A stretch of DNA of 64,000 nt from Planctomycetes bacterium ADurb.Bin069 (GTDB lineage Bacteria > Planctomycetota > UBA8108 > UBA8890 > UBA8898). Numbering within the stretch: the stretch's first letter is position 1; each line of letters begins with the position of its first letter. The notes under the pieces are model-generated. The model saw only the letters and a program-made list of their open reading frames with translations. It had not been told where the DNA came from and did not search any database. Both the position numbers and the translations under genes were made by a program. Positions 1 to 64,000 of the stretch are shown piece after piece. The stretch is from the NCBI GenBank assembly GCA_002070955.1, contig MWEK01000008.1:62001-126000 (forward strand). Reading direction: 5' to 3'.

Positions 1-1221
1 AATATCGAGGAAGTCGGCGATTCCCAGGGGCTGGAGCGCTTTCTGGCGGCGCGCAAGGCCCCCGCCGCCGCCTTCGACAAGCTCCAGGAAGGCCGGCGGC
101 TCCTTGCCCAAGCCCGCGCCGCGCGCGGCGCCTCCGAAACGCCCGTCCTCGCCGACCGAGCGCGCGCGGCTTTCGTCCACGCCATGGCGCAGGGCTTCGA
201 GCCTTGGAAAGGCGGGCTGCGGGCCGTTTGGTGCCACAACGCCTACGGCGTCGAGGGCTTGGGTTGGGAGGAGCCCATGCGCGCCCTTGCCGGGACGGGC
301 TTCAACGCGGTTTTCGCCAACATGCTGTGGGCCGGCGTCGCCGACTGCGAAAGCACGGTGCTGCCCATGCGCGAGCGCGTGGCCCGCGACGGCGACCAGC
401 TCGCGCGCTGTCTGGCGGCGGCCGCGCCGCAGGGCGTCCAGGTCCACGTGTGGAAGGTGTGCTGGAACCTGGCGGGCGCGCCGCCCGCGTTCCTCGCCGC
501 GCTGAAAAGCGCCGGCCGCTGCCAGGTCGATCGCTCGGGCGCGACGCGTGAATGGCTCTGCCCCTCCCGGGAGGAGAACTTCGCGCTGGAGCGCGACGCG
601 CTGCTGGAGGTGGTGCGGAACTACGCCGTGGCGGGCATTCATCTCGATTACGTCCGCTACCCGGATGCGGCGAGCTGTTTTTGCGGCGCGTGCCGCGCGG
701 GTTTCGAGAAACGCATCGGCGCGAAGACGGCCGCCTGGCCGGGCGATGTGCTCGAGGGCAAGCTGCGCGCGTCTTTCCGCCAATACCGCCGCGACACGAT
801 CACGCGCCTCGTGCGGTCCGTGGCGACGCAGGCCCGCGCCCTGCGGCCGGGGATCAAGATTTCGGCGGCGGTGTTCCCCGACGGCGGCGAAAGCCGCGAG
901 GGGATCGCCCAGGACTGGCGCTACTGGGTGAGCGAGGGGCTCCTGGACTCCGTGTGTCCCATGAACTACACGCCCGACCGCGCGCGCCTCGAGCTCGACG
1001 TGCGCCGCCAGCTCGCATGGACCGGAACCAAGGCGCAAGTCGTGCCCGGGCTGGGGCCGTCGGTGTGCTCCGAGGAGCTCACACCCGAGCGTCTGCTCTG
1101 GATGCTCGACGATGTGCGGCGCCTGGGGGCGGCGGGCTTCGCGCTGTTCGAGCTGGACCACGCCCTCCTGGAAGAATATCTGCCGCTCCTGGCCGCCGGA
1201 AGAGCGGCGCCGGCGCGCTAG
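1..1221 (+). CDS. GHL10-type glycoside hydrolase-like protein, 5' end missing
   Basis: The reading frame is open from base 1 to the stop at 1219-1221, so the start lies outside the window. The first ATG in the frame, at 184, is unlikely to be the start because the upstream codons are GC3-rich coding sequence. From about residue 70 the protein resembles the glycosyl-hydrolase-like 10 family (PF02638, formerly DUF187). It has the opening strand 'LRAVWCHNAYG', the segment 'GFNAVFANMLW', and the hallmark 'GIHLDYVRYP', whose Asp sits where this TIM-barrel family keeps its conserved acidic residue. 'ISAAVFPDG' and 'VCPMNYTPD' are typical later strands. Members are usually exported and thought to act on glycans or peptidoglycan. 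The substrate here is unknown. Confidence 0.8.
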   Translation, partial: NIEEVGDSQGLERFLAARKAPAAAFDKLQEGRRLLAQARAARGASETPVLADRARAAFVHAMAQGFEPWKGGLRAVWCHNAYGVEGLGWEEPMRALAGTGFNAVFANMLWAGVADCESTVLPMRERVARDGDQLARCLAAAAPQGVQVHVWKVCWNLAGAPPAFLAALKSAGRCQVDRSGATREWLCPSREENFALERDALLEVVRNYAVAGIHLDYVRYPDAASCFCGACRAGFEKRIGAKTAAWPGDVLEGKLRASFRQYRRDTITRLVRSVATQARALRPGIKISAAVFPDGGESREGIAQDWRYWVSEGLLDSVCPMNYTPDRARLELDVRRQLAWTGTKAQVVPGLGPSVCSEELTPERLLWMLDDVRRLGAAGFALFELDHALLEEYLPLLAAGRAAPAR

Positions 1222-1261
1222 CCGCACCGCGGGCGGTTTAGCGCGGTCGCGCACTTTTTCC

Positions 1262-1289
1262 TTGAACGCCGGCTCCGGGCATTTATGAT
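1262..1289 (+). promoter_or_regulatory. Sigma-70-type promoter for the cytidylate-kinase-like gene
   Basis: TTGAAC (1262-1267), 16 bp, TATGAT (1284-1289). It stands out from the GC-rich background and lies about 50 bp before the ATG at 1339. Confidence 0.6.
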
Positions 1290-1338
1290 TTAAAAGCGGC
1301 GGGAGACAGAGGCAGGTTGAAACGCGCGGAGGATCGCC

Positions 1339-2034
1339 ATGAAGCTCCCGGTCCCGAACGAAATCATCGAGAAGACGCTCGCCCTCTACGAGCAGGATGC
1401 CAAGGCTTCCCGCGCCTCAGGCGCGCGCGCGCCGGCGCCGCGGGTGATCACGATCTCGCGGCTCTGCGGCGCGGGCGGCACTTCCATCGCCCGCCTCGCG
1501 GGTGAACACCTGGGCTGGACGGTCTGGGACGGCGAGATCCTCGATGTGCTCGCCGACAAGTCGCAGGGCCGCTACCGGGCCCGCATGTTCGAGTCCCTCG
1601 ATGAGCAGCGGCAGGGCGCCGTCGAGGCGACGCTGCTCTCCTGCCTCGGGGAGCCGAACCGGGAAACGTACCTTTACCTCCTCAACAAGGCGCTGTACAT
1701 GATCGCCCAGAAGGACGCCGTTATCGTGGGGCGCGGCGCCGCGTACGCCCTCAGAAATTCTCTCGCCGTCAGGATCACGGCCTCCATGGAGACCCGCGTC
1801 AAGCACATGATGGCGCGATGGGGGCTCCCGCGCCGCGAAACCTGGAAGCGCGTCAAGACCGTCGACCGCATGCGCGAGAAATTCCACAAGGACTTCGCCC
1901 GCAACCTGCGCCGGGGCTGCCTCCGGAAGAGTGTGGCCTACGACCTGGAGATCGACACGGATCGGATCTCGTTCCAGGGGGCCGCCGCCATGATCTGCGC
2001 CGCCGCGGAGGACTTCTTCGGCCGGCGCGCGTGA
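1339..2034 (+). CDS. Cytidylate kinase-like family protein
   Basis: This 231-aa protein resembles the cytidylate-kinase-like family (PF13189), whose physiological role is poorly defined. After a 35-residue leader comes 'VITISRLCGAGGTSIAR' (about residues 36-52), the family's modified P-loop, in which the usual GKS/T lysine is absent, as in relatives. 'DAVIVGRGAAYAL' follows at about residues 130-145. The basic stretch 'GLPRRETWKRV...DRMREKFHKDF' matches the lid region that binds phosphate in kinases. The start is supported by GGAGG at 1328-1332 and by the promoter at 1262-1289. The gene converges on rpiB with only 13 bp between stops. The substrate cannot be assigned. Confidence 0.8.
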   Translation: MKLPVPNEIIEKTLALYEQDAKASRASGARAPAPRVITISRLCGAGGTSIARLAGEHLGWTVWDGEILDVLADKSQGRYRARMFESLDEQRQGAVEATLLSCLGEPNRETYLYLLNKALYMIAQKDAVIVGRGAAYALRNSLAVRITASMETRVKHMMARWGLPRRETWKRVKTVDRMREKFHKDFARNLRRGCLRKSVAYDLEIDTDRISFQGAAAMICAAAEDFFGRRA

Positions 2035-2047
2035 GCGCTCCCCGCGC

Positions 2048-2491
2048 TCACCCCTCGGGCGCGGCAAGGTCGATAGCCGCCACCCTGCGGGCATGGCGGC
2101 CGCCGTCGAAGGGCGTCGTCAGAAACGTCTCGACGATCCCCAGGGCGGTCTGCGCATCGACCAGGCGTTGGCCGATCGAGACCGCGTTCGCATCGTTGTG
2201 GGCGCGTCCCAGGCGCGCCGACTCCAGGCTCCAGGCCACCGCGCACCTGATTCCCGGAACCCGGTTGGAGACGATGGCTTCGCCGTTGCCCGAGCCGCCC
2301 AGGACGATGGCGCGCTCGCATTCCCCCCGCGCGACCGCTTCGGCGGCGGGGCGGATGAACGCGGGGTAGTCCACCGGATCCTCGGAGAACGCGCCGAAGT
2401 CCCGGCATTCGTGGCCCTTCGCCGCGAGGAACTTCTTGATCTCTTCCTTGTAGCGATAACCGGCATGGTCGCAGGCAAGCGCGATTCTCAT
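2048..2491 (-). CDS. rpiB: Ribose-5-phosphate isomerase B / sugar-phosphate isomerase (RpiB/LacA family)
   Basis: The 147-aa protein interconverts ribose-5-phosphate and ribulose-5-phosphate in the cytosolic pentose phosphate pathway. 'ALACDHAGYRYKE' (residues 4-16) is the family's substrate-binding start. The active-site loop reads 'GGSGNGEAI' (65-73) instead of the CGTGIG type, so the catalytic Cys is replaced. Glu71 corresponds to the Glu base of actinobacterial RpiB, and 'RCAVAWSLESARLGRAHNDAN' follows as in that group. The start at 2491 has AGGAA upstream and a promoter at 2530-2558. Length is normal for the family. It converges with the cytidylate-kinase-like gene. Confidence 0.92.
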   Translation of the reverse strand: MRIALACDHAGYRYKEEIKKFLAAKGHECRDFGAFSEDPVDYPAFIRPAAEAVARGECERAIVLGGSGNGEAIVSNRVPGIRCAVAWSLESARLGRAHNDANAVSIGQRLVDAQTALGIVETFLTTPFDGGRHARRVAAIDLAAPEG

Positions 2492-2529
2492 GGTTTCCTT
2501 CCGGATGCCAGCCCCCGAGGCGGAGGGCC

Positions 2530-2558
2530 ATGATACCCCGGACCGCCGCGGCGGACAA
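2530..2558 (-). promoter_or_regulatory. Promoter for rpiB
   Basis: On the minus strand: TTGTCC (2558-2553), 17 bp, TATCAT (2535-2530). It lies about 40 bp upstream of the rpiB ATG and diverges from the promoter at 2579-2607. Confidence 0.6.
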
Positions 2559-2578
2559 CGGCGCGCCCGGCGGCCGGG

Positions 2579-2607
2579 TTGCGCCGGAGAGGCAAAGCGC
2601 GGATAAT
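2579..2607 (+). promoter_or_regulatory. Promoter for the secreted terpenoid-cyclase-fold gene
   Basis: TTGCGC (2579-2584), 17 bp, GATAAT (2602-2607), about 80 bp before the ATG at 2688. The -35 match is weak and the -10 match is good. Confidence 0.5.
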
Positions 2608-2687
2608 AGGAGCCCCGCGCCGGCGCGCGCGGGGCTCCTGGAGATCGCGCCGGGTGTGCGCGGCGCGACCGAAAGAAAGGAGACGAC

Positions 2688-4487
2688 ATGCCGGGAATCC
2701 TGCCGTTTGCAGCCATGCTGGCGTTGTCCGCCGCCGCCCCGGCCGAAGAGGACCTCGACATCAGGATCGAGCGCGCCATCGACAAGGGCGTCGCGTACCT
2801 CAGGGGCCAGATGGAGCAGGACCCCTGGGACAAGCGCCAGCTCGACCGGTACGTCATGGGGCGCCCCGCCATCGAGGTGTACGCCCTCGTGAAGAGCGAC
2901 GTGTCCGTCTACGATCCCGTCGTGCAGGCGGCCTTGCAGCATCTGGCGGGGCTCAAGCCGTCGCTGACCTACTGCGTCGCTATCTACCTCATGGCGCTCG
3001 ATGCCGGACTCGGACAGATCGAATTCGATCTCGCCCTCGCCCGCGGCGATCCCGATCGCCAGATCCGGGCGACCGGTCCGTTGGCCGAGGCGTTTCTGCG
3101 GCGCATGAACGAACTTAACGCGTGGCTTCTGTCCGCGCGCCGCAAGGACGGCGCCGTGTGGGACTACCGCTTCTCGACCACGCGCTTCGACAACTCCAAC
3201 ACGCAATTCGCCATCCTCGCCCTGGGCGTCGCCGCCAAGCGCGGTCTCAAGGTGCCGGCCGCGGTTTGGGAGGCGATCGCGGCGCACTTTGTGTCCACAC
3301 AGCAGCCCGACGGGCCCGCGGTGGAGCCCGGGGTGTCCTTCGTGCGCCCCAAGGACGAGCGGAGGGGCAGAACCGCCGTGGCCGGCAAGAACTTCCGGGA
3401 AGAGCGGCCGCCCGCCGTCAAGGCCCGCGGTTGGGGCTATCAAGACAGCAAGAACCCGACCCTCACGATGACGGCGGCCGGGCTCTCGTCCCTTATCATC
3501 GCTCGCGAGCATCTCTTCAAGAGCGACCGTTTCCCGGTGGCCTCCCGCCAGCGCATCAACCAGTCGATCTGGGATGCGACCGCCTGGCTCGCCGCATCGG
3601 GGCTCAAGTACGGCGGCTGGCTGTACTATGCGCTTTACAGCATCGAGAAGGTGGGCGATCTGGGCATGATGGAGAAGATCGGCGGCATCGACTGGTACCG
3701 CCAGGGCGTGGACGCCATTCTCAAGAACCAGCAGCCCGACGGAAGCTGGGCTCAGACCGACAGCCACGATCACAATCGGCGCTACCAGACCGCCTTTGCG
3801 CTCCTCTTTCTCAACCGCGCCACGGATCTAATGGCGCATTCCCGTCCGATGATCCTGTCGGGCCGCGGCAGCGGCGCCGGCCGAGACCGCGAGGGATACG
3901 TGTACGTCGAGCGCCTCAAGGGCGAGATCGCCCTCAACCGGCTCTTCCGGAAGCTCAAGTACTCGCCGCAGCCCGGCGCGGTCCGCCTCTGCGAGGACGT
4001 CGTGCGCGATGCGACCAACGTCGGCCGGCCCCACGAGCTGATACCGTACCTGATCGACCTGGTCTCTTCGCCCTACAAACCCATCGGCGACCTCGCGCGC
4101 CGGTCGCTCCAGGAGATCACGGGCGAGCAGCATGAGAACCCGGACGGCTATCGTGCCTGGAGCGAAACGTGGAGCTTCGTGGCGAAGGCGGGGCGCGAGA
4201 AGAACCGCGCCGCGCTGCCCAAGCTGCTCGACCTGTTCAGGACGACGGCGAGCCGCGCGCTCAAGATGCAGATCATCTGGACGTTCGAACGCCTCCAGGC
4301 CCGCGAGGCCTTCGGCGACATCCTCGACGCCATGGGATCCGACGACGCCGCGCTGAGGGCGCGCGCCTACGGCGCCATCAAGTTTCTGACGGGCGGGCGC
4401 CTGGTCTTCGATCCCGAGGGGCCCGCGGCCAGGCGCGCCGACCAGATCGCCGCATGGCGGCAGCTCGTCGCGGGCCAGGGCACCTAG
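2688..4487 (+). CDS. Secreted prenyltransferase/squalene-oxidase-repeat-like protein with C-terminal HEAT-like region
   Basis: The 599-aa protein begins with a short signal peptide ending near 'AAAPAEE' (about residue 20). Two thirds of it is an alpha/alpha-barrel-like array recalling terpenoid cyclase and prenyltransferase repeats: 'IDKGVAYLRGQM', 'NSNTQFAILALGVAAKRG', 'GWGYQDSKNPTLTMTAAGLSSLI', and 'NQQPDGSWAQTDSHDHNRRYQTAFALLFLNRA'. The last ~130 residues look like HEAT-type helical repeats ('LPKLLDLFRTTASRALKMQIIWTFERLQ'). No DxDD cyclase motif is visible, so an enzymatic role in hopanoid synthesis is unlikely. Such secreted proteins are common in Planctomycetes and have no known function. 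AGGAG precedes the ATG at 2688. The gene diverges from rpiB. Confidence 0.75.
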   Translation: MPGILPFAAMLALSAAAPAEEDLDIRIERAIDKGVAYLRGQMEQDPWDKRQLDRYVMGRPAIEVYALVKSDVSVYDPVVQAALQHLAGLKPSLTYCVAIYLMALDAGLGQIEFDLALARGDPDRQIRATGPLAEAFLRRMNELNAWLLSARRKDGAVWDYRFSTTRFDNSNTQFAILALGVAAKRGLKVPAAVWEAIAAHFVSTQQPDGPAVEPGVSFVRPKDERRGRTAVAGKNFREERPPAVKARGWGYQDSKNPTLTMTAAGLSSLIIAREHLFKSDRFPVASRQRINQSIWDATAWLAASGLKYGGWLYYALYSIEKVGDLGMMEKIGGIDWYRQGVDAILKNQQPDGSWAQTDSHDHNRRYQTAFALLFLNRATDLMAHSRPMILSGRGSGAGRDREGYVYVERLKGEIALNRLFRKLKYSPQPGAVRLCEDVVRDATNVGRPHELIPYLIDLVSSPYKPIGDLARRSLQEITGEQHENPDGYRAWSETWSFVAKAGREKNRAALPKLLDLFRTTASRALKMQIIWTFERLQAREAFGDILDAMGSDDAALRARAYGAIKFLTGGRLVFDPEGPAARRADQIAAWRQLVAGQGT

Positions 4488-4524
4488 CCGGCGGCGGGCG
4501 CGCGCCCCGCAACGCGCGGGCGGG

Positions 4525-5622
4525 TCAGGCGCCGCCGGCGCGCTCCCGCGGCCGGATGATGCCGCCCCCCACCACGACTTCGCCGTCGTAGAGGACGACC
4601 GCCTGGCCGGGGGTGATGGCGCGCTGCGGCGCATCGAACTTCACGACGACGGCGCCGCCGGGCGCCGGCGCCGCCGTGGCGGGCGCGCCCTCGTGGCGAT
4701 AGCGGATGCGGGCCTGCACGCGCATGGGCGCCGCGAGGCCCTCGACGGCGATCCAGTTGAACTCGTCCGCCTCGAGTTCGTCGGCGTAGAGCTTCTCCTC
4801 CGGCCCGACGATGAGCGCATTGGCGGCCCGATCGATGCCGGTCACATACAGAGGCGCGCGGTGGGCGATTCCCAGCCCCCTGCGCTGCCCGATCGTGTAG
4901 TACTGGATGCCTCGATGCATTCCGATCGAACGGCCGTTCTCGTCCAGGATGGGTCCCGGCGCCGCGGCGCCGCCGAAGATCGCCCGGTACCCGCCCGCGA
5001 TGAAATCCTGACTCTCCGCCCGTCCGGCGGCCGGCAGGCCGCGGGCGGCAACCAGCGCCCGCGCATCGGCTTTCGCCCGCTCCCCGAGAGGGAAGAGCGC
5101 GCGGCCCAGTTGCTCCTGCGTCAGCATCGCCAGGAAGTACGATTGCTCTTTCGCCCGATCCCTGCCGCGCAGGAGGAGATGGCGGCCGCCGGCGCGGGCG
5201 CGGTCGACGATGGCGTAGTGGCCCGTCGCGAAACACTCGGAAGCGATGCCCCGCGCGGCGAGCGCCGCCGGAAGATGCGCGAACTTGACCCGCCGGTTGC
5301 AGCGCAGGCACGGGTTCGGCGTGACGCCGCGCAGGTAGTCGCCCGCGCAGGGGGCCAGCACCTCCTCGCCGAATTCCCGCGCCAAGTCCACCGCGTGGAA
5401 CGGAATGCCCAGGGCCGCGGCGACGCGCGCCGCGGCGCGCACGCTCTCCGCCTGTCCGGGACCGTAACAGCCGCGGCCCAACCCTTCGGCCCCGAGCGCC
5501 CGGCCGTCCCACGTCGTCATGGTGGCGCCGATGACCTCGTGCCCCGCGTCCTTGAGCAGCGCGGCGGCGGCGGCGGAATCCACCCCGCCGCTCAAGCCGA
5601 CCACCACGGTCTTTCGCGCCAC
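4525..5622 (-). CDS. mnmA: tRNA-uridine 2-sulfurtransferase MnmA
   Basis: MnmA thiolates U34 of Lys, Glu and Gln tRNAs, using ATP to adenylate the base. The 365-aa protein has the PP-loop 'GLSGGVDS' (9-16), 'TPNPCLRCNRRVKF' with Cys105 and Cys108, 'FATGHYA' (131-137), 'KEQSYFL' (158-164) and the tRNA-contact segment 'YYTIGQRRGLG'. The second catalytic Cys expected after 'SQD' is missing: the text reads 'ESQDFIAGGY' (203-212). 'GCYGPG' at 51-56 supplies another Cys. I chose the GTG at 5622: it has AGGAAAGGA upstream, and the in-frame ATG at 5676 lies upstream of the -10 box at 5658-5663. The gene diverges from acnA. Confidence 0.93.
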   Translation of the reverse strand: MARKTVVVGLSGGVDSAAAAALLKDAGHEVIGATMTTWDGRALGAEGLGRGCYGPGQAESVRAAARVAAALGIPFHAVDLAREFGEEVLAPCAGDYLRGVTPNPCLRCNRRVKFAHLPAALAARGIASECFATGHYAIVDRARAGGRHLLLRGRDRAKEQSYFLAMLTQEQLGRALFPLGERAKADARALVAARGLPAAGRAESQDFIAGGYRAIFGGAAAPGPILDENGRSIGMHRGIQYYTIGQRRGLGIAHRAPLYVTGIDRAANALIVGPEEKLYADELEADEFNWIAVEGLAAPMRVQARIRYRHEGAPATAAPAPGGAVVVKFDAPQRAITPGQAVVLYDGEVVVGGGIIRPRERAGGA

Positions 5623-5657
5623 GCGTGTCGTCCTTTCCTCGCTGGGGAGCCCCGGCG

Positions 5658-5686
5658 ATTGTCGGGCCGCCCCCAAGGCCTGTCAA
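5658..5686 (-). promoter_or_regulatory. Promoter for mnmA
   Basis: On the minus strand: perfect TTGACA (5686-5681), 17 bp, GACAAT (5663-5658). It excludes the longer mnmA reading frame beginning at 5676. Confidence 0.7.
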
Positions 5687-5778
5687 GGCGCGCCGCCGTG
5701 GCCGTCGCCGCGGTTCTGTGTTAACTTCATCCCATCGCCTCCGCCCGGCCGCGGGGCGCGGCGCGAAGGAAGAAACAC

Positions 5779-8525
<2,747 letters not shown>

Positions 8526-8529
<4 letters not shown>

Positions 8530-8969
8530 AAACCGTCACCGTGCGCATGGTGAAGATGGCGCCTGACGTGCCGACGCCGTCCTACCGCTCCGACCACGCG
8601 TCGGGCATGGATCTTCACGCCTACCTCACCGCCCCGCTCACCATCGCGCCCGGCGCCATCGCGCTCGTGCCGACGGGGATCAGGATCGCGGTGCCCCCGG
8701 GATACGAGGCCCAGGTGCGCCCGCGGTCGGGGTTGGTCCTGTCCCACGGCCTGACGGTGGCCAACACACCCGGCACCATCGACGCGGACTATCGCGGGGA
8801 GATCAAGATTCTGCTGGCAAACGCGGGCGGCGCGCCGTTCCGCGTGGAACCCGGGATGCGCATCGCGCAGCTCGTCGTGGCGCCGGTGGCCCGCGCCGCC
8901 ATCGAACTCGCGGCGGAGCTGCCGCCTACATCCCGCGGCGAAGGCGGTTTCGGGCACACGGGAGTCTAG
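8526..8969 (+). CDS. dut: dUTP diphosphatase (trimeric dUTPase)
   Basis: The 147-aa enzyme hydrolyses dUTP to dUMP and pyrophosphate, keeping uracil out of DNA and feeding dTMP synthesis. All five trimeric-dUTPase motifs are visible: 'ASGMDLHAY', 'RPRSGLV', '[12 protein letters not shown]' (with the catalytic Asp/Tyr segment), '[10 protein letters not shown]', and the C-terminal '[12 protein letters not shown]', which closes over the nucleotide. The start is GTG at 8526, overlapping the acnA stop as GTGA and preceded by GGAGGAGAGGAG. Pairing with aconitase is probably only co-transcription. The gene converges with the MshEN gene 19 bp downstream. Confidence 0.95.
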
Positions 8970-8988
8970 GGGAGCGGGCGGCGCGCCC

Positions 8989-9819
8989 TTACTTGGGCGG
9001 CTTCTTCTTCAGGTTCTCCTCGGCCGCATCGAAGACGCTCTCCCAGGACTTGTCGGGCTCGGAGAGCAGATCGGTCTCGGACGCGGAAGCGGGGCGCTTC
9101 GCCGCTCCGCCCGGCGCGCTCCGGGCCGGCATGCAATCGCTCTCGTCCAGCTCACCCGTATCCGTCAACAGCTCGGAATCCCCGAATCCCTCCGAGCTGT
9201 CGAACGGCGCCGTCGGACTCCAGGCATCGGACAGATCCTGACCGGCGGACTCGCTCATCGCCACCGTCACCTCCAGCTCGTCGGATTCGGACGGCGGCGC
9301 CGCGTCGACGGTGTCCCGCTTCAATCCCCGCCGCAGCGAAAGGTACAGCCGCCGCTCATCGTCCGACACCGCCTTGTAGCGCAGGAGCGCCCCTTGAACA
9401 TCGGATTGGGTCGAGACGTAGAAAACGACGGTGTTACCGCCTCTTTCGATGGTCGCGATCACATCGTCGCTGGGCAGATCGCTCGTCAGCACCAGGGTCA
9501 GGTCGCCGATGCGGTCGAACGGTATGACCATGTTGCGGTAAAGAAACTCGGCGGGGAATCCCGCAACGAGGTTCTTGTCGATATCGTAGTCGTTGCTGCG
9601 CAGGACCGGCAGACCGTACTGGGTGCTGAGCGCCCGGACGATCTCCGTCTCGTTGGTGTGCCCCCGCTCCAGCAGGATGTCGCCGATGAGACCGCCGGAA
9701 TCTTCCTGCACCTTCAGCGCATCGTTCAACTGCTCGGGTGTGATGCTCCCGTTGGCGATCAGAAGCTCCCCGAATTTCTGCCGCTTGCTCCGGCGGAAGA
9801 AGATGCTCTCTCTGCGCAC
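8989..9819 (-). CDS. Stand-alone MshEN (GspE N-terminal) domain protein with acidic tail
   Basis: The 276-aa protein starts with an MshEN-type domain as found at the N-terminus of GspE/PilB/MshE ATPases. Two tandem helical motifs are visible, 'KFGELLIANGSITPEQLNDAL' (15-35) and 'LIGDILLERGHTNETEIVRAL' (44-64), at the spacing used by MshEN domains to bind c-di-GMP. 'FPAEFLYRNMVIPFDRIGDLTLVL' (88-111) completes the fold. There is no ATPase domain. Instead residues 150-276 are low-complexity, rich in Ser, Asp, Glu and Pro, ending in a lysine cluster ('LKKKPPK'). A c-di-GMP-responsive adaptor is plausible but inferred. It diverges from rpoN. Confidence 0.75.
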   Translation of the reverse strand: MRRESIFFRRSKRQKFGELLIANGSITPEQLNDALKVQEDSGGLIGDILLERGHTNETEIVRALSTQYGLPVLRSNDYDIDKNLVAGFPAEFLYRNMVIPFDRIGDLTLVLTSDLPSDDVIATIERGGNTVVFYVSTQSDVQGALLRYKAVSDDERRLYLSLRRGLKRDTVDAAPPSESDELEVTVAMSESAGQDLSDAWSPTAPFDSSEGFGDSELLTDTGELDESDCMPARSAPGGAAKRPASASETDLLSEPDKSWESVFDAAEENLKKKPPK

Positions 9820-9913
9820 TACCTTCGCTTCCCTTCAGAAGAAAGGTACGCCGCCGGCGGCGCCTTGTCAAACCCGCCCCAGCCGCCCGCCGGGGCGCCC
9901 GCTTCCGGTAAAT

Positions 9914-9942
9914 TTGACGTTCCGGAAATCGCATGCTATAGT
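9914..9942 (+). promoter_or_regulatory. Promoter for rpoN
   Basis: TTGACG (9914-9919), 17 bp, TATAGT (9937-9942). One of the best sigma-70-type matches in the window, giving a leader of about 75 nt before the rpoN ATG. Confidence 0.75.
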
Positions 9943-10027
9943 TCCACGGCCGAGCATACCGCGCCCGGCCCACCGATTTGGACCCACCGACACTCGCGCC
10001 GCGGGGAACGGCCTGAGGAACGCGTCC

Positions 10028-11404
10028 ATGAAAATTGAGCTTCTCCCGAAACTCGCCCAGCAGCAGACCCTGAGCCCGAAGCTGATGGTCTCGATGCGCA
10101 TGCTGCCCTTGACCACCACGGAGCTCGAGCTCCAGATCGAGCGCGAGCTGGAGGACAATCCCGCCCTCGAGCTCGCCCTCGAGACCGCCGACACGACCGC
10201 GCCGGCGCTGCCGGACGATGCGCTCGCCGGCCGGCTGCGCCTCTTCCAGCCCTTTCAGGACAGGACCGGAGGCCGGCGGCCCGACGCCGAAGACGGCGAT
10301 GATCTCTTCGCCGGCGTGGCGGCGCCCACCGGCGGCCTGGCGGCGCACCTCGAGGAGCAACTCCGGATGCTGGAGCTCGCGCCGGGCGTCCGGGCGGCGG
10401 CCGAGGAGTTGCTCGGCAATCTCGACTGGCGCGGCTACCTGGTGGCGCCCGTGGAGGAGCTGCGCGCGCACTGTCCCTTCTACCTTCGCGAGCATTTCGA
10501 TGCGGCCTTCGAGGTCGTGCGCTCCCTCGATCCGGCCGGCGTGGGCGCGCAGGACCTTCTGGACTGCCTGCTGTTGCAGTGCCGGCGCTGGAAGGAGCGC
10601 CGGCCCCTCAGCGAGCGCATCCTGAGCGAGCACTTCGACGCGCTCCTCCGCAACCGCCTGCCGCAGATCGCGGACGCCGCCGGCGCGACGCTGGCCGAGG
10701 TGAAGGAGGCGGTGGCGCACATCCGCCGTTGCGCGGCGCACCCCGGCGCGCCGTTCGCGAGGGGGGCCGCGCGCGCGATCATGCCCGACGTCGTGGTCGA
10801 GGAGGGCGAGCACGGCTACCGTGTGCGCGTCGTCCACGAGGGCGTGCCGCGCCTCCAACTCAGCGAGCAGTGCCGCGAACTCCTCGCCCGCGAGGACCTG
10901 GCACCCGAGGTCTCCCAGTATCTCCGCAAGAAGCTCGAATCGGCGCAGTGGCTCATTCAGGCCATCGACGGCCGCCGCCGGACGCTCCAGCACATCGCCG
11001 AGACGGTGCTCGAGTTCCAGCAGGGCTTCATGGCCGAGGGCCCGGGTAGCCTCCGGCCGCTCAACATGCGGACGGTGGCGGAGGCCGTGGGCGTGCACAT
11101 CTCGACGGTGAGCCGCGCCATCAAGGGAAAGCACATCGACACGCCGTGGGGTTTGTTCCCCCTGCGTTCCTTCTTCGAGGGCGGCGTGGAGTGCGACGAG
11201 AGCGAGCCCGCCTCGAAGCGGTCGCTCAAGGAGCGCATCGCCGCCATGATCGCCCGGGAGGACAAGCGCAAGCCCCTCTCGGACGGCGCCATCGCCGCGA
11301 AGCTCCGCGCCCAAGGGTTCAACATCTCGCGCCGCACCGTGAGCAAGTACCGCGCGGGAGCGCGCATACCGCCGGCTCCCATGCGCCGGGAATTCGCGGC
11401 GTGA
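10028..11404 (+). CDS. rpoN: RNA polymerase sigma-54 factor
   Basis: Sigma-54 directs core RNA polymerase to -24/-12 promoters opened by AAA+ enhancer-binding proteins. The 458-aa protein has region I, rich in Gln/Leu ('LAQQQTLSPKLMVSMRMLPLTTTELELQIERELEDNPALE'), a shortened acidic region II, and region III with core-binding segments ('LSLDPAGVGAQDLLDCLLLQ'-like at about 160-190). The helix-turn-helix is 'NMRTVAEAVGVHISTVSRAIKGK' and the RpoN box variant is 'SRRTVSKYRAGARIP'. GAGGAA precedes the ATG at 10028, which lies just downstream of the promoter at 9914-9942. No sigma-54 activator is encoded in this window. Confidence 0.95.
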   Translation: MKIELLPKLAQQQTLSPKLMVSMRMLPLTTTELELQIERELEDNPALELALETADTTAPALPDDALAGRLRLFQPFQDRTGGRRPDAEDGDDLFAGVAAPTGGLAAHLEEQLRMLELAPGVRAAAEELLGNLDWRGYLVAPVEELRAHCPFYLREHFDAAFEVVRSLDPAGVGAQDLLDCLLLQCRRWKERRPLSERILSEHFDALLRNRLPQIADAAGATLAEVKEAVAHIRRCAAHPGAPFARGAARAIMPDVVVEEGEHGYRVRVVHEGVPRLQLSEQCRELLAREDLAPEVSQYLRKKLESAQWLIQAIDGRRRTLQHIAETVLEFQQGFMAEGPGSLRPLNMRTVAEAVGVHISTVSRAIKGKHIDTPWGLFPLRSFFEGGVECDESEPASKRSLKERIAAMIAREDKRKPLSDGAIAAKLRAQGFNISRRTVSKYRAGARIPPAPMRREFAA

Positions 11405-11408
11405 TGGA

Positions 11409-11450
11409 CCGTCCGGCCCGGCCTGCGCGGGAGCGGGCCGAGCCGGACGG
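11409..11450. terminator. Hairpin between the convergent rpoN and IPT/dockerin genes
   Basis: Arms 11409-11423 and 11435-11450 pair over about 15 bp with one mismatch. There is no U-tract, so this is a possible bidirectional terminator rather than a classical intrinsic one. Confidence 0.4.
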
Positions 11451-11464
11451 ACAGGCGCGGGAGT

Positions 11465-13264
11465 TCACGCCGGGCACTCCAACTCGTCCGGGGTCGGGTC
11501 GCACCCCGGCTCCGGAAAGGGCGGCGGCGGCGGAGCGCTCCCGCCGAAGAGATACCCGAGCAGGCGGACCGTGTCGGCGATGTTGACGGCGCCGTCATCG
11601 TTGACATCGGCGCGGTCCAGACACGCCGGAACTTCGCCGCCCGCGAACAGCTTGCTCAGGATCAGGATGGCATCGTTGATCGCCAGCTTGCCATCGGCGT
11701 CCGCATCGCCGCGCACGAACATCACGCCGCCGGTATAGGTGAAGGCCGCGGTGGCCTCGGTCCTCCCATCGGCGACCAGCACGACCACTTCGCCGGGAGC
11801 GTGCGGCGGCGTGACCGCCACGAGCTTCGCATCCGCCGCGGCGACGATCGGCGCGGGGATCCCATCGAACCACACCGACGCCGCCGCCAGTCCCGCGCCG
11901 CTCAACGTGACCCGCGTGCCGCCCGCCGCCGGTCCCTCCCGCGGCGCGATCGCCGTCACCACGAGTTCCCTGCCCTGATACTCCCACGCCTCCGCCAGGA
12001 ACGCCAGGCCCGTCAACCCGGCCGCCGTCACGCCGACGGTGCCGGAGCCGGGAGGAGTCACCGCGCGCAGTACCTCCGGGCTCTCGTAGTGCACCTTGGC
12101 CGCGGCGTCGCCGAAGAACACCATGGTCCCCGGCGTGAAGCCGCTGCCCGTGATGACGACGATGTCCCCGCCCGCCGCGTCGCCCGAACACGCCGACAGT
12201 TCGTCCAGCGCGGGCGCGTCGCCGCTCGCGCCCTCCAGCACCGCGAGCGCCAGGGGCTGGGAGAGCGCCGTCCCGCTCCGCAGGACGACCAGCAGCTCGC
12301 CGGGATCCAGGGCATCGCCGTCGCCGTTGCGGTCGGCGGCGCGGTACAGCATGTTCGTGCCGTTGTCGATGATCCATACGCCGCCATCGGGCTCGACCCA
12401 CAGATCCCGGGGCTCGACCAAAAGGGGCGAGGAAGGCGAAGCGCCGCAGAATACCGCCGCCTCGGCGGGCGACACGACCCCGTCGCCATCGGCGTCGCGC
12501 AGCAGGAGCACGCGCCCCCGCGCGCGGTCGGCCGCGAGAACGCCGTCCCTCCACGGCGCGAGGCACGACCAGCGCGGCAGAGGTTCCCCGTCGGGCGGCG
12601 CGTACAGAACCGTGATCTCCTCCGCCGTGCGGGCCTTGCCGTCGCCATCGAGATCTTCCATGCGGTACACCCTGCCGTCCGTGCCGTCGCCCACCAGAAA
12701 AACGCCTTCCGCCGGCATGCACAGCGCCTCGGGGTCCTTCGGCGCCATGGGCGCCGTCGCCGCCGCGGACTCGTAGAAGACGCGGACCTCACCCGCCCCG
12801 CAGGCGGTGCCGTCGCCGTCATTGTCCACCAGCAGCACGATCCGGGCGCCGGTGGTTGAATCGTCGGCGAGCGCGAAGACCCCGTCCCGCCGGCAGAGCC
12901 GATTGGGCGTCCTCAGCATGTGCCCCGGGCAGGCCGGCGAGTAGAACGCCGCCGCCTCGCCCTCCCCGAAGAACGCCCCGTCGCCGTCAAGATCCTCCAG
13001 CCGAAACACCGTGTCGAGCGTGCCGCCGTCCAGCATGAAGAGCACGCCGTCGCGCACGCAGAGCGCCGTGGGCGTCGAGAGTTTCGGGCCTCCCGCGCGC
13101 TCGTCGTACACGACCGCGATCTCATCGATCGTGATGATCTCGGAGCCATCCGGATCGCTCAGCCGATACAGGGCATCCCGGGTCGCATCGCACACCATGA
13201 TCTCCAGCGCGGCGGCGAAACCGCCCAACAGCATGATTCCTCCCGTCACAAGAGCGCGTCGCAT
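11465..13264 (-). CDS. Secreted propeller-like protein with two IPT/TIG domains and a C-terminal dockerin-like pair
   Basis: The 599-aa protein has a signal peptide ending near 'GGFAAA'. Residues 20-340 contain about six repeats of roughly 55-60 residues, each with a hydrophobic strand and a Ca-binding-like loop: 'DLDGDG', 'DNDGDG', 'DLDGDG', 'DADGDG', 'DRNGDG'. This resembles a beta-propeller with EF-type loops. Two IPT/TIG immunoglobulin-like domains follow ('GDIVVITGSGFTPGT', 'GGTRVTLSGAGLAAAS'). The end is a dockerin-like pair ('RGDADADGKLAINDAILILSKLF', 'ADVNDDGAVNIADTVRLLGYLF') plus a Pro-rich tag ending 'CDPTPDELECPA'. GGAGGAGG precedes the ATG. No enzymatic motif is seen. A surface or extracellular role is inferred. 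Confidence 0.8.
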   Translation of the reverse strand: MRRALVTGGIMLLGGFAAALEIMVCDATRDALYRLSDPDGSEIITIDEIAVVYDERAGGPKLSTPTALCVRDGVLFMLDGGTLDTVFRLEDLDGDGAFFGEGEAAAFYSPACPGHMLRTPNRLCRRDGVFALADDSTTGARIVLLVDNDGDGTACGAGEVRVFYESAAATAPMAPKDPEALCMPAEGVFLVGDGTDGRVYRMEDLDGDGKARTAEEITVLYAPPDGEPLPRWSCLAPWRDGVLAADRARGRVLLLRDADGDGVVSPAEAAVFCGASPSSPLLVEPRDLWVEPDGGVWIIDNGTNMLYRAADRNGDGDALDPGELLVVLRSGTALSQPLALAVLEGASGDAPALDELSACSGDAAGGDIVVITGSGFTPGTMVFFGDAAAKVHYESPEVLRAVTPPGSGTVGVTAAGLTGLAFLAEAWEYQGRELVVTAIAPREGPAAGGTRVTLSGAGLAAASVWFDGIPAPIVAAADAKLVAVTPPHAPGEVVVLVADGRTEATAAFTYTGGVMFVRGDADADGKLAINDAILILSKLFAGGEVPACLDRADVNDDGAVNIADTVRLLGYLFGGSAPPPPPFPEPGCDPTPDELECPA

Positions 13265-13450
13265 GGTCCTCCTCCTTGGTAGGTACGAATGGAGATTCCT
13301 GCGGACGCCGCACGGCGCCCGCCGGCGCTTCCGAAACGCGCCGGAGGAGCGTTCAACAAATCCCGTGCCGGCGCTCGGAACCGCTTTCCCGGCCCTGGAA
13401 GCCGGCCTCGTCCGGATCCGGACGTCCGCTGCGGACGGTCGTCATCTTCA

Positions 13451-13480
13451 TTGCAGGCTCCGCGCCGAAGGCGTTACCAT
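13451..13480 (+). promoter_or_regulatory. Possible promoter for the pseudouridine synthase gene
   Basis: TTGCAG (13451-13456), 18 bp, TACCAT (13475-13480), about 45 bp before the ATG at 13526. Confidence 0.5.
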
Positions 13481-13525
13481 ACCTGGACGGCGGCGCCGCG
13501 GGCCGGTGCCGCCGGGGAGATCTCC

Positions 13526-14260
13526 ATGCGCGCGTCACTGCGTCTTCACAAGTACATCGCCAACTGCGGGTACTGCTCGCGCCGGCACGCCGAGCTGCTC
13601 ATAGCCGCGGGCCTTGTGCGCGTCAACGACCGGATCGTCGCGGAGCCGGGGCGCACCATCGACCCGGGCCGCGACCGCGTGACGATCAACGGCGAGGCGG
13701 TCGTGCCGCCCCCGCCGCGCACGCTCATGCTGCACAAGCCGGCGGGGTTCATCTCGGGCACGCACGACACCCACGAGCGTCTCACCGTCATGGATCTCCT
13801 GCCGCGAAGCTTGGCGGCCGACGGCGTCGTGCCTGTGGGCAGGCTCGATCTGGACACGGAGGGGCTGCTCCTGATGACCAACGACGGCGAACTCCACCAC
13901 CGGATCACCCACCCCCGTTACGAGTGCCCCAAGGAGTACCTCGCCCGCGTGCGGGGACATGTGACGCCGCCGAAGCTGGAGCGCCTGGCGCAGGGCGTCC
14001 TGCTGGACGACGGCCCGGCGCGGCCGGCGGCGATTCTGAGCTCCGAGCGGCGCGGCGCCGAGACCGAGATTCGCATCGAGCTCACCGAGGGCCGCAAGCG
14101 CGAGGTCAAGCGCATGTTCGCGGCCATCGGCCACGAGGTCGCGCGCCTGGTGCGGCTGAGAATCGGGCCGCTGCGCCTGGGCGATCTGGCGCCCGGCGCG
14201 TGGCGGGCGCTTTCCGGAGAGGAATCGGCGGCGCTGCGGCGCGCCTGCGGCCTGCGCTGA
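13526..14260 (+). CDS. RsuA/RluB/RluE-family rRNA pseudouridine synthase
   Basis: The 244-aa protein isomerises a uridine in rRNA to pseudouridine. An S4 RNA-binding domain occupies the N-terminus ('LRLHKYIANCGYCSRRHAELLIAAGLVRVN'). It is followed by 'LMLHKPAGFISGTHD', the catalytic motif 'VGRLDLDTEGLLLMTNDG' containing the nucleophilic Asp, and the family end motif 'ELTEGRKREVKRMFAAIGHEVARLVRLRIG'. GGGGAGA precedes the ATG at 13526, which fits the promoter at 13451-13480. An upstream in-frame extension from 13289 lacks both. Whether the target is 23S U2605 (RluB) or another site cannot be told. Confidence 0.92.
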   Translation: MRASLRLHKYIANCGYCSRRHAELLIAAGLVRVNDRIVAEPGRTIDPGRDRVTINGEAVVPPPPRTLMLHKPAGFISGTHDTHERLTVMDLLPRSLAADGVVPVGRLDLDTEGLLLMTNDGELHHRITHPRYECPKEYLARVRGHVTPPKLERLAQGVLLDDGPARPAAILSSERRGAETEIRIELTEGRKREVKRMFAAIGHEVARLVRLRIGPLRLGDLAPGAWRALSGEESAALRRACGLR

Positions 14261-14278
14261 GCGCGCCGCGGCGCGGCG

Positions 14279-15205
14279 CTACTTCAGAAGCGTCTCCAAC
14301 TCCTCCAGCGTCGCCTCGTCGGCGTACTTCGCGACGTCGCTCCTGAGTTGGGCGATCTCCTCCGCATCGCCCCGATCCTTGGCGGCCATGAGCTTGGCCT
14401 TGTCCTTCTGGAACATCTCCTTGATTGCGGAGAGGAGCTGCGTGCGGCGGCTCTCGAATTGCTCCAGTTGCTCGGGGGCGGCGTACTTACCGTACTCTTT
14501 CTTCCACTTGTCCAGCGAGACGATCCCCCGCGGTCCCATGTTGCCGTCCCTCATCGAAAGGAGGGCGTCGCTCAGCACCACCTCGAGCTCCCGCCCAATC
14601 GTCTCACGATATTGCGGGGACACGGACGGCGCCGCGGGCGCCACGGGCGCGCCCGGCGTCGCAGGCGCGCCCGGTGTCACGGGTGCGCCCGGCGTCACGG
14701 GTGCGCCCGGTGTCACGGGTGCGCCGGGTGTCGCGGGCGCGCCGGACGCCGCAAGCGGTCCACGCGCGCCGGGCGCCGTGGGCGCCGCGGCTTCCTCGCC
14801 CCCCATCGTCGCCAGGATGTACACGAAAAGGAAAATGCACACGATAAACACGATCAGCCCGAGGACGCCCAGCGCCATCTGGTTCGTGGACAGCTTCTTC
14901 GCCGCGGGACGGCGCTCATATGACGCCGCCGGATGCACCTCCGCGGAGCGCGCCCGGCGCGGCGCGGAGCGCGCCCGGGGAGCGCCACGCACGGCCGCCG
15001 CGGGCGCCGCGCTCTTGGCACGCCGCGCGGCCACGGCTCGTGTGACCTTCGCGCACGTAGCTTCGTCCATGAGCCCGCGCTGGAGGAACAGTTCACGCAC
15101 ATCGCCGTCCCCCGCGTCGCGCAGCACGGCGCCGGCTTCGGCGGCCCCGACAAGCTTGTTGTGCACCGCGATCTTGCAGAAAAGGACGTTCTCTTCCTTG
15201 GTCAT
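14279..15205 (-). CDS. Single-pass membrane protein with a Pro-Gly-Ala-Pro tandem repeat; unknown function
   Basis: I do not recognise the family. The 308-aa protein has a helical N-terminal segment (about residues 1-62) that looks like a small adaptor domain ('LFLQRGLMDEATCAKVTRAV'). An Arg/Ala-rich basic linker follows (63-105), then one transmembrane helix (about 110-132, 'ALGVLGLIVFIVCIFLFVYILA'). Next is a hexapeptide repeat of the type (T/A)PGAPV at 155-192. The C-terminal domain (200-308) is charged and helical, possibly coiled coil ('LEQFESRRTQLLSAIKEMFQKDKAK'). The positive linker predicts a cytoplasmic N-terminus and an exported C-terminus. It lies 43 bp downstream of the cohesin-like gene and may share its transcript. 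Confidence 0.75.
   Translation of the reverse strand: MTKEENVLFCKIAVHNKLVGAAEAGAVLRDAGDGDVRELFLQRGLMDEATCAKVTRAVAARRAKSAAPAAAVRGAPRARSAPRRARSAEVHPAASYERRPAAKKLSTNQMALGVLGLIVFIVCIFLFVYILATMGGEEAAAPTAPGARGPLAASGAPATPGAPVTPGAPVTPGAPVTPGAPATPGAPVAPAAPSVSPQYRETIGRELEVVLSDALLSMRDGNMGPRGIVSLDKWKKEYGKYAAPEQLEQFESRRTQLLSAIKEMFQKDKAKLMAAKDRGDAEEIAQLRSDVAKYADEATLEELETLLK
14630..14743 (-). repeat. 18-bp in-frame tandem repeat
   Basis: About six copies of an 18-bp unit (plus-strand form close to GGTGCGCCCGGTGTCACG) encode the (T/A)PGAPV hexapeptides of the membrane protein. The middle copies are nearly identical, which points to recent slippage or expansion. Confidence 0.85.
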
Positions 15206-15248
15206 AACCGTTCCCCGCGCACCCGACCCTTTCCGGCCCGGCGCGCGC

Positions 15249-16823
15249 CTACGTACAATCCTGCGCGCACCCGATGCCGGTGGGCGTCGGATCCGTGCCA
15301 GGCGTCTCGAACGGAGGAGGCGGCGGCGGCCCCTCGGCGAACAGGAATCTCAATATGTAAACGGTGTCGGCGATATCCACGCTGTCCGAATCGTTCGCGT
15401 TCAGCGCCTCGAGGCACTTGACGGACTTGCCCAAGAACAGGTACCCGAGTATGACGACGGCGTCGGCAATGTCGCTCATGCCGTCGCAGTTCGCATCCCC
15501 GCGCCGGAACTTCGGCTCCATTCCGTCGCCGCACCTGTAGGCCTGAGGGAGGTTGGCGCTCCCGCCGGTGGTGAACACCATAAGCCCGATCCACGCGGTG
15601 CCGGCGCTGCAGGGCGGGACGCGGCACGAAAAGACTTCGTCGCTCATGACTTCGAGGCCTTCGGCGGTCATGCCGCCGATGAGCACCGTCATGTCGCTCG
15701 TATCGGTGAAACCGGTCCCCATCACGAGGACGTCCTCATCGCCGGCGCCTCTCGACGGCATGACCGTTTGGATCGCCGGCGCGCCCGTGTACGCGAATCC
15801 GGCCGTCAGGGTGCCGCTGCCGACGTTATTGGTCGCCACGACATCCACCGGGCCTGCGGCGTGCGCGGGCGCTTTGCCGATGATCGTCGTCGCGTTCACG
15901 AACGTCCGGTTAAGGAGCGGCAGCCCGTCGAAACGCACGGTCGTCGCGGGGTCGAACTGCTCGCCGATGACCGTCACATCGGTTCCGCCCGTGACAACGC
16001 CCCACCGCGGCATGACTTCGGCCACGACGGGCTCGAGGCCGAAATACGTGAAGCCGCCCGGGAGCGCCGCCGTCCCGCACGCGTTGCTCGCGACCACTTC
16101 GACCGCGCCGGCCGCGTGCGCGCGCGTGGTCCCCGTGATGGTCGTCGCATTCACCACGACCTTGTTGAGCAGGGCCAGGCCGCCGACGGAAATCGTCGTG
16201 GCCGCGTTGAAGTACCGGCCGGTGATCGTCACCGCCGTGCCGCCGTCCATCGAGCCGCGGTTCGGGACGATGCCCGCGATCTCCGGGGCGACCGCGACGC
16301 TCACCGCGCCGTCGATCAGGGTCGGCAACACACTCTTGGAGATGGTGCCGGACGGCACCGTCGTGAAGACGCAGTCGATGGCGGGGCTCCCGAGATCGCC
16401 GCGCAGATCCAGCGTGTAGGTGTCGCCGCACGCCGCCGTCTCAGCGACATCGAAGTACAGGGCGCAGGCGAATTGCCCCGTGCCGGCGGGAAGCGTCCGC
16501 TCGTTGTAGGGCTCGTAGACATCGATCACGAGGGCCGCGCCGCAGTAGTTCGCGCCGGCGAGCACCTGGAAGTACTCGGGCGCCGCGGCGCCCGTGAACA
16601 CGGTGCCGTCGAGGTTCGCTTCCTTGAAGACCAGGCCGGCCGTCGGGTACGAAAGCGCGAAGGACATGGCGTAAATCGGCGCGGAGTGGTCGATCAACAC
16701 CCTGACGCGCAGGCTCGTCTGACCCGGCGCCGCCGTCACGCTTTCGATGCGGATTGTCTCGGCGCCGCCGGCTGCAACCGCCCAGGCTGCAGCGGCAACC
16801 GTAAGCACCAGCTTCCGATACAT
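15249..16823 (-). CDS. Secreted protein: cohesin-like domain, three IPT/TIG domains, dockerin-like pair
   Basis: The 524-aa protein starts with a signal peptide ending near 'AAGGAE' (about residue 23). Residues 25-165 resemble a cohesin-type beta-sandwich ('SLRVRVLIDHSAPIYAMSFALSYP...GLVFKEANLDGTVF', 'LPAGTGQFACALYFDV'). Three IPT/TIG domains follow ('GSMDGGTAVTITGRYF', 'VVTGGTDVTVIGEQF', 'GAGDEDVLVMGTGF'). The dockerin-like pair is 'RRGDANCDGMSDIADAVVILGYLF' and 'LNANDSDSVDIADTVYILRFLF', then a Pro-rich tag with 'DPTPTGIGC'. I chose the ATG at 16823 (GAGGT upstream). The earlier in-frame ATG at 16904 is excluded because it lies inside the -10 box at 16904-16909. Confidence 0.8.
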   Translation of the reverse strand: MYRKLVLTVAAAAWAVAAGGAETIRIESVTAAPGQTSLRVRVLIDHSAPIYAMSFALSYPTAGLVFKEANLDGTVFTGAAAPEYFQVLAGANYCGAALVIDVYEPYNERTLPAGTGQFACALYFDVAETAACGDTYTLDLRGDLGSPAIDCVFTTVPSGTISKSVLPTLIDGAVSVAVAPEIAGIVPNRGSMDGGTAVTITGRYFNAATTISVGGLALLNKVVVNATTITGTTRAHAAGAVEVVASNACGTAALPGGFTYFGLEPVVAEVMPRWGVVTGGTDVTVIGEQFDPATTVRFDGLPLLNRTFVNATTIIGKAPAHAAGPVDVVATNNVGSGTLTAGFAYTGAPAIQTVMPSRGAGDEDVLVMGTGFTDTSDMTVLIGGMTAEGLEVMSDEVFSCRVPPCSAGTAWIGLMVFTTGGSANLPQAYRCGDGMEPKFRRGDANCDGMSDIADAVVILGYLFLGKSVKCLEALNANDSDSVDIADTVYILRFLFAEGPPPPPPFETPGTDPTPTGIGCAQDCT

Positions 16824-16903
16824 ATAAACCTCATTTCTCAGATTTCTCGGCGCGCGTCGCGCGTGCGGCCCACTCCATGTCGCGCCGGAGCGCCGCTCAC
16901 TCA

Positions 16904-16932
16904 ATGATACGGGGCCGCGGCCCTCTGTTCAA
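16904..16932 (-). promoter_or_regulatory. Promoter for the cohesin-like/dockerin gene
   Basis: On the minus strand: TTGAAC (16932-16927), 17 bp, TATCAT (16909-16904). The leader to the chosen ATG at 16823 would be about 75 nt. Confidence 0.6.
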
Positions 16933-16965
16933 CCCGGCGCGCGTTCCCCTTCGAATCGGCCGGGA

Positions 16966-17982
16966 TCACTTCGGCGGCAATGCGGGCGCCGCGCGGGCGT
17001 CCGCCAGGGTCAGCGCCGCGGTCTCGCGCACGAGCACCCCCTGCCGCTCGCGCACGACGGTCAGTTCGATCGTCCGTCCCGGCGCCCACCCGCGGACCGC
17101 CCGCACGAAATCCTCCCTGAAGCGGCACGGACCACCATCGAGGCCCACGATCAGATCGCCGTCGGCAATGCCGGCCTTGTCGCAGGCGCCGCCCTTGAGC
17201 ACGCGACAGACGAGCAGCCCCTCGGCGGCGACGCCGGAAAACCGTTTCACGGCGGCGGACGGCAGCTCCCACAGCTCGTCGCACGCCGCGCCGATATCCC
17301 CGCGCGGCGGCGTGCCGGCGGGCTGCTCCGCCAAAGGGCGCAGCAGGCGCGCGGGCACGGCGAACGCGACGCCGCAGAACGCGCCGTTCAGCAAGATGCC
17401 GCCGGATTGCAGCCCGACCACGCGTCCCTCGCCGTCGAGCCAGGGGCCGCCCGACATGCCCGGCACCGTGCTTGCGTCCACGTAGAAGACCTCGACGTAG
17501 GTCTTTAAATCCGGGTTGTACTCGAAGGCCGTGTCGGCGCGGGCCACGGCGCCCGCGAGCACGAGGCGGCGGCGGTAAAGCGCCGTTCCCGCAAACCTGA
17601 GGGCGGCGCCCACGCCCGGCGCCTCCGCCGCGAACTTCAAGCACGCCACGCCGCCCGCATCGAGACCTTCCACCGCCAGGACGGCCGCGTCGGCGCCCGC
17701 GTCCATTCCGACAAGCGCGGCGCGCAGCCTCCGGCCGTCGTTGAGCAGCACCTCGAAGGTCTTGCCCGCCGCGACCCCGTGCGCGCACGTCAGACATCGC
17801 CCGCCGGAATCGACGAAGAATCCCGAACATGCCACATGCCCGTCGACGAGCACTTCGCACACCGCCGCATGGAACCATGGAGCTTCTCCCGCGCTCAGGG
17901 CCGCGGCGAGCGCCGCCAGCAGAATCGCCTTTTTCAACCCGGACAGAAGCGTGCGCGCGCTTGGCATGGCATTGTTCCCCAT
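16966..17982 (-). CDS. Exported trypsin-like serine protease with PDZ domain (HtrA/DegP-like)
   Basis: The 338-aa protein has a signal peptide (about residues 8-32, 'AILLAALAAALSAG'). The chymotrypsin-fold domain shows the triad: His68 in 'LTCAHGV', Asp98 in 'GADAAVLAVEG', and Ser177 in 'PGMSGGPW'. A C-terminal PDZ domain (about 255-320) includes 'GLLVCRVLKGGACDKAGIADGDLIVGLDG'. HtrA-type proteases degrade or refold envelope proteins. This one has several extra Cys residues near the active site (Cys42, 52, 63, 66). The start is uncertain between 17982 and 17967. The promoter at 18052-18080 limits the transcript to about 18045. Confidence 0.88.
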   Translation of the reverse strand: MGNNAMPSARTLLSGLKKAILLAALAAALSAGEAPWFHAAVCEVLVDGHVACSGFFVDSGGRCLTCAHGVAAGKTFEVLLNDGRRLRAALVGMDAGADAAVLAVEGLDAGGVACLKFAAEAPGVGAALRFAGTALYRRRLVLAGAVARADTAFEYNPDLKTYVEVFYVDASTVPGMSGGPWLDGEGRVVGLQSGGILLNGAFCGVAFAVPARLLRPLAEQPAGTPPRGDIGAACDELWELPSAAVKRFSGVAAEGLLVCRVLKGGACDKAGIADGDLIVGLDGGPCRFREDFVRAVRGWAPGRTIELTVVRERQGVLVRETAALTLADARAAPALPPK

Positions 17983-18051
17983 CGGCGGCCCCGCGGCGCT
18001 CCCCCCGCCGGGGAGCGCGCCTCGATCCCACAAAACGAAACACGGCGATCG

Positions 18052-18080
18052 ATTATGGTGCCCGCCGAAGCGGCGGTCAA
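18052..18080 (-). promoter_or_regulatory. Promoter for the HtrA-like protease
   Basis: On the minus strand: TTGACC (18080-18075), 17 bp, CATAAT (18057-18052). Confidence 0.6.
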
Positions 18081-18138
18081 GAAAGCGCGCCGCATGAAGG
18101 CTCCGCAATGGCTTCTCCGGCGCGCCGCGGTTGGGAAC

Positions 18139-18167
18139 TTGAAGCGATGGGAGCGCACCCTTACAAT
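18139..18167 (+). promoter_or_regulatory. Promoter for the 1776-aa lamin-tail/CotH protein
   Basis: TTGAAG (18139-18144), 17 bp, TACAAT (18162-18167). Confidence 0.65.
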
Positions 18168-18325
18168 CGATTTGATGAAGGAACCGGGACTTCGGCGTGC
18201 AGCGGCCGCCGGAATTCCGCGCCGCGCGGACCGACGCGACACGCCGGCGCAATGCGGCGCAGTGTTCTTCCCGGCGGACGAGGATGATTATCTCCCGCTG
18301 CATCGGCAACCGAAGGAGGATCGCA

Positions 18326-21300
18326 ATGCATCGTGCGCTTGCGGCGTTTCTGCTCCTCTGCTCCCCAGCCAGCGCGCTCGTCATTACCGAGATAATGTAC
18401 AACCAGCCTCCGACGCCCGGGGATCCCCAGGGAGCCGCCGAGGACCTGGAGTTCGTCGAGCTGTACAACGAGCTGGCCGTGCCCGTCGATCTGTCGGGAT
18501 ACCGTTTCACCAAGGGCATCCGCTATCAGTTCCCCACGGGCTACAGGGCCGATGGAAAGCCGCTCGCGTCCCTGGGCCGGGGCGAGTACCTGGTGCTGGC
18601 GTCGGATGCCGCGGCCTTCCAGGCCAAGTACGGATTCGCGCCTTTCGGCCAATACTACGGCAGGCTGAACAACGGGGGAGACAAGATCGTTCTGGAAAAC
18701 GACGCCGGCGACCCCTACGACCCCGCCGAGCCCCTCAACACCCGCGGCCGGCGCGAAGGCGCCTACGTGATCGCCTTCGAGTACGATGACGAGGGTAAAT
18801 GGCCCGTGGCCTGCGACGGGACCGGCCACACGCTGTGCCTGATCGACCCTTTCGGCGATCAGGGCGATCCCGACAATTGGACCGCGAGCCCGCGCCTCTG
18901 GGGTACGCCCGGGCAGCCCAACGGCCTGGAGGACGCCTGGATCGAGACCGAAATCTTTGCGGGCGGAAGCCCGGGCTGGAAATACCTGAAGGGCACCGCC
19001 GAGCCGCCGAGCGCCTGGAATACGCGCACCTTCGACGCGGGCGCGTGGGCCGATGGCAGGACGCCGATCGGCTACGGCGAGCCGAACCTCGGCACCGTGC
19101 TGGACGACATGCAGAACCGTTACTACAGCTTCTATGCCCGCCGCGTTTTCACGCTGGCCGGCACGGCGGGCATCGAAAGCCTGATCCTGCACGTCACCAC
19201 GGACGATGGCTTCGTCGCCTATCTGAACGGCGTCGAGGTCGGCCGTTACAACGTGGCGGGCACGCCCCCCGCGCACAACACGGCCGCCGACGGCCCGGTG
19301 GAGCCGCCGAGCCAACAGGTCTGCGACATCACGGCCTTCAAGAACCTGCTGGTCGCCGGCGCCAACGTCATCGCGATCCAGACCCACAATGTCAACCTCC
19401 CCAGCACCGACGCCTTTATGGATGCGCGTCTGGTGAGGCGCGCCTTCGCGCCGGGCGGCGTGCCGGCGACGCCGCTCAAGATCAACGAGGTGCGCTTCCT
19501 GGCCGACGGCAATCGCTTCATCGAGCTGTATAACCCGAGCGCGAGCCCCGTCGACCTGGCGGGCTGTTATCTGTCGACCGATGCGAACGACCTGGCGGCG
19601 CACGCCCTTTCGGGCACGGTGCCGGCCCGCGGCTTTCTGGCCGTGGACGAGAACGAGAACCTGTCCCTCGCCCTTCGGTACGATGATCCTCCTCCTCCGC
19701 CGCCGGCGATCGACCGCGGAAGGCTCCGGGTGTTCCTGACCTATATCCCCGACCCCGCGGATCCGAGCCGCACCGCCGTCGTGCTCGCCGAGCGCTTCGA
19801 GGGCGACCTGCCTTACGGGTGGAGCATCGGGCGGGTGCCTGACGGCGACACCGGCGCCTGGTACCGCATGTCGGTTCCGAGCCGCGGCGCGGCCAACGCC
19901 CTGGCGCCCGGCGATGTCACCACCGCGGTGGTCATCAACGAAATCATGTACCACCCCTACCCGGAGGACGATCCGTACTCGGAGGCCGATGACTTGCTCT
20001 ACGCCTCGAATCTGGAGTACATCGAGCTTCACAACCGGGGCGCGGCGCCGGTGGACCTGAGCGGCTGGCGGTTTTCGAAAGGCGTCTCCTACACCTTCAA
20101 CGAGGGCACGATCCTGGAGCCCGGCGGCTACCTCGTCGTCGCCAAGAACCCCGACCGCATCACGGCGGTGTACGGCATCGCCGACGTCCTCGGCCCCTAC
20201 GAGGGCGTCCTCGCCAACGGCGGGGAGCGCGTGCGCCTGAAGGACGCCAACAACAACACCGCCAACGAAGTCAGGTACTACGATTCCGGCCGTTGGGACA
20301 AGTGGGCCGACGGGCTCGGCTCGAGCCTGGAGCTCATCGATCCCCGCCAGGACAACCGCTTTCCCGGCGCTTGGATGGGAAGCGACGACTCGGGCAAGTC
20401 CCAGTGGGTCACGGTGACGTACTCGGGCACGCACAATCAGTTCTGGGGCGGCGAGAGCGAACTCCACATGCATCTCTGTGGCAAGGGCGAGGTGCTCATC
20501 GACGAGCTCCAGATGTGCACCGACTCCCGCTTCAGCACGGCCAACCTCGCCAAGGGCGGCGGGTTCAACACGCCGGCGGATTACACCTCGAACTGGATCA
20601 AATCGGGCGACACCGGCGGCAACCACATCGACACCCACTGGACCTCCGAGGACGCCTTCGCCGGCGCGGGATGCCTCAAGGTCGTGGCCAGCGGCCGGGG
20701 CGACAGCGGATTCAACCGCCTCGAGAGCGACACGACGGATTCGCTCTCGTCCCGGACGTACTACCTGCGCTACCGGGCCAAGTGGCTCCGCGGCTACAAC
20801 GTCTTCATGACCCGGACGCACGGCCACGGCTGCGCCCGCGCATCGGTCATTCAGATGCCCGACAGGCTCGGCACGCCGGGCGCCCGGAACAGCGTCTACG
20901 CCGCCAACATGGGGCCCGTGTACGGCAGGCTGCGCCAAAACCCCGTCGTGCCCAACGGCGGCGAGCCCGTCACCGTCACGGTGGAGATCCGCGATTCCGA
21001 CGGCGTCGCCTCCGCGGCGATCAAGTACCGCTTGGACACCGCCCCGACCTACAGCCAGGCGCCCATGAACGACCTCGGCACGGGAAGCGACAGTATCGCG
21101 GGCGACGGCATCTGGACCGGCGTCATCCCCGGCCAGGCGGCGGGCTCCATCGTCGAGTTCTACGTCGAGGCGGCGGACGCCGGCGGGCGCGTGACCCAGT
21201 GGCCTCCGCTCCCCCCCGCGGGGGCTCCGGCCACAGTGCTGAAGGATCTGGCGGTGTACCGGGTCGGCGACCGCCGGACTCCGGGCGTGCGGCCCATGTA

Positions 21301-23656
21301 CCGCATCACCCTCACGCGGGATGCGCAGGCGGCGCTCCAGGCGCGCCGTTCGCTGAGCAACCACCTCGTGCCCTGCTCCTTCGTGCTCAACGAGAAGGAA
21401 ATGATCTACAACTGCGGGCAGCGCTTCCGCGGCAGCCCCTTTATCCGCGGCGGCGGCATCGGCGGCTTCACGTGGTCGGGCATCCGCATTCGCTTCCCGT
21501 CGGACCAGCGCTTGTTCGGCCTTCTTCGCGAGCTGAACCTGGACGGCGGCGGCGGCAGCACGGGCCTGAACGACATCTCCGCCTACTACCTGGAACGGAA
21601 GCTCGTCGGCGCCACGCCGGGTGTCTACGGCGCCCACAGTTGGAGCTCCTTCGTCGACGTGCGCTACCTGGCGGGCACGACCGCCAACAACTACGTCTGC
21701 GAGCATAACCAGAAGGTCGATGCGGACTACCTCAGCTACTGGTACGCCGGCCGCGACCTGGGCACGCTCCACAAAGTGGACGACTGGTTCGAGTTCAACG
21801 ATTCGGGCGGCTTCAACAACCGCCAGGCGGACTTCAGGTACACCAGCGCCGACAAGGAGGACCATTATCGCCAGAACTACAAGCTCAGATCCCGCGAGAA
21901 GGACGATGACTTCAGCGAGCTCATCGAAATCTCCCAGGCCATCACGACCCTGTCCGGCGCCAACCTGGACGCGCGCATGGCGGAGCTCATGGACGTCCGG
22001 CAGTGGAACAACATCTTGAGCGTGCGCTTATTCATCGACGACTGGGACACCCTGGGCGCCAGCCGCGGCAAGAACGCGTACATCTATCTCCCGAGCGGCG
22101 AACCGGAGGGGCGGCGCTGGCAGCTCCTCCCCTGGGATTCGGATCTGATCTTCGGCAACACGAACGCGCCCATCTATCCCACCGGCGCGTTTCCGCAGAT
22201 GGTGAAGCTGTGGTCCCGGCCCTGGGTGAAGCGCCAGATCAACGCGGACTACCGCTACCTGATCGGCGAGGTTCTTTCGAACAACCGGTACCAGACCTGG
22301 CTGGACTGGGTCGCGGACTCCTCCGGCCTGTCGCGCCAGAGCCACGGAAGCTGGTGCCAGGCGCGGGCGGCCGTCGTGCTCTCGCAGCTTCCCCCGGACC
22401 AGAGTTGGCCCTTCGACATCACCGCGCCGCGCGGCAACCCCTACGTGAGCAACGCGCCTTCGGTCATGGTGCAGGGCCAGGCGCCCGCCAACGCCGACCG
22501 GTTCTTTGCCGGCGGCGAGGAGATCACGGCGCAACTCAGGTGGACCAATTCCCCGGCGACGCAGTGGGAGTACGGGCCGATCGCCCTGCAACTGGGGCTG
22601 AACGAGATCCCCTTCGCGGCCCTGACCCGCACGGGCGAACCCCTGGCATCCAAGCTACTCCGCGTCCTGTACACGACCGAAGAGCCGCCGCGCATCACGG
22701 CGGTGTACCCCGAGCAGGGCATCACCATCGGCGGCGAGACCATCACGATCCTCGGCACCAACTTCCAGAGCGGCATCACCGCCGCCTTCGGCGCGACTCC
22801 GGCGGCGGGCGTGCTGCGCGTCAGCGCCACCGAGCTGCGCGTCACGACGCCGGCGCACGCCGCCGGCGCGACATACGTCTCCGTGACCAACCCCGACGGC
22901 CTGCCCGGCTTCTTCGAGCCCTTCGCCTTCGTTCCGATTCCCCCGCCGGCGATCGCCTACGTCGCGCCCGCCCTCGGCTACACCGGCGGCGGCACGCGCG
23001 TCAAAATCCGCGGCAACTACTTCCAGCCGGGGATCAAGGTCTTCTTCGGCGGCACGCCGGCGTCCGCGGTCCACCACTACGGGCTGGGCGAGGTCGACGC
23101 GGTGACGCCGGCGCATGCCGCCGGCGCCGTCGCCATCACGCTGCGCAACATCGACGACCAGCAGACCACGCGGGCGGGCGCCTTCACCTACGTCGTCGAC
23201 CAGGCGCCCGAGATCGCTTCCATCACGCCCGACGAGGGTCCGCGGAGCGGCAACACCGCCGTCACGATCACCGGCGCGAACTTCAAGCCCGGCGCGGATG
23301 TCTGGTTCGGTCCGAATCCCGGGATGGCGGTCACGTTCGTGTCCGCCGGCGAGCTCAGGTGCCGGACTCCGGCGGAGACGGAGGGCGACACCTTCGTCGC
23401 CGTGCGGGTCGAGAACCCCGACGGACAGCTCGCGTGGATCCCGAGCGGCTTTCGGTACGCCAGCGGCGTCGTGTCCTGCGAGCAGGGCGATGCCAACGGC
23501 GATGGGCTGATAAACGTCGCCGATGTCGTCGCGATTCTCGAGGGTCTCTTCCGGGGCGGCGGCAACCTGCGGTGCGAGCGCGCCGCGGACTTGAATCGCG
23601 ATGCGCACGTTGACATCGCCGACGCCGTCGCGCTGCTGGGCCGCCTGTTCCCCTAG
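18326..23656 (+). CDS. Giant secreted lamin-tail / CotH-kinase-like / IPT-TIG / dockerin protein
   Basis: The 1776-aa protein starts at ATG 18326 behind AAGGAGGA, with a signal peptide of about 17 residues. Lamin-tail domains lie near 18-150 ('ITEIMYNQP'), 386-500 ('LKINEVRFLADGNRFIELYNP') and 535-690 ('VVINEIMYHPYPED'). A beta-sandwich module at about 210-365 ('GWKYLKGTAEPP', 'LHVTTDDGFVAYLNGVEVG') is shared with the other giant protein. A CotH-like spore-coat kinase domain spans about 990-1300, with 'QRFRGSPFIRGG' and 'WQLLPWDSDLIFG'. The family's WDxD metal site is thus kept as WDSD. Three IPT/TIG domains (about 1455-1708) and a dockerin-like pair end the protein without the usual DPTPD tag. 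CotH kinases phosphorylate protein serines. The role here is unknown. Confidence 0.85.
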   Translation: MHRALAAFLLLCSPASALVITEIMYNQPPTPGDPQGAAEDLEFVELYNELAVPVDLSGYRFTKGIRYQFPTGYRADGKPLASLGRGEYLVLASDAAAFQAKYGFAPFGQYYGRLNNGGDKIVLENDAGDPYDPAEPLNTRGRREGAYVIAFEYDDEGKWPVACDGTGHTLCLIDPFGDQGDPDNWTASPRLWGTPGQPNGLEDAWIETEIFAGGSPGWKYLKGTAEPPSAWNTRTFDAGAWADGRTPIGYGEPNLGTVLDDMQNRYYSFYARRVFTLAGTAGIESLILHVTTDDGFVAYLNGVEVGRYNVAGTPPAHNTAADGPVEPPSQQVCDITAFKNLLVAGANVIAIQTHNVNLPSTDAFMDARLVRRAFAPGGVPATPLKINEVRFLADGNRFIELYNPSASPVDLAGCYLSTDANDLAAHALSGTVPARGFLAVDENENLSLALRYDDPPPPPPAIDRGRLRVFLTYIPDPADPSRTAVVLAERFEGDLPYGWSIGRVPDGDTGAWYRMSVPSRGAANALAPGDVTTAVVINEIMYHPYPEDDPYSEADDLLYASNLEYIELHNRGAAPVDLSGWRFSKGVSYTFNEGTILEPGGYLVVAKNPDRITAVYGIADVLGPYEGVLANGGERVRLKDANNNTANEVRYYDSGRWDKWADGLGSSLELIDPRQDNRFPGAWMGSDDSGKSQWVTVTYSGTHNQFWGGESELHMHLCGKGEVLIDELQMCTDSRFSTANLAKGGGFNTPADYTSNWIKSGDTGGNHIDTHWTSEDAFAGAGCLKVVASGRGDSGFNRLESDTTDSLSSRTYYLRYRAKWLRGYNVFMTRTHGHGCARASVIQMPDRLGTPGARNSVYAANMGPVYGRLRQNPVVPNGGEPVTVTVEIRDSDGVASAAIKYRLDTAPTYSQAPMNDLGTGSDSIAGDGIWTGVIPGQAAGSIVEFYVEAADAGGRVTQWPPLPPAGAPATVLKDLAVYRVGDRRTPGVRPMYRITLTRDAQAALQARRSLSNHLVPCSFVLNEKEMIYNCGQRFRGSPFIRGGGIGGFTWSGIRIRFPSDQRLFGLLRELNLDGGGGSTGLNDISAYYLERKLVGATPGVYGAHSWSSFVDVRYLAGTTANNYVCEHNQKVDADYLSYWYAGRDLGTLHKVDDWFEFNDSGGFNNRQADFRYTSADKEDHYRQNYKLRSREKDDDFSELIEISQAITTLSGANLDARMAELMDVRQWNNILSVRLFIDDWDTLGASRGKNAYIYLPSGEPEGRRWQLLPWDSDLIFGNTNAPIYPTGAFPQMVKLWSRPWVKRQINADYRYLIGEVLSNNRYQTWLDWVADSSGLSRQSHGSWCQARAAVVLSQLPPDQSWPFDITAPRGNPYVSNAPSVMVQGQAPANADRFFAGGEEITAQLRWTNSPATQWEYGPIALQLGLNEIPFAALTRTGEPLASKLLRVLYTTEEPPRITAVYPEQGITIGGETITILGTNFQSGITAAFGATPAAGVLRVSATELRVTTPAHAAGATYVSVTNPDGLPGFFEPFAFVPIPPPAIAYVAPALGYTGGGTRVKIRGNYFQPGIKVFFGGTPASAVHHYGLGEVDAVTPAHAAGAVAITLRNIDDQQTTRAGAFTYVVDQAPEIASITPDEGPRSGNTAVTITGANFKPGADVWFGPNPGMAVTFVSAGELRCRTPAETEGDTFVAVRVENPDGQLAWIPSGFRYASGVVSCEQGDANGDGLINVADVVAILEGLFRGGGNLRCERAADLNRDAHVDIADAVALLGRLFP

Positions 23657-23769
23657 GTCGGGCGCCGCGCCGCTATGGCGCCCGGCGGGCGCGGCGGGGT
23701 ATACTTGCCTGGCCCTTCGCGCCGGGGGATCCGGCCGCGAACCGCCGGTTATCCGCAGCCGCGTGACCC

Positions 23770-24534
23770 ATGCCACACGACGTACCGTTCGAGCCCCAGA
23801 AAACCTCCGAAGGATACCAGGAGGCGACGCGCGAACTCCAGCGCCAGGAGCGCCGCGACCTGGAGCGCCAGGCGACGCGGTTCCTCCGGCGCCTCCAGCT
23901 CCCGGGGCGCATCCTGGACGAATTCCAGCGCCTCAAGAACTACCTGCTCTACGAGCGCCGCAAGGGCGTGTCCTGCAGCGTCCTCGCCATGACGAGCGCC
24001 TGGCCGGGCGAGGGCGTGTCCTTCGTCGCGTTCCACACGGCGGTGTCCCTCGCGAAGGCCCTGGAGAACTCGGTGCTGCTGGTGGATGCCAACTTCCGAA
24101 ACCCGTCCCTGCACCGCTTCTTCAACCATGACAACCGCACGGGTCTGTCCGATGTCCTCGCCGGCAGCGTGGACATCCACGGCGCCGTGCGGCCGAGCCA
24201 CATGCCCTACCTCGCGTTCCTGCCCTCCGGCCCCCCCCTCGCCGACCCCGCGCCCAGTTTCCGCTCCGACAAGTTCGAAGGGTTCCTGAGGATCGCGCGG
24301 GCCCGGTTCGACTACGTCATTCTGGACACGCCGCCCGTCTCGCGCTACGTCGACTGCCTGGTCATCGGCCCGCGCGTCGATCACGTCATCCTCGTCGTCC
24401 GCGCCCACCGGACGAAGAAGCAGATCGTCGTCCACGCCAAGGAACAGATCGCCAAGCACGGCGGTAGGATCATGGGCGTGGTGCTCAACCGGCGCCGTTT
24501 CTTCATCCCGGAGTTCATTTACAAGCGGTTGTAG
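23770..24534 (+). CDS. CpsD/BY-kinase-like P-loop ATPase with altered Walker A
   Basis: The 254-aa protein resembles cytosolic domains of bacterial tyrosine kinases (CpsD/CapB/Wzc C-terminus) that control exopolysaccharide assembly. Residues 1-60 are charged and helical. Walker A reads 'TSAWPGEGVS' (75-84), with Val83 where GEGKS has Lys. Walker A' is 'VLLVDANFRNPSLHRF' (102-117) and Walker B 'DYVILDTPPVS' (181-191). The C-terminus 'RRRFFIPEFIYKRL' has one Tyr and not the usual Tyr cluster. No Wzc/CpsC transmembrane partner or polysaccharide genes are nearby. It could be a regulatory pseudo-kinase or a MinD/ParA-like protein. TATACT at 23700-23705 is a possible -10 box. Confidence 0.78.
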   Translation: MPHDVPFEPQKTSEGYQEATRELQRQERRDLERQATRFLRRLQLPGRILDEFQRLKNYLLYERRKGVSCSVLAMTSAWPGEGVSFVAFHTAVSLAKALENSVLLVDANFRNPSLHRFFNHDNRTGLSDVLAGSVDIHGAVRPSHMPYLAFLPSGPPLADPAPSFRSDKFEGFLRIARARFDYVILDTPPVSRYVDCLVIGPRVDHVILVVRAHRTKKQIVVHAKEQIAKHGGRIMGVVLNRRRFFIPEFIYKRL

Positions 24535-24557
24535 GGGCCGCAAGCCCGCGATACGAT
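24529..24557 (+). promoter_or_regulatory. Possible promoter for the small membrane protein
   Basis: TTGTAG (24529-24534, overlapping the upstream stop), 17 bp, TACGAT (24552-24557). Confidence 0.4.
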
Positions 24558-24620
24558 GGCGCCCGGCCGGGCCGCGCGCGGGCGCGGGCGCCGGCCGCGC
24601 ATGCATTGCCGGTGCCTTCC

Positions 24621-24884
24621 ATGGCCGCTTCGAAAGCTCACGACCCCAATTTCTACGCCGCCGTCGCGCTCCTGCTGGCGCTCGTGGCGCTCTCGTACCT
24701 GGGCCGCGCCGCGGCTCTCACCTCCTCGGCGGCGGCGGTCGTGCGAATCGTCCAGGGCGCCCTCATAGTCAGCGTCTGCGCGCTCCTGGCCCTGAGCCTG
24801 CGCGCCCATCTCCGCGCGGCGCCGCCCGCGTCCGGCGCCAAGCCGCCGGGCAAGAAGCTGCGCTCGCCCTTCGGCAAATCCTGA
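24621..24884 (+). CDS. Small two-helix membrane protein, unknown function
   Basis: The 87-aa protein has two predicted transmembrane helices, 'FYAAVALLLALVALSYLG' (about residues 11-28) and 'VVRIVQGALIVSVCALLALSL' (about 40-60). A basic Pro/Lys tail follows ('GAKPPGKKLRSPFGKS'). I do not recognise a family. ATG 24621 is preferred to the in-frame TTG at 24606, though neither has a strong ribosome-binding site. It follows the CpsD-like gene on the same strand and could be a membrane partner, but this is only positional. It converges with the 1648-aa giant gene. Confidence 0.55.
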   Translation: MAASKAHDPNFYAAVALLLALVALSYLGRAAALTSSAAAVVRIVQGALIVSVCALLALSLRAHLRAAPPASGAKPPGKKLRSPFGKS

Positions 24885-24894
24885 GCGCCGGCCT

Positions 24895-27800
24895 TCAGGT
24901 GCCGCAAGTCAGGGCGTCGGGCGTCGGGTCCGGACCTTCCGACGGGAACGGCGCGCGGGGGGCTTCGCCTCCGCCGTAGAGGTGCGCGAGGGCGAACACC
25001 GCGTCGGCGATGTCCAGATCGCCGCTGTCGTTGACGTCGCAGGCGTCCAGGCACGGCGCGGGGCGCCCCTTGAAAAGGTGCAGGAGGATGAAGACCGCAT
25101 CGGATAAGTCGAATCGGCCATCGCCGTTGGCATCGCCGCGGACGAACACGGCCTCCGCCGTCCCGATCCCCAGGGCGCCCATGTCGGAACCGTCCTTGGC
25201 CGCCCCGAGGCACGGGCTCCCGGGCAGCAGGCGCCAATCGCCCGCGGCGTAGTCGACGAACCGCGGATCTTCGCGGATATTGCCGGCCCCGGGCCAGACG
25301 CCCCCCCCACCCGCATCGGAGAAGGCGAGCGCGAGGGACGAGAGCGCGTCCGTCACCACATCGTCACGGTTGCCCCAGGCAATGCAGCTTTCGAAGGCGC
25401 CATCGCCCCCCGCGCCCGCCCCGGTCTTGGAAACGACGAGAAGCCCCTCCCGGCACATCGTGACCGTGTTGTGCACGCCGGCGACGACAGCACCGTCCTT
25501 GACCGCGATGCCGGCGCCGCTCCGGGCGATGACGTTGCCGCTGACGACCGTCGGCCCCAGGCGCCCCTGCGTCTCGCAGGACACGGCCTTGTCGCCGAGG
25601 CCGATGATCACATTGTCGATGACGGCGCACGTCGCGCCGCCCAGATCGACGCCGTCGTCCATCCCGTCCGTGATCAGGCAGCGCTCGATGCGGCAAGGAC
25701 CGGGGCCCTCCCCGTCGAAATCGATGGCATCATTGTCGCCGATCATGCCGCTGAAGCGGCTGTCCGCGACGAGCACCTCGGAATCCACGGCGTGCACGCC
25801 CTCGTAGATCTCCTCGAACTCGCAGTTGCGGATCTCGACCCTGGCGCCCACGGCATCCACGGCGTTGTCGCGGATGTCCTCGAACCGGCACGATTCGAGG
25901 AGCAGCCGCGCGTTGTGCGGCGACACGCATCCGGTGAAGCCGGCGCTCCGTGCGCCGCGGCGGAACGTGCACCACCTGAAGCGGTGCACCGGGTCCGCGG
26001 CGCCGGTGCCGGTGTCCCGCAGACCGATGCCCGCCCACGGCGCATCGCAGCGCGCGCCCAAAAGGAGGATCGGCTCGGCCGCGGTGCCGGATGCATCGAT
26101 GCGCCCGAGCACCAGAATCGACGCGCCGCCCGCCGCGACCACCGTCACGCCGGGCTCCAGCACCAGGGCGCGGCCGGCGGGCACGACCAGCCCCGCGCCG
26201 GCTAGGTAGTACGGGCCGCCGTCCCGCGTAAGCGTCAGGTCGGCGGCCAGGGTCCCCTGCAGCGTCTGCATCGCGGTCAAGCGGCGCGCCGTGAAGGTGC
26301 GCGCCTCCACGATTCCGCCGTCCTCGCCGAAGGCGCGCACGGTGACGGCGTTGAGACCCGGCGCAAGGGCCGCGCTGCCGGCCCACGCGCCCGTCAGGTA
26401 ATCGTAGCCCGCCGGCGCGCCGGCGATTTCCACGCGGCGCGTGCGGGCGACGGGCGCGACGCCGCGGAACACGCCGGTGGCGCCCGCCGCGAAGCTCTGC
26501 GCGCCGCAGCCGCCGCCTGCGCCGCTCTCCCCGCCGAACAGCTCCGGCGCAAGCGACGCATCGGAGCTGTCGATGGTCCGGTTGAGCCCCACGACGGCCA
26601 GCACGTTCTCTCCGGCCCGGATAAAGCCGAGAGCGCCGGAGACATCGATGCTCTCGGGCGTGCCCGCCTCGCGCGAGGCGGTCGCCGTCCAGGACGCCAG
26701 CGGCGTGCCCGCCGGCGCGTTGCGCGCCGCGATGCGCTGCCCGTTGAGGTAGGCCGCGAACCCATCGTCGTAATCGATCCTGAGGGTCAGCGCCCGCGCC
26801 GCCGCGGGATCGGGCAGCACGAAGGCCTTGCGCGCGAAAACCGTCGTGTAGCCCTTGCGCATGTCGTCGAGCACGGTGGCGTCATCGCCGTCGCCGTACC
26901 CGAAGCCGCTGGGCCCCTCGAGCCACGCCGAGTCGTCGAAACCGACTTGCGTCCAGCGCAGATCGCCGCCGCTGGGCTCGCGCGTGCCCTTGAAGTAGCG
27001 CCACGCCTCGCCCTTCACCACCAGAGCCTGCGCCCACGCTTCGTCCAGGCCTCCGCGCAGTCGGCGCGGCACGTGCTCGTGGAGCCAGCCCATGCGCGCC
27101 GTCCAGTACGAATCCACCGCGTCCCGTTCCTCGAAGGTGTACTGCGGATCGATCAAGGCGAGACGCGCGCGGCACTCCCGCCGCGAAAAGGCCCCGTCCA
27201 GCAGCTTCTCGAGCCAGGCGTGGTAGCCGGGCGCGAAGGCCGGATGCTTGAGGAACCGCCGGATCGAGGCCGTCGTGGGGCGGAAGAGCTGCTCGGCGGC
27301 GGAGTAGAAGCAGGTGTCGAAATCCCACGGGATCAGCACCGCCTTGCCATCGCTTCGCCTGAAGTAAATGAAGTAGTCATCGCCCTTGTCCTTGGCGATG
27401 TTACCCTCGTTGTTGCTCAGGCAGGCCTGCGCGGCGAAGAAGAGCAGCCACTCCTCGACATCGATGAGCGGCGCGACGGCGGCGGCGAACTCCGCATCCG
27501 GCGTGCGCGCCGGATCGAGCGCCTCGCAGAGCGCGATGACCTTTTCGTAGGTGTCGTGGTCCCAATCGCCGTTGATGCGCTCGTAGAAGGGCCGATACGC
27601 CTCCGGAGACGTCCCCAAGTAGGTGAAGTCGGCGCTGCGCCGGAGGTCATCCACCTCCAGGCCGCGGTACAGCTCGCCGTCATCCTCTCCGAAGTTGCGC
27701 GCGCAGAAGTCGCCGTCCACCGCTTCGACGCGGAGGTAGCGGTCGTCCCACGCGCCGCGGATCCAGAGGTTCACCATCCATTCCTGCGAGTAGGGCAGCC

Positions 27801-29841
27801 CCGCGCGCTTGAAAATGTCCATGGCGAGGTGCTGCCGCTGCGTGTACCGGCGGTTGAGGTTGAGGCGCTTGATCCCGCGCATCCGTTCGGCGTCGTTGAA
27901 GTTGACGCGGTAATTCTTGGGCGTCGCGGTGCGCGAGCCCGCGCCCCGGTACCTGATGCCGACGTTGTAGCGGATCTCGCCGCCGTCGCCGATGAAGGTC
28001 GCATCCAGCGGAACGTCGCTGGCCACATCCCGCGTCGTCAGCGTGGTCCAGACGGCATCGGTCACGAGCACGCGGTAGCCGACGGCGCCGTTGGCCGGCG
28101 GCGCGCCATCGTCCACCACAAAAAGGAAGTCCCTGCCCGCCCCGGGCGCATCGGTGGCCAAGCCGGGCGTGTCCCCGTCATCGGCGACGATGTGGAAGGC
28201 GACCAGCGCGCCGTCGGCGAAGGGACCGATCAAGGCGGCGTATCCGCCGTCGCCGGCCCGTTCGTCGCCGCCCGTGCCGTCATCCCGCATGGGCGCCGCC
28301 GCGGCGGCGCCGGCGTTCACCCGATACCTCAGCTCCACCGACGCCACGGCATCGCTGTCGGCGACCCGGCACGTCACGAGCACCCGCTGGTTCGATCTCG
28401 GCACCGGCGGGTCGTGGCGCGCCTGGGAGACGAGCGGCGCGATGGCGCGGTCGGGCGGCGCGACGCCCGGCGTGCCGCCCGCGACCGCCTCCCAGGCCGC
28501 GGCGCAGTTGCTTCCCGTCCTCCGGCTCGTGCGCAGGCACAAGGCCGCGCCGCCGCCGTCGGCTTCCGGCGGCCAGAAGCCATCGTCGGCGTACGCGACG
28601 GCGTCGACGATGTTGTACCAGGCGTCCCGCAGGACGAGCTTCTCGCGCGAGTTGCGGAGCGCGCCTTCGAAGCTGCCGGCGACGGCTTCGGGCGGCACCG
28701 CGGGGCGGGCGGCCCTGAACGCCGCGGCGTCGCGGGGGATGACGAGTTCGGCGCCGGGCGCCAGGATCGTCCCCTCGGGAAACCTGAAGTGAACGCCCTC
28801 GGTGAAGCGCCATCCCCCCAGATCGACGGCGAACGCCGCGCGGTTGGCGATGGCCACGTATTGCAGCCCCAGCGGTTCGGTGGGAGGCGTTCCCGTGTGG
28901 GCCGGGTGATACATGATCTCGCTTATGTACACGTCGTCTCGGACGGGCGGCGCGTTCGGCGCGTTCCACGTCGCCTGGGCGAAGGAGGCCACGTTGTCAT
29001 CCCCGTCCGGGAAGCGGCCGAAGCTCTGGGCCTCGGCCGCAAAGCGGGGCCGGCACGTGTCGAGGATCGTTCTTCCGTCGGGGTGAAGCAGCGCGTAGAA
29101 GTCCTCGCCGGGCGGCGGCTCGAAGGCGAGCGGCACGGCGAGAAACGAGTCCACGACCGCGGGGGCGAACGTGTGGCAGACGACCAGGCCGGCGCCGCGG
29201 GCGAGCATGCAGCCGCCGAGCGCGAAGGGCTCCGGGCCGGTGCGGACGATTTCGATCCAGGACGCCGCTCCGGCCCGCGCGACCTCGTTGATGCGCACGG
29301 GACGCACGGCGGGCGCGCCGGCCGAATTCGCCGCGCCGGGCGTGCCGCCCGCATAAGCGCTCGCCTGCCACGACCAGGGGAAATCGTTGTCCAGGCGGGC
29401 GCTGCGGAGCTCGAGCGTCGCGCCCTCGCCGTCGGGCTCGGCGGGCCAGGGGTCTTCATGGCCGTAGTGGACGAAATCGACGCGCACGCCGTCGGGCCTG
29501 CGCAGGATGAGGACGGCGCCGTCGTTATCCAGACTCCCGTCCCAAGGACCGTAGGCGTCCGCCACGCCCACCGCCGACGCCAGGCGGGCCGGGTCGGCCG
29601 CGACGACGGCGAAGGCGCCGGGGGCGAGCATCGCTCCCGCGGGAAACTCGAACCGCACGCCGCCCTCGATGCTCCAGCCGGACAGATCGACGCGCTCCGT
29701 GCCGCCGTTGAGAAGCTCGATGAATTCCAGGCGCGGCTCGCCCCCGAGGGGGTGGTAATTGATCTCGTTCAGGACGACGCCCAGTTCGCCGCCCGCAAGT
29801 CCGGCGCCGAAGGCCACAAGCAGCAACGCCACCCCGGTCAC
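24895..29841 (-). CDS. Giant secreted lamin-tail / CotH-kinase-like / beta-helix / dockerin protein
   Basis: The 1648-aa protein starts at GTG 29841 just after GGAGGT, with a signal peptide ('VALLLVAFGAGLAGG'). Lamin-tail domains lie near 20-170 ('VVLNEINYHPLGGEPRLEFIELLNGG') and 304-450 ('YISEIMYHPAHTG'). The CotH-like domain (about 586-850) has 'GIRYRGAGSRTATPKNYRVNF', 'KRLNLNRRYTQR' and the canonical active-site 'LIPWDFDTCFY'. The 'YFKGTREPSGGDLRWTQVGFDDSAW' module (about 945-1060) matches one in the 1776-aa protein. A right-handed beta-helix (about 1205-1540) has parallel-repeat Asn/Asp ladders ('IRNCEFEEIYEGVHAVDSEV'). It ends with a dockerin-like pair and the tag 'PDPTPDALTCGT'. A cell-surface role is inferred. 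Confidence 0.85.
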   Translation of the reverse strand: MTGVALLLVAFGAGLAGGELGVVLNEINYHPLGGEPRLEFIELLNGGTERVDLSGWSIEGGVRFEFPAGAMLAPGAFAVVAADPARLASAVGVADAYGPWDGSLDNDGAVLILRRPDGVRVDFVHYGHEDPWPAEPDGEGATLELRSARLDNDFPWSWQASAYAGGTPGAANSAGAPAVRPVRINEVARAGAASWIEIVRTGPEPFALGGCMLARGAGLVVCHTFAPAVVDSFLAVPLAFEPPPGEDFYALLHPDGRTILDTCRPRFAAEAQSFGRFPDGDDNVASFAQATWNAPNAPPVRDDVYISEIMYHPAHTGTPPTEPLGLQYVAIANRAAFAVDLGGWRFTEGVHFRFPEGTILAPGAELVIPRDAAAFRAARPAVPPEAVAGSFEGALRNSREKLVLRDAWYNIVDAVAYADDGFWPPEADGGGAALCLRTSRRTGSNCAAAWEAVAGGTPGVAPPDRAIAPLVSQARHDPPVPRSNQRVLVTCRVADSDAVASVELRYRVNAGAAAAAPMRDDGTGGDERAGDGGYAALIGPFADGALVAFHIVADDGDTPGLATDAPGAGRDFLFVVDDGAPPANGAVGYRVLVTDAVWTTLTTRDVASDVPLDATFIGDGGEIRYNVGIRYRGAGSRTATPKNYRVNFNDAERMRGIKRLNLNRRYTQRQHLAMDIFKRAGLPYSQEWMVNLWIRGAWDDRYLRVEAVDGDFCARNFGEDDGELYRGLEVDDLRRSADFTYLGTSPEAYRPFYERINGDWDHDTYEKVIALCEALDPARTPDAEFAAAVAPLIDVEEWLLFFAAQACLSNNEGNIAKDKGDDYFIYFRRSDGKAVLIPWDFDTCFYSAAEQLFRPTTASIRRFLKHPAFAPGYHAWLEKLLDGAFSRRECRARLALIDPQYTFEERDAVDSYWTARMGWLHEHVPRRLRGGLDEAWAQALVVKGEAWRYFKGTREPSGGDLRWTQVGFDDSAWLEGPSGFGYGDGDDATVLDDMRKGYTTVFARKAFVLPDPAAARALTLRIDYDDGFAAYLNGQRIAARNAPAGTPLASWTATASREAGTPESIDVSGALGFIRAGENVLAVVGLNRTIDSSDASLAPELFGGESGAGGGCGAQSFAAGATGVFRGVAPVARTRRVEIAGAPAGYDYLTGAWAGSAALAPGLNAVTVRAFGEDGGIVEARTFTARRLTAMQTLQGTLAADLTLTRDGGPYYLAGAGLVVPAGRALVLEPGVTVVAAGGASILVLGRIDASGTAAEPILLLGARCDAPWAGIGLRDTGTGAADPVHRFRWCTFRRGARSAGFTGCVSPHNARLLLESCRFEDIRDNAVDAVGARVEIRNCEFEEIYEGVHAVDSEVLVADSRFSGMIGDNDAIDFDGEGPGPCRIERCLITDGMDDGVDLGGATCAVIDNVIIGLGDKAVSCETQGRLGPTVVSGNVIARSGAGIAVKDGAVVAGVHNTVTMCREGLLVVSKTGAGAGGDGAFESCIAWGNRDDVVTDALSSLALAFSDAGGGGVWPGAGNIREDPRFVDYAAGDWRLLPGSPCLGAAKDGSDMGALGIGTAEAVFVRGDANGDGRFDLSDAVFILLHLFKGRPAPCLDACDVNDSGDLDIADAVFALAHLYGGGEAPRAPFPSEGPDPTPDALTCGT

Positions 29842-29921
29842 GCGACCTCCTCTCGATCCTCGGACGCGAGGCGGCTGAAGACCGCCGCCCGGAACCGCGC
29901 GGGATCGTCCTACGGGAGTCG

Positions 29922-29950
29922 ATAATACGGCCTGCGGCCGGAGGCATCAA
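29922..29950 (-). promoter_or_regulatory. Promoter for the 1648-aa giant protein
   Basis: On the minus strand: TTGATG (29950-29945), 17 bp, TATTAT (29927-29922), about 80 bp before the GTG at 29841. Confidence 0.6.
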
Positions 29951-29975
29951 TTTACGCCCACGGCGGGGCGTGGCG

Positions 29976-30003
29976 AAAAAAAACCGCCCGAGGGCGGTTT
30001 CGC
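29976..30003 (-). terminator. Intrinsic terminator of the tRNA-Gly transcript
   Basis: Read on the minus strand, AAACCGCCC and GGGCGGTTT (plus coordinates 29981-30000) form a hairpin followed by eight U residues (A-run at 29976-29983). It sits immediately downstream of the tRNA gene. Confidence 0.85.
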
Positions 30004-30006
30004 GTT

Positions 30007-30081
30007 TGGAGCGGGCGATGAGGCTCGAACTCACGACAACCACGTTGGCAACGTGGGACTCTACCACTGAGTTACGCCCGC
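30007..30081 (-). tRNA. tRNA-Gly (anticodon GCC)
   Basis: The minus strand folds as a cloverleaf. The acceptor arms are GCGGGCG and CGCCCGC, with discriminator U and an encoded CCA at 30009-30007. The D stem is ACTC/GAGT. The anticodon stem is CCACG/CGTGG with loop TTGCCAA, giving anticodon GCC, which reads GGC and GGU. The T stem is GTGAG/CTCAT with loop TTCGAGC. Its promoter is at 30095-30122 and its terminator at 29976-30003, so it is a stand-alone unit. GGC is expected to be a major codon in this GC-rich genome. Confidence 0.96.
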
Positions 30082-30094
30082 GTGTCCGTGTCCT

Positions 30095-30122
30095 ATGTTA
30101 CTATCGGCTCCGGAGTTGTCAA
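30095..30122 (-). promoter_or_regulatory. Promoter for tRNA-Gly
   Basis: On the minus strand: perfect TTGACA (30122-30117), 16 bp, TAACAT (30100-30095), ending 13 bp before the mature 5' end of the tRNA. Confidence 0.65.
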
Positions 30123-30172
30123 TCCTTCGCCCGGGCGCTTCCGCCGGCCGGGCAGCGGTCCCCGGCAGGGCC

Positions 30173-31456
30173 TCAGGCGATCTTCTTCTCCAGGCAAATT
30201 ATGTTGCCGGTGCCCCGGTATTCGATCTTGTCGGTGCAGCGGCGCATGAGCAGGATCCCCAGGCCGCCCTTTTTGCCCTCCTTGACGATTTTGCGCTTAG
30301 CATCGTGAAGCGCGTGGGACATGAGCGACCAGCCGAGGTAGAACTCGTAGTCGAAGCCCTCGCCCTCGTCGGCGATCTGGATGCGCACGCGATCCTTCTC
30401 CAACAGGTAGATGACCTCGATCTGCTTGTCCGGGCTGTGCTTGTTGCCGTGGCGGACGGCGTTGTCCAACGCCTCCTTGAAGGCCTTGAAGAGGAGGTCG
30501 AGCGCCTCCACCGACAGCCCGGACTGGGACAGCAGCTTGAAGGTGAGGTCGTGGGCCTTCTCGACGCGGCTCTGGTTGAACCTGAAGGCGAACCTGACCT
30601 CCTGCAGGGCGTGGCCGCGGTCCTCGGGGACGCGCCTGAGTTCGGTCTCGGCCAGCGAGAACAGCTCCAGCAGCTCGAAGGGATCCGTCAGGTAGTCGTT
30701 CTCCCAGATCCTGAAGGCGCTCTGGCGATGGACGTTCGACCCCTTGGGATAGAGCTTGATCACCGAGGTGAGGCTCTTGCCCTTATCCAGCTTGATGCGC
30801 GCCAGGAAGATCCCCTTGGGATCCATGCGATCATCGACGATCACCACGGTGGGCGCGACCTGCTGGTACTGCTTGAGGGCCGTCTCGGCGGAGTGGAAGA
30901 GGTGAAAGGAAGCCCTGGCCTTGGCGAGCCTGAGCCGGACGACCTCGCTGAAGTGGCCTTCCTTGGGGACGAGGAGGAGCACCGATGCCTTGCCGGCGGG
31001 AAGGGGCTTATGGGGCCAAACGGGAATCTTCCGGGCGGTCTCCTTGATCTCCGAGGCCCGCGCGAGGCCGCCCGCCGGCAGGGAGCCGTCCTCGACCCCC
31101 CGCAGAATGTCCTTGGCCTTGTCGACATCGACCGCGAGCGGCACGACGGTCGTGAGCCCGAGCAGATCCAGGGACACGGCGACGGTGCGCGGCACGTGAG
31201 CCAGGACGAGCGCGCCGCCGGTCTCCGCCAGCTTCCCCTGCCACTTGATGAGAGCGCTGATGCCCGTCGAGTTGATGTAGGCCACCGAGGCCATGTCGAT
31301 GACCAGGTACTTGTCGCCGCCCTGCGCGGCCTTTTCAAGGGCGGCCGTGAACGCTTCGTAGTTGGGCGCATCCACGAATCCGCTGACATGCAAGACCGTG
31401 CACTTGGCCGTGTGGCTCACGGGAACGTGTTCGGGTACAATCTCTAACTTCGGCAT
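30173..31456 (-). CDS. STAS / receiver-like / HATPase fusion protein (single-chain partner-switch regulator)
   Basis: The 427-aa protein joins three signalling modules. Residues 1-120 are a STAS domain of anti-sigma-antagonist type, with Ser63 in 'YINSTGISAL' at the usual phospho-acceptor site. Residues about 155-275 look like a degenerate receiver: Asp208/209 in 'VVIVDDRMD' and Lys234 in 'SVIKLYP' are kept, but the N-terminal acidic pair is replaced by 'LLLVPKEG'. Residues about 280-427 are an RsbW/SpoIIAB-like HATPase, with N box 'EALDNAVRHGN' (328-338), G1 'DEGEGF' (363-368) and G2 'GGLGILLMR' (397-405). Anti-sigma kinase and its STAS substrate are normally separate proteins. ATG 31456 has GAGG upstream. 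No sigma factor gene is adjacent. Confidence 0.85.
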   Translation of the reverse strand: MPKLEIVPEHVPVSHTAKCTVLHVSGFVDAPNYEAFTAALEKAAQGGDKYLVIDMASVAYINSTGISALIKWQGKLAETGGALVLAHVPRTVAVSLDLLGLTTVVPLAVDVDKAKDILRGVEDGSLPAGGLARASEIKETARKIPVWPHKPLPAGKASVLLLVPKEGHFSEVVRLRLAKARASFHLFHSAETALKQYQQVAPTVVIVDDRMDPKGIFLARIKLDKGKSLTSVIKLYPKGSNVHRQSAFRIWENDYLTDPFELLELFSLAETELRRVPEDRGHALQEVRFAFRFNQSRVEKAHDLTFKLLSQSGLSVEALDLLFKAFKEALDNAVRHGNKHSPDKQIEVIYLLEKDRVRIQIADEGEGFDYEFYLGWSLMSHALHDAKRKIVKEGKKGGLGILLMRRCTDKIEYRGTGNIICLEKKIA

Positions 31457-31501
31457 CGGGATGCCTCTTTCGCGCCGCGGTTCCACCAGCGCCTGAGGTC
31501 T

Positions 31502-31529
31502 ATTGTACCCCCGCCCAAAGTCGGGTCAA
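31502..31529 (-). promoter_or_regulatory. Promoter for the STAS/HATPase fusion gene
   Basis: On the minus strand: TTGACC (31529-31524), 16 bp, TACAAT (31507-31502), about 45 bp before the ATG at 31456. Confidence 0.65.
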
Positions 31530-31568
31530 CAAAACCGGCGCGGGCCTCTGGCCGCCCCGCGGCGCCTG

Positions 31569-31577
31569 TGCTAGAAT
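31569..31577 (+). promoter_or_regulatory. Extended -10 element upstream of the FabZ-like gene
   Basis: TGCTAGAAT is an extended -10 type box with no good -35 partner, 41 bp before the ATG at 31619. Confidence 0.45.
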
Positions 31578-31618
31578 CACGCCACGCCCCCGCGGCGAGG
31601 CCCTAGAAAGGAATTGCC

Positions 31619-32092
31619 ATGCCTCCGCAACCGCTCCTCCCCTTCGATTTCGTCCAGAGCCTGGAAATCAAGTTCCCCATCGAGGAGATCCGCAAGCGCA
31701 ACCAGCAGCGCTACGAGATGGAGCACCTCTCGGCGATCGTGCATTTCGATCCCGACGCGCGGATCGTCGCGGGCTACAAGGATGTCTCCGATCAGGAGTT
31801 CTGGGTGCGCGGCCACCTGCCGGGCCGCCCGCTCCTGCCCGGCGTGATCATGCTGGAGGCCCTGGCGCAGCTTTGCTCGTTCTACCAGCTCACGATTCAA
31901 CCCGACGCGCCGTTCTTCGGCTTCGGCGGACTGGACGAGGTCAGGTTCCGGGGCATGGTCGTTCCGGGCGACCGCCTGTACCTCGTCGCCCGGGCCTTGG
32001 ACATCAAGGCGCACCGGGGGTATTACCAAACTCAAGGCCTGGCCGGCGGCAAGCTGGTCGTGGAAGCCAAGGTCCTCGGCATAGCCTTCTGA
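31619..32092 (+). CDS. FabZ-like 3-hydroxyacyl-ACP dehydratase family protein
   Basis: The 157-aa hot-dog-fold protein has the FabZ/FabA signature 'FWVRGHLPGRPLLPGVIMLEALAQ' in residues 61-84, with His66 and Glu80 at the catalytic positions for dehydrating 3-hydroxyacyl-ACP. 'VRFRGMVVPGDRLYLVAR' (about 108-125) is the second family motif. The first 50 residues form a longer N-terminal arm than in E. coli FabZ. AGGA precedes the ATG. It lies 8 bp upstream of a GH2 gene and away from other fatty-acid genes, so it may be a second dehydratase rather than the main FabZ. Confidence 0.85.
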   Translation: MPPQPLLPFDFVQSLEIKFPIEEIRKRNQQRYEMEHLSAIVHFDPDARIVAGYKDVSDQEFWVRGHLPGRPLLPGVIMLEALAQLCSFYQLTIQPDAPFFGFGGLDEVRFRGMVVPGDRLYLVARALDIKAHRGYYQTQGLAGGKLVVEAKVLGIAF

Positions 32093-32100
32093 GGGAATCC

Positions 32101-35100
32101 ATGGCGCGTCTCGCCCTGGTGTCAGCAGTCATCCTCACCCTGGCCGCGCCGGCCGCCGCGGCCGGTCCGGCGCCGCTCTCGCTGGCGGGCCGGTGGCGCT
32201 TCCAACTGGACCGCGAGGACGCCGGCATCAAGGACCGTTGGTTCGAGCGCGCGCTTCCCGAAAGCATCACGCTCCCCGGGGCCCTCCAAAACCAAGGCTT
32301 CGGCGACGAGATTTCCGTCCGCACCGAATGGACCGCGAACGTCTACGACCGGACGTGGTACGAATCGCCCGCCTTCGAGGCCTACCGCCGGCCGGGCAAC
32401 GTCAAGGTGCCCTTCTGGCTCCAGCCCGACCGCCACTATGTCGGCGCGGCTTGGTACCAGCGCGACATCGCCATCCCCGAGGAGTGGCGCGGAAAGCGCG
32501 TCGTCTTGACCCTCGAGCGCCCTCACTGGGAGACGCGCGCGTGGATCGGCGGCCGGGCGCTCGGCGTCCGCGACAGCCTCTCGACCCCCCATGTCTACGA
32601 CCTGGGCCCGGGCCTCGCGCCGGGAACGCACACGCTCACCCTGCGCGCCGACAACCGCATGATCGTGGACGTCGGCATCTGGGCGCACAGCGTCTCCGAC
32701 CACACCCAGGGCAACTGGAACGGCATCGTCGGGCGCATCGAGCTCGCGGCGACAAGCCCCGCGTGGATCGACGACGTGCAGGCCTTTCCGGATCTCCCGC
32801 GGCAAACCGTGCGCCTCGCCGTGCGGATCGGCGGGAGCGCCGCTGGCAAAGTCACGGTCCGGGCGGGCTCGGCCGCCGCGGAGGTCGACCTGGGGGCCGA
32901 TGGCGCCGCCGTCGAGCTGGAGACGCCGTTGGGCGCCGGCGCGCGGCGGTGGGACGAGTTCGCCCCGGAGCTCCAGCGCCTCTCGGTCGCCCTCCGCGGG
33001 CCCGGCATCGCCGACGAGCGCGTCGTGACCTTCGGCTTGCGGGAAATCGCCGCCCGCGGAACCCGGCTCGTCCTGAACGACCGCGATCTCTTCCTGCGCG
33101 GCACGCTTGAGTGTTGCATCTTCCCGCTGACCGGATACCCGCCCACGGAGATCGAAGCCTGGAAGCGCGTGATCCGCATCTGCAAGGACCACGGCCTCAA
33201 CCACATCCGCTTCCATTCCTGGTGCCCCCCCGAGGCCGCCTTCGCCGCGGCCGACGAACTCGGCTTCTACTACCAGGTGGAAGCCGCCGTCTGGACGGCG
33301 GTGGGCGACGGCGGTCCCATCGACGCCTGGATCTACGCCGAGACCGAGCGCATCCTCCGCGCCTACGGCAATCACCCGTCCTTCCTCCTCATGGCGCACG
33401 GCAACGAGCCGGGCGGGGCGCGCCGGGACGAGTGGCTCGGCCGCTGGGTCGAGCACTGGAAGGCGCGCGACGGCCGCCGGCTCTACACGAGCGGCTCGGG
33501 CTGGCCGGCGATCTCGGAGAACCAGTACCACGTGACTCCCGCTCCCCGCGGACCCGGCGGTTGGATCGGCAAGGACTACCGCGCGAGCATTCGGAACCTC
33601 TCCGCTCCCGTCATCGTCCACGAGATGGGCCAGTGGTGCGTCTACCCGAACTTCGACGCCATCGCCAAGCACACCGGCCCCCTCAAGGCCCGGAACTTCG
33701 AGATCTTCCGGGACTCCCTCGCCGCCCGCGGGATGCTCCCTGAGTGGCGCGCTTTCCAGCGCGCGTCGGGAAGGTTCCAGGCGCTGTGCTACAAGGAGGA
33801 GGTCGAGGCGGCCTTCAGGACGCCGGGGGTGAGCGGCGTTCAGCTGCTCGATCTGCACGATTTCCCCGGACAGGGCACCGCCCTCGTGGGCGTGCTTGAC
33901 GCCTTTTGGGACGAGAAGGGCTATATCGCCCCCGCCGAGTTCCGCCGGTTTTTCGGCGCCACGGTGCCCCTCGCGCGCATGGAAAAGCGCGTGTGGACGA
34001 CGGAAGAGACCTTCGCCGCCGAAGTGCAGGTCGCTCACTTCGGCCCGGCGCCCCTCGCGGGCGCCCGACCGTACTGGCGGCTCGTCGGCGCGGCGGGCCG
34101 GGCGGCGGGCGGCCGACTTCCGGAACGCGACGTGCCGATCGCCCGGGAAACGCCGCTGGGCCGCATCGCCTTCCCGTGCGCCGACCTCAAGGCGCCGGCG
34201 GCGTACCGCCTCGTCGTCGGGCTGGAGGGCACGGAGTTCGAGAACGATTGGACGATCTGGGTCTACCCCGCCGCGGTCCCGCCGCCCGCGCCGGCCGGCG
34301 TGCTCGTGGCGACGGCGCTCGACTCCGCCGTCCTGGCGCACCTTGCCGCCGGCGGCAAGGCATTTCTTCATTCCGTGCGGCTGCAGGCGGCGCATCCGAG
34401 GGGTTCCTTCACGCCGGTTTTCTGGAATCGCCAATGGTTCCCCGGGCAGGCCTGCCAAACCCTGGGGCTGCTCTGCGACCCCGCCCATCCGGCCCTGGCC
34501 GCGTTCCCCACCGAGGCGCACTGCGACTGGCAGTGGGAGGATATCGTCGCCCACGCGCGCTGCCTGGTCATGGACACGCTGCCGCGGGAACTCCGCCCCA
34601 TCGTCCAGCCCATCGACGATTGGAACTCGAACCGCAAGCTCGGCCTGGTGTTCGAATGCGCGGTGGGCCGCGGCGCGCTGCTGGTCTGCACGGCCGATCT
34701 CGCGCGCGACGCGGCGAGGCGCCCGGCGGCGCGGCAGCTCGCCCACAGCCTGGCGGCCTACGCCGCGAGCCCCGCCTTCGCGCCGGCAACGGCGGCGGAC
34801 GCGGAGGATCTGCGGGAACTCCTCGCCCCGGCGCGGGCTTCGAAGCTCGTCGCCCTCGGCGCGACGGTGCTGCGAGCCAGCAGCGAGGACGCCGCGAACG
34901 GCAACGTCGCCGCCAACGCCCTCGACGGAGACCCGGAGACCTTCTGGCACACCGCCTGGACGCCCGCCCCCGACCCGATGCCGCACGAGCTGGTCATCGA
35001 CCTGGGCAAGGAGATCGAGCTCGAGGGCCTGATCTACACCCCGCGGCAGGACATGACCAACGGCCGCATCGCGGCTTGCGAAATTCACGTGAGCGCCGAT

Positions 35101-35280
35101 GCCGCGTCCTGGGGCGCGCCGGCCGCCGCGGCCGCCTGGAGGGACTCCGACCGGACCGAAACGGTGAAGTTCGACCGCCCCCGCGCGGGGCGCTACCTGC
35201 GGATTCTCATCGGCGCGGAGGTGCGCGGCAACCCCTTCGCGGCCATCGCCGAGCTGGACATCATCCCGGCGCGACGCTGA
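32101..35280 (+). CDS. Secreted GH2-family glycosidase with C-terminal F5/8 type C (discoidin) domain
   Basis: The 1059-aa protein has a signal peptide ending near 'APAAAAG'. The GH2 sugar-binding domain begins 'LSLAGRWRFQLDREDAGI' and includes 'AAWYQRDIAIPEEW'. The TIM barrel has the acid/base Glu436 in 'MAHGNEPGG' and candidate nucleophile Glu508 in 'IVHEMGQW'. The last ~150 residues form an F5/8 type C (CBM32-like) domain ('ALDGDPETFWHTAWTP', 'HELVIDLGKEIELEGLIYTPRQD'). Retaining exo-glycosidase activity (beta-galactosidase, glucuronidase or mannosidase) is expected, but the sugar cannot be assigned. The start follows GAGGGA, 8 bp after the FabZ-like stop. Confidence 0.88.
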   Translation: MARLALVSAVILTLAAPAAAAGPAPLSLAGRWRFQLDREDAGIKDRWFERALPESITLPGALQNQGFGDEISVRTEWTANVYDRTWYESPAFEAYRRPGNVKVPFWLQPDRHYVGAAWYQRDIAIPEEWRGKRVVLTLERPHWETRAWIGGRALGVRDSLSTPHVYDLGPGLAPGTHTLTLRADNRMIVDVGIWAHSVSDHTQGNWNGIVGRIELAATSPAWIDDVQAFPDLPRQTVRLAVRIGGSAAGKVTVRAGSAAAEVDLGADGAAVELETPLGAGARRWDEFAPELQRLSVALRGPGIADERVVTFGLREIAARGTRLVLNDRDLFLRGTLECCIFPLTGYPPTEIEAWKRVIRICKDHGLNHIRFHSWCPPEAAFAAADELGFYYQVEAAVWTAVGDGGPIDAWIYAETERILRAYGNHPSFLLMAHGNEPGGARRDEWLGRWVEHWKARDGRRLYTSGSGWPAISENQYHVTPAPRGPGGWIGKDYRASIRNLSAPVIVHEMGQWCVYPNFDAIAKHTGPLKARNFEIFRDSLAARGMLPEWRAFQRASGRFQALCYKEEVEAAFRTPGVSGVQLLDLHDFPGQGTALVGVLDAFWDEKGYIAPAEFRRFFGATVPLARMEKRVWTTEETFAAEVQVAHFGPAPLAGARPYWRLVGAAGRAAGGRLPERDVPIARETPLGRIAFPCADLKAPAAYRLVVGLEGTEFENDWTIWVYPAAVPPPAPAGVLVATALDSAVLAHLAAGGKAFLHSVRLQAAHPRGSFTPVFWNRQWFPGQACQTLGLLCDPAHPALAAFPTEAHCDWQWEDIVAHARCLVMDTLPRELRPIVQPIDDWNSNRKLGLVFECAVGRGALLVCTADLARDAARRPAARQLAHSLAAYAASPAFAPATAADAEDLRELLAPARASKLVALGATVLRASSEDAANGNVAANALDGDPETFWHTAWTPAPDPMPHELVIDLGKEIELEGLIYTPRQDMTNGRIAACEIHVSADAASWGAPAAAAAWRDSDRTETVKFDRPRAGRYLRILIGAEVRGNPFAAIAELDIIPARR

Positions 35281-35295
35281 CCTCCGCGCCCGGGA

Positions 35296-36426
35296 TCAGA
35301 ACTTGTCGAAGTAGATCCGCTCCTCGGGCAGGCCCTTGTCCTTGAGCACCCCGATCACCGCGTCGATCATGATCGGCGGGCCGCAGAGGTAGCATTCCTT
35401 GTCGGCCGCGTCGTTGATGATCCGGTCGACGACCAGGTGGATGAACTCCGTCTCGCCCTCCCACTCATCGCCGGGCTCCAGGCCCGAGAGCGAGGGGAAA
35501 TAGCGGAAGTTGCGGTGGCGCGCGGCCCGCGCCACGTTCTCCTTGTGCCAGTACAGGTCCCGGAGCGCCCGCTGGCCCACGAAGCAGTCCACCCGGCGCT
35601 GCGTGCCCTTGTCGAAGAGGTGCTCGACGATGGAGCGCACGGGCGCGACGCCCGAGCCGCCGCCCACGCAGATGATGGGGCGGTCCGAATCCTCGCGCAG
35701 GTAGAACTCGCCGTAGGGTCCCGTGATCGTCACGCGGTCGCCTTCCGCAAGGAGCGTGTGCACCCACGTCGTGCAGATTCCGTTGGGCACGAGGCGGATG
35801 ATCAGCTCGACAACGCCGGAGTCCTTCGGCATGGAGGCGATGGAATAGGCCCGGAAAACGGGCTCGAAAATCGGCGGGGTGAGCCTGAGCAGGTAATCCC
35901 GAGGCACGTTGAGCTGGCAGTACTGGCCCGGCTTGAAGGCGATCCGCGGGGGATCGAGCAGCTTCAGCCTGAGGAGCTTGGTGTCATGGCTAAGCACCTC
36001 CAGCTTCTCCACCAGGCACGCGAATTCCTGCACGGCCAGCAACTCCGCCGGAATGCGCAGATCCAGATCGTTCTTGACCTTGACCTGGCAGCTCAGGCGC
36101 ACGTTGCGCCGGACCTCGGCGCGCGTCAGATGCATGCGCTCGGTGGCGAGCGCCGAGCCCGCGCCCGCGCGCACCTCGACCTTGCAGTAGCCGCACGTCC
36201 CTTGGCCGCCGCAGGCGCTGGGGATGAAGATTTTCCGCTCGGCCAGGGCCATGAGCAGATTGGCGCCGCCCCGGCACTCGAAGCTCACCGCCGGATCATG
36301 GTTGATCTCGACTTTGCAGACGCCGTAGTCGGCAATGTACTTCTCGGCGATGATCAGGACTAGCGCGAGGAAGCCCGACAGCCCCCCCAGCACGGCCGCG
36401 CTCAGCAGCAGAAGCCCGACATCCAT
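35296..36426 (-). CDS. nqrF: Na+-translocating NADH:quinone reductase subunit F
   Basis: NqrF takes electrons from NADH through FAD to a 2Fe-2S centre and into the complex. The 376-aa protein has an N-terminal membrane anchor (about 4-27). A plant-type 2Fe-2S ferredoxin domain uses Cys72, Cys78, Cys81 ('SACGGQGTCGYC') and Cys113. The FAD motif is 'RAYSIAS' (192-198), the nucleotide loop 'CVGGGSGVAP' (253-262), and the end is 'CYLCGPPIMIDAV'. It is slightly shorter than typical NqrF (about 405 aa). The ATG at 36426 has an RBS (AGAGGG) overlapping the nqrE stop. Last gene of nqrABCDEF. Confidence 0.95.
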   Translation of the reverse strand: MDVGLLLLSAAVLGGLSGFLALVLIIAEKYIADYGVCKVEINHDPAVSFECRGGANLLMALAERKIFIPSACGGQGTCGYCKVEVRAGAGSALATERMHLTRAEVRRNVRLSCQVKVKNDLDLRIPAELLAVQEFACLVEKLEVLSHDTKLLRLKLLDPPRIAFKPGQYCQLNVPRDYLLRLTPPIFEPVFRAYSIASMPKDSGVVELIIRLVPNGICTTWVHTLLAEGDRVTITGPYGEFYLREDSDRPIICVGGGSGVAPVRSIVEHLFDKGTQRRVDCFVGQRALRDLYWHKENVARAARHRNFRYFPSLSGLEPGDEWEGETEFIHLVVDRIINDAADKECYLCGPPIMIDAVIGVLKDKGLPEERIYFDKF

Positions 36427-36434
36427 GGCGCCCT

Positions 36435-37025
36435 CTACCTGATGGCCACCATGCCGGCGAAACCCATGAACGCCATGGCCATGGTTCCCGCCACCACGAT
36501 GGTGATGCCCGGCCCCTCCAGCGCCGGCGGCACCTTGCTGAACCTGATTTTCTGGCGCAGGCCGGCGAGGGCCACCACCGCCACGAACCACCCCAATCCG
36601 CTGCCGGCCCCCCAAGCGACGGACTGCAGGAACCCGTAGCGCCAATTCACCATGAACAGGCACAGGCCCAAAATGGCGCAGTTGACGGTGATGAGGGGCA
36701 GGAAGATGCCCAGGTTGTCGTAGAGCGTCTGGCTCTTGCGCTCGATCACCATCTCCACGAACTGCACCAACCCCGCGATGAGCACGATGAAGACGATGAA
36801 CTGGAGGTACTCCAGGCCCAGGGGCACGAGCACCAGGTGGTAGACGGGCCAGCCGGCGGCCGCCGTGAGCACCGACACGAACGTCACCGCAGCGCCGAGG
36901 CCCAGGGCCGTCTGCGTCGTGTTGGAGACGGCGATGAAGGAGCACATCCCCAGAAAGTAAACCAGGAGGATGTTGTTGGTGAAAACCGCGGCGAAGAGGA
37001 TGACGAAGGGCGAGATTTCCGGCAT
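36435..37025 (-). CDS. nqrE: Na+-translocating NADH:quinone reductase subunit E
   Basis: The 196-aa subunit has six hydrophobic helices and the family start 'ISPFVILFAAVFTNNILLVYFLGMCSF'. Cys28 and Cys116 ('ITVNCAILG') occupy the positions of the Cys residues that, with those of NqrD, hold the intramembrane Fe-S centre. 'IERKSQTLYDNLGIFLPLITVNCA' is diagnostic for NqrE/RnfA. The start lies 1 bp after the nqrD stop. Confidence 0.95.
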   Translation of the reverse strand: MPEISPFVILFAAVFTNNILLVYFLGMCSFIAVSNTTQTALGLGAAVTFVSVLTAAAGWPVYHLVLVPLGLEYLQFIVFIVLIAGLVQFVEMVIERKSQTLYDNLGIFLPLITVNCAILGLCLFMVNWRYGFLQSVAWGAGSGLGWFVAVVALAGLRQKIRFSKVPPALEGPGITIVVAGTMAMAFMGFAGMVAIR

Positions 37026-37026
37026 G

Positions 37027-37710
37027 TCACTTCCCTCCCGGCCGCGCCTTCCCGGCCTGGGCGCGAAGCTGCAGGGCGCGGCACACCCAGATGACCACGG
37101 CGAGCCCGAAGAAACCCGCGGGCGCCATGACCATGATGTTCCACCGGGGCAGGCTCTCGGGAACCACCGCGACGCCGCACAGGCTGCCGAACCCGAGCAA
37201 CTCCCGGGGCAGCGAAACGAGGATCAGCACCAGGCTGTAGCCGCAGCCCGCGCCGATGCCGTCCACGAAGGCCAGCCAAGGCCGGTTCTTGGTGGCGAAG
37301 GCCTCCACGCGGCCCAGCACGATGCAGTTCGTGATGATGAGGCCGACGTAGGCGCCGATCTGCTCGCTCACCGCGAACATGTAGGCCGCGAGAAAGAGGT
37401 GCACGACGATGACGAAGCTCGCGATGATGAGCATCTGCACCAGGAGCCGCGTGCGCGGCGGCGTCGCGTCGCGGACCAGGGCGTACAGGCAGCTCGAGCA
37501 CGCCGTCACCAGCGTCACGGCGACGCACATGACCAGCGTGTTCGTCACCAGGTTCGTCACGGCCAGCGCCGAGCACACGCCCAGAATCTGCCTGAAGAGC
37601 GGGTTGTCGTCCCAGAACTGCGTCTTGAACGTGCGGTACTCCGGGCTGGCCTTGATCCGCAGCCCGAGCGGCATGGCCGGCGGCGCGATGTTGCGTGCGT
37701 GCTCGCTCAC
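37027..37710 (-). CDS. nqrD: Na+-translocating NADH:quinone reductase subunit D
   Basis: The 227-aa integral membrane subunit pairs with NqrE in an inverted topology and shares its Fe-S centre through Cys46 ('LGVCSALAVT') and Cys129 ('ITNCIVLGR'). 'NNPLFRQ'-type start ('DDNPLFRQILGVCSALAVT') and 'VEAFATKNRPWLAFVDGIGAGCGY' are family hallmarks. It starts 6 bp after nqrC. Confidence 0.95.
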   Translation of the reverse strand: MSEHARNIAPPAMPLGLRIKASPEYRTFKTQFWDDNPLFRQILGVCSALAVTNLVTNTLVMCVAVTLVTACSSCLYALVRDATPPRTRLLVQMLIIASFVIVVHLFLAAYMFAVSEQIGAYVGLIITNCIVLGRVEAFATKNRPWLAFVDGIGAGCGYSLVLILVSLPRELLGFGSLCGVAVVPESLPRWNIMVMAPAGFFGLAVVIWVCRALQLRAQAGKARPGGK

Positions 37711-37716
37711 GGCGCG

Positions 37717-38406
37717 TCACCTCTTCCCGATTCCGCGCCTCTCGGCCGCATCCAGGAAAGCCCCGATGTCTCGGACCAGAAACGCCTTGACGCTGTTGGT
37801 GGTCTCGGTGGCGCCCGTGATGGCGTCGACCTCGTTGAGCGCCTTGGGCTCCTTCCCCCGGGCGGTGAACTCGACGCCGACGGCCCCCCCGGCGTCCCTG
37901 ACGCGCTTACCCTTGAAGGCGTTGCGGAACCACTCCGCGTTGATCTCGTGCCCGAGCCCCGGGGTTTCCTCGTCCTTGTAAAAACTGATGCCGCGCACGG
38001 TCGCCAGGTCGGGCTCGAGGGCCAACACGCCCTCGATAGGGCCCCAGAACCCGACGCCCCCCACCCTGAAGGCGTAGCCGATCACCTTGCCGCGCGGCTC
38101 CGAGCCCCCGCCGGGAGCGTCGGTTTCCTCGTATCCTTCCCAGACGACGAGGGGCCGCCCGCCCGAGGCGCCGGCGTACTCGCGCTCCGCCACCACCGCG
38201 TCGAAGCGCGCGAGGATTTCTTCGCTGGACGCGTCGTCCCGAAGAACGTATCCCAGGGCGCGCATGATTTCGCGGCACATGGCGGCCTGCCGGTTGGCCT
38301 TGATCTTCGGGGCGGTGAGCTGGTTGACGAAGGAGAGGACGAGGCCGAAGGCGACCGCCACCCCCACCGTGTAGCACCAAACGTACACCGGGCCGCGCTT
38401 CTTCAT
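37717..38406 (-). CDS. nqrC: Na+-translocating NADH:quinone reductase subunit C
   Basis: The 229-aa subunit has one N-terminal transmembrane helix (about 7-28) and a periplasmic FMN-binding domain. The covalent FMN attachment site is Thr200 in 'DAITGATETTNSV', matching the (S/T)GAT motif flavinylated by ApbE. 'GFWGPIEGVLALEPD' and 'DEETPGLGHEI' are conserved in NqrC/RnfG. The ATG overlaps the nqrB stop by 4 nt. No apbE is present in the window. Confidence 0.95.
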   Translation of the reverse strand: MKKRGPVYVWCYTVGVAVAFGLVLSFVNQLTAPKIKANRQAAMCREIMRALGYVLRDDASSEEILARFDAVVAEREYAGASGGRPLVVWEGYEETDAPGGGSEPRGKVIGYAFRVGGVGFWGPIEGVLALEPDLATVRGISFYKDEETPGLGHEINAEWFRNAFKGKRVRDAGGAVGVEFTARGKEPKALNEVDAITGATETTNSVKAFLVRDIGAFLDAAERRGIGKR

Positions 38407-39494
38407 GCCGGGGCCCTCCGCGCGCGGTACCGGCGCCGTATCGCAAAGTGATCCAGGATCGGCGCCGCGGTGTTCATGAGCAGGATGGCGAACATCACCC
38501 CCTGGGGATAGCCGGAGTACATCCAGATCAGCACCGAGATCGCGCCGATGCCCAAGCCGTACAACCAGCGGGTCAGGGGGTGCCGGGGGCCCGACACCGG
38601 ATCGGTGGCCATGAAGACCGCGCCGAAGAGCAGCCCGCCGCCCAGCACTCCCATGGCGCCGCAGGGCCAGGCCGAGGGGGCCGCGTGGTGCCCGATCGCG
38701 GCGGTGACGAAGGCGCCGATGACCGTCGAGATCATGATCGAGAAGCTCGCGACGCGCGTCAAGGCGAGGATCAGTCCGGCGGCCACGATCCAGATGCGCA
38801 GGGTCTCTCCCACGCTGCCGGAAGCGAGCCCGAAGAGCAGATCCCCGAAGGGAACCGGACATTCCTGGAGGGTGGTCAAATGGGCCGGCGTGGCCGAAGT
38901 CACCGCATCGACGCCCGCGTCCCAGGCCGCGAACCCGCCCGCGGCGCCCGGGATCGGATTCGTCCACACGCCGCCCACCATGTGCCGGGGAAAGGAAATG
39001 TACACGAAACACCGCCCGACGAGGGCCGGGTTGAAAACGTTGTACCCCGTGCCGCCGAACACCTCCTTCCCGAACACGATGCCGAACACGATGCCCACGG
39101 CGCAGACCCAGAACGGCGTCGTGGGCGGGAGCGTCAGGGGAAAGAGCAGGCACGTCACGAAGGCGCCCTCGTTGAGGGTTTCCTTCCTGGCGCCCGCGAA
39201 GATCGCCTCGACGCCCACGCCGAAGATGTACGACACGGCGATGAGCGCGGCGACGCGCCACCCGAAGGCGTAAACGCCCCACGCGGCGCAGGGCAGAAGG
39301 CACAGGATCACGACGCTCATGAAGCGCTTCACGTCCATGTGCCCGCGCACGTGCGGGGCGCCGGCCGTCACGTCGCCCTTGCCGAAAAGAAAGGTGTCGA
39401 TGGCGTCCACCGCCGGGTGCACCGGCGACAGGCGGGGATTCTCCCGCGTGACGCGCAGCAGGTAATCCAGGATGCGGCGCAGCCTCCCGATCAT
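38403..39494 (-). CDS. nqrB: Na+-translocating NADH:quinone reductase subunit B
   Basis: The 363-aa, ten-helix subunit is related to RnfD and contributes to the Na+ channel. 'VSYIFGVGVEAIFAGARKETLNEGAFVTCLLFPLTLPP', 'GGTGYNVFNPALVGRCFVY' and 'MATDPVSGP' are strong NqrB signatures. The covalent FMN site is the 'DAVTSATP' segment (Thr202), with Ser in place of the usual Gly of SGAT. ATG 39494 overlaps the nqrA stop by 4 nt. Confidence 0.94.
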   Translation of the reverse strand: MIGRLRRILDYLLRVTRENPRLSPVHPAVDAIDTFLFGKGDVTAGAPHVRGHMDVKRFMSVVILCLLPCAAWGVYAFGWRVAALIAVSYIFGVGVEAIFAGARKETLNEGAFVTCLLFPLTLPPTTPFWVCAVGIVFGIVFGKEVFGGTGYNVFNPALVGRCFVYISFPRHMVGGVWTNPIPGAAGGFAAWDAGVDAVTSATPAHLTTLQECPVPFGDLLFGLASGSVGETLRIWIVAAGLILALTRVASFSIMISTVIGAFVTAAIGHHAAPSAWPCGAMGVLGGGLLFGAVFMATDPVSGPRHPLTRWLYGLGIGAISVLIWMYSGYPQGVMFAILLMNTAAPILDHFAIRRRYRARRAPA

Positions 39495-40828
39495 TGCGCC
39501 AGCTCCTCCCGCACGGCCCTCTTGCCGCGCGCCAGCTCCTCGTGGAGCGGCAGCTTGGAGGGACACACGTAGCTGCACAGACCGCACTCGATGCAGTCCA
39601 TGAGCGCCAGCGCTTCGGCCTCCTCGCCTTGGTCGATGCGCAGAAGCTTCATCAGGAGATCGGGCATGAGGCCGACCGGGCAGACATCCTCGCACCACCC
39701 GCAGTTGATGCAGGGCCGGAGTTCGCCGTGGAGGTTCGTGTCGCCGGCCAGGGGCCGCTTGAGAAACGCCGCCAGAAACGTCCTGCCGTAGGAGTCCTTG
39801 CGCGCCCCGGGCCGCATGAACTCCAGGAAGCGGCGCTCGCGGTCCTCAGGAAGCACGCTCACGCATTCCAGATCCCGCGTGACGGGGTGCTCCGGCGGGA
39901 CGGCGACGCCCGTCAGGAAGTTGCCCGCGACATACCGCACCTCGCGCCCGGGGGCGAGGCGGTCCGCGCACAACTCCCCCAGCGGCGTGCCGACGCGGGC
40001 GTCGACGATGGCCGGGCGCGCGAGCCCGGCGCCGCCCAGGCACAGGCGCACATTGATGAGGGCCGCGCCCTTGACGGCCGCGTCGTACGCCGCGAGCGCC
40101 GCGCGCCCGCTCACGCACACAACATCGGCGGCGCCGCCGGCGACCGCGCGCGCCAGCAGCTTCGGATGTTCCCCGGGGTAAACCTCGTCGATGGCGGCGA
40201 CGCGCGGCGCGCCGCCGCCGGCCAGCGCCGCGGCGAACGCGCGGTCCCGCCGCCCCACGGCGAAGCACAGCTCCTGCGCGCCGAGAGCCTTGGCGAGGAT
40301 GCGCCCGCCCGTAACCAGGTCGTTCTCCCGACCGGCATAGACGGCGCCCGCCCTGGGGAGGAGCGGCGCCGTGTGCACGCACACCGCGACGAGCACGCGC
40401 GCGAGCCCCGGCGCGATCATCCCGCCGGGAACCAACGCCGCGACCCCCGCGTGGGTGAGCGCCTCGGCCAGCGCTTCCGGCGCGGCCGCGGTCCACTCGC
40501 AGCGCGTATCGGGCGCCGGGGGGGCGGCCTTGCCGGCGTCCCGCTCGATGACGATGGCCCAGGGCTGCTTGGCGCGCGCCTTCACAGCGAGCTCGCGCAC
40601 AACGCCGTCGATCGGGGCGTGCACCGGGCTTCCCACCTGCGCCGGCGGGGTGCCGATCACCTGTCCCGCGGCAACCGCGTCCCCCGGCGACACGACCGGC
40701 AAGGCGGCGTAGCCCTCGCCCTGGGCAAGGGGAACCACCACGCGGCCGCCGACGCGATGCGCCGCGACCGTCCCCTCCGGAGTGCCCTCGAAGAGGCGGA
40801 ACCTATAGCCGCCTTTCAACGCCGCCAC
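39491..40828 (-). CDS. nqrA: NqrA with two RnfC-type 4Fe-4S motifs
   Basis: First gene of the nqr operon. The 445-aa length fits NqrA, and the N-terminal part has the barrel-sandwich segment 'VSPGDAVAAGQVIG...SPVHAPIDGVVREL' common to NqrA and RnfC. Unlike textbook NqrA, the C-terminus carries two full CxxCxxCxxxCP sets, Cys373/376/379/383 and Cys412/415/418/422. Typical NqrA keeps only a degenerate remnant of the second. The other five subunits, including NqrF, are Nqr-type, and no RnfB is present. The protein therefore looks intermediate between RnfC and NqrA. The start is GTG at 40828 with a weak ribosome-binding site. Confidence 0.9.
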   Translation of the reverse strand: MAALKGGYRFRLFEGTPEGTVAAHRVGGRVVVPLAQGEGYAALPVVSPGDAVAAGQVIGTPPAQVGSPVHAPIDGVVRELAVKARAKQPWAIVIERDAGKAAPPAPDTRCEWTAAAPEALAEALTHAGVAALVPGGMIAPGLARVLVAVCVHTAPLLPRAGAVYAGRENDLVTGGRILAKALGAQELCFAVGRRDRAFAAALAGGGAPRVAAIDEVYPGEHPKLLARAVAGGAADVVCVSGRAALAAYDAAVKGAALINVRLCLGGAGLARPAIVDARVGTPLGELCADRLAPGREVRYVAGNFLTGVAVPPEHPVTRDLECVSVLPEDRERRFLEFMRPGARKDSYGRTFLAAFLKRPLAGDTNLHGELRPCINCGWCEDVCPVGLMPDLLMKLLRIDQGEEAEALALMDCIECGLCSYVCPSKLPLHEELARGKRAVREELAQ

Positions 40829-40930
40829 TTATCCGTTACCTGCCATGCGCTCCTGACCCCGCGGAAGGGCGTCGAACGTGACGTGGAAACCAACGATACC
40901 ACCCGCCGGGCTGAACGACAAGGCGGGGCT

Positions 40931-42310
40931 TCAGCGCGGGCCGCCGGCCGCGCGGCGGGCGAATTCGATCCCGGCGTCGAGGGTCGTGAACACGCCGTCA
41001 AGCTGGGCTTCGTAGCACACCCTCAGAAGGGCGCCGAGGGCGGGTCCCGGCGTCAAACCCAGGGCGAGGAGGTGGCGGCCCATGACGATGGGCCGCGGCG
41101 CCGCGTCCTTCACCGCGAGCGCCTCCGCGCGGGCCAGGAGCCACGCGCCCGCCGCGGACTCCGGCCGCGGCAGGCCCGGCCGCCCCTGCATGTCGGCCTC
41201 CGCGACGCGCACCAGCCGGTCGATCCGTCCCACGGCGCGGGCGAGGCGGCGGATCGCGCCATCGCCGGCTCCCGCCTCGTGATACTGCTGCGGCCGCAGG
41301 TGGTGCGTCACGAGAGCGACGACCGCGTCGATCAAGTCTTCCCGGTTGGTCATGCGGCCGAGAAACGCGCGGGTGGGCGCCGCGCCCGCCGCCTCGTGGC
41401 CCGGCGAGCGGATGCGCCCCCCCTCCCGGACCGTCGTGGCGGGCTTTCCGAAATCGTGGCACAGGACGGCGAGGCCGACGATCAGGTCCTCGCGCGCGTC
41501 GGCCGTCCGGCCCCGGGCGAAGGCATCCATGCAGTGGAGCGTGTGCACCCACACCTCGCCCTCCGGGTGCCAGTCGGGCTCCTGTTCGCAGCCGATGAGA
41601 GCTTCGAGCTCGGGGTAGTGGCGGACCCACCCGCAGTCCCGCAGGAAAGCGAGCCCGCGCGAGATCGCGACGCCCAAGAGGATCAGCTTCCTCCACTCAT
41701 CGAAAACCCGCTCGCGGGCGAGTCCTTCGGGTTCGATGGAGCGGCAGAGCGCGACGGTTTCCGGCGCGACGGCGCATTCCAAGCGCGCCGCGAACTGCAT
41801 GCCCCGCAGGACCCTGAGCGGGTCCTCGGAGAAATGGTCCGAGGTGTGGCGCAGCATCCGCGTCGCGAGATCCCGCACGCCGCCGAAGGGATCGATGAGC
41901 TCCCCCGTCAGGGGATCGAAGGCCATGGCGTTGATCGTGAAGTCGCGCCGCGCGGCCGCCTCCGCCGGGGAGAGGTTCGGATCGGACCGGATCTCGAAGC
42001 CCCGGTGCCCGAGACCGGCCTTCGACTCGCGGCGCGGGAGCGACACATCCACCGGCACGCCGTGGAGCTTGATGACGCCGAACGCGGCGCCCACAAGATC
42101 GGTGCGGAACCGCGCCTCCAGGATTTGCAGCAGCCGTTCCGGGGCGACGCCGTAGACCTCGATGTCGACTTCCTCGGCCGGGCGGCCGAGGAGCGCATCC
42201 CGAACGCAGCCGCCGACGAGCAGCGCCCGCCCGCCGGGCTCCCCGCCCACGAGCTCGCAAACGGCGCGCACGGCCTCGCGGACCTTGGAATCCGGGATTT
42301 CGACATCCAT
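40931..42310 (-). CDS. cca: CCA-adding-type tRNA nucleotidyltransferase / poly(A) polymerase family with HD domain
   Basis: The 459-aa protein has the class II nucleotidyltransferase core: 'LLVGGCVRDALLG' (30-42), the metal-binding 'VDIEVYG' (DxE, about 48-54), 'RRDFTINAMAFDP' and 'EDPLRVLRGMQFAARL'. A central HD phosphohydrolase domain ('WVHTLHCMDAF', 'LAVLCHDFGKP', 'GHEAAG') is fused, as in multifunctional bacterial Cca. The enzyme would add or repair the 3' CCA of tRNAs. The tRNA-Gly here encodes CCA, so a repair role is plausible. Poly(A) polymerase activity is the alternative. There is no ribosome-binding site, and a -10 box ends 10 bp before the ATG. Confidence 0.88.
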   Translation of the reverse strand: MDVEIPDSKVREAVRAVCELVGGEPGGRALLVGGCVRDALLGRPAEEVDIEVYGVAPERLLQILEARFRTDLVGAAFGVIKLHGVPVDVSLPRRESKAGLGHRGFEIRSDPNLSPAEAAARRDFTINAMAFDPLTGELIDPFGGVRDLATRMLRHTSDHFSEDPLRVLRGMQFAARLECAVAPETVALCRSIEPEGLARERVFDEWRKLILLGVAISRGLAFLRDCGWVRHYPELEALIGCEQEPDWHPEGEVWVHTLHCMDAFARGRTADAREDLIVGLAVLCHDFGKPATTVREGGRIRSPGHEAAGAAPTRAFLGRMTNREDLIDAVVALVTHHLRPQQYHEAGAGDGAIRRLARAVGRIDRLVRVAEADMQGRPGLPRPESAAGAWLLARAEALAVKDAAPRPIVMGRHLLALGLTPGPALGALLRVCYEAQLDGVFTTLDAGIEFARRAAGGPR

Positions 42311-42319
42311 GCGGAAGGA

Positions 42320-42325
42320 ATTGTA
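42320..42325 (-). promoter_or_regulatory. -10 box suggesting a near-leaderless cca transcript
   Basis: TACAAT on the minus strand ends 10 bp upstream of the ATG at 42310, with no good -35 box and no Shine-Dalgarno sequence. Confidence 0.4.
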
Positions 42326-42474
42326 ACACCGCCGCGCCGCGGGCTGAAAGCGGCGGCGCCGCTCCGGCGAGCCGTCCGCGGCGGTGGACTAGGAACCGCG
42401 CGCGGCATCCCTCTGCGCGCGCCCGAGGGCGACCGGCGCCGCGGCGGCGAGCCGATCGGAAGGCTACCCGACGG

Positions 42475-43776
42475 CTAAGTCCACAGGAATTTCCCCGGCA
42501 CCGGCACGGGGTAGAGACCGTCCGGACCCGGCTTCACGGGCGGATCGATGGTGAAGTCGCAGGGGCCGGTGCGCGGTTCGTAGGCGAAGTCCGAGCCGCG
42601 CGCCTCCTCCCAACCGATCTTCCGGCCCGTGTAGCACGCCATCTGCCCCATGATCGCCACCATGGTGCTGCGCGCCATGTGCAAGCCGTCGTTGATGGGC
42701 CGGCCGCCGCGGATGGCGCCGAGGAACGCGATCTGTTCCTGCTGGTGGCCGCTGGGATTGGAGCCCTCGAACCGCCACGGCTGCTCGCCCTCGATCCGCC
42801 CCTCGTAGGCCCGGCCCTTGGTCCCGAAGATCTTCATCTCGTACTCGTTGTGACAGCCGTGTTGCGTGCGCACGACGCCGTACATCCGCGCCCCGCCCTT
42901 GTACTCGTAGACCACGGCCTGGTGATCGAAGACGTTGCCGTACTCGTGGCCGATGGACGCCGACCGCCCGCCCATGCCGTGGCACGTGATGGGCGGCTCC
43001 TCCCCCATGGCCCACTGCGCCGTGTCGATGGGGTGCACGAGGGACTGCGGCACGTCGTCGCCGGACAAATAGTTGAAGTGGTACCAGGTCTTGTACTGCC
43101 ACTCCATCTCGCTCCAGGCGGGATCCCGGGCGCAGATGCGGTAGGGCGGCCGCAGGAAGCTGACTTCCATGGCGACGATCTCTCCGATGGCGCCGTCCAG
43201 GACGCGCATGACGGTCTCCCGGATCCGCGCCTCGTGGCGCCGGTGAAGCCCGGAGACGACGCAGAGCTTCTTCTCGGCGGCCTGCTCGCACGCCGCCGTG
43301 ACGATCCGCACGCCCGGCGCATCGATGGCGTGCGGCTTCTCGACGAAGACGTGCTTTCCCGCCTCGATGCCCCGCCGCGTGTACTCGGGGTGGAACCGCG
43401 TCGCGCAGGCGATCAGCACGGCATCGACGTCGCTGGCGAAGAGGCGCTCGGCGCCGCCGAAGCCCGTGAACACGTGGTCCTTGTCCACCGCGACCTGATC
43501 GCCCTTCTTGGCCTTGATCGCCTCCAGGGAATGCCGCGCGTGGTCGGCGAAGATATCCGCGACGGCGACCAGCCGCGCGCCGCGGTCGGCCCGGAGGGCA
43601 TCGAGCGCGGCCCCCGTGCCGCGGTCGCCGCAGCCGATGAGCCCCAGCCTGATCGTGTCGTCGCCGGCGGCGTGAACGTTCGCCACGCCCAGGGCGGGCA
43701 GCGCCGCCGCGGTGGTTCGTAAGAACGCGCGCCGGGAAACCGCCCCGGGCGCCGCTCCTTTTCTTTCGTTCTTCAT
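42475..43776 (-). CDS. TAT-exported Gfo/Idh/MocA-family oxidoreductase (second of pair)
   Basis: The 433-aa protein has a twin-arginine signal 'SRRAFLRTTAAALPALG' (about 14-30). The Rossmann motif is 'GLIGCGDRGTG' and the dinucleotide-domain signature is 'GKHVFVEKPHAID', whose EKP Lys is the usual catalytic lysine. The C-terminal alpha/beta domain includes 'WYHFNYLSGDDVPQSLVHPIDTAQWAMGEEPP', typical of planctomycete members. Such enzymes oxidise or reduce sugars and may hydrolyse glycosides through a keto intermediate. The ATG at 43776 overlaps the stop of the upstream paralogue by 4 nt, so the two are coupled. Confidence 0.9.
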   Translation of the reverse strand: MKNERKGAAPGAVSRRAFLRTTAAALPALGVANVHAAGDDTIRLGLIGCGDRGTGAALDALRADRGARLVAVADIFADHARHSLEAIKAKKGDQVAVDKDHVFTGFGGAERLFASDVDAVLIACATRFHPEYTRRGIEAGKHVFVEKPHAIDAPGVRIVTAACEQAAEKKLCVVSGLHRRHEARIRETVMRVLDGAIGEIVAMEVSFLRPPYRICARDPAWSEMEWQYKTWYHFNYLSGDDVPQSLVHPIDTAQWAMGEEPPITCHGMGGRSASIGHEYGNVFDHQAVVYEYKGGARMYGVVRTQHGCHNEYEMKIFGTKGRAYEGRIEGEQPWRFEGSNPSGHQQEQIAFLGAIRGGRPINDGLHMARSTMVAIMGQMACYTGRKIGWEEARGSDFAYEPRTGPCDFTIDPPVKPGPDGLYPVPVPGKFLWT

Positions 43777-45113
43777 AGGTACTCCGCGGGAAACCGGTAC
43801 GGGGTGCGGTACTGGGGCATGCTCAGGCGCGCGGCCTCCTCGTCGCCCACGATGGCGGCCTTCGCGGGATCGAACTTGAGCGCGCGCCCCAGCCGCAGCG
43901 CCAGATTGCCCAGAACGATGGGCACGTCGACCTTCGTGTGGTAGGCGACGCAGCAGCTCGGCTCCTTGCGGGAACGGATGCACTCGATCCACTCGCGCTC
44001 GTGGCCGGGCGACGGCGGAATGCGCGAGGCGGGAGGCTGCGCGCCCTCCATGGCCTTGCCCTCGGGCACGATCTTGTGGGTGCCGTAATCGCAGTAGAGC
44101 GTCCCGTTCAAGCCGTGGAAGTAGATGCCGAGGCGCCGCTGCGGCACCGGTTCGCCGTGCAGGTCGAAGCCGTAGCTGTTCACAAGCGACATCATCCACG
44201 TCACCGTCAAGCCCGGATACTGCCACAGGATCTCCTGGACATCGGGCGCATCGCCGTCGTCGTCGATGGTGAACCTCCCGCCCGTGCTGGCGACGTACGT
44301 CGGGTAGCCCAGGTCCAGGGCCCACACGGGCAGGTCCAGGATGTGCGGCGCCATGCCCGGCGTCCAGCCGCCGCCGTAGTCCATGAAGGAGGAGTGCTCG
44401 TAGGAGCCCGTGGCGAGGATCCGGTTGTACAGCCGCGCCGGCGCGGGGCCCAGCCACGCATTCCAGTCGAGCCCCTCGGGCGGCGTCGTGTTGGGATCCT
44501 TGCCCAGGCCCTCGCGCCCCTGGTTCATCACGTTGAACGTCCTGACGACGCTGATTTTCCCCAGGTTGCCCGAGCGCACCAGCTCCACCACGCGGCGATA
44601 GTTCTCGCCGGCGTGGATCTGGGTGCCGATCTGCGAGACGCGCTTGTGCCGCGCCACCGCGTTCTTGACGGCGAGGCTCTCGGCCAGATACAGCGTCATC
44701 GGCTTCTGAAGAAAGAGGTCCTTCCGCGCCTCGCAGGCGTGAATGGCCTGCAGGGCGTGCCAGTGGGGCGGCGTCGCGATGATGACGCCGTCCAGATCCT
44801 CCATGTCCAGCAGCGCGCGATAGTCCGTGAAGGCTTGCGCCGTCGCCGCGTACTCGGCTCGCGTCGCGTCGAGCCGCTCCTTGTTGACATCGCAGACGGC
44901 GGCGGCGACGACATCGGCGTGCCGCGTGCAGTTCTTGAGGTTCTCGCGGCCCATGCCGCCGCACCCGATCAAACCCACCGCCACCCTGTCGCTGGGCGGC
45001 GGAGCGCCGTCCGCTCCCAGCGCCGCCGCGGGCAGAAAGCTCGGCGCGGCCACCGCGCCCGCCGCCGCTCCCCGCAGAAACGAACGCCTCGACACATCTT
45101 TGCGATTCAGCAT
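43773..45113 (-). CDS. TAT-exported Gfo/Idh/MocA-family oxidoreductase (first of pair)
   Basis: The 446-aa protein has a twin-arginine signal 'SRRSFLRGAAAGAVAAPSFL', the Rossmann motif 'GLIGCGGMGREN', 'GVIIATPPHWHALQAIHACEARKDLFLQKPMTL' with the catalytic-type KP, and 'GGGWTPGMAPHILDLPVWALDLGYP' in the C-terminal domain. It belongs to the large exported planctomycete group and differs clearly from its coupled neighbour, so this is not a recent duplication. ATG 45113 has GAGGTGGA upstream. The substrate is unknown. It diverges from a glycosidase gene. Confidence 0.9.
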   Translation of the reverse strand: MLNRKDVSRRSFLRGAAAGAVAAPSFLPAAALGADGAPPPSDRVAVGLIGCGGMGRENLKNCTRHADVVAAAVCDVNKERLDATRAEYAATAQAFTDYRALLDMEDLDGVIIATPPHWHALQAIHACEARKDLFLQKPMTLYLAESLAVKNAVARHKRVSQIGTQIHAGENYRRVVELVRSGNLGKISVVRTFNVMNQGREGLGKDPNTTPPEGLDWNAWLGPAPARLYNRILATGSYEHSSFMDYGGGWTPGMAPHILDLPVWALDLGYPTYVASTGGRFTIDDDGDAPDVQEILWQYPGLTVTWMMSLVNSYGFDLHGEPVPQRRLGIYFHGLNGTLYCDYGTHKIVPEGKAMEGAQPPASRIPPSPGHEREWIECIRSRKEPSCCVAYHTKVDVPIVLGNLALRLGRALKFDPAKAAIVGDEEAARLSMPQYRTPYRFPAEYL

Positions 45114-45155
45114 TGCGTCCACCTCGTCGGTTGCCGGTTCACGCGCCACGCCGCC

Positions 45156-45184
45156 ATCGTAAACGCGCCGCGGCCCCGCGCCAA
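45156..45184 (-). promoter_or_regulatory. Promoter for the Gfo/Idh/MocA pair
   Basis: On the minus strand: TTGGCG (45184-45179), 17 bp, TACGAT (45161-45156), about 40 bp before the ATG at 45113. Confidence 0.45.
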
Positions 45185-45202
45185 GAGGGCGGCCGTCCAT
45201 GG

Positions 45203-45208
45203 TACAAT
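45203..45208 (+). promoter_or_regulatory. -10 box for the GH5-like gene
   Basis: TACAAT, 33 bp before the ATG at 45241. No convincing -35 box is seen. Confidence 0.3.
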
Positions 45209-45240
45209 GCCGGAGTCCGGCACAGGAGGAGGAACCGCCC

Positions 45241-47397
45241 ATGCGCTCCGCGCCGCGCCCGGCCCCATCGGCGCTGCTGCTCCTCGCTTGCGCGGCGTTT
45301 CCCCACCGCGCGGCCGCCTTCGAGGTCGAGCTCGAGGCGCGGCAGGTCGAACGCTACGCGAAGATAGAGATCACGTGGGCGCCGCCGGCCTCCTACGCCG
45401 GCCCCGGCGGCGCCGCCCGGGCGGACGCCTGGGCGGAAATCGCCGCGCCCGACGGCGCGGTCCTGAAAGCGCCGGCCTTCTGGTTCCAACCCTGCGAGGA
45501 ACAACGCATCGAAGCCGGCGGGAGAAGCGTCGACTGGATCTATCCCTCGGGGCCCTGCGTCTGGAAGGTCAGGTTCACGCCGACCGCGGTCGGGGAGCAC
45601 TCCGGCGTCTTCGTCGTCGATGACCGCGGCGGCCCGCGGCGCTCCGCGCCGTTCCGCTTCGAGTGCACGCCCTCGGCGCGCCCGGGCTTCCTGCGCGCCG
45701 CGCGCGGCGACGGCCGCTACCTCGAGCGCACCAGCGGCGAGCCCTTCTTCGCCATCGGCCAGAACGTCGCCTTCCTGGGGGGATCCCAGTACGTGAACGG
45801 CACCGCGAAGCTGGAGAAGATCTTCGCCGCCATCGCGGGCGCGGGCGGCAACTTCGTGCGCCTCTGGGCGGGCTGCGAGGACTGGGCCATGGCGATCGAG
45901 GCCCGCAAGAGCCCGTGGGGCCGCTCGTGGTCGTGGAAGCCGCCCTTCGCCCCCATGCCGTCCGGCGGCGAGGCGCCGGGCGCGAAGTGCATTGCGCTTG
46001 GGTCGAAGCCGGGCGACTCCGCGACGGCCGCGCCGCCGCGGCCGCTGGCGGTGAAGCCGGGAACGGCCTACACCCTCTCGGGGCGCCTGTTTGCGACGGG
46101 TCCGGCAGCCGTCGCCATCGATGTGGGCGGCGGCGCGCCGGTCGCGCCGATCGCGTGGGACGGGCGGGGCGTCTGGGAGCCTTTCGCGCGGCGGGTGGAA
46201 ATCGGCGGCGGCCGGCGGTGGCTCGACCGCATCGCGTTGCGCCTGCAAGCGGCCGGCGGCCCCGTGTTTCTCCGCGGTCTCTCCCTCAGGGAAGCGGCCG
46301 GCGGCCCCGAACTCCTGCCCCAGGCCGAGGCCGACGCGCCCGTCGAGGGCTCCTACGACCAGGTCGATGCGCGCTTTCTCGACCGCGTGGTCGCCGCGGC
46401 CGAGGCGCACGGCATCGCGCTCCAGGTCGCCTTCGTGACGCGCGACCTCTACCTGGCGCGCCTGTCGAAGGAAGACAGCCCCGAGTACGCCGCCGCCATC
46501 GCCGCCATCAAGAACCTGGCCCGCTACTTCGTCGCCCGGTGGGGATACTCCACGGCCATCGCCGCCTGGGAATACTGGAACGAGATGGATCCCGGAAAGC
46601 CGCTCGACCGCTTCTACCGCGAGCTCCGGGCGCATTTCGACGCGATCGATCCTTATGGCCACCTCGTCGCGACGAGCGCGTGGGCGCCGTGCCCGCGGGA
46701 CTGGGCCCACCCCGCCCTGGACACCGCCGACCTGCATTTCTACCTGCGGCCCGCCCTCGGCGACGCCTTCAAGGACGCCGCGGCGACGGTGGCGGAGAGA
46801 GCCGCTTTCCTGCGGAGCCATGCGCCCGGCAAACCCGCCTTCCTAAGCGAGTTCGGCCTGGCGGGCGACAAGTGGGAGTTGAGCGATTACATGCGCAGAG
46901 ACCAGGACTACCTCCACGGCCGCGATGCGCTCTGGGCCGCCGCCATGGCGGGGCTCGCGGGCGGGAGCATGAGCTGGTGGTGGGAGGATTTCGACCGCAT
47001 GAACCTGTACCGCCATTACGCGCCGCTTGCGGCCTTCGTGGCGGATATTCCCTTCCCCTCGTCGGGCTTCACGCCCGTCGCATGGCGCGAGCGCGACCCC
47101 GCCCTCCACGCCATGGCGCTCCGCGGCCCGCGCCTGACGTGCGTCTGGCTCAGCGATCCGGCGGCGTCCTGGTGGAACGTCGTGGTCGAAGGACGCGCCC
47201 CCGCGCGGATCGCGAACGCCGCCTTCGCGGTCCCCGACCTGCCCGAAGGAAGGTACCGCATCGAGTGGTGGGACACCGGCGCGGGAAAGCCCATCCGCGC
47301 CGAGACGCGCATGCTCGCCAAGGGCGAACGCGTGCAAGTTCCGCCCTTCCGGCGCGACATCGCCTGCAAGCTCGCGCGCGAGCCCGAGGCGCGCTGA
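45241..47397 (+). CDS. Secreted GH5-like (clan GH-A) glycosidase with DUF5060-like N-terminal domain
   Basis: The 718-aa protein has a signal peptide ending near 'PHRAAAF'. The first domain (about 27-140) looks like the DUF5060-type beta-sandwich often fused to GH5-like barrels. The barrel starts near 'PFFAIGQNVAFLGG' and is interrupted by a beta-sandwich insertion (about 245-365, 'AVKPGTAYTLSGRLFA...LRGLSLREA') resembling a carbohydrate-binding module. The acid/base is Glu448 in 'EYWNEMDPG' and the nucleophile Glu537 in 'FLSEFGL', a clan GH-A pair on strands 4 and 7. AGGAGG precedes the ATG. The substrate is unassigned. Confidence 0.82.
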   Translation: MRSAPRPAPSALLLLACAAFPHRAAAFEVELEARQVERYAKIEITWAPPASYAGPGGAARADAWAEIAAPDGAVLKAPAFWFQPCEEQRIEAGGRSVDWIYPSGPCVWKVRFTPTAVGEHSGVFVVDDRGGPRRSAPFRFECTPSARPGFLRAARGDGRYLERTSGEPFFAIGQNVAFLGGSQYVNGTAKLEKIFAAIAGAGGNFVRLWAGCEDWAMAIEARKSPWGRSWSWKPPFAPMPSGGEAPGAKCIALGSKPGDSATAAPPRPLAVKPGTAYTLSGRLFATGPAAVAIDVGGGAPVAPIAWDGRGVWEPFARRVEIGGGRRWLDRIALRLQAAGGPVFLRGLSLREAAGGPELLPQAEADAPVEGSYDQVDARFLDRVVAAAEAHGIALQVAFVTRDLYLARLSKEDSPEYAAAIAAIKNLARYFVARWGYSTAIAAWEYWNEMDPGKPLDRFYRELRAHFDAIDPYGHLVATSAWAPCPRDWAHPALDTADLHFYLRPALGDAFKDAAATVAERAAFLRSHAPGKPAFLSEFGLAGDKWELSDYMRRDQDYLHGRDALWAAAMAGLAGGSMSWWWEDFDRMNLYRHYAPLAAFVADIPFPSSGFTPVAWRERDPALHAMALRGPRLTCVWLSDPAASWWNVVVEGRAPARIANAAFAVPDLPEGRYRIEWWDTGAGKPIRAETRMLAKGERVQVPPFRRDIACKLAREPEAR

Positions 47398-47474
47398 CGC
47401 CGGCGGCGCCGGCGCGACCCCGGCGGCCGAATCGCTTTCGCCGAAGGTTTCCGGCGGCTGATCCGCCGGCGGGT

Positions 47475-49274
47475 TCACTCTTTCGGGAGGAACTCCGGAA
47501 CGCCGTCGTCGGAGACTTCCAACCAGCCGATCGTCACGCGGCGGTCCGGATTCCCCTCGTCCGGGATCATGCGCTCGCCGGGGTGGCCGATTCTGTCGGG
47601 CGCCCAGAGGCCGACCAGCACCACGAAGGAGCGGCCGCGGGCGCCTTCGGGCACGGCGAATTCGCACCCCAGTTGCACCTGCCCCGCCCTGTGAACGCTC
47701 TCGAGCGGACCGGTCGGGTCCGGCAGACCCTGAAAGCCGATCTCTCCCGCGCGGTCGAAATGGCAGAAGGGCCTGACCGTCCGCGGCAGGGAGACGCGGA
47801 TCGTCCATGAGAGCGGCAAGAGCCAACGCTCGCCCCGCTTCTCCAGCGGCCCGGGCCGCACGGCGAAATCGCCCAAAACGCGCATGCCGCCCAGGCGGTA
47901 GCGGCGCCGGCCGTCGTCGCCGGGCAGCGGCAATGCCAGGCGCGGCGTCCCCGTCGGGCTTCCGACCGACACGAACACCTCGTACTCGCCCGCCGCCAGA
48001 TTGAAGGGCAGGGCGAAGGAGGCTTCCTCGGAAAGCGCCTCGGCCTGGTCGGGAGGGCCGACAGGCAAGCGGCGGGCGTCGAAACCGTGATCGACGAACA
48101 CCGCCGCGATGCCGCCTTGTTTATCCTTCAGGGTGACGGCGGGGAACCCGCCCGGGTAGCAGGGAGCGACGCCCGCGTTGCGCCACCGGGCGGCGAGCTT
48201 CCACTCCGACTCGACGCGCACCCGCGCCGGCCAGGACATCTCGAGGAGCTGCAAGCGGTAGCCCAGGCGGCGGTTGATCTTCGCCACGAGGTCCCGGTTC
48301 TCCTCCAGGAACTCTCGGGGCCACCAGTGGATCGAGGCGTAACTGGCATGGTATTTCTCCACGGCCTCGAGGTACCGGCCGCCGTCCTTCCAATTGCCTC
48401 TGTCGCGGGAGCTTCCGTAGTGCTCGCTTTCCAGTATCACGGGAAGCGTGGGCCAGAAGGCCTGCGCCAGGTCGGCATGAAAAAAAGCGTTTTCCCCGCC
48501 CTGAACGAGGATGCTGTCGTCCCTCAACGTCAATCCTCGGCGCAGGGCATGGGCGATGGGCGCCTCCCCCTGGAAGGAGAAGTCGTCGTTCGCCGCCAGG
48601 AGCGTCCGCTTGAAGCGTTTGCAGTGAAGGTCGATATGCTTGCAGATCGTGGCGGCGGGGTATTGCAGGCCGGAGCTGTGGAAGGTATGGCCCTCTCCCC
48701 AGACGCCGAAGGAGCCGACGTCGATGAAGGCGACGGTGGGATCGCCGTCGTAGCGGAGGGCGGCGGCGGCCAGGAAATTGTCGAGCTTTTCCAGGAAGAC
48801 GGGGTCGTCGTAGTCCGGCTCCCAGAAGGGTCCGTCCGGGACAACGCCCTTGCCGGGGAGGAAGTCGTTGCCCTTGGCGCCGGCCATCCGCACCCACTCG
48901 GGCGTGGCCCAGCGCATCCAAGACTCGGCGCAGGAAAACCTGAAGGCCACTTGTTTTCCCTTGGCGATCCAGCGCTGAGCCGGCGCGTCCACCACCGCCC
49001 AGTTGAACTTGCCTTCTTCCGGCTCGATGTAGCTCCAGGGGATGCGCAGGTAGACCACCGTCAGCCCCGGGTAATCGTCCAGCGTGTCGGCCGGCGCCAG
49101 GCGCGATCCGTAGTGGGCCGGCACGTTGTCGTAGAAATGAAACACCCAGCCCATGGCGGGGTTTTCCAGCGCGGCGCCGGTATCCGCCGGATTGACCATC
49201 ACCCGCTCCCGGGCGGCAAGAACGCTCGCGACCAGGCAGAGAGCCGCCGGCAACGATGTCGAGACACGGTTCAT
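47475..49274 (-). CDS. Secreted DUF4832-type glycosidase-like protein
   Basis: The 599-aa protein has a signal peptide (about 1-21) and starts like DUF4832/beta-galactosidase-like barrels: 'LENPAMGWVFHFYDN', then 'LTVVYLRIPWSYIEPEEGKFNW'. 'VAFIDVGSFGVWGEGHT' has the Glu expected at the strand-4 acid/base position and 'PVILESEHYG' a candidate nucleophile Glu. The C-terminal half (about 330-599) contains two beta-sandwich domains, including 'ARWRNAGVAPCYPGGFPAVTLKDKQG', a typical DUF4832 segment. Function is inferred only from fold. GAGG precedes the ATG. It follows the 110-aa hypothetical gene by 62 bp on the same strand. Confidence 0.75.
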   Translation of the reverse strand: MNRVSTSLPAALCLVASVLAARERVMVNPADTGAALENPAMGWVFHFYDNVPAHYGSRLAPADTLDDYPGLTVVYLRIPWSYIEPEEGKFNWAVVDAPAQRWIAKGKQVAFRFSCAESWMRWATPEWVRMAGAKGNDFLPGKGVVPDGPFWEPDYDDPVFLEKLDNFLAAAALRYDGDPTVAFIDVGSFGVWGEGHTFHSSGLQYPAATICKHIDLHCKRFKRTLLAANDDFSFQGEAPIAHALRRGLTLRDDSILVQGGENAFFHADLAQAFWPTLPVILESEHYGSSRDRGNWKDGGRYLEAVEKYHASYASIHWWPREFLEENRDLVAKINRRLGYRLQLLEMSWPARVRVESEWKLAARWRNAGVAPCYPGGFPAVTLKDKQGGIAAVFVDHGFDARRLPVGPPDQAEALSEEASFALPFNLAAGEYEVFVSVGSPTGTPRLALPLPGDDGRRRYRLGGMRVLGDFAVRPGPLEKRGERWLLPLSWTIRVSLPRTVRPFCHFDRAGEIGFQGLPDPTGPLESVHRAGQVQLGCEFAVPEGARGRSFVVLVGLWAPDRIGHPGERMIPDEGNPDRRVTIGWLEVSDDGVPEFLPKE

Positions 49275-49336
49275 AGGCAACCTCGCGCGTTGCGCCGCAA
49301 ACCGGCGGCGCGGAAACACCGGGCTTCGCGGCGCCG

Positions 49337-49669
49337 TCAGAACGCAGGCCACACCTGTTGGGATCCGCCCGCGTGATCCTCGACCACCACCCACCGCAGC
49401 CGCTTGGGCGGCAAATGCGCCCAAAGCCGCGACGCCTCCAGCCTGCGTTTGGCGTTCTCGATCAGGACCTTGTACTCCTCGGCGCACCGGTGCGCGGTCC
49501 CGGCCGGCTCGACGACTTCGCATAGGATTTCCTTGGGCCCGGGGCGCAGGGCGATCGACCCGCCGAGGACCACTACGCCGTCGCGGCCGGAAAGCAGCTC
49601 CGCCGCCAGGGCAATCCGCGCTTCCGGCGATTCTTCGTCAATCCGCAGGGCGTCTTTGGACGGTTTCAT
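49337..49669 (-). CDS. Small conserved-looking hypothetical protein, 110 aa
   Basis: I do not recognise the family. The 110-aa protein has a start region 'LRIDEESPEARIALAAELLSG', a central beta-rich part ('DGVVVLGGSIALRPGPKEILCEVVEP'), one helix ('EEYKVLIENAKRRLEASRLWAHLP'), and a Trp-containing end, 'RLRWVVVEDHAGGSQQVWPAF'. No signal peptide or membrane helix is present, unlike its secreted neighbours. ATG 49669 has AGAGGCGT upstream and overlaps the TGA of a start-less upstream frame as ATGA. It lies between the sialidase-like and DUF4832-type genes. Confidence 0.7.
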   Translation of the reverse strand: MKPSKDALRIDEESPEARIALAAELLSGRDGVVVLGGSIALRPGPKEILCEVVEPAGTAHRCAEEYKVLIENAKRRLEASRLWAHLPPKRLRWVVVEDHAGGSQQVWPAF

Positions 49670-49857
49670 ACGCCTCTCCCCGAGGAGAGCATGACCTCCT
49701 CGAAGTCTATCGGAATGCCCTTGGAGTTGAAAGACCACGCCCCCGGGCGGAGCGCGCGGCGGGAGTCACCGGGAAGCTGGACAAGCTCTCGGAAGCCGCC
49801 GATGGAACACGCCTCCGAGGGGGCTTCGTTTCCCAGTGCGGTCCGCCGCCTCGCCGC
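49666..49857 (-). pseudogene. Possible small gene or 5'-truncated remnant coupled to the 110-aa gene
   Basis: A minus-strand frame ending in TGA at 49668-49666 reads as plausible coding sequence with strong GC3: 'GFRELVQLPGDSRRALRPG' then 'WSFNSKGIPIDFEEVML'. Its stop overlaps the next ATG as ATGA. There is no ATG, GTG or TTG in frame between the sialidase-like stop (49859) and about 49699. It may be a gene that lost its 5' end, use a non-standard start, or be chance. No function is proposed. Confidence 0.3.
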
Positions 49858-49858
49858 C

Positions 49859-51259
49859 TTACGGCCGCGCTTGCGAACTCGCGCCCGCGGGCCGGGGGCG
49901 GGCGAAATCGCCCTCCATGGAAGGAGGGAGGAGGAATACGTCGCCTGACTTATTGCAGAAATACAGGTTCGACACGGAGAAGCGGTCGGTGTCGCCGTCG
50001 GCCCAGAGGGCGTAGAAATCGTCGTGAGCGTTGACGGGGCGTCGGGCGTAGGTGTGGTTTCGAGGGCTGTCCGCCGTCAACCGGCGCACTTTCGTCCACG
50101 AGACGCCTCGATCTCGGCTGATCCACAGGGCCATCTCGCCGCCGGCGCCCCAGGGCTGGGGCCCGGGTTCGCTGGGGCCGATGATGCGCCACAGGCCGTC
50201 CGGTTCGATGTAAAGGGCGCCCACATCGTAGTTGTGTGTCGATGTCGTGACGGGATTGAGGCTCCAGGCCTTGGCCGGCGGATCCCACCGCGCCGTGAAC
50301 CAGATCCGCGGCGGTTCCTGGGGGCCGGGGCGGTGGTCGCCGCTCAGCACGTAGAGGAGGACGGGGTTGCCGCCGGCGTCGACGTTGACGTCCTGGATAT
50401 AAACGCGCCTGCCCTCGGACTCGTAGTCGTGAACCAGGGCCGGGTTGGTCTTGTCCTCCAGGGGCAGCGCCACGGCCTGGCCGGCCGCGTTGGTCCAGGT
50501 TCGCCCCATGTCGCCGGTGCGGAGCAAATAGAGGTTGGTGCGCTTGTCGAGGTTGCCGCCGGGATGGTAATTGAACCCGGTGACGATCTGGCCGCCGCGC
50601 TCGGCGCTCGTCTGATAGTGGCCGCCGAATCCGGCGAGCTTCTGAATCCCGCTCCAGGTCCGGCCGTCGGGGCTGGTGCGCCAGTACTCCTCGCGGCCCT
50701 TGGTATACATGGTGAAGAGCAGCAGGAACCCGCGGCCCTCGACGAACCAGGGCTGGGGATACGCCATGCGGTCCCAGGTGTCCACCAGCTCGAAGGCGTT
50801 GATGTCGTAGGGTTTCACGCTGCGGTAGATGAAGCCGGGCCGGGCGTTGGCGCGCCCGGCGACGAAGACCCACAAGCGGCCGTCGCCGTCGATGCAGAGG
50901 CTCGGGTTGTCGTGGGGATCGTTGACGCGCTTTTTCTCGTGAACCACCGTCGGCCGGGGCACGACGCCCTCGGCGTGGTCGTAATAGGAGATCATGGCGA
51001 GCAGGTTGCGTTCGCCCGGAGCGAAGCCGCCGTAAACGAAGAAAGTCTTGTTCGCCTTGGGCGCGTGGACGGCGATGGGCACATGGCTGGTCGTGTAGGT
51101 GCCCAGGCCGCCTGAATACTTGTCGCCGTAGGCGCTTTTCTGCCCCAGCTCGAACCAAGCGCCGCGGTAGCCATCCTCCTTGCGCGGGCCCGCCCCGGCC
51201 GCAAAGGCCGGAGCGGCGAACGCGAGAACCGCAAGCGCCGGGACCAGTCGTCGTGTCAT
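49859..51259 (-). CDS. Secreted BNR-repeat/sialidase-like six-bladed propeller protein
   Basis: The 466-aa protein has a signal peptide ending near 'APAFAAG'. It resembles the BNR-repeat-containing family (PF15892-like): 'YRGAWFELGQ', 'YSGGLGTYTTSHVPIAVHAPKANKTFFVYGG', and 'NPSLCIDGDGRLWVFVAGR'. Asp-box-like turns appear as 'TSPDGRTWSG', 'TGDMGRTWTN' and 'SRDRGVSWTK', the SxDxGxTW pattern of sialidase propellers. Whether it cleaves sialic acid, a uronic acid lyase product or nothing is unknown. ATG 51259 has GGAGGAG upstream. It is 71 bp downstream of the nitrilase-family gene, on the same strand. Confidence 0.82.
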   Translation of the reverse strand: MTRRLVPALAVLAFAAPAFAAGAGPRKEDGYRGAWFELGQKSAYGDKYSGGLGTYTTSHVPIAVHAPKANKTFFVYGGFAPGERNLLAMISYYDHAEGVVPRPTVVHEKKRVNDPHDNPSLCIDGDGRLWVFVAGRANARPGFIYRSVKPYDINAFELVDTWDRMAYPQPWFVEGRGFLLLFTMYTKGREEYWRTSPDGRTWSGIQKLAGFGGHYQTSAERGGQIVTGFNYHPGGNLDKRTNLYLLRTGDMGRTWTNAAGQAVALPLEDKTNPALVHDYESEGRRVYIQDVNVDAGGNPVLLYVLSGDHRPGPQEPPRIWFTARWDPPAKAWSLNPVTTSTHNYDVGALYIEPDGLWRIIGPSEPGPQPWGAGGEMALWISRDRGVSWTKVRRLTADSPRNHTYARRPVNAHDDFYALWADGDTDRFSVSNLYFCNKSGDVFLLPPSMEGDFARPRPAGASSQARP

Positions 51260-51330
51260 GCCGCCGCTCCTCCGTGGAACCGCCATGAGCCGAAAAAGGC
51301 CCGCCGCCGCCCAGGGAGTCCGGGCCGGAA

Positions 51331-52152
51331 TCAGGCCGCGGGGCCTCCCGGGCCCTTGGCGCCCGCATCCCGCCCCGGCTCGACCGTCAGCACGATCAGC
51401 TCCTCCCGGTTCCACTTCCCTTGGACCAGCGCGAGGCCCGTGCGGTCCGCCGCCGCGCTCAGGCCCTCGTAGGTGCGGCCGCACCACTCCCCGTGCGTGA
51501 TCGCGCCCACGCAGTTGGGGCCCAGAACCGGCGCGCCTAAAACGCGCGCCGCCCGCTGGACCGTCATGAGAAGCTCGAAGCCGTGCTCCGGCCACGCCTC
51601 CCTCGGCGCGGCCCAACCGTACGGCACGTAAACCAAGTCGGGCCCGCGGCGGGCGAGCGCCTCCAGAAGGGGCCGCTCGAAGCTGTCGGCGCAGACCAGC
51701 ATCCCCAGGCGCCCGAAGGGCGTCCGCGCCGCGTCGATCGCCGCCGGATCGCCCGCCGCGTAGGGTGGATCCATGAGGCCGGCCAGGAGGTTGATCTTCC
51801 GGTGCTTGAGGACGATGGCGCCGCGGGGGTCGATGAGCACCGCCGCGTCATAGAGCGCGCCCTCCGCCCGCTCCGAAAGTCCGATCCCCACCCAGAGGTC
51901 GAATTCCCGCGCGAGCGCCGCCACCCTATCCGTGAAGGGCCCCGGCACCGGGCCCGCCAGCCTGTGCGCCTCGGGATTCACCCACCCCAAGTCCACGCTC
52001 TCAGGGAAGAAAACGGCCCGCGCCTGGTGCTTGGCCGCGGCCGCGGCGGCGGCGCGGACGCGCGCGAAGTTGCCCTCGAGGTCGGAGTCGACGCAGCGCA
52101 CCTGCGCCAAGGCGACCTTCACGGGAGGAAGGGACGCGGCCGCGGCAGCCAT
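51331..52152 (-). CDS. Carbon-nitrogen hydrolase (nitrilase superfamily)
   Basis: The 273-aa cytosolic enzyme has the Glu-Lys-Cys triad of the nitrilase superfamily: Glu in 'AVFFPESVDLGW', Lys in 'VLKHRKINLL', and Cys in 'MLVCADSFERP'. These enzymes hydrolyse amides, nitriles or carbamoyl groups. The specific substrate cannot be read from sequence. It starts 3 bp after the GH123-like stop, so the two are almost surely co-transcribed. An amidase beside an amino-sugar glycosidase is suggestive but not proof of joint action. Confidence 0.88.
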   Translation of the reverse strand: MAAAAASLPPVKVALAQVRCVDSDLEGNFARVRAAAAAAAKHQARAVFFPESVDLGWVNPEAHRLAGPVPGPFTDRVAALAREFDLWVGIGLSERAEGALYDAAVLIDPRGAIVLKHRKINLLAGLMDPPYAAGDPAAIDAARTPFGRLGMLVCADSFERPLLEALARRGPDLVYVPYGWAAPREAWPEHGFELLMTVQRAARVLGAPVLGPNCVGAITHGEWCGRTYEGLSAAADRTGLALVQGKWNREELIVLTVEPGRDAGAKGPGGPAA

Positions 52153-52155
52153 CGC

Positions 52156-55137
52156 CTACTTCCCGAGCAGCGCGCCGAGAGCCTCGATCGCCCGGGCCAC
52201 GGCCCGCCGCCGCGCGAGGATCGGCGCCGGCGACCGCGTGTACGTCCGCGCATCGGCGCAGATCTCGTCGGGCACGGCCAGAAGCGGCGCGAAGGCGCCG
52301 GTGTCGATGCCTTTGGCGCGCGCCGCCTCGATGCGCCGCGCCAGCAGCGCGAGGTACTCGTAGTCCTCGAGGCCGTCCCTCAGCATCTCCCAGCGGATCG
52401 AGTCGACGGGCCCGCTCAGCGTCGGCCCCTCGATCTCCCGCGGCGGATAGATGAAGCGGCCGTCGCCGTTGCCCCAATACCCGATGTGCCCCGGCGGGAA
52501 GCTGTACCCGCTCACGTAGCTCATGGGATCCTTCCACGGATCCTGGCGCTCCTTCGGGTAGGCGCAGGGGCTCGTCCAGTAGCTGCTCTCCCAGACGAGA
52601 ATCCCCGTGACGCCGTACTTCCAGCTCAGCCACAGCCATACCCGCAGATCCGTCGCGGGGTGGTCGATGAAAAGCCCCAGGTACGGCGCCCGCGGCCCGC
52701 AGCACACGTACCACCACACGCGCTCGCCCGCGGCGATGCGCTCCTTGATCGCCTCCGGCGCGCCCAGATCCAGAATCGGGCACCAGATGTCCACGCTCCC
52801 CGCCAGCGCCGGCCCCGGTTCCTCGGTCAACATGCGCGCCAGGCCCGGCGCGGCGGCGCGGATCTCGGCCATGCCTTCCTTCACGAACTCGTAGTCCTTC
52901 TCCTCGGGCTCATCGAACCAATAGATATAGGCCTTGGAGAGCCAACCCTTGGCGCGCAGGTGGTCCTCGACCCGCGAGGCGTACTTCTTCATGAGAGCGC
53001 GGTACCCCGGCGTCCCCTGCCGGTAAGGCCCGAAGGTCCCGTAGCGCCGGCTGTGAAACGTCCCGCTGCCGAGCCCGCGCAGGTGCAGCCTGAAGGAATC
53101 GAAGCGGTATTCGTCCAGATACTTCGCGGCCTGCGCGTCCCACGCCGTGAAGTCGACGGCGACCTCCACCGCCGCCGGGTCGGTTTCCTCCGACGCGGCT
53201 CCGATGATCTTGACTTCGATGGGATCGTAAGGCGCGAAGTCGTAGGGCGAGATCCGGTGGTCGCGGAAGTTCCGCATGTAGAGGTCGAAGAGCCGCCGCC
53301 GCTCCTCCCCCCCCGTCACGCGGTGGTATTCGGCCGTGAGGCGCGGGTTGAATCCGAACGCCGTCGTCACGCTGTGATCGGCGGGCACCGCGAAGTCGAA
53401 GATTTGCAGATCCACGGGAATCTCGACACGCACGCCCCCCTCGGCCTCGATCCGCGCCGTCAGGCGCACGGCGCCCGCCGCGGCCTCGGCGCCGGTCCGC
53501 ACCGACAGCCAAAAAGGTTGGTTGCGTCCGGCGGCAAGATCCAGCGGCCGGACATGCTCGGGCAGCGGATCGGGCCACAGACCGGGGCAGCCCGAGTAAT
53601 CGCTCGGGCGGACGATGGCGACGTACGCCACCTCGCGCACCCGCGTCGTCACGCCCGCGCCCGCGGGCGCGGCGAAGCTCACGCGAACGCTTTTCAGGTC
53701 GGCGGCGGGACGCAGAACGAGTTGGAACGCCTCCTCCTCGTTCGCGGCCGCCTCGAGGCGGATCGGCGCCTCCCGCGCGGGCGCGGGCCGCTCCCGCCCC
53801 ACCTTCTCGGCCGCCGCGCACCACCAAAGCCCCAGGGCGGGCGCGGCCGGAGCCGGAACGCGCCAGCCGAAATCGGCGCCGAAGAGGGGCGCCACTGAAA
53901 AGGACGTGCGCGCGCGATACACGACGCGCCGCCCCGCATCCCTGGCGATGATTTGGAGCTCGTGATCGCCCGCCTCGGCCAGCTCGTAGGAAAGCGCGAC
54001 GGCGTTCCCCTTCCGCGCGCCCTCCCGGCTCACGCGCCGCTCGCCGCCCACGCGCCCGTATTCCAACGCGAAGGAGACGCCGGCGGGGGCGCGGCACTGG
54101 AGCGTCACTTCATTGGCGCCGCCCGGCACCAGGTCGCCGAGGCTGGTCACCGCCGCCTCCACCGCTTCGGCCCGCTCCTCCAGAACGAGAAAATCCGTCC
54201 GGCCGCGGCCGCCGGCGCCGGGATCGGCGCCCAGCTCGGCTTCCAGGCCGTAGGAATACACCTGCAACGCGCCCGCGCCGCGGTCGCCGCGCGCGAGCCT
54301 GACCTCGACGGCGCGCGCCGGAAAAAGTCCGACCGGCAGCTCGAACACCGCCGAGCCGAGTTTGTCGAGCACGCCCGCCCGCTCCCACGCGCCGCCATCG
54401 CCGCGCGCCTCCACCAGGAGCGTCCCGCCCGTGTGGTAGCCGATCTGCACCGACACGCGGGCGCCGGCGAAGGGCGTCCCTCCCAGTTCGTGGCGGTAGC
54501 GCACCCAGGCGTCGTGATCGAAGCACCAGCGGTTCGTGTTGTACCCGCACGCGAAGTCGGCCAGCGGCCGGCTCACGGCCCCGAACATCGAATCGAAGGG
54601 CGCATTGAAGCGATACGAGCGGCCGGAGACTTCCTCGCCCTCGCCCAGGACGAATCCTCCCGCCTTGCGGTGAAAAAGCGTGACGGGCTGCAGCGCCGCG
54701 TCATCGAAAGCGACGGCGGCGCTCTTCATCCACGTGCCCAGCCGGCACCGGAGACCGCCCCGGTGCGAGGGCGCGACGGGAAACAGGAACTCCCGCCGCG
54801 TCCATTCCAAGCCCACGTTGAAATCGTGATTCATCCCCAGGGGGCCCGCCACGATGCAACCGCCGCCCCCCGCCGCCAACTCCTTCGCCCAGAAGGAAAA
54901 GAGATAGACGCCGCCGGGCGCGACGCCCTCGGTCTCGCAGGCCCACGCGCTCGTGTCGCCATCGCCGCGCGCGACCATCAGGGAGCCCGCGGCGGCGCGG
55001 CCGTCGCCGGAGACATACGCCGCGGCGCCGCCCGAAGCGCGCCAAGGCTCCGCCGTCCCATCGAAGGCGGGGTTGGGAAGCAGATTCCCCCCCGCCGCGC
55101 CGAGAAGGACCAAACCGCTCAGGCCGGCCAGCAACAT
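52156..55137 (-). CDS. Secreted GH123-like (DUF4091) glycosidase
   Basis: The 993-aa protein starts at ATG 55137 behind AAAGGAGGA, with a signal peptide ending near 'LLGAAGG'. N-terminal beta-sandwich domains (about 18-310) include a CBM-like part ('NLLPNPAFDGTAEPWRASGG'). The C-terminal ~480 residues match the DUF4091/GH123 catalytic domain: 'YIYWFDEPEEKDYEFVKEG' holds the Asp-Glu pair used for substrate-assisted catalysis in GH123, followed by 'RVWWYVCCGPRAPY' and 'SIRWEMLRDGLEDYEYLALL'. Characterised GH123 enzymes remove beta-N-acetylgalactosamine, but many relatives are uncharacterised. First gene of a likely operon with the nitrilase- and sialidase-like genes. Confidence 0.85.
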   Translation of the reverse strand: MLLAGLSGLVLLGAAGGNLLPNPAFDGTAEPWRASGGAAAYVSGDGRAAAGSLMVARGDGDTSAWACETEGVAPGGVYLFSFWAKELAAGGGGCIVAGPLGMNHDFNVGLEWTRREFLFPVAPSHRGGLRCRLGTWMKSAAVAFDDAALQPVTLFHRKAGGFVLGEGEEVSGRSYRFNAPFDSMFGAVSRPLADFACGYNTNRWCFDHDAWVRYRHELGGTPFAGARVSVQIGYHTGGTLLVEARGDGGAWERAGVLDKLGSAVFELPVGLFPARAVEVRLARGDRGAGALQVYSYGLEAELGADPGAGGRGRTDFLVLEERAEAVEAAVTSLGDLVPGGANEVTLQCRAPAGVSFALEYGRVGGERRVSREGARKGNAVALSYELAEAGDHELQIIARDAGRRVVYRARTSFSVAPLFGADFGWRVPAPAAPALGLWWCAAAEKVGRERPAPAREAPIRLEAAANEEEAFQLVLRPAADLKSVRVSFAAPAGAGVTTRVREVAYVAIVRPSDYSGCPGLWPDPLPEHVRPLDLAAGRNQPFWLSVRTGAEAAAGAVRLTARIEAEGGVRVEIPVDLQIFDFAVPADHSVTTAFGFNPRLTAEYHRVTGGEERRRLFDLYMRNFRDHRISPYDFAPYDPIEVKIIGAASEETDPAAVEVAVDFTAWDAQAAKYLDEYRFDSFRLHLRGLGSGTFHSRRYGTFGPYRQGTPGYRALMKKYASRVEDHLRAKGWLSKAYIYWFDEPEEKDYEFVKEGMAEIRAAAPGLARMLTEEPGPALAGSVDIWCPILDLGAPEAIKERIAAGERVWWYVCCGPRAPYLGLFIDHPATDLRVWLWLSWKYGVTGILVWESSYWTSPCAYPKERQDPWKDPMSYVSGYSFPPGHIGYWGNGDGRFIYPPREIEGPTLSGPVDSIRWEMLRDGLEDYEYLALLARRIEAARAKGIDTGAFAPLLAVPDEICADARTYTRSPAPILARRRAVARAIEALGALLGK

Positions 55138-55237
55138 GTCGGATCCTCCTTTCCTTGCCCGCCGCGAAGGGCGCCCCGCCGGCCCCGACAACGTCGAACC
55201 CGCCGCGACCGAGCGCGCGCCGGCCGCGGCCGGAAGC

Positions 55238-58200
55238 CTAGTCGCTCTCGTCGTCCGCGGCCGCTTCTCGAGGCCCGGCGGCGGCGATGCTCTCCACGGC
55301 TTCCTCGTCCCGGGCAACCCCGAGGCGCTCCATGCGGAGGACGCGGGTTCCGGGGGCCGCATCCTGGAACATCGCCACGGTCTCGTGGTGGCAGGTGAAA
55401 AGCAGCGCTTGGCGATCGCGGGCGAATTCGCCCAACACCGCCGCCACGGCGCGGGCGCGCTCAATGTCGAAGTTGACCAGGACATCGTCCATGATGACCG
55501 GCAGGGTCACGTGCCGCCGCCCGAACTCGGCGATGAGACCCAGACGCAGGCACAGGTAGAGCTGCTCGGCCGTGCCGCGGCTCAACTGCTCGGGGCCTTT
55601 CATCGCCCCCCGCCGGTCGACGACCTTGAGCCCGGCCCCGTCATCCGTCTGGATGATCCGCTCGTAGGCGCCGTCGGTCACGACCGCGAACAACGCGGAC
55701 GCCTCGGCCAGCACGGCCGGCTGGCGGCCGCGCGCGAACTCTCCCAGCGTCCGCGCGATGAGTTCGGCGGCGGCGGCCGCCACGCGCCAGCTCCGCACCG
55801 CACGATCCAGTTCCATGGCGTACGCGGCGCTCTGGGTCTGGAGCGCGGCGACATCCGCCGAGGCTTCCAACTCGCGCCGCGCCCGCTCCGCGTCTCGCAC
55901 GCGGCCGAGGGCCGCATCGCGCTCCGCCTCCGCCGCCGCGATCCTCTGCTCGGCCTCTTCGAGGACCTCGCGCCAGCGGTCGACCTCGCCCGCGGCGAGC
56001 GCCGCGCGCGCCGCCTCGGCGCGCGGCCCGGCGCCCAGACGTTCCGCGATCTGGCCCTCGCGATCCGCAATGCGGCGCTTGAGTTCGCGCCGCGCCTCGA
56101 ACGCCGAAAGCCGCGCGCGGAACTCCGCCTCGTCCGCCGCGCCGCCCTCGGCGAAGAGCGCGTCGCGCGCCTCCTCGGCTCGGGCGCAGCTCCCGCGCTC
56201 GATCTCGATCTTCTCGTCCAACTCGGCGATCGCCGCGGCCAGGGCCGCGATCCGGGCGCCGAGTTCCTCGTCCTCGCGGCAACGGCGCGCCAGGGCGCCG
56301 ATCTCCTCCGGAAGCCTTTCGGGGGGGATCTCGCCGTCGGACCGGACGCCCGCCTCGGCGCACACCGCGCGCGCGTTCGCCTCCCACGCCGCGATCTCGC
56401 GGGCCAATCCGTCGCGGCGCCGGCGCGCCTCGTCGCGGCCGGCGATCAGATCGCAGGCCGCGGAGGCATCGCGGAAGAAATCGAGGGCGCCCCGAGGCAT
56501 CAGCGCCTCGGGGAGATCCCGTTCGCGCTTCCAGCGGGCCCATTCGGCCGCCGCCGCCTGCCGCGCCGCGGCGGCGGCCTCGAGAGCCGTCGCGTGCCGC
56601 TTGACTTCCTCTCCCAGCTCCCGCTCGCGCGCCGCGATCTCGCGCACCCGCGCCTGCGCCGCATCGTATCGCTCGCGCGCGGTGCGATCGCGTCCGCACG
56701 CGGCATCCTGCTCCTCGACGGCGGCGAAGGTCGTCTCGCCGGCGATCCCCAGCGCGGCGGCGTGCGCGGCGATGGCCTCGCGCAGCGACCGCAAGCGCGC
56801 GGCGCTCTCGATCTTGTTTCTTGCCAGTTCCTCGCACTCGGCGCCCGCACGCAGCTCCCGATCGACGCGGGCGCCCTCGTCGGCTAGAACGGAACGGCGG
56901 TAGCGCCACAGAAGGAAGCTCGTCACCGCGAACATCAGCGCGAAGATGCCCAGGAAACCCGCCTCGACCGGCTTGCCGATGGAAAGGAGCCACCCGCCCG
57001 CCGCCGCGATGAGCAGCGCCATGAAGGCAATGCTCGCCACCATGGCCGCGGACGGCGCCGGCGAGGCCTTGCTCCGCGCGGCGTCGAGGGCCCGCAGGCT
57101 GTCCTTGAGGGCATTCTCCCGGGCCTGCACGCGGGCTTCCTCGGCGCCGGCTTCCGCAAGATGCGCCCGCAGCTCGCGAATCGCCCGCTCGCGCGCATCC
57201 AGCAGGGCGGGCTCGGGCGGCGGCGTCTTTTCAATGGACGCGGCGAGGCGTTCGCGCTCGGCCGCGGCCTTGAGCAGCTCGTTCGTCTTGGCGTCCAACT
57301 CGCGGCGGGCGGCGTTCGCGCGCTCGTCGCTCTCCGTGATCGCCGCCTCGTGGGCGCGCACCGCCTCCTGCGCCGGGATCGATCCGTCGACGCTCCGCGC
57401 GCGGGCCTCGTCCCAGTCCTCGCCGAGCACCCGGAGCCTCTTGGCGAGGGCGTCCTCGACGGCGCTCAGAGCCGCCTCGGCCTCGGGGAGCTGCGCGCGG
57501 CGGTCGAGATACACGTCCATGGCGCGCACGCAGGCGGCGACGCGCTCGGCGCCCGGCGCCGGCGCGCGCCGGTCCTCCATCTCGCGCACGCGCGCCTGCT
57601 TGCCATCGCGCTCGGCGATGAGCTTCTCGCGGCGCTCGACCGCGCTGCGGACCTCCGCGCGCGCCGCGGCCAGCCGGGCCCCCGCGTCGTCGGGAAAATC
57701 CTCGACAGGCTCCAGGCGCTCCAGTTCGGCCTCGGCCTCGGCGCGCTCCCGCCACAGCGGCCACAGATCGAGCAGCGCCTGCGCTTCGCGCCGCCTCCCC
57801 TCGGCCTCATCGCGATCCCCGGCAAGCTCGGCCACCCGGGCCGCGGCCGCATCCTCCCGCGCAACGAGCGCCGGGTAATCCGACGCCGCCGACCGCGCGG
57901 CGGCCGCCTTCGACTGCGTTTCGATCAGCGCCTCCAGAAGGTCGGTGATCTGCGCCCGGGCGCGCGGCCTGAGCAGGGCCGCCTGGCGTTCCTTGAGCGC
58001 CTCGATCACCTGGCGCGCCGACGCGCCCGCCCCCGCGATGCCCGCCGAGAAGATGCGGTCCCGGATGCCTTCGGCCTTGAGCGTCTCGAAGGAGTGCAGG
58101 TCGTGGAGGTCGAAGGCGAAGATCGTGCGGTACAGCGTCGCATCGACGTGGCCGACGAGGCGCCGCAGGTCGTCTTCCGTTCCCCTCTCGCCGCCCGGCA

Positions 58201-58492
58201 GCGTGATGCGCAGCGCCTTGCGGTCGCCGGCCCCGCGCTCGACGACGACCTCGCCGTCGGCGCCTGCGAGGAAGAGGCGGCCGCCGTGGCGCCCGCCGTT
58301 CAGGGGCGGATACAGCGGCCCCTGGCCGCGGCGCTGGGGGAAGCCGAACAGGACGCCGCTCACGAAACTGAGCAGGGTGCTCTTCCCGGCCTCGTTCGGG
58401 CCGAGAAAGATCGTGAGGCCGTCGCGCAGGCCGCGCACCTCGTAGTCGCGGAAGACGCCGTAGCCGTCGATGTACCAGCCGGTCAGTCTCAC
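55238..58492 (-). CDS. YhaN-type AAA ATPase (SMC/Rad50-like)
   Basis: The 1084-aa protein has an N-terminal ABC-type half, 'GLTIFLGPNEAGKSTLLSFVSGVLFG' with Walker A near residues 28-40, then long coiled coils. A hydrophobic pair of membrane-like helices lies mid-chain ('SIAFMALLIAAAGGWLLSIG', 'AGFLGIFALMFAVTSFLLW'), as in YhaN (AAA_27). The C-terminal half has signature 'EQLSRGTAEQLYLCLRLGLIAEFG' and Walker B 'LPVIMDDVLVNFD'. It is thought to act with a YhaO-like nuclease in DNA repair. The start is GTG 58492, overlapping the nuclease stop by 4 nt. Confidence 0.9.
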   Translation of the reverse strand: MRLTGWYIDGYGVFRDYEVRGLRDGLTIFLGPNEAGKSTLLSFVSGVLFGFPQRRGQGPLYPPLNGGRHGGRLFLAGADGEVVVERGAGDRKALRITLPGGERGTEDDLRRLVGHVDATLYRTIFAFDLHDLHSFETLKAEGIRDRIFSAGIAGAGASARQVIEALKERQAALLRPRARAQITDLLEALIETQSKAAAARSAASDYPALVAREDAAAARVAELAGDRDEAEGRRREAQALLDLWPLWRERAEAEAELERLEPVEDFPDDAGARLAAARAEVRSAVERREKLIAERDGKQARVREMEDRRAPAPGAERVAACVRAMDVYLDRRAQLPEAEAALSAVEDALAKRLRVLGEDWDEARARSVDGSIPAQEAVRAHEAAITESDERANAARRELDAKTNELLKAAAERERLAASIEKTPPPEPALLDARERAIRELRAHLAEAGAEEARVQARENALKDSLRALDAARSKASPAPSAAMVASIAFMALLIAAAGGWLLSIGKPVEAGFLGIFALMFAVTSFLLWRYRRSVLADEGARVDRELRAGAECEELARNKIESAARLRSLREAIAAHAAALGIAGETTFAAVEEQDAACGRDRTARERYDAAQARVREIAARERELGEEVKRHATALEAAAAARQAAAAEWARWKRERDLPEALMPRGALDFFRDASAACDLIAGRDEARRRRDGLAREIAAWEANARAVCAEAGVRSDGEIPPERLPEEIGALARRCREDEELGARIAALAAAIAELDEKIEIERGSCARAEEARDALFAEGGAADEAEFRARLSAFEARRELKRRIADREGQIAERLGAGPRAEAARAALAAGEVDRWREVLEEAEQRIAAAEAERDAALGRVRDAERARRELEASADVAALQTQSAAYAMELDRAVRSWRVAAAAAELIARTLGEFARGRQPAVLAEASALFAVVTDGAYERIIQTDDGAGLKVVDRRGAMKGPEQLSRGTAEQLYLCLRLGLIAEFGRRHVTLPVIMDDVLVNFDIERARAVAAVLGEFARDRQALLFTCHHETVAMFQDAAPGTRVLRMERLGVARDEEAVESIAAAGPREAAADDESD

Positions 58493-59760
58493 GAGTCCGT
58501 CTTCTCCTCGAGCAGATCGAGGGCGAGCATCACGGCGCGCTCCAGTTCCTCGGCCTCGACGCCGCCGTCCGGTTCGGGGATTCTGCCCTGGAGCCGGGCA
58601 GCGGGCAGATTCGCGCAGACTTCGCGGAAAAACGCCGCGCGCTCCTCCTCGCCGGCGCCGATGCGCTCGGCCACCTTCACCAGCTCCGAAAGGAAATCGC
58701 CGCGCTTGCGGACCTGCTCGATGTCGAGATTCGGCCGCGTCGCGTCCTGGATCGACTCCCACCACACGAAGGGCTCCATGTCCTTGCACTCGCCGCGGAG
58801 ATCCTCGCACAGGGCCTCCGCCGCGCCGGCGCGGATCAGGTCGCGGTGAACCCCGCCGCGGCCCCGCAGCACGGCCCGCACGAGCAGCCCCCGGCCCTCG
58901 TGCTCCTTGCGAAGCTGCTCGAGGCGCCGCACAAGCATGCGCCGCAGCTCCGGGAGATCCGCGAGCGTGCTCACATCCACCGGCGCGACGACGAACCTGA
59001 CGCGGTCAACCGGCGCGAACTCGACGCGCGCCACCTGGCCGCCGTCGACCTCCACGACAACGGCGCCCTTCGCGCCGCATTCGCTGGGCTTGGCGCTCCG
59101 GCCTTGGAGGTTGCCCGGGTAGACGATCCAGGGGCCGCCCTCGCACAGGAACTCGCGCTTATGGATGTGCCCGAGAGCCCAGTAGTTCATGCCGGCCGCT
59201 TGGAGGTCGCGCACAGTGGTCGGGCAGCAGCTTTCGTGTTCGGTATTCACCCCCGCGGAGCAGTGGAGCAGCCCCACGTGGAACCCCGGGGCCGAGGCGC
59301 GCGTGAAGCGCGCGGCCAGGTTCTCGCCGGCCGTGCGCTGCGAGAAGCTGATGCCGTGGACGGTGGCCAGGCGGACGCCCTCGCGCTCGACCGCCGCGGA
59401 CTCCACCGCCTCGTGGCCGAACACCTTGACGCCCTCGGGCCAGGACTTGACGGCCGACCACCCCTCCGGCGGATCGTGATTGCCGTTGACGATGAAAGTC
59501 TGGATCCCCCGCGCGCTCAGGCGCTCCAGGCCCCGCAGCATGCGGAGCTGCGCGCGCACGCCGCGCTCGGCCCCGTCGTAGTTGTCGCCGGCGAGGAGCA
59601 CGAAGGCCGCGTCGTTGCGAATCGCGCAGTCGACCAGGGCGTCGAACGCTTCCAGCGACGCGTCGCGAAGCTGCGCCGCGACGGCGGGCGACACCCGCGC
59701 GATGCCCTCGAAGGGCGTATCCAGATGCATATCGGCGGCATGAATGAACGTGAAACCCAC
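58489..59760 (-). CDS. YhaO/SbcD-like metallophosphoesterase (DNA exonuclease)
   Basis: The 423-aa protein shows the five calcineurin-like motifs in order: 'HAADMHLD', 'LLAGDNYDG', 'IVNGNHD', 'VGLLHCSAG', and 'ALGHIHKRE', which bind two metals. It matches the YhaO branch of Mre11/SbcD nucleases. The start is GTG 59760 with GGAGG upstream. A promoter at 59903-59930 fits. It is coupled to the YhaN-like ATPase by a GTGA overlap, so the two form an Mre11-Rad50-like pair. A role in DNA end processing is expected from the family. Confidence 0.9.
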   Translation of the reverse strand: MGFTFIHAADMHLDTPFEGIARVSPAVAAQLRDASLEAFDALVDCAIRNDAAFVLLAGDNYDGAERGVRAQLRMLRGLERLSARGIQTFIVNGNHDPPEGWSAVKSWPEGVKVFGHEAVESAAVEREGVRLATVHGISFSQRTAGENLAARFTRASAPGFHVGLLHCSAGVNTEHESCCPTTVRDLQAAGMNYWALGHIHKREFLCEGGPWIVYPGNLQGRSAKPSECGAKGAVVVEVDGGQVARVEFAPVDRVRFVVAPVDVSTLADLPELRRMLVRRLEQLRKEHEGRGLLVRAVLRGRGGVHRDLIRAGAAEALCEDLRGECKDMEPFVWWESIQDATRPNLDIEQVRKRGDFLSELVKVAERIGAGEEERAAFFREVCANLPAARLQGRIPEPDGGVEAEELERAVMLALDLLEEKTDS

Positions 59761-59902
59761 TCCGCCTCCTCTCCGATCGCGCGGGCGTGGATCGCGCGGC
59801 GCCCTCGCGCGCCCGGCGCCGGTCGCGCGGGCGGACGCGCGCGCCGCGCCGCATCCAAACGCCGCTTATCCGCGCCGGCGTCCCCGAAGGCGCCCGAAGC
59901 GC

Positions 59903-59930
59903 AGTATACACCGGCGCACGAACGTTGCAA
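59903..59930 (-). promoter_or_regulatory. Promoter for the YhaO/YhaN-type operon
   Basis: On the minus strand: TTGCAA (59930-59925), 16 bp, TATACT (59908-59903). Its -35 box is 15 bp from that of the divergent promoter at 59946-59974, so one bound factor could affect both. Confidence 0.65.
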
Positions 59931-59945
59931 GAAGGAGCCGCCGAG

Positions 59946-59974
59946 TTGCCTGCCGTGCCTTTCGACTCTATAAT
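59946..59974 (+). promoter_or_regulatory. Promoter for the SGNH-like gene
   Basis: TTGCCT (59946-59951), 17 bp, perfect TATAAT (59969-59974), 25 bp before the ATG at 60000. Confidence 0.7.
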
Positions 59975-59999
59975 CGCCCCCGCGCGCGAAAGGAACGGC

Positions 60000-60956
60000 A
60001 TGACCATGCGAAAACTCCTCGGTCTCGGCATCGCCCTGGCGGTGCTCGCGGCGATAATGATGGTTCCCGTAGGAGGCGGCACGATGACCCCGGGAAGCTC
60101 GGCTCCCAGAGTTCAGGCCATGGACCTTTCCGCGTTTCCGGCGACGCCCCCCAAGGCCGGGCTGCGGCTCCTCTTCATTCACCACTCCTGCGGCGGGCAC
60201 CTGTTCGCCGACTCCGGCGAGCGGTCCGGCGAGAATTGTATCTACACCACGCACCCCAACGGCGGCGGTCTGCGCGGCCTGCTCGTCGCTCAGGGCTACG
60301 AGGTCCATGAAGCCTCTTACGGGAGCGCAATCGGCGAGAAGACCGACATCTTCGACTGGCCGCCGAAGTTCGCCGGCATGATGGAGGAGATTCTCGCCTG
60401 CGATGGACAGGACAAAGCCTACGCCGGCGGACAGCGCAACGATATCGTCGCCTTCAAGTCCTGCTACCCGAACAGCGACTTCACGGGCCTCGGAGCGCCG
60501 CCCGGAAATCCCGCCGGCCCCGAGCTCACGGTCTGGAACGCGAAAGCGGCCTACGCCGCTCTGCTGCCCGAGTTCGCCAAGCACCCCGGCGTGCTCTTCG
60601 TCTGCCTGACCGCGCCGCCCATCGTCGCGGGCAAGCTCCCCCCCGAACCGCTTTGGAAGAGCCTCGCGCGGGCCGTTCTCAAGCGCGAGCGGGAAAAGCC
60701 CGCGACCAGCGGCCCCTTGGCGCGCGAGTTCAACAATTGGCTCGTTGCCGCCGACGGCTGGCTGAAGGACTATTCCGGCAAGAACGTGGTCGTCTTCGAT
60801 TATTACGACATCCTCACCGCCGAGGGACGGTCCGACTACGCGGAGTTCCCGACGGGCGGCGGCGGCAACAGCCACCCTAGCGCCGAGGGCAACGCCAAGG
60901 CCGCGCGGGCGTTCGTGCCGTTCCTGAACCAAGCCGCGCGCCGCGCCGGGTTCTGA
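60000..60956 (+). CDS. Exported SGNH/GDSL-like hydrolase family protein
   Basis: The 318-aa protein has a signal peptide or anchor (about 5-25, 'LLGLGIALAVLAAIMMVPVGG'). 'RLLFIHHSCGGHLFAD' takes the place of the GDS block in SGNH-like proteins of the 'HHS' type. 'GNSHPSAEGNAKAARAFVPFLN' near the C-terminus matches the terminal block V His motif ('HPSAEG'). An esterase or deacetylase role is possible, but catalytic residues are not certain. ATG 60000 has AAAGGAA upstream, and the promoter at 59946-59974 rules out the longer upstream frame. Confidence 0.75.
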   Translation: MTMRKLLGLGIALAVLAAIMMVPVGGGTMTPGSSAPRVQAMDLSAFPATPPKAGLRLLFIHHSCGGHLFADSGERSGENCIYTTHPNGGGLRGLLVAQGYEVHEASYGSAIGEKTDIFDWPPKFAGMMEEILACDGQDKAYAGGQRNDIVAFKSCYPNSDFTGLGAPPGNPAGPELTVWNAKAAYAALLPEFAKHPGVLFVCLTAPPIVAGKLPPEPLWKSLARAVLKREREKPATSGPLAREFNNWLVAADGWLKDYSGKNVVVFDYYDILTAEGRSDYAEFPTGGGGNSHPSAEGNAKAARAFVPFLNQAARRAGF

Positions 60957-61215
60957 CCGCGCACCCTTTGCGGCGGGGCTCCCGCGTGCAATTCCATCTT
61001 TCGCCCGCGCGCCGGGAAACACCGCCACCTCGCCGCGCACCCGGGGTTTTACGAAAAGGCGCGGCCGCGCCCGCACGACGCGGCCGGCGCGTTGGCAAAC
61101 AGGCTGCCGGCCGGGCGCATCCGTCCGATCGGCTCCCCGTCGCGTTGCGGCGCGCGATCGGGGGCGCGAGCGCCGTCACGAACGCTCGAGGCAGGCCGCG
61201 ACAGGAGACTTCGAC

Positions 61216-62067
61216 ATGCGCAAGATGCTGTTGCTCGGCGCGGCGATCGCGCTGCTGGTTGTGTATGCGCCCGCGGCGCTCGGCGCCGAAGGCGCCAAGG
61301 GACGCTTCGAGGGGCTGCGCGGAGGTTTCGGCATGGAAGCCTCGCCGGAGGCTCAGGAGGAGTTCAAGGCCCTCGATGCCGACGGCGACGGCCAGTTGTC
61401 CCTCAGGGAGTACGCGCGGAGCACCTTCGTGCGCCGCGAGTTCATGGCCTGCGACAAGGATCGCGACGGCAAGCTGACCAAGGAGGAATACACTTCCTTT
61501 TCCTTCGGCGCCATGGCCGGCCCGCAAGGCCGTTTCAACCCCGAGAGCCTGCTGGAGCAGCTCGATGCCGACAAGAACGGCGAAATCACCGAGGCCGAGG
61601 CGGGCAACAACTGGCGTGTGCTGAGACGCTTCGATGAGAACCAGGACGGCAAGGTCACCAAGGCCGAGATCGCCAAGGTGCGCGAGCAGCGCGAGAAGGA
61701 GGCGGCCGCCCGCCGCGCCGAGGAGTTCGGCCGCCTCGACAAGAACGGCGACGGCGCGCTTTCCTTCGCCGAACTGCTGGGCCGCCTGCCCGCCATGCGG
61801 AGGGAAGGGCCCGCGGCCGTCGAGCCGCCGAAGGCGCCGGCCGTCCCGCGCGCCGAGGGCAGGAGCCGCGGCGCGGTCGGCGAGCAGTTGTTCCGCAGCA
61901 TGGACAAGAACGGAGACGGCAAGATCTCCAAGGACGAGTGGACCGGCCCGGAGGAGCGGTTCACCAACATGGACACCAACAAGGACGGCTTCATCGACGC
62001 CGCCGAGATCCAGGCCCGCATGCGCGGCATGCGCGACGGCGCCCGAGAACTCCGGAAATCGCGGTAG
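61216..62067 (+). CDS. Exported EF-hand protein with seven calcium-binding loops
   Basis: The 283-aa protein has a signal peptide ending near 'APAALGAEG'. Seven canonical EF-hand loops follow, starting 'DADGDGQLSLRE', 'DKDRDGKLTKEE', 'DADKNGEITEAE', 'DENQDGKVTKAE', 'DKNGDGALSFAE', 'DKNGDGKISKDE' and 'DTNKDGFIDAAE'. Each has acidic residues at positions 1, 3, 5 and 12. A linker (about 195-220) separates the first five from the last two. Exported EF-hand proteins are frequent in Planctomycetes, and their role is unknown. AGGAGA precedes the ATG. A strong terminator follows at 62115-62159. The 259-bp gap upstream holds nothing recognisable. Confidence 0.9.
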   Translation: MRKMLLLGAAIALLVVYAPAALGAEGAKGRFEGLRGGFGMEASPEAQEEFKALDADGDGQLSLREYARSTFVRREFMACDKDRDGKLTKEEYTSFSFGAMAGPQGRFNPESLLEQLDADKNGEITEAEAGNNWRVLRRFDENQDGKVTKAEIAKVREQREKEAAARRAEEFGRLDKNGDGALSFAELLGRLPAMRREGPAAVEPPKAPAVPRAEGRSRGAVGEQLFRSMDKNGDGKISKDEWTGPEERFTNMDTNKDGFIDAAEIQARMRGMRDGARELRKSR

Positions 62068-62114
62068 CCGCCCGCTGCCGCGCCGGGGGCGCCCGCGCGC
62101 GGATCGAGGCGGCG

Positions 62115-62157
62115 GCGCGGTCGGGCGGTGCGGCGCACCGCCCGACCGCGCTTCTTT

Positions 62158-62159
<2 letters not shown>
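62115..62159 (+). terminator. Intrinsic terminator of the EF-hand gene
   Basis: Perfect 17-bp arms (62115-62131 and 62135-62151) with a 3-nt loop, followed by TTCTTTCT. It also lies at the end of the convergent GH2 gene. Confidence 0.85.

Positions 62160-64000
<1,841 letters not shown>

Follow-up and report, generated by a model that had tools for sequence, protein, structure and literature searches.

NqrA is usually described as a subunit that has neither a cofactor nor an assigned function. A 2025 review likewise gives it no redox cofactor. In the RNF complex, two clusters of RnfC bridge the riboflavin of RnfD to FMN and NAD+ (PMC12174285), and one published account of how Nqr originated holds that the loss of RnfB made RnfC non-functional, so that its NAD and FMN sites and its clusters were lost before NqrF was recruited (PMC4014512). 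The Tol2-type Rnf2 has a large RnfB with NAD sites and an RnfC without the NADH-dehydrogenase and ligand-binding domains (PMC5109826). For the anammox bacterium 'Ca. Jettenia ecosi', a Na-NQR with fused NqrD-E has been described, along with a cited report of the complex in Kuenenia proteomics, and the portions of that paper available to us do not mention clusters on NqrA (PMC6828613). We found no published description of clusters on NqrA, and no biochemistry of any such cluster-bearing (Fe-S type) NqrA, in the open-licence literature.

The window, by which we mean the whole 64,000-nucleotide stretch of DNA that was analysed, contains a complete and compact nqrABCDEF operon, with nqrA first and the gene order A-B-C-D-E-F, that extends down to position 35296 (Table 1). 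The initial annotation had called an NqrA with two sets of cluster cysteines in an operon that has NqrF and no RnfB. Both calls held: the two CxxCxxCxxxCP sets are found at exactly those residues in the translated ORF, and the lack of RnfB was borne out by the gene set and by the genome-wide search described below. Judged from their motifs, NqrB through NqrF appear to be functional; the 2Fe-2S motif of NqrF is present together with the RAYS and GGGSGVAP motifs, and NqrB has V93 at the position of the V. cholerae quinone contact G141. A 994-aa open frame (window 39494-42478, + strand) lies antisense to nqrA, and we regard it as a shadow ORF of high-GC DNA and not as a gene.

Table 1. Features of the nqr operon (positions are those of the window).
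Feature	Position	Strand	Description
nqrA	39491..40828	-	445 aa, GTG start, stop included; Fe-S type NqrA; RnfC_N barrel, degenerate FMN/NAD domain, C-terminal 2x[4Fe-4S] ferredoxin-like domain
first cluster motif of NqrA	39677..39712	-	Cys373/376/379/383; CINCGWCEDVCP; invariant in 58 homologues
second cluster motif of NqrA	39560..39595	-	Cys412/415/418/422; CIECGLCSYVCP; invariant in 58 homologues
nqrB	38403..39494	-	363 aa; overlaps nqrA end; Nqr-type N-terminal extension; TSAT flavinylation motif
nqrC	37717..38406	-	229 aa; FMN_bind domain; TGAT flavinylation motif
nqrD	37027..37710	-	227 aa; cysteines in expected regions
nqrE	36435..37025	-	196 aa; cysteines in expected regions
nqrF	35296..36426	-	376 aa; membrane anchor, 2Fe-2S, FAD and NAD domains

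Profile searches place the window protein between the NqrA and RnfC families. The Pfam families RnfC_N and 4Fe-4S dicluster match it above their cut-offs, the match to NQRA_SLBB is weak and slightly below the cut-off, and the FMN family Complex1_51K has no Pfam match in the protein. TIGR01945 (rnfC) scores 148 bits and the best NqrA model 140, both well below cut-off, and the NCBIfam nqrA equivalog TIGR01936 reaches 93 bits against a cut-off of 321. An AlphaFold2 model of the protein (mean pLDDT 93.2) can be fitted over its full length to RnfC with a TM of 0.80-0.82 and to V. cholerae NqrA with a TM of 0.79. Neither the FMN loop of RnfC (GxGGAxFPT) nor the NAD motif (ECEP) is present. In an alignment of 58 diverse homologues, 23-38% identical to the window protein, all eight cysteines are invariant, and only 14 columns – these eight among them – are invariant at all. 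This invariance and the fold match together exclude a chance origin of the motifs. It would also be hard to explain if the clusters, whose assembly we infer from the motifs, were unused; because the eight cysteines remain fixed across many phyla (58 sequences) although other positions have drifted so far, the predicted clusters are under selection.

The source genome is a 4.55-Mb Planctomycetota MAG that is 88.5% complete. A search with PF04060 found no RnfB in this assembly, and a second NqrA/RnfC homologue was also not found in the 88.5% that it represents. The sole PF04060 match is an Fe-S-linked sensor histidine kinase (G000:C12 near 51184; L034:301-2361), which carries ferredoxin, hydrogenase-like and PF04060 Fe-S parts. 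The genus-mate G001 has the same NqrA, cut by a contig end, and a similar kinase-sized PF04060 match. MenD scores over cut-off in both genomes, and menaquinone is therefore likely made.

Fe-S type NqrA is a class spread over many phyla and no single curiosity. We scanned bacterial and archaeal genomes, one per species, and kept the best 80 loci. Both Cys motifs are present in all 80, a count that shows the breadth of the class and not the rarity of other types, because the scan patterns were built on these motifs. Twelve named phyla are represented among the 80 loci: Planctomycetota, Thermodesulfobacteriota, Omnitrophota, Bipolaricaulota, Eiseniibacteriota, Myxococcota, Fraseribacteriota, Latescibacterota, Caldifarciminota, Spirochaetota, Pseudomonadota and Verrucomicrobiota. 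Further eight-cysteine NqrA proteins beside nqrF, for which the initial annotation had proposed a search, are common, as a whole nqrA-F with an NqrF above 150 bits is present in 46 of the best 80 loci; rnfB is present in none of these 46. Planctomycetota hold both types: a wide score gap sets nine genomes apart as Fe-S type, and others have a cluster-less NqrA. Fe-S NqrA and RnfC are distinct, since in three genomes (G053, G056 and G058) the Fe-S NqrA coexists with RnfB and a separate, true RnfC that has the FMN loop. The first of these genomes has an orphan Fe-S NqrA (L040:1622-2905) that is N-terminally truncated and keeps all eight cysteines; NqrB was undetected on its 7.4-kb contig. The class includes the cultured Desulfocicer vacuolatum DSM 3385 (L139), in which the Fe-S type NqrA is accompanied by nqrB-F. 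Of the 58 Fe-S sequences, 57 are hit at E <1e-30 by the NCBIfam model NF003761, which is named for the NqrA subunit; the Fe-S sequences are therefore probably already in databases under the NqrA name.

We took advantage of two trees to place the Fe-S type, both rooted on RNF: one from concatenated NqrB, NqrD and NqrE (RnfD, RnfE and RnfA; 748 columns), and one from NqrA and RnfC with the cluster (Cys) columns removed. Sequences of V. cholerae, A. woodii and A. vinelandii were added from PDB alignments; V. cholerae falls inside the cluster-less clade, and the RNFs of A. woodii and A. vinelandii fall in the outgroup. In the first tree, the cluster-less Nqr complexes form one clade (100/98) nested in a basal grade of Fe-S complexes, with the Fe-S complexes of Desulfobacterota as its sister, and the second tree agrees in having the Fe-S grade basal and the cluster-less type nested. 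At the split between RNF and Nqr, the window NqrB, NqrD and NqrE group with Nqr, as does the window protein, which both trees place there with full support. The trees and an AU test reject a single derived clade of Fe-S complexes as well as repeated acquisition of the clusters: the Fe-S group stands on one side of a branch in 0 of 200 bootstrap trees, and the AU test against a single Fe-S clade gave a delta lnL of 160.6 (p 3e-49). The initial annotation had offered 'ancestral-type' and 'hybrid' Nqr as possibilities. The former is upheld, as the Fe-S type is a paraphyletic basal grade within which the cluster-less type is nested; the latter is not, because the NqrA and NqrB/D/E trees place the Fe-S type alike and give no sign of gene mixing. 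An RnfC-Nqr chimera is not supported either, the two trees agreeing on all three groups. The suggested NqrA/RnfC phylogeny thus put the protein outside RnfC, with no rnfB found elsewhere in the genome, and no characterised NqrA with clusters came to light.

Because the Fe-S grade is basal and the cluster-less clade nested, the cluster-bearing NqrA is the original one of all Nqr and its loss of clusters a single late event. It is strongly supported by these trees that Nqr arose with a cluster-bearing NqrA, and that the clusters were lost once, late, in the lineage of V. cholerae and its relatives. The FMN loop decays along the grade, from GMGGAxFPT in RNF through forms such as ALGKSGLPT in Fe-S NqrA to SLRTRPFSK in canonical NqrA, and the NAD motif decays likewise, from NAxECEPY through, for example, NAVETEPY to IDTNPLA; so NADH entry moved to NqrF and NAD+ output was lost first, and the clusters last. 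The order that we propose – RnfB replaced by NqrF, FMN/NAD decay, cluster loss – differs from that of PMC4014512.

We believe, with a probability of roughly 0.55, that the operon encodes a Na+-NQR-type NADH dehydrogenase of ancestral form, with a second, reversible electron port through the predicted NqrA clusters. Electrons would pass from NADH to the FAD and 2Fe-2S of NqrF, to a 2Fe-2S between NqrD and NqrE, to the FMN of NqrC, and on to NqrB with its FMN and riboflavin, while Na+ is pumped outward. The NqrB riboflavin would then have two exits: menaquinone at the rim of NqrB, and the two predicted [4Fe-4S] clusters of NqrA, which are placed where RnfC accepts electrons from the RnfD riboflavin. 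The first half of the RNF path from riboflavin to NAD+ appears to be kept in Fe-S NqrA, and its end is gone. Because the FMN/NAD site of NqrA is gone, the far cluster would most likely exchange electrons with a small cytosolic carrier, either ferredoxin or flavodoxin, and the port may be reversible and link the ferredoxin pool to quinone. The initial annotation had raised an extra path to or from ferredoxin, and we find this plausible. Genes for 2-oxoacid:ferredoxin oxidoreductase (POR) are present in 9 of 9 genomes tested; in the neighbourhoods of the loci we found no ferredoxin gene conserved beside the Fe-S nqr operons, and a flavodoxin-like gene lies near the operon in some Desulfobacterota loci only. 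A wider proposal, which we offer tentatively and as somewhat doubtful, is that Fe-S Nqr could be a third kind of Rnf/Nqr pump, in which the NqrB riboflavin is a branch point where electrons diverge to, or converge from, quinone and the NqrA clusters. One complex would thereby couple the Na+ gradient to NADH, menaquinone and ferredoxin, the textbook Nqr being a simplified descendant.

The quinone side of NqrB is partly conserved. Fe-S-type NqrB keeps the Nqr-type N-terminal helices and all riboflavin contacts, with a median of 42 residues before the PH motif (46 in canonical NqrB and 12 in RNF). G140 is kept in 84 of 85 Fe-S-type sequences and F159 in 57 of 85. At G141, Gly is found in 41 of 85, as against 12 of 12 canonical sequences, and the window has Val; because in the V. 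cholerae structure a residue other than Gly at this position would sterically block quinone (PMC10643135), some members of the class, among them the window complex, must have a different quinone site. Genes for a polyprenyl diphosphate synthase (right after nqrF), MenA and MenG-like proteins adjoin many Fe-S nqr operons, and these menaquinone tail genes tie the complex to quinone. MenD or MqnA/D was identified in 30 of the 76 Fe-S genomes and in 25 of 27 canonical-Nqr genomes (Fisher p 9e-7), and in 27 of 53 when Fe-S genomes of at least 3 Mb are considered (p 2e-4), a census that is confounded by MAG gaps and completeness and by shared ancestry and serves as a hint only. Given the 30 of 76, quinone may not always be the acceptor of Fe-S Nqr. 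The idea that there is no quinone at all is weakened by the flanking tail genes and by UbiA-family genes, which are present even in MenD/Mqn-negative Fe-S genomes. Four such genomes, in which MenD and MqnA/D were not found, are G387, G402, G403 and G409 (L195, L106, L122 and L095); uptake of a quinone precursor, another route, or gaps could explain the pattern, and L095 has MenA-like and polyprenyl synthase genes next to nqr.

These observations can be read in other ways. The NqrA clusters might be the main or only exit, in which case the complex would be an NADH:ferredoxin (or NADH:flavodoxin) oxidoreductase that uses or makes a Na+ gradient and for which quinone is not the acceptor. The bulky residues that replace G141 in about half of the Fe-S type, with the steric block expected of them, speak for this, as do the many Fe-S genomes without MenD and MqnA/D, which include the 99%-complete G387 and the single-chromosome records G402, G403 and G404. 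We nevertheless consider it unlikely, in that the N-terminal quinone-site helices and G140 are kept, tail genes flank many operons, UbiA-family genes persist in MenD/Mqn-negative genomes, and the source genome has MenD. Also improbable, in our judgment, is a structural or redox-buffering role, with the clusters as remnants that keep the C-terminal domain of NqrA together without net electron flow. Canonical NqrA does work with the same fold and no cofactor, and the loss of the FMN/NAD partner site leaves no known acceptor, but the eight cysteines are strictly invariant over deep divergence, even in an N-terminally shortened family (f47) and in the truncated NqrA of G053, and two clusters at full RnfC spacing exceed the needs of a fold. 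Taken together, the kept quinone-side features, the tail genes and the cysteine invariance favour two exits over either of these readings.

That the locus is an ordinary RNF, with RnfB missing or elsewhere and the window protein an RnfC, would fit the slightly higher score of TIGR01945, although both scores are below cut-off. NqrF is present, however, and the PF04060 search, the lost FMN and NAD motifs, the fully supported position in both trees and the separate true RnfC in three genomes all stand against it; we reject this reading as very improbable.

Among the relatives, several operons vary from this plan. Family f47 (L201:4168-10224 and L202:4121-10206) has a short Fe-S NqrA of about 350 aa, a fused NqrD-E and a long NqrF. 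In four Fe-S nqr operons (L080:14384-17846, L111:7948-11371, L112:6224-9666 and L154:4639-6921), NqrF consists of the anchor and 2Fe-2S only and is followed by a NuoF/HydB-type FMN/4Fe-4S subunit; the reduced NqrF of L080 and L111 also carries a fused NuoE/HydC-like domain, and the subunit is followed in turn by a NuoG/HydA-like N-terminal ferredoxin protein in L111 and L112. A Bfu-like (electron-bifurcating type) NADH module appears to replace the NqrF FAD domain in all four; the parts of the Bfu family paper at hand name Mbh- and Nuo-type membrane Bfu complexes only (PMC9304861). The deepest Nqr-side branch, from Fraserbacteria (L091:9983-16740), has an Fe-S NqrA and NqrBCDE with no NqrF and no NADH domain, and in place of NqrF there are a 2Fe-2S protein with an RnfB-type PF04060 motif and a second 2Fe-2S membrane protein. 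Similar partner proteins accompany Fe-S NqrA and NqrB in L087, L089, L090 and L107, where NqrC, NqrD and NqrE were undetected. A Rieske-like gene lies upstream in L087, and homologues are near L089, L090 and L091.

These sequences would explain the existence of NqrA, as the cluster-bearing link between an RNF forerunner and the textbook Nqr. They also reveal an anaerobic energy pump of wide distribution, and the identity of its electron acceptor needs re-examination, in sulfate reducers and probably anammox bacteria among others. The apparent presence of the Fe-S type in anammox bacteria and in cultured sulfate reducers makes it experimentally accessible.

Compared with the Na+-NQR of V. cholerae, the window operon has the same six subunits and gene order, an NqrF with FAD, NAD and 2Fe-2S, an Nqr-type NqrB N terminus, the riboflavin contacts and the NqrA fold. 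It differs in that the NqrA of V. cholerae lacks both a cofactor and the cluster cysteines, that NqrB has G141 there and Val here, and that the V. cholerae complex sits in the nested cluster-less clade. With RnfC of A. woodii, C. tetanomorphum and A. vinelandii, the window protein shares the RnfC_N barrel and two CxxCxxCxxxCP sets in the same place, as well as the close fit noted above; unlike RNF, it is without the FMN loop and the ECEP motif, RnfB is absent, and NADH would enter via NqrF. Rnf2 of Desulfobacula toluolica Tol2 (PMC5109826), compared by its description, is alike in that an RnfC-like subunit is proposed to have lost NAD+ chemistry and to depend on a different electron partner, but it has a large RnfB where the window has NqrF and the source genome no RnfB. 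The Planctomycetota family f47 combines an Fe-S NqrA operon with a fused NqrD-E, matching the anammox Na-NQR as far as the available portions of PMC6828613 describe it, and from this match f47 probably represents anammox bacteria; unlike the window protein, its NqrA lacks the N-terminal barrel. By operon, NqrF and phylogeny, the Fe-S type belongs to Nqr, and its subunit A is neither the cluster-less NqrA nor RnfC.
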